13,488 nucleotides of DNA from Thermodesulfobacteriota bacterium (lineage in GTDB: Bacteria > Desulfobacterota > Desulfomonilia > Desulfomonilales > Desulfomonilaceae). The stretch spans positions 1 to 13,488 of the forward strand of contig JAUPKT010000361.1 of assembly GCA_030837305.1 (NCBI GenBank). The letters are read 5' to 3'. Of the stretch, positions 1-13,488 are shown one piece after another. The notes below the pieces were generated by a model that saw nothing but the letters and a program-made list of their open reading frames with translations, was not told the origin of the DNA and searched no databases. A program made the position numbers and the translations under genes. The first letter of the stretch is position 1, and the number at the start of each line of letters is the position of its first letter.

Positions 1-118
1 CAATAATAATGGGAGGACAATCAGTTTCCCTTGTCAAAGTTGCATTTCCTGCCTCGACTGTAATCAGCCAGACGCTCAGGGCAAGTGTGAGGCAGAGCGC
101 GTACCGAATGGAAATCAT
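1..118 (-). CDS. Partial CDS, N-terminus of an exported protein of unknown function
   Basis: Thirty-nine codons are visible before the frame runs off the window at base 1. The start ATG (118..116) overlaps the acyP stop in an ATGA junction, and a purine-rich AGGGTGG stretch lies just upstream, so translational coupling to acyP is likely. The peptide begins MISIRYALCLTLALSVWLIT, a short positively charged start followed by a hydrophobic core, then VEAGNA. It reads as a Sec signal peptide with probable cleavage near VEA or GNA. There is no lipobox at the expected place; the Cys at residue 34 follows a charged stretch. I do not recognise the family from so short a piece. The call rests on start context, overlap and signal-peptide character. 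Confidence 0.5.
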   Translation of the reverse strand, partial: MISIRYALCLTLALSVWLITVEAGNATLTRETDCPPIII

Positions 119-411
119 AACCACCCTGCTCCCGGACCATACCTTATGTCAAAATCAACGAACTCTTCCCGAGGCGGTTCATCTCTCACCAACACTCTAT
201 CAACCCTGCTGTAAGGTGGACCTTCATGAAACCATTCCAGAATTGATTGAATGATTGCAGGCTCTCCCTGCACCACCGCCTCAACAGTTCCATCCGGAAG
301 GTTTCTCACCCACCCGGTAACACCCAGTCTCTTGGCTGTATCTCTTGTGTATGCCCTGAAGCATACTCCCTGCACAAGGCCTGACACAAGAACCCTTTTC
401 CGAATGGTCAT
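115..411 (-). CDS. acyP: Acylphosphatase
   Basis: A 98-residue protein, the usual size for acylphosphatase, a small cytoplasmic enzyme that hydrolyses acyl phosphates to a carboxylate and phosphate. The first family motif is VSGLVQGVCFR, with phosphate-binding Arg19. The second is GWVRNLPDGTVE, with catalytic Asn37. The frame is open further upstream, but the ATG at 411 is chosen because it opens directly onto the first beta strand (MTIRKRVLVSG) and has an AGGAG ribosome binding site at 426..422, 10 nt before it. Upstream residues in the open frame have no family resemblance. The gene follows ligA by 64 nt on the same strand, and its stop overlaps the next start, so the three genes probably share a transcript. 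The physiological substrate cannot be read from sequence. Confidence 0.93.
   Translation of the reverse strand: MTIRKRVLVSGLVQGVCFRAYTRDTAKRLGVTGWVRNLPDGTVEAVVQGEPAIIQSILEWFHEGPPYSRVDRVLVRDEPPREEFVDFDIRYGPGAGWL
148..167 (-). repeat. 20-bp direct repeat, copy 1 (inside acyP)
   Basis: The plus-strand string gtcaaaatcaacgaactctt occurs here and again, identically and in the same orientation and reading frame, inside ligA at 2198-2217. In acyP it encodes part of EEFVDFD near the C-terminus. See the matching entry in ligA. Confidence 0.85.
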
Positions 412-475
412 GAAGCCGACACTCCTGAGATGACTATAACGACCTGGAACAGACTCTCCTGCGAGACCCACAAGC

Positions 476-2515
476 TCATTCTGTGAGTTCCAGGAATTGG
501 TCTTCAGAAATGGTCCGGATTCCCAATTCCGAGGCACGATCAAGCTTTGATCCCGGGTCCTCTCCCTTAACAACATAATCGGTACGACTTGAAACGCTTC
601 CGGCAACCCTACCCCCCATGCGTTCCACACGAGCCTTGGCCTCCGAGCGCGGTAAAGACAATGTTCCAGTGAAGACGAATGACTTGCCCTGCAATGGTTT
701 TTCCACGAAGTTTCTCAGATCCCTCGTCTGCGAGGGGATCACCACGGCTTTTAGTAATTTTGCGATCATAGTGCGATTGCGGGACTCTTGAAAAAAAGTC
801 TCGACGCTCGTGGCCACCTCGGGCCCTATGCCGAATATCCGTTCCATTTCCTCCGCTTCAGCCTCCATGACACGCTCTACAGACCCCAGGGCTTCCACTA
901 GAGTGCGGGCAACAAATTCTCCAACCAAGGGAATGCCCAGACCATAGAGAAACCGATCTGCCGAGACGACTCGTGACCTCTGAATGGAACCAAGAAGCTT
1001 CGACGCAGATTTTTCTGCCATTCTCGGGAGGCCCATCAAGTCCGACAATTGCAGAACATACAAATCCGCCGGGCTCGTAACCAACCCGTCATCCACCAGC
1101 AAAGATATTAGTTTATCCCCTAGTCCTTCGATATCAAGTGCATTTCGGGAGGCAAAATGCTTAATGGTTTCTTTGAGGCGAGCCGGGCATGAAATGTTCT
1201 GGCACCTTTTGACGGCCTGGCCTTCCAATCGAACGGCCAGGGACTGACAGACGGGGCAATGGTCAGGAATTCGGTACGGCCGACTGTCGGGTAATCTAAA
1301 TTCCGTAAGCACTCTCACTACCTCAGGTATGACGTCGCCTGCTCGCTGAATGAGGACACTATCTCTTTCCCGAATGTCCTTACGATCTATCTCGTCCTGA
1401 TTGTGCAACGTTGCCCTGCTTACCGTAACTCCCCCCACCTGAACAGGCTCCATAATGGCTACCGGCGTGAGGCTTCCGGTTCTTCCAACTCCTATATCTA
1501 TCCGAATAACACGGGTCACAGCCTGAAGGGGCTCGAACTTAAAGGCGACGGCCCAGCGCGGAGACCGAGTCTTGAAACCGAGCTGTTTCTGGAACTCCAG
1601 TGAATCCACCTTTACTACCGCTCCATCTATTTCATAGGGAAGCCGAGGGCGAATATCATGAAGAGAGCGATAATGATCTAACGTCTCCTTGTGTCCTTTG
1701 CACCATTTTGAATGCATTTTGTTCACAGGAATCCCCATCTCTTCGAGATAGCCGAGCAGATCCCAATGGGTTTCCGGCAAACCACCGTCAATCCGTCCTA
1801 CACTATGGGCCAAGAATTTGAGACCTCTGCCGGCGGTAATCTTTGGGTCAAGTTGTCTCAGGGATCCGGCTGTAGCATTCCTTGGATTAGCGAATGAAGG
1901 CAGGCCAAGCTCATCCCTCTCCTGATTCAATGCATCAAAGTCAGACCTGGTCATGAATATCTCGCCACGAATCTCAACAACAGAAAGTCCGGCCCCTACT
2001 CCGACCAGCCGTAACGGAATCGTTCTGATCGTTCGAAGATTAGGGGTGACATCTTCCCCAGTTACACCGTCTCCACGCGTTGAGCCCGAAACCAAGACGC
2101 CCTCGTTGTAAACAAGCTCTATTGCCACCCCGTCGAGCTTCGGTTCGACTACGTACGACAGCTCGTCCGATATTCCCAATGCCTTGCGACTCCTGGCGTC
2201 AAAATCAACGAACTCTTGCTCAGAGAATATGTTGGCAAGAGACAACATCGGTTCAGAATGACGTACCTGGTTAAACTTCTCTGCGGGGACTCCTCCAACT
2301 CTCTGAGTTGGAGAGTCAGGTGTTATGAGATCGGGATACTGTTTTTCCAAATCTTCCAGACGCCGATAAAGCCGGTCATAATCAGAATCGGTGATCTCAG
2401 GAGAGTCCAGAACGTAATAGAGGTAGTCGTGGTGCCTGATTCGAACTCTCAGTTTATCGAGTTCTCCCGTCACCGTTGCCAACTCGTCATCGGAATTGTT
2501 GCTGGAAAGGGTCAT
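476..2515 (-). CDS. ligA: NAD-dependent DNA ligase LigA
   Basis: At 679 residues this is full length for bacterial LigA, which seals nicks with NAD+ as AMP donor in replication and repair. The Ia region with its Tyr-rich HHDYLYYV stretch spans about 20-60. The adenylation motif EPKLDG places the AMP-accepting lysine at K126. The OB fold follows (about 330-410), then a four-Cys zinc finger (C420, C423, C438, C443), helix-hairpin-helix repeats with GLGIPLVG and FGIGPEVA (about 455-575), and a BRCT domain (about 608-679, beginning GKSFVFTGTL). The ATG at 2515 has no clear Shine-Dalgarno sequence, and a short upstream frame ends in an ATGA overlap with it. Residues 591-603 (VVIPSQTRDLRNF) are encoded by a REP-like palindrome in the linker before BRCT. 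Domains and catalytic residues look intact, so the enzyme should be functional. Confidence 0.98.
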   Translation of the reverse strand: MTLSSNNSDDELATVTGELDKLRVRIRHHDYLYYVLDSPEITDSDYDRLYRRLEDLEKQYPDLITPDSPTQRVGGVPAEKFNQVRHSEPMLSLANIFSEQEFVDFDARSRKALGISDELSYVVEPKLDGVAIELVYNEGVLVSGSTRGDGVTGEDVTPNLRTIRTIPLRLVGVGAGLSVVEIRGEIFMTRSDFDALNQERDELGLPSFANPRNATAGSLRQLDPKITAGRGLKFLAHSVGRIDGGLPETHWDLLGYLEEMGIPVNKMHSKWCKGHKETLDHYRSLHDIRPRLPYEIDGAVVKVDSLEFQKQLGFKTRSPRWAVAFKFEPLQAVTRVIRIDIGVGRTGSLTPVAIMEPVQVGGVTVSRATLHNQDEIDRKDIRERDSVLIQRAGDVIPEVVRVLTEFRLPDSRPYRIPDHCPVCQSLAVRLEGQAVKRCQNISCPARLKETIKHFASRNALDIEGLGDKLISLLVDDGLVTSPADLYVLQLSDLMGLPRMAEKSASKLLGSIQRSRVVSADRFLYGLGIPLVGEFVARTLVEALGSVERVMEAEAEEMERIFGIGPEVATSVETFFQESRNRTMIAKLLKAVVIPSQTRDLRNFVEKPLQGKSFVFTGTLSLPRSEAKARVERMGGRVAGSVSSRTDYVVKGEDPGSKLDRASELGIRTISEDQFLELTE
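718..740. repeat. REP-like palindrome inside ligA
   Basis: The left arm gatccctcg (718-726) pairs with cgagggatc in the right arm (731-740, which carries one extra g) around the loop tctg. It forms a 9-bp stem with one bulged base. Read on the minus strand it encodes PSQTRDL in the linker between the helix-hairpin-helix and BRCT domains. I know the SQTRDLRNF string from spurious ORFs over short dispersed palindromes in many bacterial genomes. I see no second copy in this window, so the repeat status rests on that recollection. Confidence 0.5.
2198..2217 (-). repeat. 20-bp direct repeat, copy 2 (inside ligA)
   Basis: Identical to 148-167 over 20 bases (gtcaaaatcaacgaactctt on the plus strand). 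Here it encodes part of QEFVDFDAR in the N-terminal part of LigA. Identity ends immediately on both sides, so this is a short island, not a duplicated gene segment. Confidence 0.85.
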
Positions 2516-2798
2516 GTGCGGTAGTAATGGCGAGATAACGAATCACAAGAATGGTGAACTTGCTTCTGGTCCATTTCAGTCCCGGCAAGCTCGTCATCCA
2601 TACATGGGAGGATATAACCAATGCCCATTAATTGACACGTAGTTACCTGTAACGAATGCGTCTCCTGACAGTCGCACCATCGCTTAAACACAATGGTGTA
2701 GGCACGGATTCGTTAAACAACTTACCCATGCCCACACGCTCTTCTAGTCCTGAAACCTGTCGGCCTAATGCATCCTCGCAGGCCGTCAAAGCTAGTCT
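2516..2798. other. Intergenic region between the transport operon and ligA
   Basis: This 283-nt stretch holds no gene I can support. A weak inverted repeat, cggcct (2761-2766) with aggccg (2780-2785) and a 13-nt loop, lies 14 nt past the stop of the LEA-like gene. It lacks a T-run on the minus strand, so it is at best a weak terminator or RNA-end stabiliser. A small palindrome gttac-ct-gtaac sits at 2642-2653. A minus-strand frame with ATGs at 2628 and 2601 ends at 2512 in an ATGA overlap with the ligA start; neither ATG has a Shine-Dalgarno sequence. I found no convincing promoter for ligA. Confidence 0.5.
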
Positions 2799-3395
2799 CT
2801 ACTTCTTGCCAAATTTCCCGGTAAATACAGCTCTGACTTCTTTTCCCTTTTCATCTTTGAACACGGCTGTACCATTTGTAATGCCAATAGGAAAAGAAAA
2901 ATCAGGGATGTCTTTCCACCACTTGCCTACTAGTGCACCCGCCGAGGTCTTCATTTCGGCGATCCTCGCAGCATGCTCGGCACCCACCATCAAACTGACG
3001 ATCGTGGGAAAGGCCTCGTTGATAACGACGACCCTCACTTGGTTTGTTTTTCCCCCCGGAATCCAAGAATCTTCGTAAGCCATGACCGTGTTGACATCAA
3101 ATCCCTCGAAGTCTGTCGTAAACTGAAGCTCGTCTAAGAGAATGGCCTCTTTGTTAGGGTTCTTGATGTTGAATATATAGGCGAGGCTCAGTGTGCTGCT
3201 AAAGCCATACGTCTCTTCTTTGCCAGGCTCTTCAGCACTCTTGAAACCTATCCTCGGTTTTACGTAAAATGGTTGTATACTTGCCACCTCTATTCTTTCA
3301 AGGGTGATCACAGGGGCTTCTATGGCCAGGGCCGGTAGAACACAAAAACCTACGAGTACGAAAAAAGCCGCAGAGATCGTAAGCGCCTTTTTCAT
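2799..3395 (-). CDS. Small exported LEA-2-like protein, last gene of the transport operon
   Basis: A 198-residue protein with a clear Sec signal peptide (MKKALT, hydrophobic core, ALA cleavage near residue 24), so probably periplasmic. Residues 65-135 look like a LEA type 2 / water-stress beta domain: a strand leading into the FNIKNPN motif (NPN at 79-81), then LLDELQFTTDFEGFDV, and a GGKTNQVRVVV strand. The rest is soluble, ending KFGKK. There is no lipobox and no transmembrane segment after the signal. The ATG has a strong AAAGGAGGT site 3 bases upstream (3407..3399). It lies 27 nt after livF and is almost certainly cotranscribed with the transporter. The LEA-2 assignment is by motif impression only. 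A periplasmic accessory role for the transporter or the outer membrane is speculation. Confidence 0.75.
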   Translation of the reverse strand: MKKALTISAAFFVLVGFCVLPALAIEAPVITLERIEVASIQPFYVKPRIGFKSAEEPGKEETYGFSSTLSLAYIFNIKNPNKEAILLDELQFTTDFEGFDVNTVMAYEDSWIPGGKTNQVRVVVINEAFPTIVSLMVGAEHAARIAEMKTSAGALVGKWWKDIPDFSFPIGITNGTAVFKDEKGKEVRAVFTGKFGKK

Positions 3396-3422
3396 TTTAC
3401 CTCCTTTGCCCTACTTGGGCTA

Positions 3423-4229
3423 TCAGGTTAACCAACGTTTGCGTCTCTTGTAATGTTTAACGTCTCTGAAACTCTTCCTTCCGCCTACGTCAGTCAGTCC
3501 AAGATAAAAGTCCCGTATGTCCGGGTTCTCTTTCAGCTTCTCAGACGTATCGTCCATGACTATTCGACCGTTCTCCATAACGTAGGCGTGGGGAGCAACC
3601 GTTAATGCCAGTTTCACATTCTGCTCTACCAATAAGATGGGTATCTTTTCTTCCTGATTGAGGCGCTGAATAATCTCAAAAATCTCTTTGATAAGCAGTG
3701 GGGCCAGTCCCATGGAAGGCTCATCCAACAACATCAGTTTCGGTTGAGCCATCATCGCACGACCAATGACGCACATCTGCTGCTCGCCTCCACTCACGAA
3801 GCCCGCCATAATGTTTCTCCGGTCCTTCAGCCGAGGAAAATAATGGTAGACCATCGCCAGTCGCTCTTTGAGACCCGAAGGCCTCAAGTGCCCTCCCACG
3901 AGCAGATTTTCTTCAACAGTGAGATGTTCAAATACTCGACGTCCCTCGATTATCTGAAAAATGCCTCTCTTTGATATCTCCTCTGCGGGTAGCTTGTGTA
4001 TTTGCTCACCCATGAATTCGATTCCGCCGTCCGTGACTTCACCTTCTTCATGATTGAGCAATCCGGAAATGGCTTTGAGTGTCGTGCTTTTCCCCGCGCC
4101 ATTTGCTCCCAGCAGTGCCACGATACCACCCGCAGGCACTTGAATCGACACGCCCTTGAGCACCAGTATTACCTCGTGGTATCTCACTTCTATGTTGTTG
4201 ATTTTCAAGATACTGCTATTCTCAGCCAC
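3423..4229 (-). CDS. livF: Branched-chain amino acid-type ABC transporter ATP-binding protein LivF
   Basis: A 268-residue nucleotide-binding subunit of a HAAT-family importer, working at the inner membrane face with LivG, LivH and LivM. Walker A is GANGAGKST (41-49). The ABC signature is VSGGEQQ (145-151), with Val where Leu is usual. Walker B is LMLLDEP (165-171). The switch position is LVEQN (Gln203), as in other LivF proteins, which have Gln instead of His. Start is GTG (4229..4227) preceded by AGGGAGAAGG. The protein is about 30 residues longer than E. coli LivF because of a very basic C-terminal tail ending RDVKHYKRRKRWLT, a feature I associate with desulfobacterial homologues. It lies 81 nt downstream of livK. 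A 6-bp inverted repeat (4258-4263 with 4272-4277) in that gap could attenuate expression, but it is weak. Confidence 0.95.
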   Translation of the reverse strand: MAENSSILKINNIEVRYHEVILVLKGVSIQVPAGGIVALLGANGAGKSTTLKAISGLLNHEEGEVTDGGIEFMGEQIHKLPAEEISKRGIFQIIEGRRVFEHLTVEENLLVGGHLRPSGLKERLAMVYHYFPRLKDRRNIMAGFVSGGEQQMCVIGRAMMAQPKLMLLDEPSMGLAPLLIKEIFEIIQRLNQEEKIPILLVEQNVKLALTVAPHAYVMENGRIVMDDTSEKLKENPDIRDFYLGLTDVGGRKSFRDVKHYKRRKRWLT

Positions 4230-4310
4230 AACCTTCTCCCTTATCGGCCGTGCTTTATCCCGTCTGAGACAACGGGACGTGGGCTCAGGCAGACACTTCG
4301 TCTACCAGAA

Positions 4311-5567
4311 TTACCAGCCCAGCCAGCTTGCCCATTTCTCAGCTCCGAACTTTTCTTTCATGTTGATCTTGTCAAACAGCACGATTTTCCCATCCTTGAT
4401 GGTGTAAAGAGACGCTACCGGCGTTGGTCTGTGATCCGTATCAGTAATGGTATATGGACCAACCCCTAATGCGTTCTTGGTGTCAAATGGATACCAGTCC
4501 TTGAGGGACTCGAGTGCAGCCTTGATAGTCGGTCCGTCTATTTTTCCCTTCTTGTCCGCTCCCGCTAATCCCGCAGCGCCAAGTGAAACCTTTAGCCATC
4601 CTTGCACCGTACGGACGTCTCTTTTTTCGGCAGGAACTCCTGGATTTACCTTCTTTGCGTATTCGACGATCTTGTCCATCATGGGAACATCCATGCCGAA
4701 AAATGCACAAGAAGCTGCGCCTATGACCCCTTCGCCGGCTTGTTGCGTCATCCTGACAAGGTTCATGTCGAATCCCCAGTTATTAATAATATGATCTGCT
4801 TCCAGTTTAAGGGCGTACGCATCCTTTACTGCGGTTGCCACGGACATGGTCGTATTCCCGTGCCAAATGACCGTCGCTCCCTCTCCTTTGGCCGCAAGCA
4901 CTTGACTCTTCGCATCTAATGCCGTTAATGCAACGTCCTGATCTTTGGCGACTTCGATACCAAGAATCGCCGCCTGATCCTTGATGGCCTTAATGGGAGC
5001 ACTCGCATAAGGTGAGGCGAACATATAGAAACAAACGAGTTTTGGTTTCTTGCCGGCTTCCCGCTCTTTCTTCCACTTGTCACTCTTGAGCCACACCTTA
5101 TCATACCACGAACTCAGAGCTGCGCGAGCATTCGTTGAATAGTCTGTGCTATAGATGAAATTGTACGGAGTCTTCTTGGGATCGCAAAGATGGCCTGAGA
5201 GTGAATCGGAGATCGTAACCATCTGGTCCTTGTTTACGGTCGGGGAGAGCGCCTCTGTGTCGCCTGTTCCCCACTGCAGCAGGAGCTGTATCTTGTCCTG
5301 GTCACGGAACCGCTTATAAATAGTTATTGCCTCAGGAACCCGGTATCCGTAGTCGTAGAGAAAAAGCTTGATCTTTTTTCCGTTGATTCCTCCACTGTCG
5401 TTGATGAACGTGACGCACTCCCGTACGCCTAAAGCAGCGTCTTTGCCCACATCCGAGGTGGCGCCCGTCAAATCATTAATCGATCCGACCCTAATCTCGT
5501 CCGCAGCAAATGCCGGCGTCAAGATCAGTGTGAGAGCCACGACCATTAGCAACAACACTTTACTCAT
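4311..5567 (-). CDS. livK: Periplasmic substrate-binding protein of the Liv-type ABC transporter
   Basis: A 418-residue type I periplasmic binding protein (Peripla_BP_6 / LivJK family). The signal peptide is MSKVLLLMVVALTLILTPAFA, with cleavage near residue 21. The mature N-terminus, DEIRVGSINDLTGATSDVGK, is the first beta strand and ligand loop of this fold. SGGINGKKIKLFLYDY matches the conserved NxxGGIxGxxIxL region. Length is above E. coli LivK (about 370), as in the aromatic- or amide-binding members of the family. A good site, GGAGGTT, precedes the ATG at 5567. The gene sits inside the operon between livM and livF, with 117 nt separating it from livM. The ligand cannot be fixed from sequence: branched-chain amino acids, other hydrophobic amino acids, or organic or aromatic acids are all possible given the CoA ligase in the same operon. 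Confidence 0.9.
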   Translation of the reverse strand: MSKVLLLMVVALTLILTPAFAADEIRVGSINDLTGATSDVGKDAALGVRECVTFINDSGGINGKKIKLFLYDYGYRVPEAITIYKRFRDQDKIQLLLQWGTGDTEALSPTVNKDQMVTISDSLSGHLCDPKKTPYNFIYSTDYSTNARAALSSWYDKVWLKSDKWKKEREAGKKPKLVCFYMFASPYASAPIKAIKDQAAILGIEVAKDQDVALTALDAKSQVLAAKGEGATVIWHGNTTMSVATAVKDAYALKLEADHIINNWGFDMNLVRMTQQAGEGVIGAASCAFFGMDVPMMDKIVEYAKKVNPGVPAEKRDVRTVQGWLKVSLGAAGLAGADKKGKIDGPTIKAALESLKDWYPFDTKNALGVGPYTITDTDHRPTPVASLYTIKDGKIVLFDKINMKEKFGAEKWASWLGW

Positions 5568-5667
5568 CTGAACCTCCAGTTTGTAGTTTTGACATGCACT
5601 CCATAATGGTGAAAGAGAGGCCGTCCTGTCCGCTGTTTCCTCCTTTCTCTAGGTACGACTATCCAAT

Positions 5668-5682
5668 GTGCCGACTCGGCAC
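5668..5682. other. Perfect palindrome between livM and livK
   Basis: gtgccga-c-tcggcac is a perfect 7-bp inverted repeat with a 1-nt centre; in RNA it would fold as a 5-bp stem with a 5-nt loop. It starts 3 bases past the livM stop (minus strand) and just upstream of livK. No T-run follows, so it is not a standard terminator. A stem here could protect or process the mRNA to raise binding-protein levels relative to the permeases. An orphan AAAGGAGG-like stretch (5646-5639 region) follows it with no start codon at working distance. Confidence 0.5.
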
Positions 5683-5684
5683 TA

Positions 5685-6806
5685 TTACTTGCCGGTATAC
5701 GAGAAAGGCCATAGGTTAAAGTAGTTTTTCAGTTGCCAATACCGATAGCTCAACCCGTTGGGCTCGTAGATCAAGAAGAAGATGATTGCCAAGCCAAATG
5801 CCGATTCCTTGAAAAAGATTAATTTTGTAGTCATCCAGCCAAGTTCCGGGTAGGACGTCATGAGAATGTCACTGAGACCCAATACTCCCAATTCCAATAG
5901 CTTGAAAACCATTACCACAAAAACGGACCCGAAAACGAGTCCCTGTATACTCCCTACACCTCCAATGAGAATTATACCGACCCACAACAGAGAGTAAAAC
6001 CACTCGTAATGCTCCGGGCTCACGAAAAACAACGCACTTATGTAGAATGCGCCGGCAATTCCTGCAAAAAAGCCCGCCACAAAGAATGCCAGGAGCTTAT
6101 ATCCGACGATGTTCACTCCCATGGTCTCGGCTGCAATGTCATTGTCTCTTATGGCGATCCATGCTCGCCCGGCCTTGGATCGTAAATGGTTTCCCATGGC
6201 CACGAGGCAGATAAGAACCAAAATAATCGAAAAATAATAGATCTTCTCATCTGAATCGATTGTCCATGGCCCTATCTTTATAACCCCGGGCGGAAGAGAA
6301 AACGACTGTCCACGGCCGCCGATCTGACTCACATATTGAGTGATGACCAGAGGTACGGTTATCCACTGTGCAGCCATGGTGGTCATGATCAAATAGAAAC
6401 CTTTGACTCTTGCAGAGGGTAAACCAAACAAGACGGACCAAAGTGCGGCGGCAAAACCTGCACATATAATGCTTATGGGATACGCTAAACCCCAGTCCAC
6501 CATCCATTGCGGCCATGGGACGAAAAGCACCATCATGGCGCTTGTATACCCCCCAACTGCCACAAATGCCGCATGCCCGAGAGTTATCTGACCGCAATAT
6601 CCAATAAGCAACTGGACGCCAAGCGCGGCAAGGATATAGTAGTTGATGGTGTATGCCACGCTCAGCCACTGGGTCCCCACCACAAATGGCAACACGGCAA
6701 GCGCAATAACCATGAAAACCATCTTGCCCTTGATAAATGGTGTCCGCCACCACTTCTGATCATCCTGATAAGACTCAAAATAGGTACCACACGGCAGATA
6801 ACTCAT
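5685..6806 (-). CDS. livM: Branched-chain amino acid-type ABC transporter permease LivM
   Basis: A 373-residue integral membrane protein with about nine or ten hydrophobic segments, one of two permeases of the importer. The family motif GYCGQITLGHAAF (69-81) is clear. The cytoplasmic EAA loop that contacts the ATPases is GRAWIAIRDNDIAAETMGVN (213-232). The segment GIILIGGVGSIQGLVFGSVF (278-297) matches the conserved GGxGSxxGxxxGA region. The C-terminus FLIYEPNGLSYRYWQ is the usual FEPxGL end plus a short tail. The N-terminal 28 residues before the first membrane segment are soluble and rather long. The ATG at 6806 lies 3 nt past the livH stop, with AAAGGG upstream inside livH, so the two permeases are translated together. 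Confidence 0.95.
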   Translation of the reverse strand: MSYLPCGTYFESYQDDQKWWRTPFIKGKMVFMVIALAVLPFVVGTQWLSVAYTINYYILAALGVQLLIGYCGQITLGHAAFVAVGGYTSAMMVLFVPWPQWMVDWGLAYPISIICAGFAAALWSVLFGLPSARVKGFYLIMTTMAAQWITVPLVITQYVSQIGGRGQSFSLPPGVIKIGPWTIDSDEKIYYFSIILVLICLVAMGNHLRSKAGRAWIAIRDNDIAAETMGVNIVGYKLLAFFVAGFFAGIAGAFYISALFFVSPEHYEWFYSLLWVGIILIGGVGSIQGLVFGSVFVVMVFKLLELGVLGLSDILMTSYPELGWMTTKLIFFKESAFGLAIIFFLIYEPNGLSYRYWQLKNYFNLWPFSYTGK

Positions 6807-6809
6807 CAG

Positions 6810-7715
6810 CTAGACCCTTTCTATGCGCTCCCAACCCCAAAGCCCGTACGGCTTGAACAGGAGGAAAACTACCATGAAAATGAACGGCGCAGTCTCCTTG
6901 ATACCGCCAGGGAAATAATAATCGAGATAGCCCCCGGCAAGGTTTTGAAGCACCCCAATTGTTATGCCGCCAACGATTGCCCCCGGTACAGAGTTCAATC
7001 CGCCAAAGACGACAACGGGCAGGACCAGCAGACCTAGGTGACTTACTGAATAATTAAGGCCGTTGATGTTTCCGAGCAGAGTCCCGCCGACTCCGGCGGC
7101 CATGAAAGCAATGGCCCACGCTAACGCATAAACGAACTTTGCGCTCACGCCCAGGGATAATGCAGCCATTTCATCATCTGCACAGGCCTGCATGGAAAGC
7201 CCCCACCGTGTAAACTTGAAGAAGCATACAAAGATGGCCATGAGTATCAGTGCCGCGATGAAACTCCACAAATAGACTTCACCGATAGCTAATCGAAATA
7301 GCATGATCGGCTCAATTGAGAAGACACGTGGGAGGAACACCTGAGTGTCGGTATCCCATATTATGAACACCATGCCTTTGAAGAAGAAGGATAAACCCAC
7401 CGTCACCATAATAACGGCAAGGATAGGCTCCCCAATCATCTTCCTCAGGAAAATTCTTTCCGTCAGCAGTCCGAGAACGAACCCCACGAAAAGCGTACCT
7501 ATGAGAGCCAGGACGAATGCATAAGTCACGGGCATGGAGACAACAAACCTCTGATACAAACCCAGGCAGACATAGCCCCCGATCAGGGTCAGTTCCCCCA
7601 TTGCCAAATTCAGAACTCCCGAACATTTGTAAATAAGGACCCATCCCAATGCCACCAATGCGAAGACGGATCCAAGCATCACTCCCGTTATGACGAGTTG
7701 CAAAAAGAGGTCCAT
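6810..7715 (-). CDS. livH: Branched-chain amino acid-type ABC transporter permease LivH
   Basis: A 301-residue integral membrane protein, the LivH-type permease partner of LivM and of normal length. The N-terminal ITGVMLGSVFALVALGWVLI segment and VLNLAMGELTLIGGY (34-48) match the conserved LivH start (NxAxGxxxxxGAY). The EAA loop is TRWGLSMQACADDEMAALSLG (169-189). FGGLNSVPGAIVGGITIGVL and the terminal KPYGLWG are the other family hallmarks. The start ATG (7715..7713) overlaps the stop of the upstream acyl-CoA ligase by one base (TAATG), with GGAGGG upstream inside the ligase gene. Tight coupling ties the ligase product level to that of the permease. Confidence 0.95.
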   Translation of the reverse strand: MDLFLQLVITGVMLGSVFALVALGWVLIYKCSGVLNLAMGELTLIGGYVCLGLYQRFVVSMPVTYAFVLALIGTLFVGFVLGLLTERIFLRKMIGEPILAVIMVTVGLSFFFKGMVFIIWDTDTQVFLPRVFSIEPIMLFRLAIGEVYLWSFIAALILMAIFVCFFKFTRWGLSMQACADDEMAALSLGVSAKFVYALAWAIAFMAAGVGGTLLGNINGLNYSVSHLGLLVLPVVVFGGLNSVPGAIVGGITIGVLQNLAGGYLDYYFPGGIKETAPFIFMVVFLLFKPYGLWGWERIERV

Positions 7716-9670
7716 TACTTTTTCCCTCCGTCTCGCACTCCCTGAAGCCTAATATCAGCTTTTATCTCCACCACACGCCCATCCTCATAGGTGATGTTGG
7801 TCTCCATGTGCATCATGTCATCATCCGTGTAAAGCGCCTCAATAATGTCCTTATAGCGATTCTCCACAAATGCTCTTCGAATCTTTCTTGTCCTGGTCAA
7901 CTCATCGTCGTCCGCATCAAACTCTTTGTACAGATTGGCGAATCGCCTGATCCGGGCACTGTCCGGCAAGGAACGATTCACCTCTCTCAGCGGTCCCTCC
8001 ACCAAGTCATAAATCTGGGGCAACTGAGACAGTTCGGTGTAACTCGTGTAGTTTATCCCGTGATCCTCCGCCCATTTCCCAACCGTATTGTAATCGATGC
8101 AAAGTATAGCCGTTGTAAATGGTCTCTGATGACCTACCACGAGGGCATCCCTGAGATACGGGCTGAACTTGAGTCGCGCCTCCAAAAATTGAGGAGAAAA
8201 TTTTCTTCCGTCACTGAGGATCATGATATCCTTGGTCCTGTCAAAAACAACGAGATGCCCATCCTCGTCTATGAAGCCGGTGTCTCCGGAATACAGCCAA
8301 CCGTCCTTGAGGGTTTTTTCAGTCTCTTCAGCCATCTTGTAGTATCCCACGAAAACCGAGGGACTGCGGGACAATATCTCGTCGTTTTCTCCTAGGCGGA
8401 CCTCGGTACCAGGAATTGGCGTTCCCACCGTATCAAACTTGATGTCACCGTCGCGATGCACCACCGAAATGCCGGCGATCTCCGTCTGCCCATAAATCTG
8501 TTTGAGATTGACTCCTATCGAATGGAAAAATCTGAAATGGTCAGGGCCCATGGCGGCTCCGCCCGTGTAGGCGTGTCTCACCTTGCTGAGTCCCAAGTGA
8601 TCCCGAACCTTCGAAAAAAGACAAGCATCCGCAATGGATCCCAAGAGTTTCCAAAGAGCTGGGATCGGCTTCTTGTCAAATTTAAGATCAGCGATGTGGT
8701 AACCAATCTTCATGCAGATTTCATAGACCCGTCGCTTGAGCCAGGTGGCATCCAGATACTTCACCTGAACGGTCCGAGTGAATTGTTCGTAAAGCCTCGG
8801 CGGTGCAAACATGACATGCGGACCGATCTCTCGCACATTGTGCTGAGAAGTTTCAGGCTCCTCGGGAAAATTGATGGTGTAGCCGACCTGCAACCCGCAG
8901 GATATTGACATCATTTGCTCGCCGATCCAGGCAAATGGTAAATAAGAAACGAAATCGTCATCAGGCGTGCACGGATCAACCCTCATGAGGTTTTGCCCCA
9001 TGGTGAGCATGTTGTAATGCGTTAAAAGCGCACCTTTCGGCAATGATGTCGTCCCCGAGGTATAAAACAATAGGCAGACATCGTCTCCTTTACCTTTTTC
9101 CACGAGGCGATCAAAAAGTCCGGGATCCTGAGCTTCTTTCTCACGTCCGAGCTTCATTACCTCGTCAAGACCGATGAGCATAGGATCATCGTAATGGCGG
9201 AGCCCTTTGGGATCGTCCCAAATGATCTTGCTCAGTTTCGGGCACTGGTCCTTGATAGCCAAGGCCTTGTCAACCTCTTCTTGACCTTCTGCCACGTAAA
9301 ACTTGGAGTCCGAATGGTCAACAATGTATCTGACCTCTTCCATAAGGCAGTCCTGGAAGAGCCATACCCCTACGCCTCCTGCGCACATGGCTGCCATCTC
9401 TGTCCACAGCGCTTGAGGCCTGTTGTCACCAATCATGATGACCTTGTCCTGAGGCTCCAAGCCCAGGCTCACGAGCCCCAACGATATGTACTTAACATTG
9501 TCCAAGTACTGCTGCCACGTTACTGGTCTCCAAATGCCGTACTCCTTTTCACGCATGGCGACCTTCCCGGACCCATACTTACGGCATTGTTGCACCAACA
9601 GTTTGGGCAAGGTCAGATCCTTAGTAATCACTATCTCTCCGGCAGCGGTTCTCTCATCTGCGGCTAACAT
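7715..9670 (-). CDS. Long-chain-type acyl-CoA synthetase (AMP-forming) embedded in the liv operon
   Basis: A 651-residue member of the ANL superfamily that would activate a carboxylate to its CoA thioester through an acyl-adenylate. The ATP-binding P-loop is FYTSGTTSLPKG (about 202-213). The adenine motif is YGQTE (393-397). YSGDTGFIDEDG (about 460-471) and the hinge DRTKDIMILSDGRKFSP follow. The catalytic lysine is probably K596 in RTRKIRR. Size and layout resemble eukaryotic-type long-chain (ACSL) and FadD15-like enzymes more than short-chain ligases. The ATG at 9670 is preferred to an in-frame GTG at 9688 because GGAGG (9681..9677) lies 6 bases before it and would be inside the coding region otherwise. 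It overlaps livG by 17 nt. Placement between livG and livH suggests that it activates an acid brought in by, or derived from the substrate of, this transporter. Chain-length specificity is not readable. Confidence 0.92.
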   Translation of the reverse strand: MLAADERTAAGEIVITKDLTLPKLLVQQCRKYGSGKVAMREKEYGIWRPVTWQQYLDNVKYISLGLVSLGLEPQDKVIMIGDNRPQALWTEMAAMCAGGVGVWLFQDCLMEEVRYIVDHSDSKFYVAEGQEEVDKALAIKDQCPKLSKIIWDDPKGLRHYDDPMLIGLDEVMKLGREKEAQDPGLFDRLVEKGKGDDVCLLFYTSGTTSLPKGALLTHYNMLTMGQNLMRVDPCTPDDDFVSYLPFAWIGEQMMSISCGLQVGYTINFPEEPETSQHNVREIGPHVMFAPPRLYEQFTRTVQVKYLDATWLKRRVYEICMKIGYHIADLKFDKKPIPALWKLLGSIADACLFSKVRDHLGLSKVRHAYTGGAAMGPDHFRFFHSIGVNLKQIYGQTEIAGISVVHRDGDIKFDTVGTPIPGTEVRLGENDEILSRSPSVFVGYYKMAEETEKTLKDGWLYSGDTGFIDEDGHLVVFDRTKDIMILSDGRKFSPQFLEARLKFSPYLRDALVVGHQRPFTTAILCIDYNTVGKWAEDHGINYTSYTELSQLPQIYDLVEGPLREVNRSLPDSARIRRFANLYKEFDADDDELTRTRKIRRAFVENRYKDIIEALYTDDDMMHMETNITYEDGRVVEIKADIRLQGVRDGGKK

Positions 9671-10454
9671 AAAGATCCTCCACCTCACCCAAATAGGCTT
9701 TTATAACCTCTGGGTTCTCTTGCACCTCAGCAGGCGTTCCATCGGCTATCTTGACCCCGAAGTTCAAAGTCATGACCCGGTCGGAAAGGTCCATAACCAC
9801 ACCCATGTCATGCTCTACCAAAACGCATGTAATGTTCCATCGCTTGTCTTCGTTGATGTCTATTATGAACCTCGCCATATCCTCAACTTCTTCCAAATTC
9901 AAGCCAGCAAGAGGTTCGTCCAACAAGATGACCTCGGGTTGCAGGGCAAGCGCCCGTGCTAGTTCGATTCTCTTCTGCATGCCATACGGCAACATGCCCG
10001 TCACTTCGTTACGCACGGCTTCTATTTCCAATAAGTCGATGGTCTCTTCTTCAATAAAACGGCGAGCCTCTTCTTCTTCTCGCCGTGTCTTTCCCCAGTA
10101 AATGCTGGAACTAAGTATCCCCGACTTCAAACGAAGATGCCGTCCCAACCGAATGTTGTCGAGGACTGTCATGCCCCCGAATAACTCAATCTTCTGGAAG
10201 GTCCTCGAAAGCCCCATGGCCGCACGCTTGTGAGGCGAAAATTTTGTGATGTCAGTGCCCTTGAAGTGCAGGCTCCCTTTGCCCGGATGATAAAGCCCGT
10301 TGATGCAGTTCATCATACAGGTCTTCCCGGCACCGTTCGGGCCTATGATAGAGAAGATCTCACCCTTCATCACCTGGAAACTGACATTTGTCAGTGCAGC
10401 GACCCCATGAAATGAGAGAAAGACGTTTTTAGCCTCTAGTATGACTTCCGACAT
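9654..10454 (-). CDS. livG: Branched-chain amino acid-type ABC transporter ATP-binding protein LivG
   Basis: A 266-residue nucleotide-binding subunit, the LivG partner of LivF. Walker A is GPNGAGKT (38-45). The Q-loop is RTFQ (Gln87). The signature is LPYGMQKR (155-162), a variant of the LSYGQQR form usual in LivG. Walker B is VILLDEP (175-181). The switch His is H215 in LVEHDM. The LivG-specific insertion between Q-loop and signature (about 105-140) is present. The ATG at 10454 has an AAAAGGGGA site upstream. It is the first gene of the seven-gene operon and overlaps the ligase gene by 17 nt. A promoter candidate lies about 150 nt upstream. Confidence 0.95.
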   Translation of the reverse strand: MSEVILEAKNVFLSFHGVAALTNVSFQVMKGEIFSIIGPNGAGKTCMMNCINGLYHPGKGSLHFKGTDITKFSPHKRAAMGLSRTFQKIELFGGMTVLDNIRLGRHLRLKSGILSSSIYWGKTRREEEEARRFIEEETIDLLEIEAVRNEVTGMLPYGMQKRIELARALALQPEVILLDEPLAGLNLEEVEDMARFIIDINEDKRWNITCVLVEHDMGVVMDLSDRVMTLNFGVKIADGTPAEVQENPEVIKAYLGEVEDLYVSRR

Positions 10455-10555
10455 TCAGCATCCCCTTTTGCCCGATCTGCTGCCGAAGCTGGCACGTCTG
10501 ACGTTTTCAAACCAGTTATCCGTTAAAGGTTCTCGCTAGGAAGATTATGAGGACA

Positions 10556-10630
10556 ACCTGTCACTCTTTGTTTCTGGCGTCCTATATGACGGAATAGATA
10601 GCCTACCATATCTAATCGACTGTGACAGGT
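10556..10630. promoter_or_regulatory. 9-bp inverted repeat pair flanking the livG promoter
   Basis: acctgtcac (10556-10564) and gtgacaggt (10622-10630) are perfect inverted copies, 57 nt apart. The upstream copy overlaps the predicted -35 box and the other lies about 35-40 bases into the transcript. They could be two operator half-sites or distant operators for a looping repressor. A match this long within 60 nt has an appreciable chance probability over the whole spacer, so this is suggestive only. Confidence 0.3.
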
Positions 10631-10633
10631 CAA
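10605..10633 (-). promoter_or_regulatory. Candidate sigma-70 promoter for the livG-led operon
   Basis: On the minus strand TTGACC (10633..10628) is followed after exactly 17 bases by TATGGT (10610..10605). That is five of six consensus matches at -35 and four of six at -10. Transcription would start near 10598, leaving an untranslated leader of about 145 nt before livG. A 6-bp inverted repeat, attgat (10639-10644) with atcaat (10659-10664), sits immediately upstream and could bind an activator. Confidence 0.45.
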
Positions 10634-10900
10634 GATTTATTGATAGCGAGAAGCGTCGATCAATATGCCGGCTGTACCGGAACGACGTAGGTGCCTGATG
10701 GTCAATGCAAGCCTATGGCTTTTCTCACACATCAAAAGAGCGTAGATAGTTGTTTGCTCTCGTGAGCGCGCATGCCCTTCGGGGAGACGGAGCCAAGCAC
10801 GCGGAAACCAGAAGGCTGCCTTGACAAGTCTCCACTCAACCGGATGACGGATATTTTCAGTGAGTTCGAGTTCCCTCGCTCTCAAAAAGAATCTCCAGAA

Positions 10901-10925
10901 TTTCAACCACAATGAGTTGTTGAAA
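10901..10925. promoter_or_regulatory. Inverted repeat tttcaac-N11-gttgaaa in the divergent region
   Basis: Perfect 7-bp arms (10901-10907 and 10919-10925) with an 11-nt centre. The spacing, about one and a half helical turns between arm centres, could suit a dimeric regulator. It lies 28 nt from the 17-bp palindrome at 10953. No function is known. Confidence 0.3.
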
Positions 10926-10952
10926 TCAACCCCCATAAAATGGTAAGAAGAG

Positions 10953-10969
10953 ACGATCACAGTGATCGT
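10953..10969. promoter_or_regulatory. 17-bp perfect palindrome, candidate operator
   Basis: acgatcac-a-gtgatcgt is a perfect 8-bp inverted repeat around a single base. This is the form of a binding site for a dimeric repressor such as a TetR or GntR/FadR-like protein, the families that usually control acyl-CoA and leucine catabolic genes. A partial half-site, gatcgtaa, recurs at 11269-11276, nearer to the plus-strand operon. It lies about 500 nt from livG and 375 nt from the hydratase gene, so its target promoter is unclear. Confidence 0.4.
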
Positions 10970-11103
10970 AAGCCCTAGACGAGTTGGTTTCTCTCGTATA
11001 CGTCCACAGCCCTTGGGACGGTCAGTACGGTTACCAACGGCTCAAATGGGCAGTTCTTTCCTGAGAGCGTCTCTTTAACGAAGAAATTCAAAGGCCCATC
11101 ATG

Positions 11104-11119
11104 GCACGCGAGCGCGTGC
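11104..11119. promoter_or_regulatory. 16-bp GC-rich palindrome in the divergent region
   Basis: gcacgcg-ag-cgcgtgc is a perfect 7-bp inverted repeat with a 2-nt centre. It could be a second regulator site; as RNA the loop is too tight to fold without opening a pair. No T-run follows, so it is not a terminator. Confidence 0.3.
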
Positions 11120-11159
11120 TTAATCAAGGAACTAGTTGCGGAGGACTGCCGGTCTCGTT

Positions 11160-11182
11160 GCACAGTGATGTCCTCATTGTGC
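11160..11182. promoter_or_regulatory. Imperfect inverted repeat gcacagtga-N5-tcattgtgc
   Basis: Nine-base arms with one mismatch, which in RNA would be a G-U pair, around the 5-nt loop tgtcc. It lies about 160 nt upstream of the hydratase gene. It could be an operator or an RNA hairpin. Confidence 0.3.
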
Positions 11183-11344
11183 ATAACTCCCATTGGTGGA
11201 CGGTACGCGTCATCGCAATTGACAACGCAGCTCACCATGATGGCTCAGACCGACATGAATAACGTGGGATCGTAACAAACCAAGATCTTGGACCAAATTC
11301 AGTATCCTGGGGAAAATTTATCGATGTGACGAGGTATGACAAAC

Positions 11345-12136
11345 ATGAGCGATGAACAAAGCCTCCTGAAAGACAAGAAAGAGGGTATTGTGGTTCTGAC
11401 TATAAATAGGCCACAGGCGCTCAACTGTTTTAACATGGCCCTCTTGAACCTTCTTGGGGAAACAGTAGGCGAAATAGCGCTGGACAGGTCAGTGCGGGCC
11501 GTCATTATAATCGGCGCCACTGACGGCAAAAATGCATTTAGTACGGGGGCTGATCTCAAAGAGCGCGCGGGGATGTCGCCCGATCAAGTCAAACTGTATA
11601 TCCAGACTATTCGAAATCTTTTCACGGCAGTGGAAGAGTTGCCTCAACCGGTAATCGCAGCCGTAAACGGTTACGCATTCGGAGGAGGACTCGAACTCGC
11701 CCTTGCCTGCGACATCCGGCTGGCCTCCACGAACGCCGTGGTTGGCTTGACCGAAACCAGCCTTGCCATCATACCTGGGGCAGGGGGGACCCAAAGACTG
11801 CCTAGAGTGGTGGGTCTGGCGAGAGCCAAAGAGATGATATTGCGGGCGAGAAGAATATCTGCGGCCCAGGGATTGGACTACGGCCTCTTTCTGGAAGTGG
11901 TTGAACCTGATAAACTACTCGATCGAAGCCTTGAAATCGCAACTGAAATCTCTCAGAATGGTCCGGTAGCATTGGCCCAGGCCAAATACGCAATCAATAA
12001 AGGCCTCGAGGTAAGTCTACCCATCGGTTTGGCCATCGAGTCCAACGCATACGCTGTCACAATACCCACAAAAGATAGAACCGAAGGTCTCACTGCATTC
12101 AGAGAAAAAAGAAAACCCGTTTACACGGGGGAGTAA
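11345..12136 (+). CDS. Enoyl-CoA hydratase, 3-methylglutaconyl-CoA hydratase (AUH/YngF) type
   Basis: A 263-residue crotonase-fold enzyme (266 if begun at the ATG at 11336). The first oxyanion-hole segment is AFSTGADLKE and the second is NGYAFGGGLELALACD. The two catalytic glutamates are E117 (GGGLELA) and E137 (GLTETSL), followed by IIPGAGGTQRLPR. From the second motif on, including AIN-GLEV, GLAIE, YA-TIPTKDR-EGL-AF-EKR and the final TGE, it closely follows human AUH as I remember it. This favours hydration of 3-methylglutaconyl-CoA to HMG-CoA in leucine breakdown over generic fatty-acid oxidation. The ATG at 11345 is preferred because GAGG (11331-11334) is 10 bases before it but only one base before the ATG at 11336. 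It is the first gene of the plus-strand operon; the next follows after 20 nt. Confidence 0.9.
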   Translation: MSDEQSLLKDKKEGIVVLTINRPQALNCFNMALLNLLGETVGEIALDRSVRAVIIIGATDGKNAFSTGADLKERAGMSPDQVKLYIQTIRNLFTAVEELPQPVIAAVNGYAFGGGLELALACDIRLASTNAVVGLTETSLAIIPGAGGTQRLPRVVGLARAKEMILRARRISAAQGLDYGLFLEVVEPDKLLDRSLEIATEISQNGPVALAQAKYAINKGLEVSLPIGLAIESNAYAVTIPTKDRTEGLTAFREKRKPVYTGE

Positions 12137-12156
12137 TATCAAGGAGGAATTACGGC

Positions 12157-13269
12157 ATGGCGGTAAGAGAACTCACATACCCCACCAAAGTTCAAGTCAA
12201 CGACATAACGGTACGTGACGGTTTTCAGCACGAGGAAATTTGGATACCCACCGATGCAAAACTGTTTTATCTTGAAGAACTCATCCTGTGCGGAATCAAA
12301 CACCTCGAAGTAACAAATCTCGGCAATCCCGCATTGATGCCCCAATTTAAGGATGCCGAAGAGCTTCTTAAACGACTGAGAGACTCCAAGAAGCTGTCGC
12401 GGGCCGGGATCAATTGGGACGACATAACCCTCACCGCCATCACCATTAGAGAGAAAGCCGTGGACAGAGCAATAATGGCGAAAAAGGAGGGTTGGGGACC
12501 TGACAGGGTATTGATGATGGTGTCAACGGATGAGGAACATCATTTTGCCAACTCGGGAACCACCCTGCCGGACTACTGGAGTGAAGCCGAAAGATGCATT
12601 CAGAAGGCAAAAGATGTAGGAATCAAGATGAACGGAACCGTCTCCACCATCTGGGGATCGCCCATTTCCGGGCCCACTAGACTGGAAGATGCAGTGGAAT
12701 TTGCACAAAAGTGGCTGGAAATAGGCGCATACGACATTGAACATGCTGATCATGACGGCAGCGCCCCGCCAAACCAAGTGCACAAGTATTATTCCATGGT
12801 GCTTGAGGCAATGCCGGACAAGAAACTCCACATAGCACACTTTCATGTCACCAGGGGATGGGGAACAGCAAACTGCCTAGCTGCCCTTCAGGCAGGAATT
12901 GAAATTTTCGAAGCAACCCTTGGAGGGTTGGGTGGTCAGCCGGCCAACTTCTTGGACCGCGTACCTGTTGCGGGTACCGGGGCCTACTACTACAGGGATC
13001 CTAACGTTGTGGGCTTGCAGAACATAGAAGATATGGTGGTAATGATGGACGAAATGGGTATCGACACAGGAATTGATGTCGATCGTCTCCTGGACCTGGG
13101 GACCATGCTGGAAAAGACCATAGGCCGGAGATTGCGTTCGGAATCAATACTCAATAGGCGAATCCCAAAGGCCCCGAGAGACGAATTCAAACGCAAGGGC
13201 CTCTCTCGTCTAAAAGAAAAACTTGGTGAACAACCCGGACAGAAATATCCGGCAAATTGGATCAAATAA
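12157..13269 (+). CDS. Divergent HMG-CoA lyase-family (DRE-TIM metallolyase) protein lacking the catalytic cysteine
   Basis: A 370-residue TIM-barrel protein of the HMGL-like family, longer than HMG-CoA lyase (about 300-325). The first strand carries TVRDGFQHEE with R20 and D21, matching the catalytic Arg and metal-binding Asp of HMG-CoA lyase. HFHVTRG gives H228 and H230 as metal ligands, but the usual HDTYG sequence has become HVTRG. GLGG at 257-260 is followed by Gln261 where HMG-CoA lyases have their catalytic Cys. The short GASGN loop is replaced by an insertion with GTGAYYYRDPN. The following region, NIEDMVVMMDEMGIDTGIDVDRLL, is typical of the family, and a charged C-terminal tail of about 45 residues follows. 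The ATG at 12157 has AAGGAGG upstream. Position after an AUH-type hydratase argues for an acyl-CoA lyase role, but the chemistry is uncertain. Confidence 0.85.
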   Translation: MAVRELTYPTKVQVNDITVRDGFQHEEIWIPTDAKLFYLEELILCGIKHLEVTNLGNPALMPQFKDAEELLKRLRDSKKLSRAGINWDDITLTAITIREKAVDRAIMAKKEGWGPDRVLMMVSTDEEHHFANSGTTLPDYWSEAERCIQKAKDVGIKMNGTVSTIWGSPISGPTRLEDAVEFAQKWLEIGAYDIEHADHDGSAPPNQVHKYYSMVLEAMPDKKLHIAHFHVTRGWGTANCLAALQAGIEIFEATLGGLGGQPANFLDRVPVAGTGAYYYRDPNVVGLQNIEDMVVMMDEMGIDTGIDVDRLLDLGTMLEKTIGRRLRSESILNRRIPKAPRDEFKRKGLSRLKEKLGEQPGQKYPANWIK

Positions 13270-13433
13270 AGAAGACGTCATCCCCTGGCACGTTGCGGCG
13301 GAATGAATCATTTCCCCTCAAACTGAAGAGCCCTGATAAGCCGCTCGTGGCAAGGACACCCGGGATGATGGCCCCAAAATCGCGGGAATTCGACAAAGTT
13401 GCCGGCTCGCTTTATTAGCAAGGAGGATTCGCA

Positions 13434-13488
13434 ATGGAGCCTTTGTGGAGACCGTCTAAAAAGAGAGTACAGGATGCCAATATCACAC
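13434..13488 (+). CDS. Partial CDS, probable acetoacetyl-CoA synthetase N-terminus
   Basis: Eighteen codons remain before the window ends. The ATG at 13434 has a strong AAGGAGG site (13420-13426) 7 bases upstream. The peptide MEPLWRPSKKRVQDANIT matches, as I recall it, the typical start of bacterial acetoacetyl-CoA synthetases (PLWxPSxxRxxxxNxT) in the acetyl-CoA synthetase-like N-terminal region. That enzyme would reactivate acetoacetate from leucine breakdown, which suits the two genes before it. The 164-nt gap after the lyase-like gene holds no obvious terminator, so cotranscription is likely. The assignment rests on a very short segment. Confidence 0.6.
   Translation, partial: MEPLWRPSKKRVQDANIT

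What the first reader, a model, noticed from the sequence alone, without database searches (positions are those of the whole stretch)
12157..13269. HMG-CoA lyase-family enzyme with the catalytic Cys replaced by Gln and a remodelled active-site loop
Seen directly: R20/D21 and H228-x-H230 are present, but GLGG is followed by Gln261, HDTYG has become HVTRG, the ISLGDTIG strand is replaced by IEHADHDGSAPP, and the short GASGN loop is expanded by an insertion rich in Tyr and Gly. Known: in HMG-CoA lyase the Cys after GLGG is the catalytic acid and the GASGN Asn binds metal. Inference: the protein probably does not run the standard HMG-CoA cleavage. It may act on another 3-hydroxyacyl-CoA, work as a condensing enzyme, or belong to an undescribed subfamily in anaerobic acid degraders.
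Basis: partly seen in the sequence, partly recalled or inferred. Interest (0 to 1): 0.7.

Follow-up and report, generated by a model that had tools for sequence, protein, structure and literature searches.

The report
Cysteine-less relative of HMG-CoA lyase
This gene encodes a common, apparently undescribed branch of an enzyme that helps break down the amino acid leucine; it has lost the cysteine thought essential for the reaction, yet in anaerobic bacteria it often sits among genes for the other steps of that same pathway.

The parts
12157..13269 (+). Gln-type HMGL-like protein (P0001, 370 aa); Gln261 in place of the catalytic Cys; loop insertion about residues 263-284
11336..12136 (+). AUH/YngF-type enoyl-CoA hydratase, probably 3-methylglutaconyl-CoA hydratase; ends 20 bases before the HMGL-like start
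   Evidence: NF005802 331.9 bits, below its cut-off of 363; best solved relatives 3kqf and human AUH 1hzd
13434..13488 (+). first 18 codons of acetoacetate-CoA ligase (AacS), cut by the window end; contig C328 of the same assembly, 94.5% identical over a 495-base overlap, carries a full 650-aa gene
   Evidence: TIGR01217 966 bits against a cut-off of 520.9
9654..10454 (-). LivG-like ABC ATPase of a divergently transcribed branched-chain-type uptake operon; same arrangement in L001, L002, L006-L010, L015, L067, L160, L172, L173
   Evidence: named by resemblance (recalled)
7715..9688 (-). acyl-CoA ligase inside the Liv-type operon (best NCBIfam FadD11, 273.4 bits against a cut-off of 950)
6810..7715 (-). 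LivH-like permease (named by recall)
   Evidence: same cluster in L001, L002, L006-L010 and others
5685..6806 (-). LivM-like permease (named by recall)
   Evidence: same cluster
4311..5567 (-). substrate-binding protein of the Liv-type operon (named by recall)
   Evidence: no NCBIfam match at 1e-20
3423..4229 (-). LivF-like ABC ATPase (named by recall)

Best explanation
The protein is a Cys-independent C-C lyase of the HMG-CoA-lyase fold. It cleaves 3-hydroxy-3-methylglutaryl-CoA to acetyl-CoA and acetoacetate in an anaerobic leucine/isovaleryl-CoA oxidation pathway: acyl-CoA dehydrogenase, a distinct MCC-type carboxylase (or possibly GcdA), AUH-type hydratase, this lyase, then acetoacetate-CoA ligase. 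Shown: fold, conservation of the DRE/His metal site, conserved Gln261, one-branch separation from Cys-type proteins, and genomic coupling. Inferred: a divalent metal on D21/H228/H230 activates the 3-hydroxy group, with Asn264 replacing the lost Asn ligand (Asn264 is in 135 of 136 main-clade rows, all with Leu287; of 18 remoter Gln-type rows, the 12 that keep Asn287 have none, and 5 of the 6 with Leu287 have it). Also inferred: the acid that protonates the acetyl-CoA enolate has moved from the lost Cys to another conserved protic residue (Tyr277/278 of the new loop, His199 or His25) or to water held by Gln261.
Against: 65 of 79 Gln-positive genomes also have a Cys-type lyase: 63 by a strong A1-profile match (E<=1e-77), every one of which reads GGCP, plus G002 and G006. 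5 of 50 operons hold both kinds. So it is not simply a replacement. NF004283 score 159.8 bits is below its cut-off of 246, while a Cys-type relative in a same-family genome scores 292.7. Several residues round the metal and substrate are changed, which could mean another substrate. 10 of 50 loci show none of the partners in the same-strand block, and 5 of 50 sit with GcdA plus an unexplained 400-aa crotonase-like protein. Genomes of the window's family lack the MCC-beta subtype (best listed hits 30-40% identity). MCC assignment of that subtype is by similarity: 3u9r (MCC) 411.4 bits, but 9tps, titled propionyl-CoA carboxylase beta, is level at 408.6.
Confidence: 0.57

Rival explanations
1. A C-C lyase with the same chemistry but a different substrate in a parallel branch, for example another 3-hydroxy-3-alkylglutaryl-CoA or 3-hydroxyisovaleryl-CoA (giving acetone), working beside a Cys-type HMG-CoA lyase.
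For: A Cys-type lyase co-occurs in 65 of 79 genomes and in 5 of 50 operons. The residue opposite human Thr205 is His199, and D236, N275 and C266 are all changed. Window-family genomes lack the MCC-beta subtype. One subgroup sits with GcdA and a crotonase-like protein.
Against: Adjacent acetoacetate-CoA ligase points to acetoacetate as product (10 of 50 loci). Three Gln-only genomes have the MCC-beta/hydratase operon.
Confidence: 0.28
2. A condensing (Claisen-type) enzyme of the isopropylmalate/homocitrate/citramalate synthase kind, or a synthase run in the forming direction.
Against: At most 47.2 bits against synthase cut-offs above 400, no C-terminal regulatory domain, and neighbours are catabolic.
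Confidence: 0.07
3. A catalytically dead partner that regulates or stabilises a Cys-type lyase or the carboxylase.
For: Loss of the Cys; co-occurrence and occasional co-operon with a Cys-type lyase.
Against: Metal and DRE residues kept, with specific conserved new active-site residues. 6 of 79 genomes have no second A1-profile match at E<=1e-20.
Confidence: 0.04
4. A carboxyltransferase or transcarboxylase-like activity, as the 'pyruvate carboxyltransferase' names in databases suggest.
For: Some sources name relatives so; coupling to carboxylase CT subunits.
Confidence: 0.03

Closest known systems
HMG-CoA lyase (EC 4.1.3.4; human HMGCL 2cw6/3mp3, B. subtilis YngG 1ydo, A. baumannii 6nds)
   Different: Cys266 to Gln, Asn275 to Leu, Thr205 to His, Asp236 to Val; about 17-residue loop insertion; 23-30% identity; below the NF004283 cut-off
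B. subtilis yng leucine operon (yngEFGHIJ, recalled)
   Same: MCC-beta, YngF-type hydratase, lyase and acyl-CoA dehydrogenase together
   Different: A Gln-type protein takes the place of YngG; Liv transporter and acetoacetate-CoA ligase added in the window's family
DRE-TIM synthases (homocitrate 6ktq, citramalate 3blf, isopropylmalate synthases)
   Same: Superfamily and metal site (the latter recalled)
HMG-CoA-lyase-annotated, acetone-inducible protein of Desulfosarcina cetonica (PMC7888143; abstract, outline and passages seen)
   Same: Sulfate reducer; cluster with a carboxyltransferase subunit and an oxaloacetate-decarboxylase beta subunit

Membership tests
HMGL-like superfamily (PF00682) | Pfam gathering score 29 bits | tested here: met
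   96.5 bits
HMG-CoA lyase (NF004283, EC 4.1.3.4) | Curated score cut-off 246 | tested here: not met
   159.8 bits; Cys-type relative L161 scores 292.7
HMG-CoA lyase (NF004283, EC 4.1.3.4) | Fold | tested here: met
HMG-CoA lyase (NF004283, EC 4.1.3.4) | Arg41, Asp42, Glu72, Asp204, His233, His235 | tested here: met
   R20, D21, E51, D198, H228, H230; residue roles from a PMC6941031 passage, Asp204 recalled. Asp21 is Glu in 12 of 136 relatives
HMG-CoA lyase (NF004283, EC 4.1.3.4) | Catalytic Cys266 | tested here: not met
   Gln261
HMG-CoA lyase (NF004283, EC 4.1.3.4) | Metal ligand Asn275 | tested here: not met
   Leu287; Asn264 may substitute (inference)
HMG-CoA lyase (NF004283, EC 4.1.3.4) | Cleaves HMG-CoA | not testable with these tools
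   needs an assay
Isopropylmalate/homocitrate/citramalate synthases | NCBIfam cut-offs | tested here: not met
   at most 47.2 bits against cut-offs above 400
4-Hydroxy-2-oxovalerate aldolase | NCBIfam cut-offs (229, 286) | tested here: not met
   38.3 and 31.3 bits
Pyruvate carboxylase/oxaloacetate decarboxylase/transcarboxylase 5S | NCBIfam cut-offs | tested here: not met
   at most 22.6 bits

The most novel reading that the evidence does not exclude
A widespread non-Cys superclade of HMGL-like enzymes (Gln, with Glu, His and Trp variants) arose by one loss of the catalytic Cys. It runs HMG-CoA cleavage, or a sister cleavage, with a relocated acid (loop Tyr or active-site His) and a relocated metal Asn. 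With its dedicated MCC-beta subtype it forms a second, unrecognised leucine/isovalerate module in anaerobes.
Probability: 0.45. Interest if true: 0.68.

Novelty: new variant of a known kind. Interest (0 to 1): 0.52.

Why it matters
HMG-CoA lyase is a textbook enzyme whose Cys266 is listed among its most critical catalytic residues (PMC6941031 passage). A large natural clade without it, strongly conserved and often in the same pathway slot, makes the role of that Cys testable by comparing natural solutions. Databases call these proteins 'hydroxymethylglutaryl-CoA lyase' or 'pyruvate carboxyltransferase', so automatic annotation of leucine and isovalerate oxidation in sulfate reducers and syntrophs rests on an untested activity.

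Tried and rejected
Simple substitution for the Cys-type lyase: rejected as a general rule, because 65 of 79 genomes have both.

Acetone-activation role: followed through PMC7888143; the sequence of that protein is not held, so undecided.

Literature: ten searches listed no paper that I could recognise as describing a Cys-less or Gln-type HMG-CoA lyase; I saw listings and abstract beginnings only, opened two papers (PMC6941031 passages; PMC7888143 abstract, outline, passages), and subscription papers are mostly missing from this library.

Tyr167 of the human enzyme (listed as critical) aligns to Thr161, but the 14 Cys-type rows counted have Ser, Ala or Gly there, so it says nothing.

Foldseek against 'pdb' never ran; the VIA-align comparison re-aligns chains that Foldseek ranked. 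No model coordinates were readable, so distances between Gln261, the tyrosines and the metal site were not measured. Seven Cys-type members of 'cluster 14' (GGCVTG type) were left out of the canonical set.

ORF calls were made in two rounds: the first picked antisense frames in high-GC loci; the second was used for the counts. L130's target ORF was missed in the second round and is not in the counts. One search used only loci with at least 2.5 kb on each side, dereplicated at 92% identity (50 main-clade and 11 other). Gene clusters are single-linkage, so 'MCC-beta' can include other carboxyltransferases (e.g. L079).

The 80 comparison genomes were hand-picked for spread from the genomes without the protein, before their results were seen; 75 had weak superfamily matches and 5 had none. 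Relatedness among genomes was not corrected for.

Full report

Active site. By the alignment to human 2cw6, Arg41, Asp42, Glu72, Asp204, His233 and His235 are kept, while Cys266, Asn275, Thr205 and Asp236 become Gln261, Leu287, His199 and Val231. The critical residues of the human enzyme are from a passage of PMC6941031; the role of Asp204 is recalled. All 136 aligned rows (112 distinct) at >=58% identity have Gln261; residue 21 is Asp in 124 and Glu in 12. His25, Tyr140, His199, Asp200, Tyr277, Tyr278 and Leu287 are in all 136. Asn264 is in 135 of 136. In the 18 remoter Gln-type rows, the 12 that keep Asn287 lack Asn264 (10 gaps, 2 Phe), while 5 of the 6 with Leu287 have Asn264 and one has Thr. 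I read this as a moved metal ligand, which is inference.

A clade, not an accident. Of 241 database proteins (the query, the 120 listed hits and the 120 listed hits), 240 read GGQP and one GGQH; these lists hold only the nearest of thousands of matches. In a 50-row maximum-likelihood tree the 20 Cys rows are one side of a branch with support 99/91, and all Gln (27), Glu (1), His (1) and Trp (1) rows are on the other. So one loss of the Cys fits, with Gln the common state in this sample. The Glu and His rows are Rhodococcus and Bosea plasmid genes. The root is unknown, and the Glu row has a long branch.

Distribution. 65 of 296 sampled genomes of the phylum have the protein at >=61% identity over nearly full length (counted; the setting asked for 90% completeness, G000 excepted). 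So do 17 of the 17 other members of the window's family, one of them as a fragment. It also occurs in Synergistaceae, Negativicutes and Desulfovirgula. It is absent from the 23 same-class genomes outside that family.

Genomic context. In the window the gene lies 20 bases after an AUH/YngF-type hydratase (NF005802 331.9 bits, cut-off 363; 3kqf and human AUH 1hzd are the best solved relatives). It lies 164 bases before acetoacetate-CoA ligase, whose full form is read on contig 328, a 94.5%-identical overlap. A Liv-type transport operon with an acyl-CoA ligase is divergent, and this order repeats in L001, L002, L006-L010, L015, L067, L160, L172 and L173. Over 50 dereplicated main-clade loci, the same-strand block holds hydratase in 30, MCC-beta-type carboxyltransferase in 18, acyl-CoA dehydrogenase in 15, acetoacetate-CoA ligase in 10, a 400-aa crotonase-like protein in 7, GcdA in 5 and Cys-type lyase in 5; ten hold none of these. 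The MCC-beta subtype (L028) is closest to Pseudomonas MCC-beta 3u9r (411.4 bits), level with 9tps, titled propionyl-CoA carboxylase beta (408.6), and mitochondrial MCC-beta 8j4z (407.6), against 275.9 for geranyl-CoA carboxylase. GcdA is closest to glutaconyl-CoA decarboxylase 1pix (735.3 bits).

Control for coupling. The MCC-beta subtype (>=53% identity to L028) is in 29 of 79 Gln-positive genomes, and in 28 of these within 3 kb of the Gln gene on the same contig; in the 29th (G133) they are on different contigs. They span 16 families. In 80 comparison genomes it is in one, G269; twelve others have more distant MCC-like proteins, ten at 41-43% and two at 36-37% identity. On reading, G269 has a Gln-HMGL fragment (84% identity over 43 residues) cut by the contig start, next to hydratase and MCC-beta. 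So none of the 79 remaining comparison genomes has it. GcdA is in 53 of 79 against 17 of 80, a weaker link.

The opposing evidence. With a Cys-type profile (A1), 63 of 79 Gln-positive genomes have a strong match (E<=1e-77). I fetched the best one from each: all 63 read GGCP, and so do matches in G002 and G006, so 65 of 79 carry a Cys-type lyase. In three more (G289, G128, G232; L096, L099, L105) a divergent Cys-type gene (GGCVTG) lies beside the Gln gene, and in G270 a gene of the same cluster (residue not read). Six have only the Gln protein at E<=1e-20: G105, G155, G311, G180, G174 and G082; the first three also carry the MCC-beta/hydratase operon. In the window's own incomplete genome no protein passes NF004283, but relatives carry a Cys-type gene away from leucine-pathway genes (L161, L170, L175), and the one scored passes (L161, 292.7 bits). 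Operons with both kinds exist (L152, L017, L053, L048 and L072; also L168). This keeps a different substrate alive.

Reading. The simplest account is a Cys-independent HMG-CoA lyase: partners before it (dehydrogenase, carboxylase, hydratase) and after it (ligase for acetoacetate) define the step. I put this at 0.57, a sister substrate at 0.28, and other roles below 0.1 each; the recount of Cys-type lyases moved these by 0.01. I do not file it as an HMG-CoA lyase: two defining features (Cys266, Asn275) and the curated cut-off are not met. It is a new variant within the HMGL-like superfamily.

Limits. No assay, no coordinates for distances, several hand counts from printed tables, unnamed and partly incomplete genomes, and no correction for relatedness.

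Noticed in passing
L177:5920-6927, L181:2989-3912, L124:7150-8211: HMGL-like proteins with Glu, His and Trp at the catalytic Cys position (GGEP, GGHP, GGWP); between the Glu one and an acetoacetate-CoA ligase gene lie two genes on a Rhodococcus plasmid, and the His one is annotated hydroxymethylglutaryl-CoA lyase.
   Followed up: partly
L027, L029, L037, L065, L066, L169 (e.g. L054:4970-6184): About 400-aa protein with only weak crotonase similarity (ECH_1 25.6 bits, below gathering 27), usually just before GcdA and the Gln-HMGL (in L045 and L050 without GcdA); function unknown.
   Followed up: partly
L163 (G000 contig 347) and L174: Second acyl-CoA operon in the window's family: a regulator-like ORF, two acyl-CoA dehydrogenases, an MCC-like carboxyltransferase (36-37% to L028), then in L174 a biotin carboxylase, hydratase and a beta-keto-acid cleavage enzyme (KCE-like).
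   Followed up: partly
window 12994-13488 against G000 contig 328 (L164): Contig 328 begins with a 94.5%-identical overlap of the window's end, so the assembly may mix close strains; it carries a full AacS gene.
   Followed up: yes
L017:4282-6226, L166:2539-4321, L149: Glutaconate-CoA-transferase-like pair (L017 first subunit: 1poi 136.9 bits; 5mzw, AibA-type by recall, 103.7 bits; the others by clustering) near the Gln-HMGL; activation of isovalerate or a methylglutaconyl-CoA step are possible.
   Followed up: partly
L132, L134, L135, L136: A Gln-type subclade with a C-terminal extension, beside two MaoC-type hydratase halves and a Cat-type CoA-transferase, some also with a B12-mutase-cluster gene; probably a different acid pathway.
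   Followed up: no
window 115-630 (-) and 476-2515 (-): An acylphosphatase-like ORF follows a DNA ligase (LigA)-like gene, named by recall; ordinary and unrelated to the finding.
   Followed up: no
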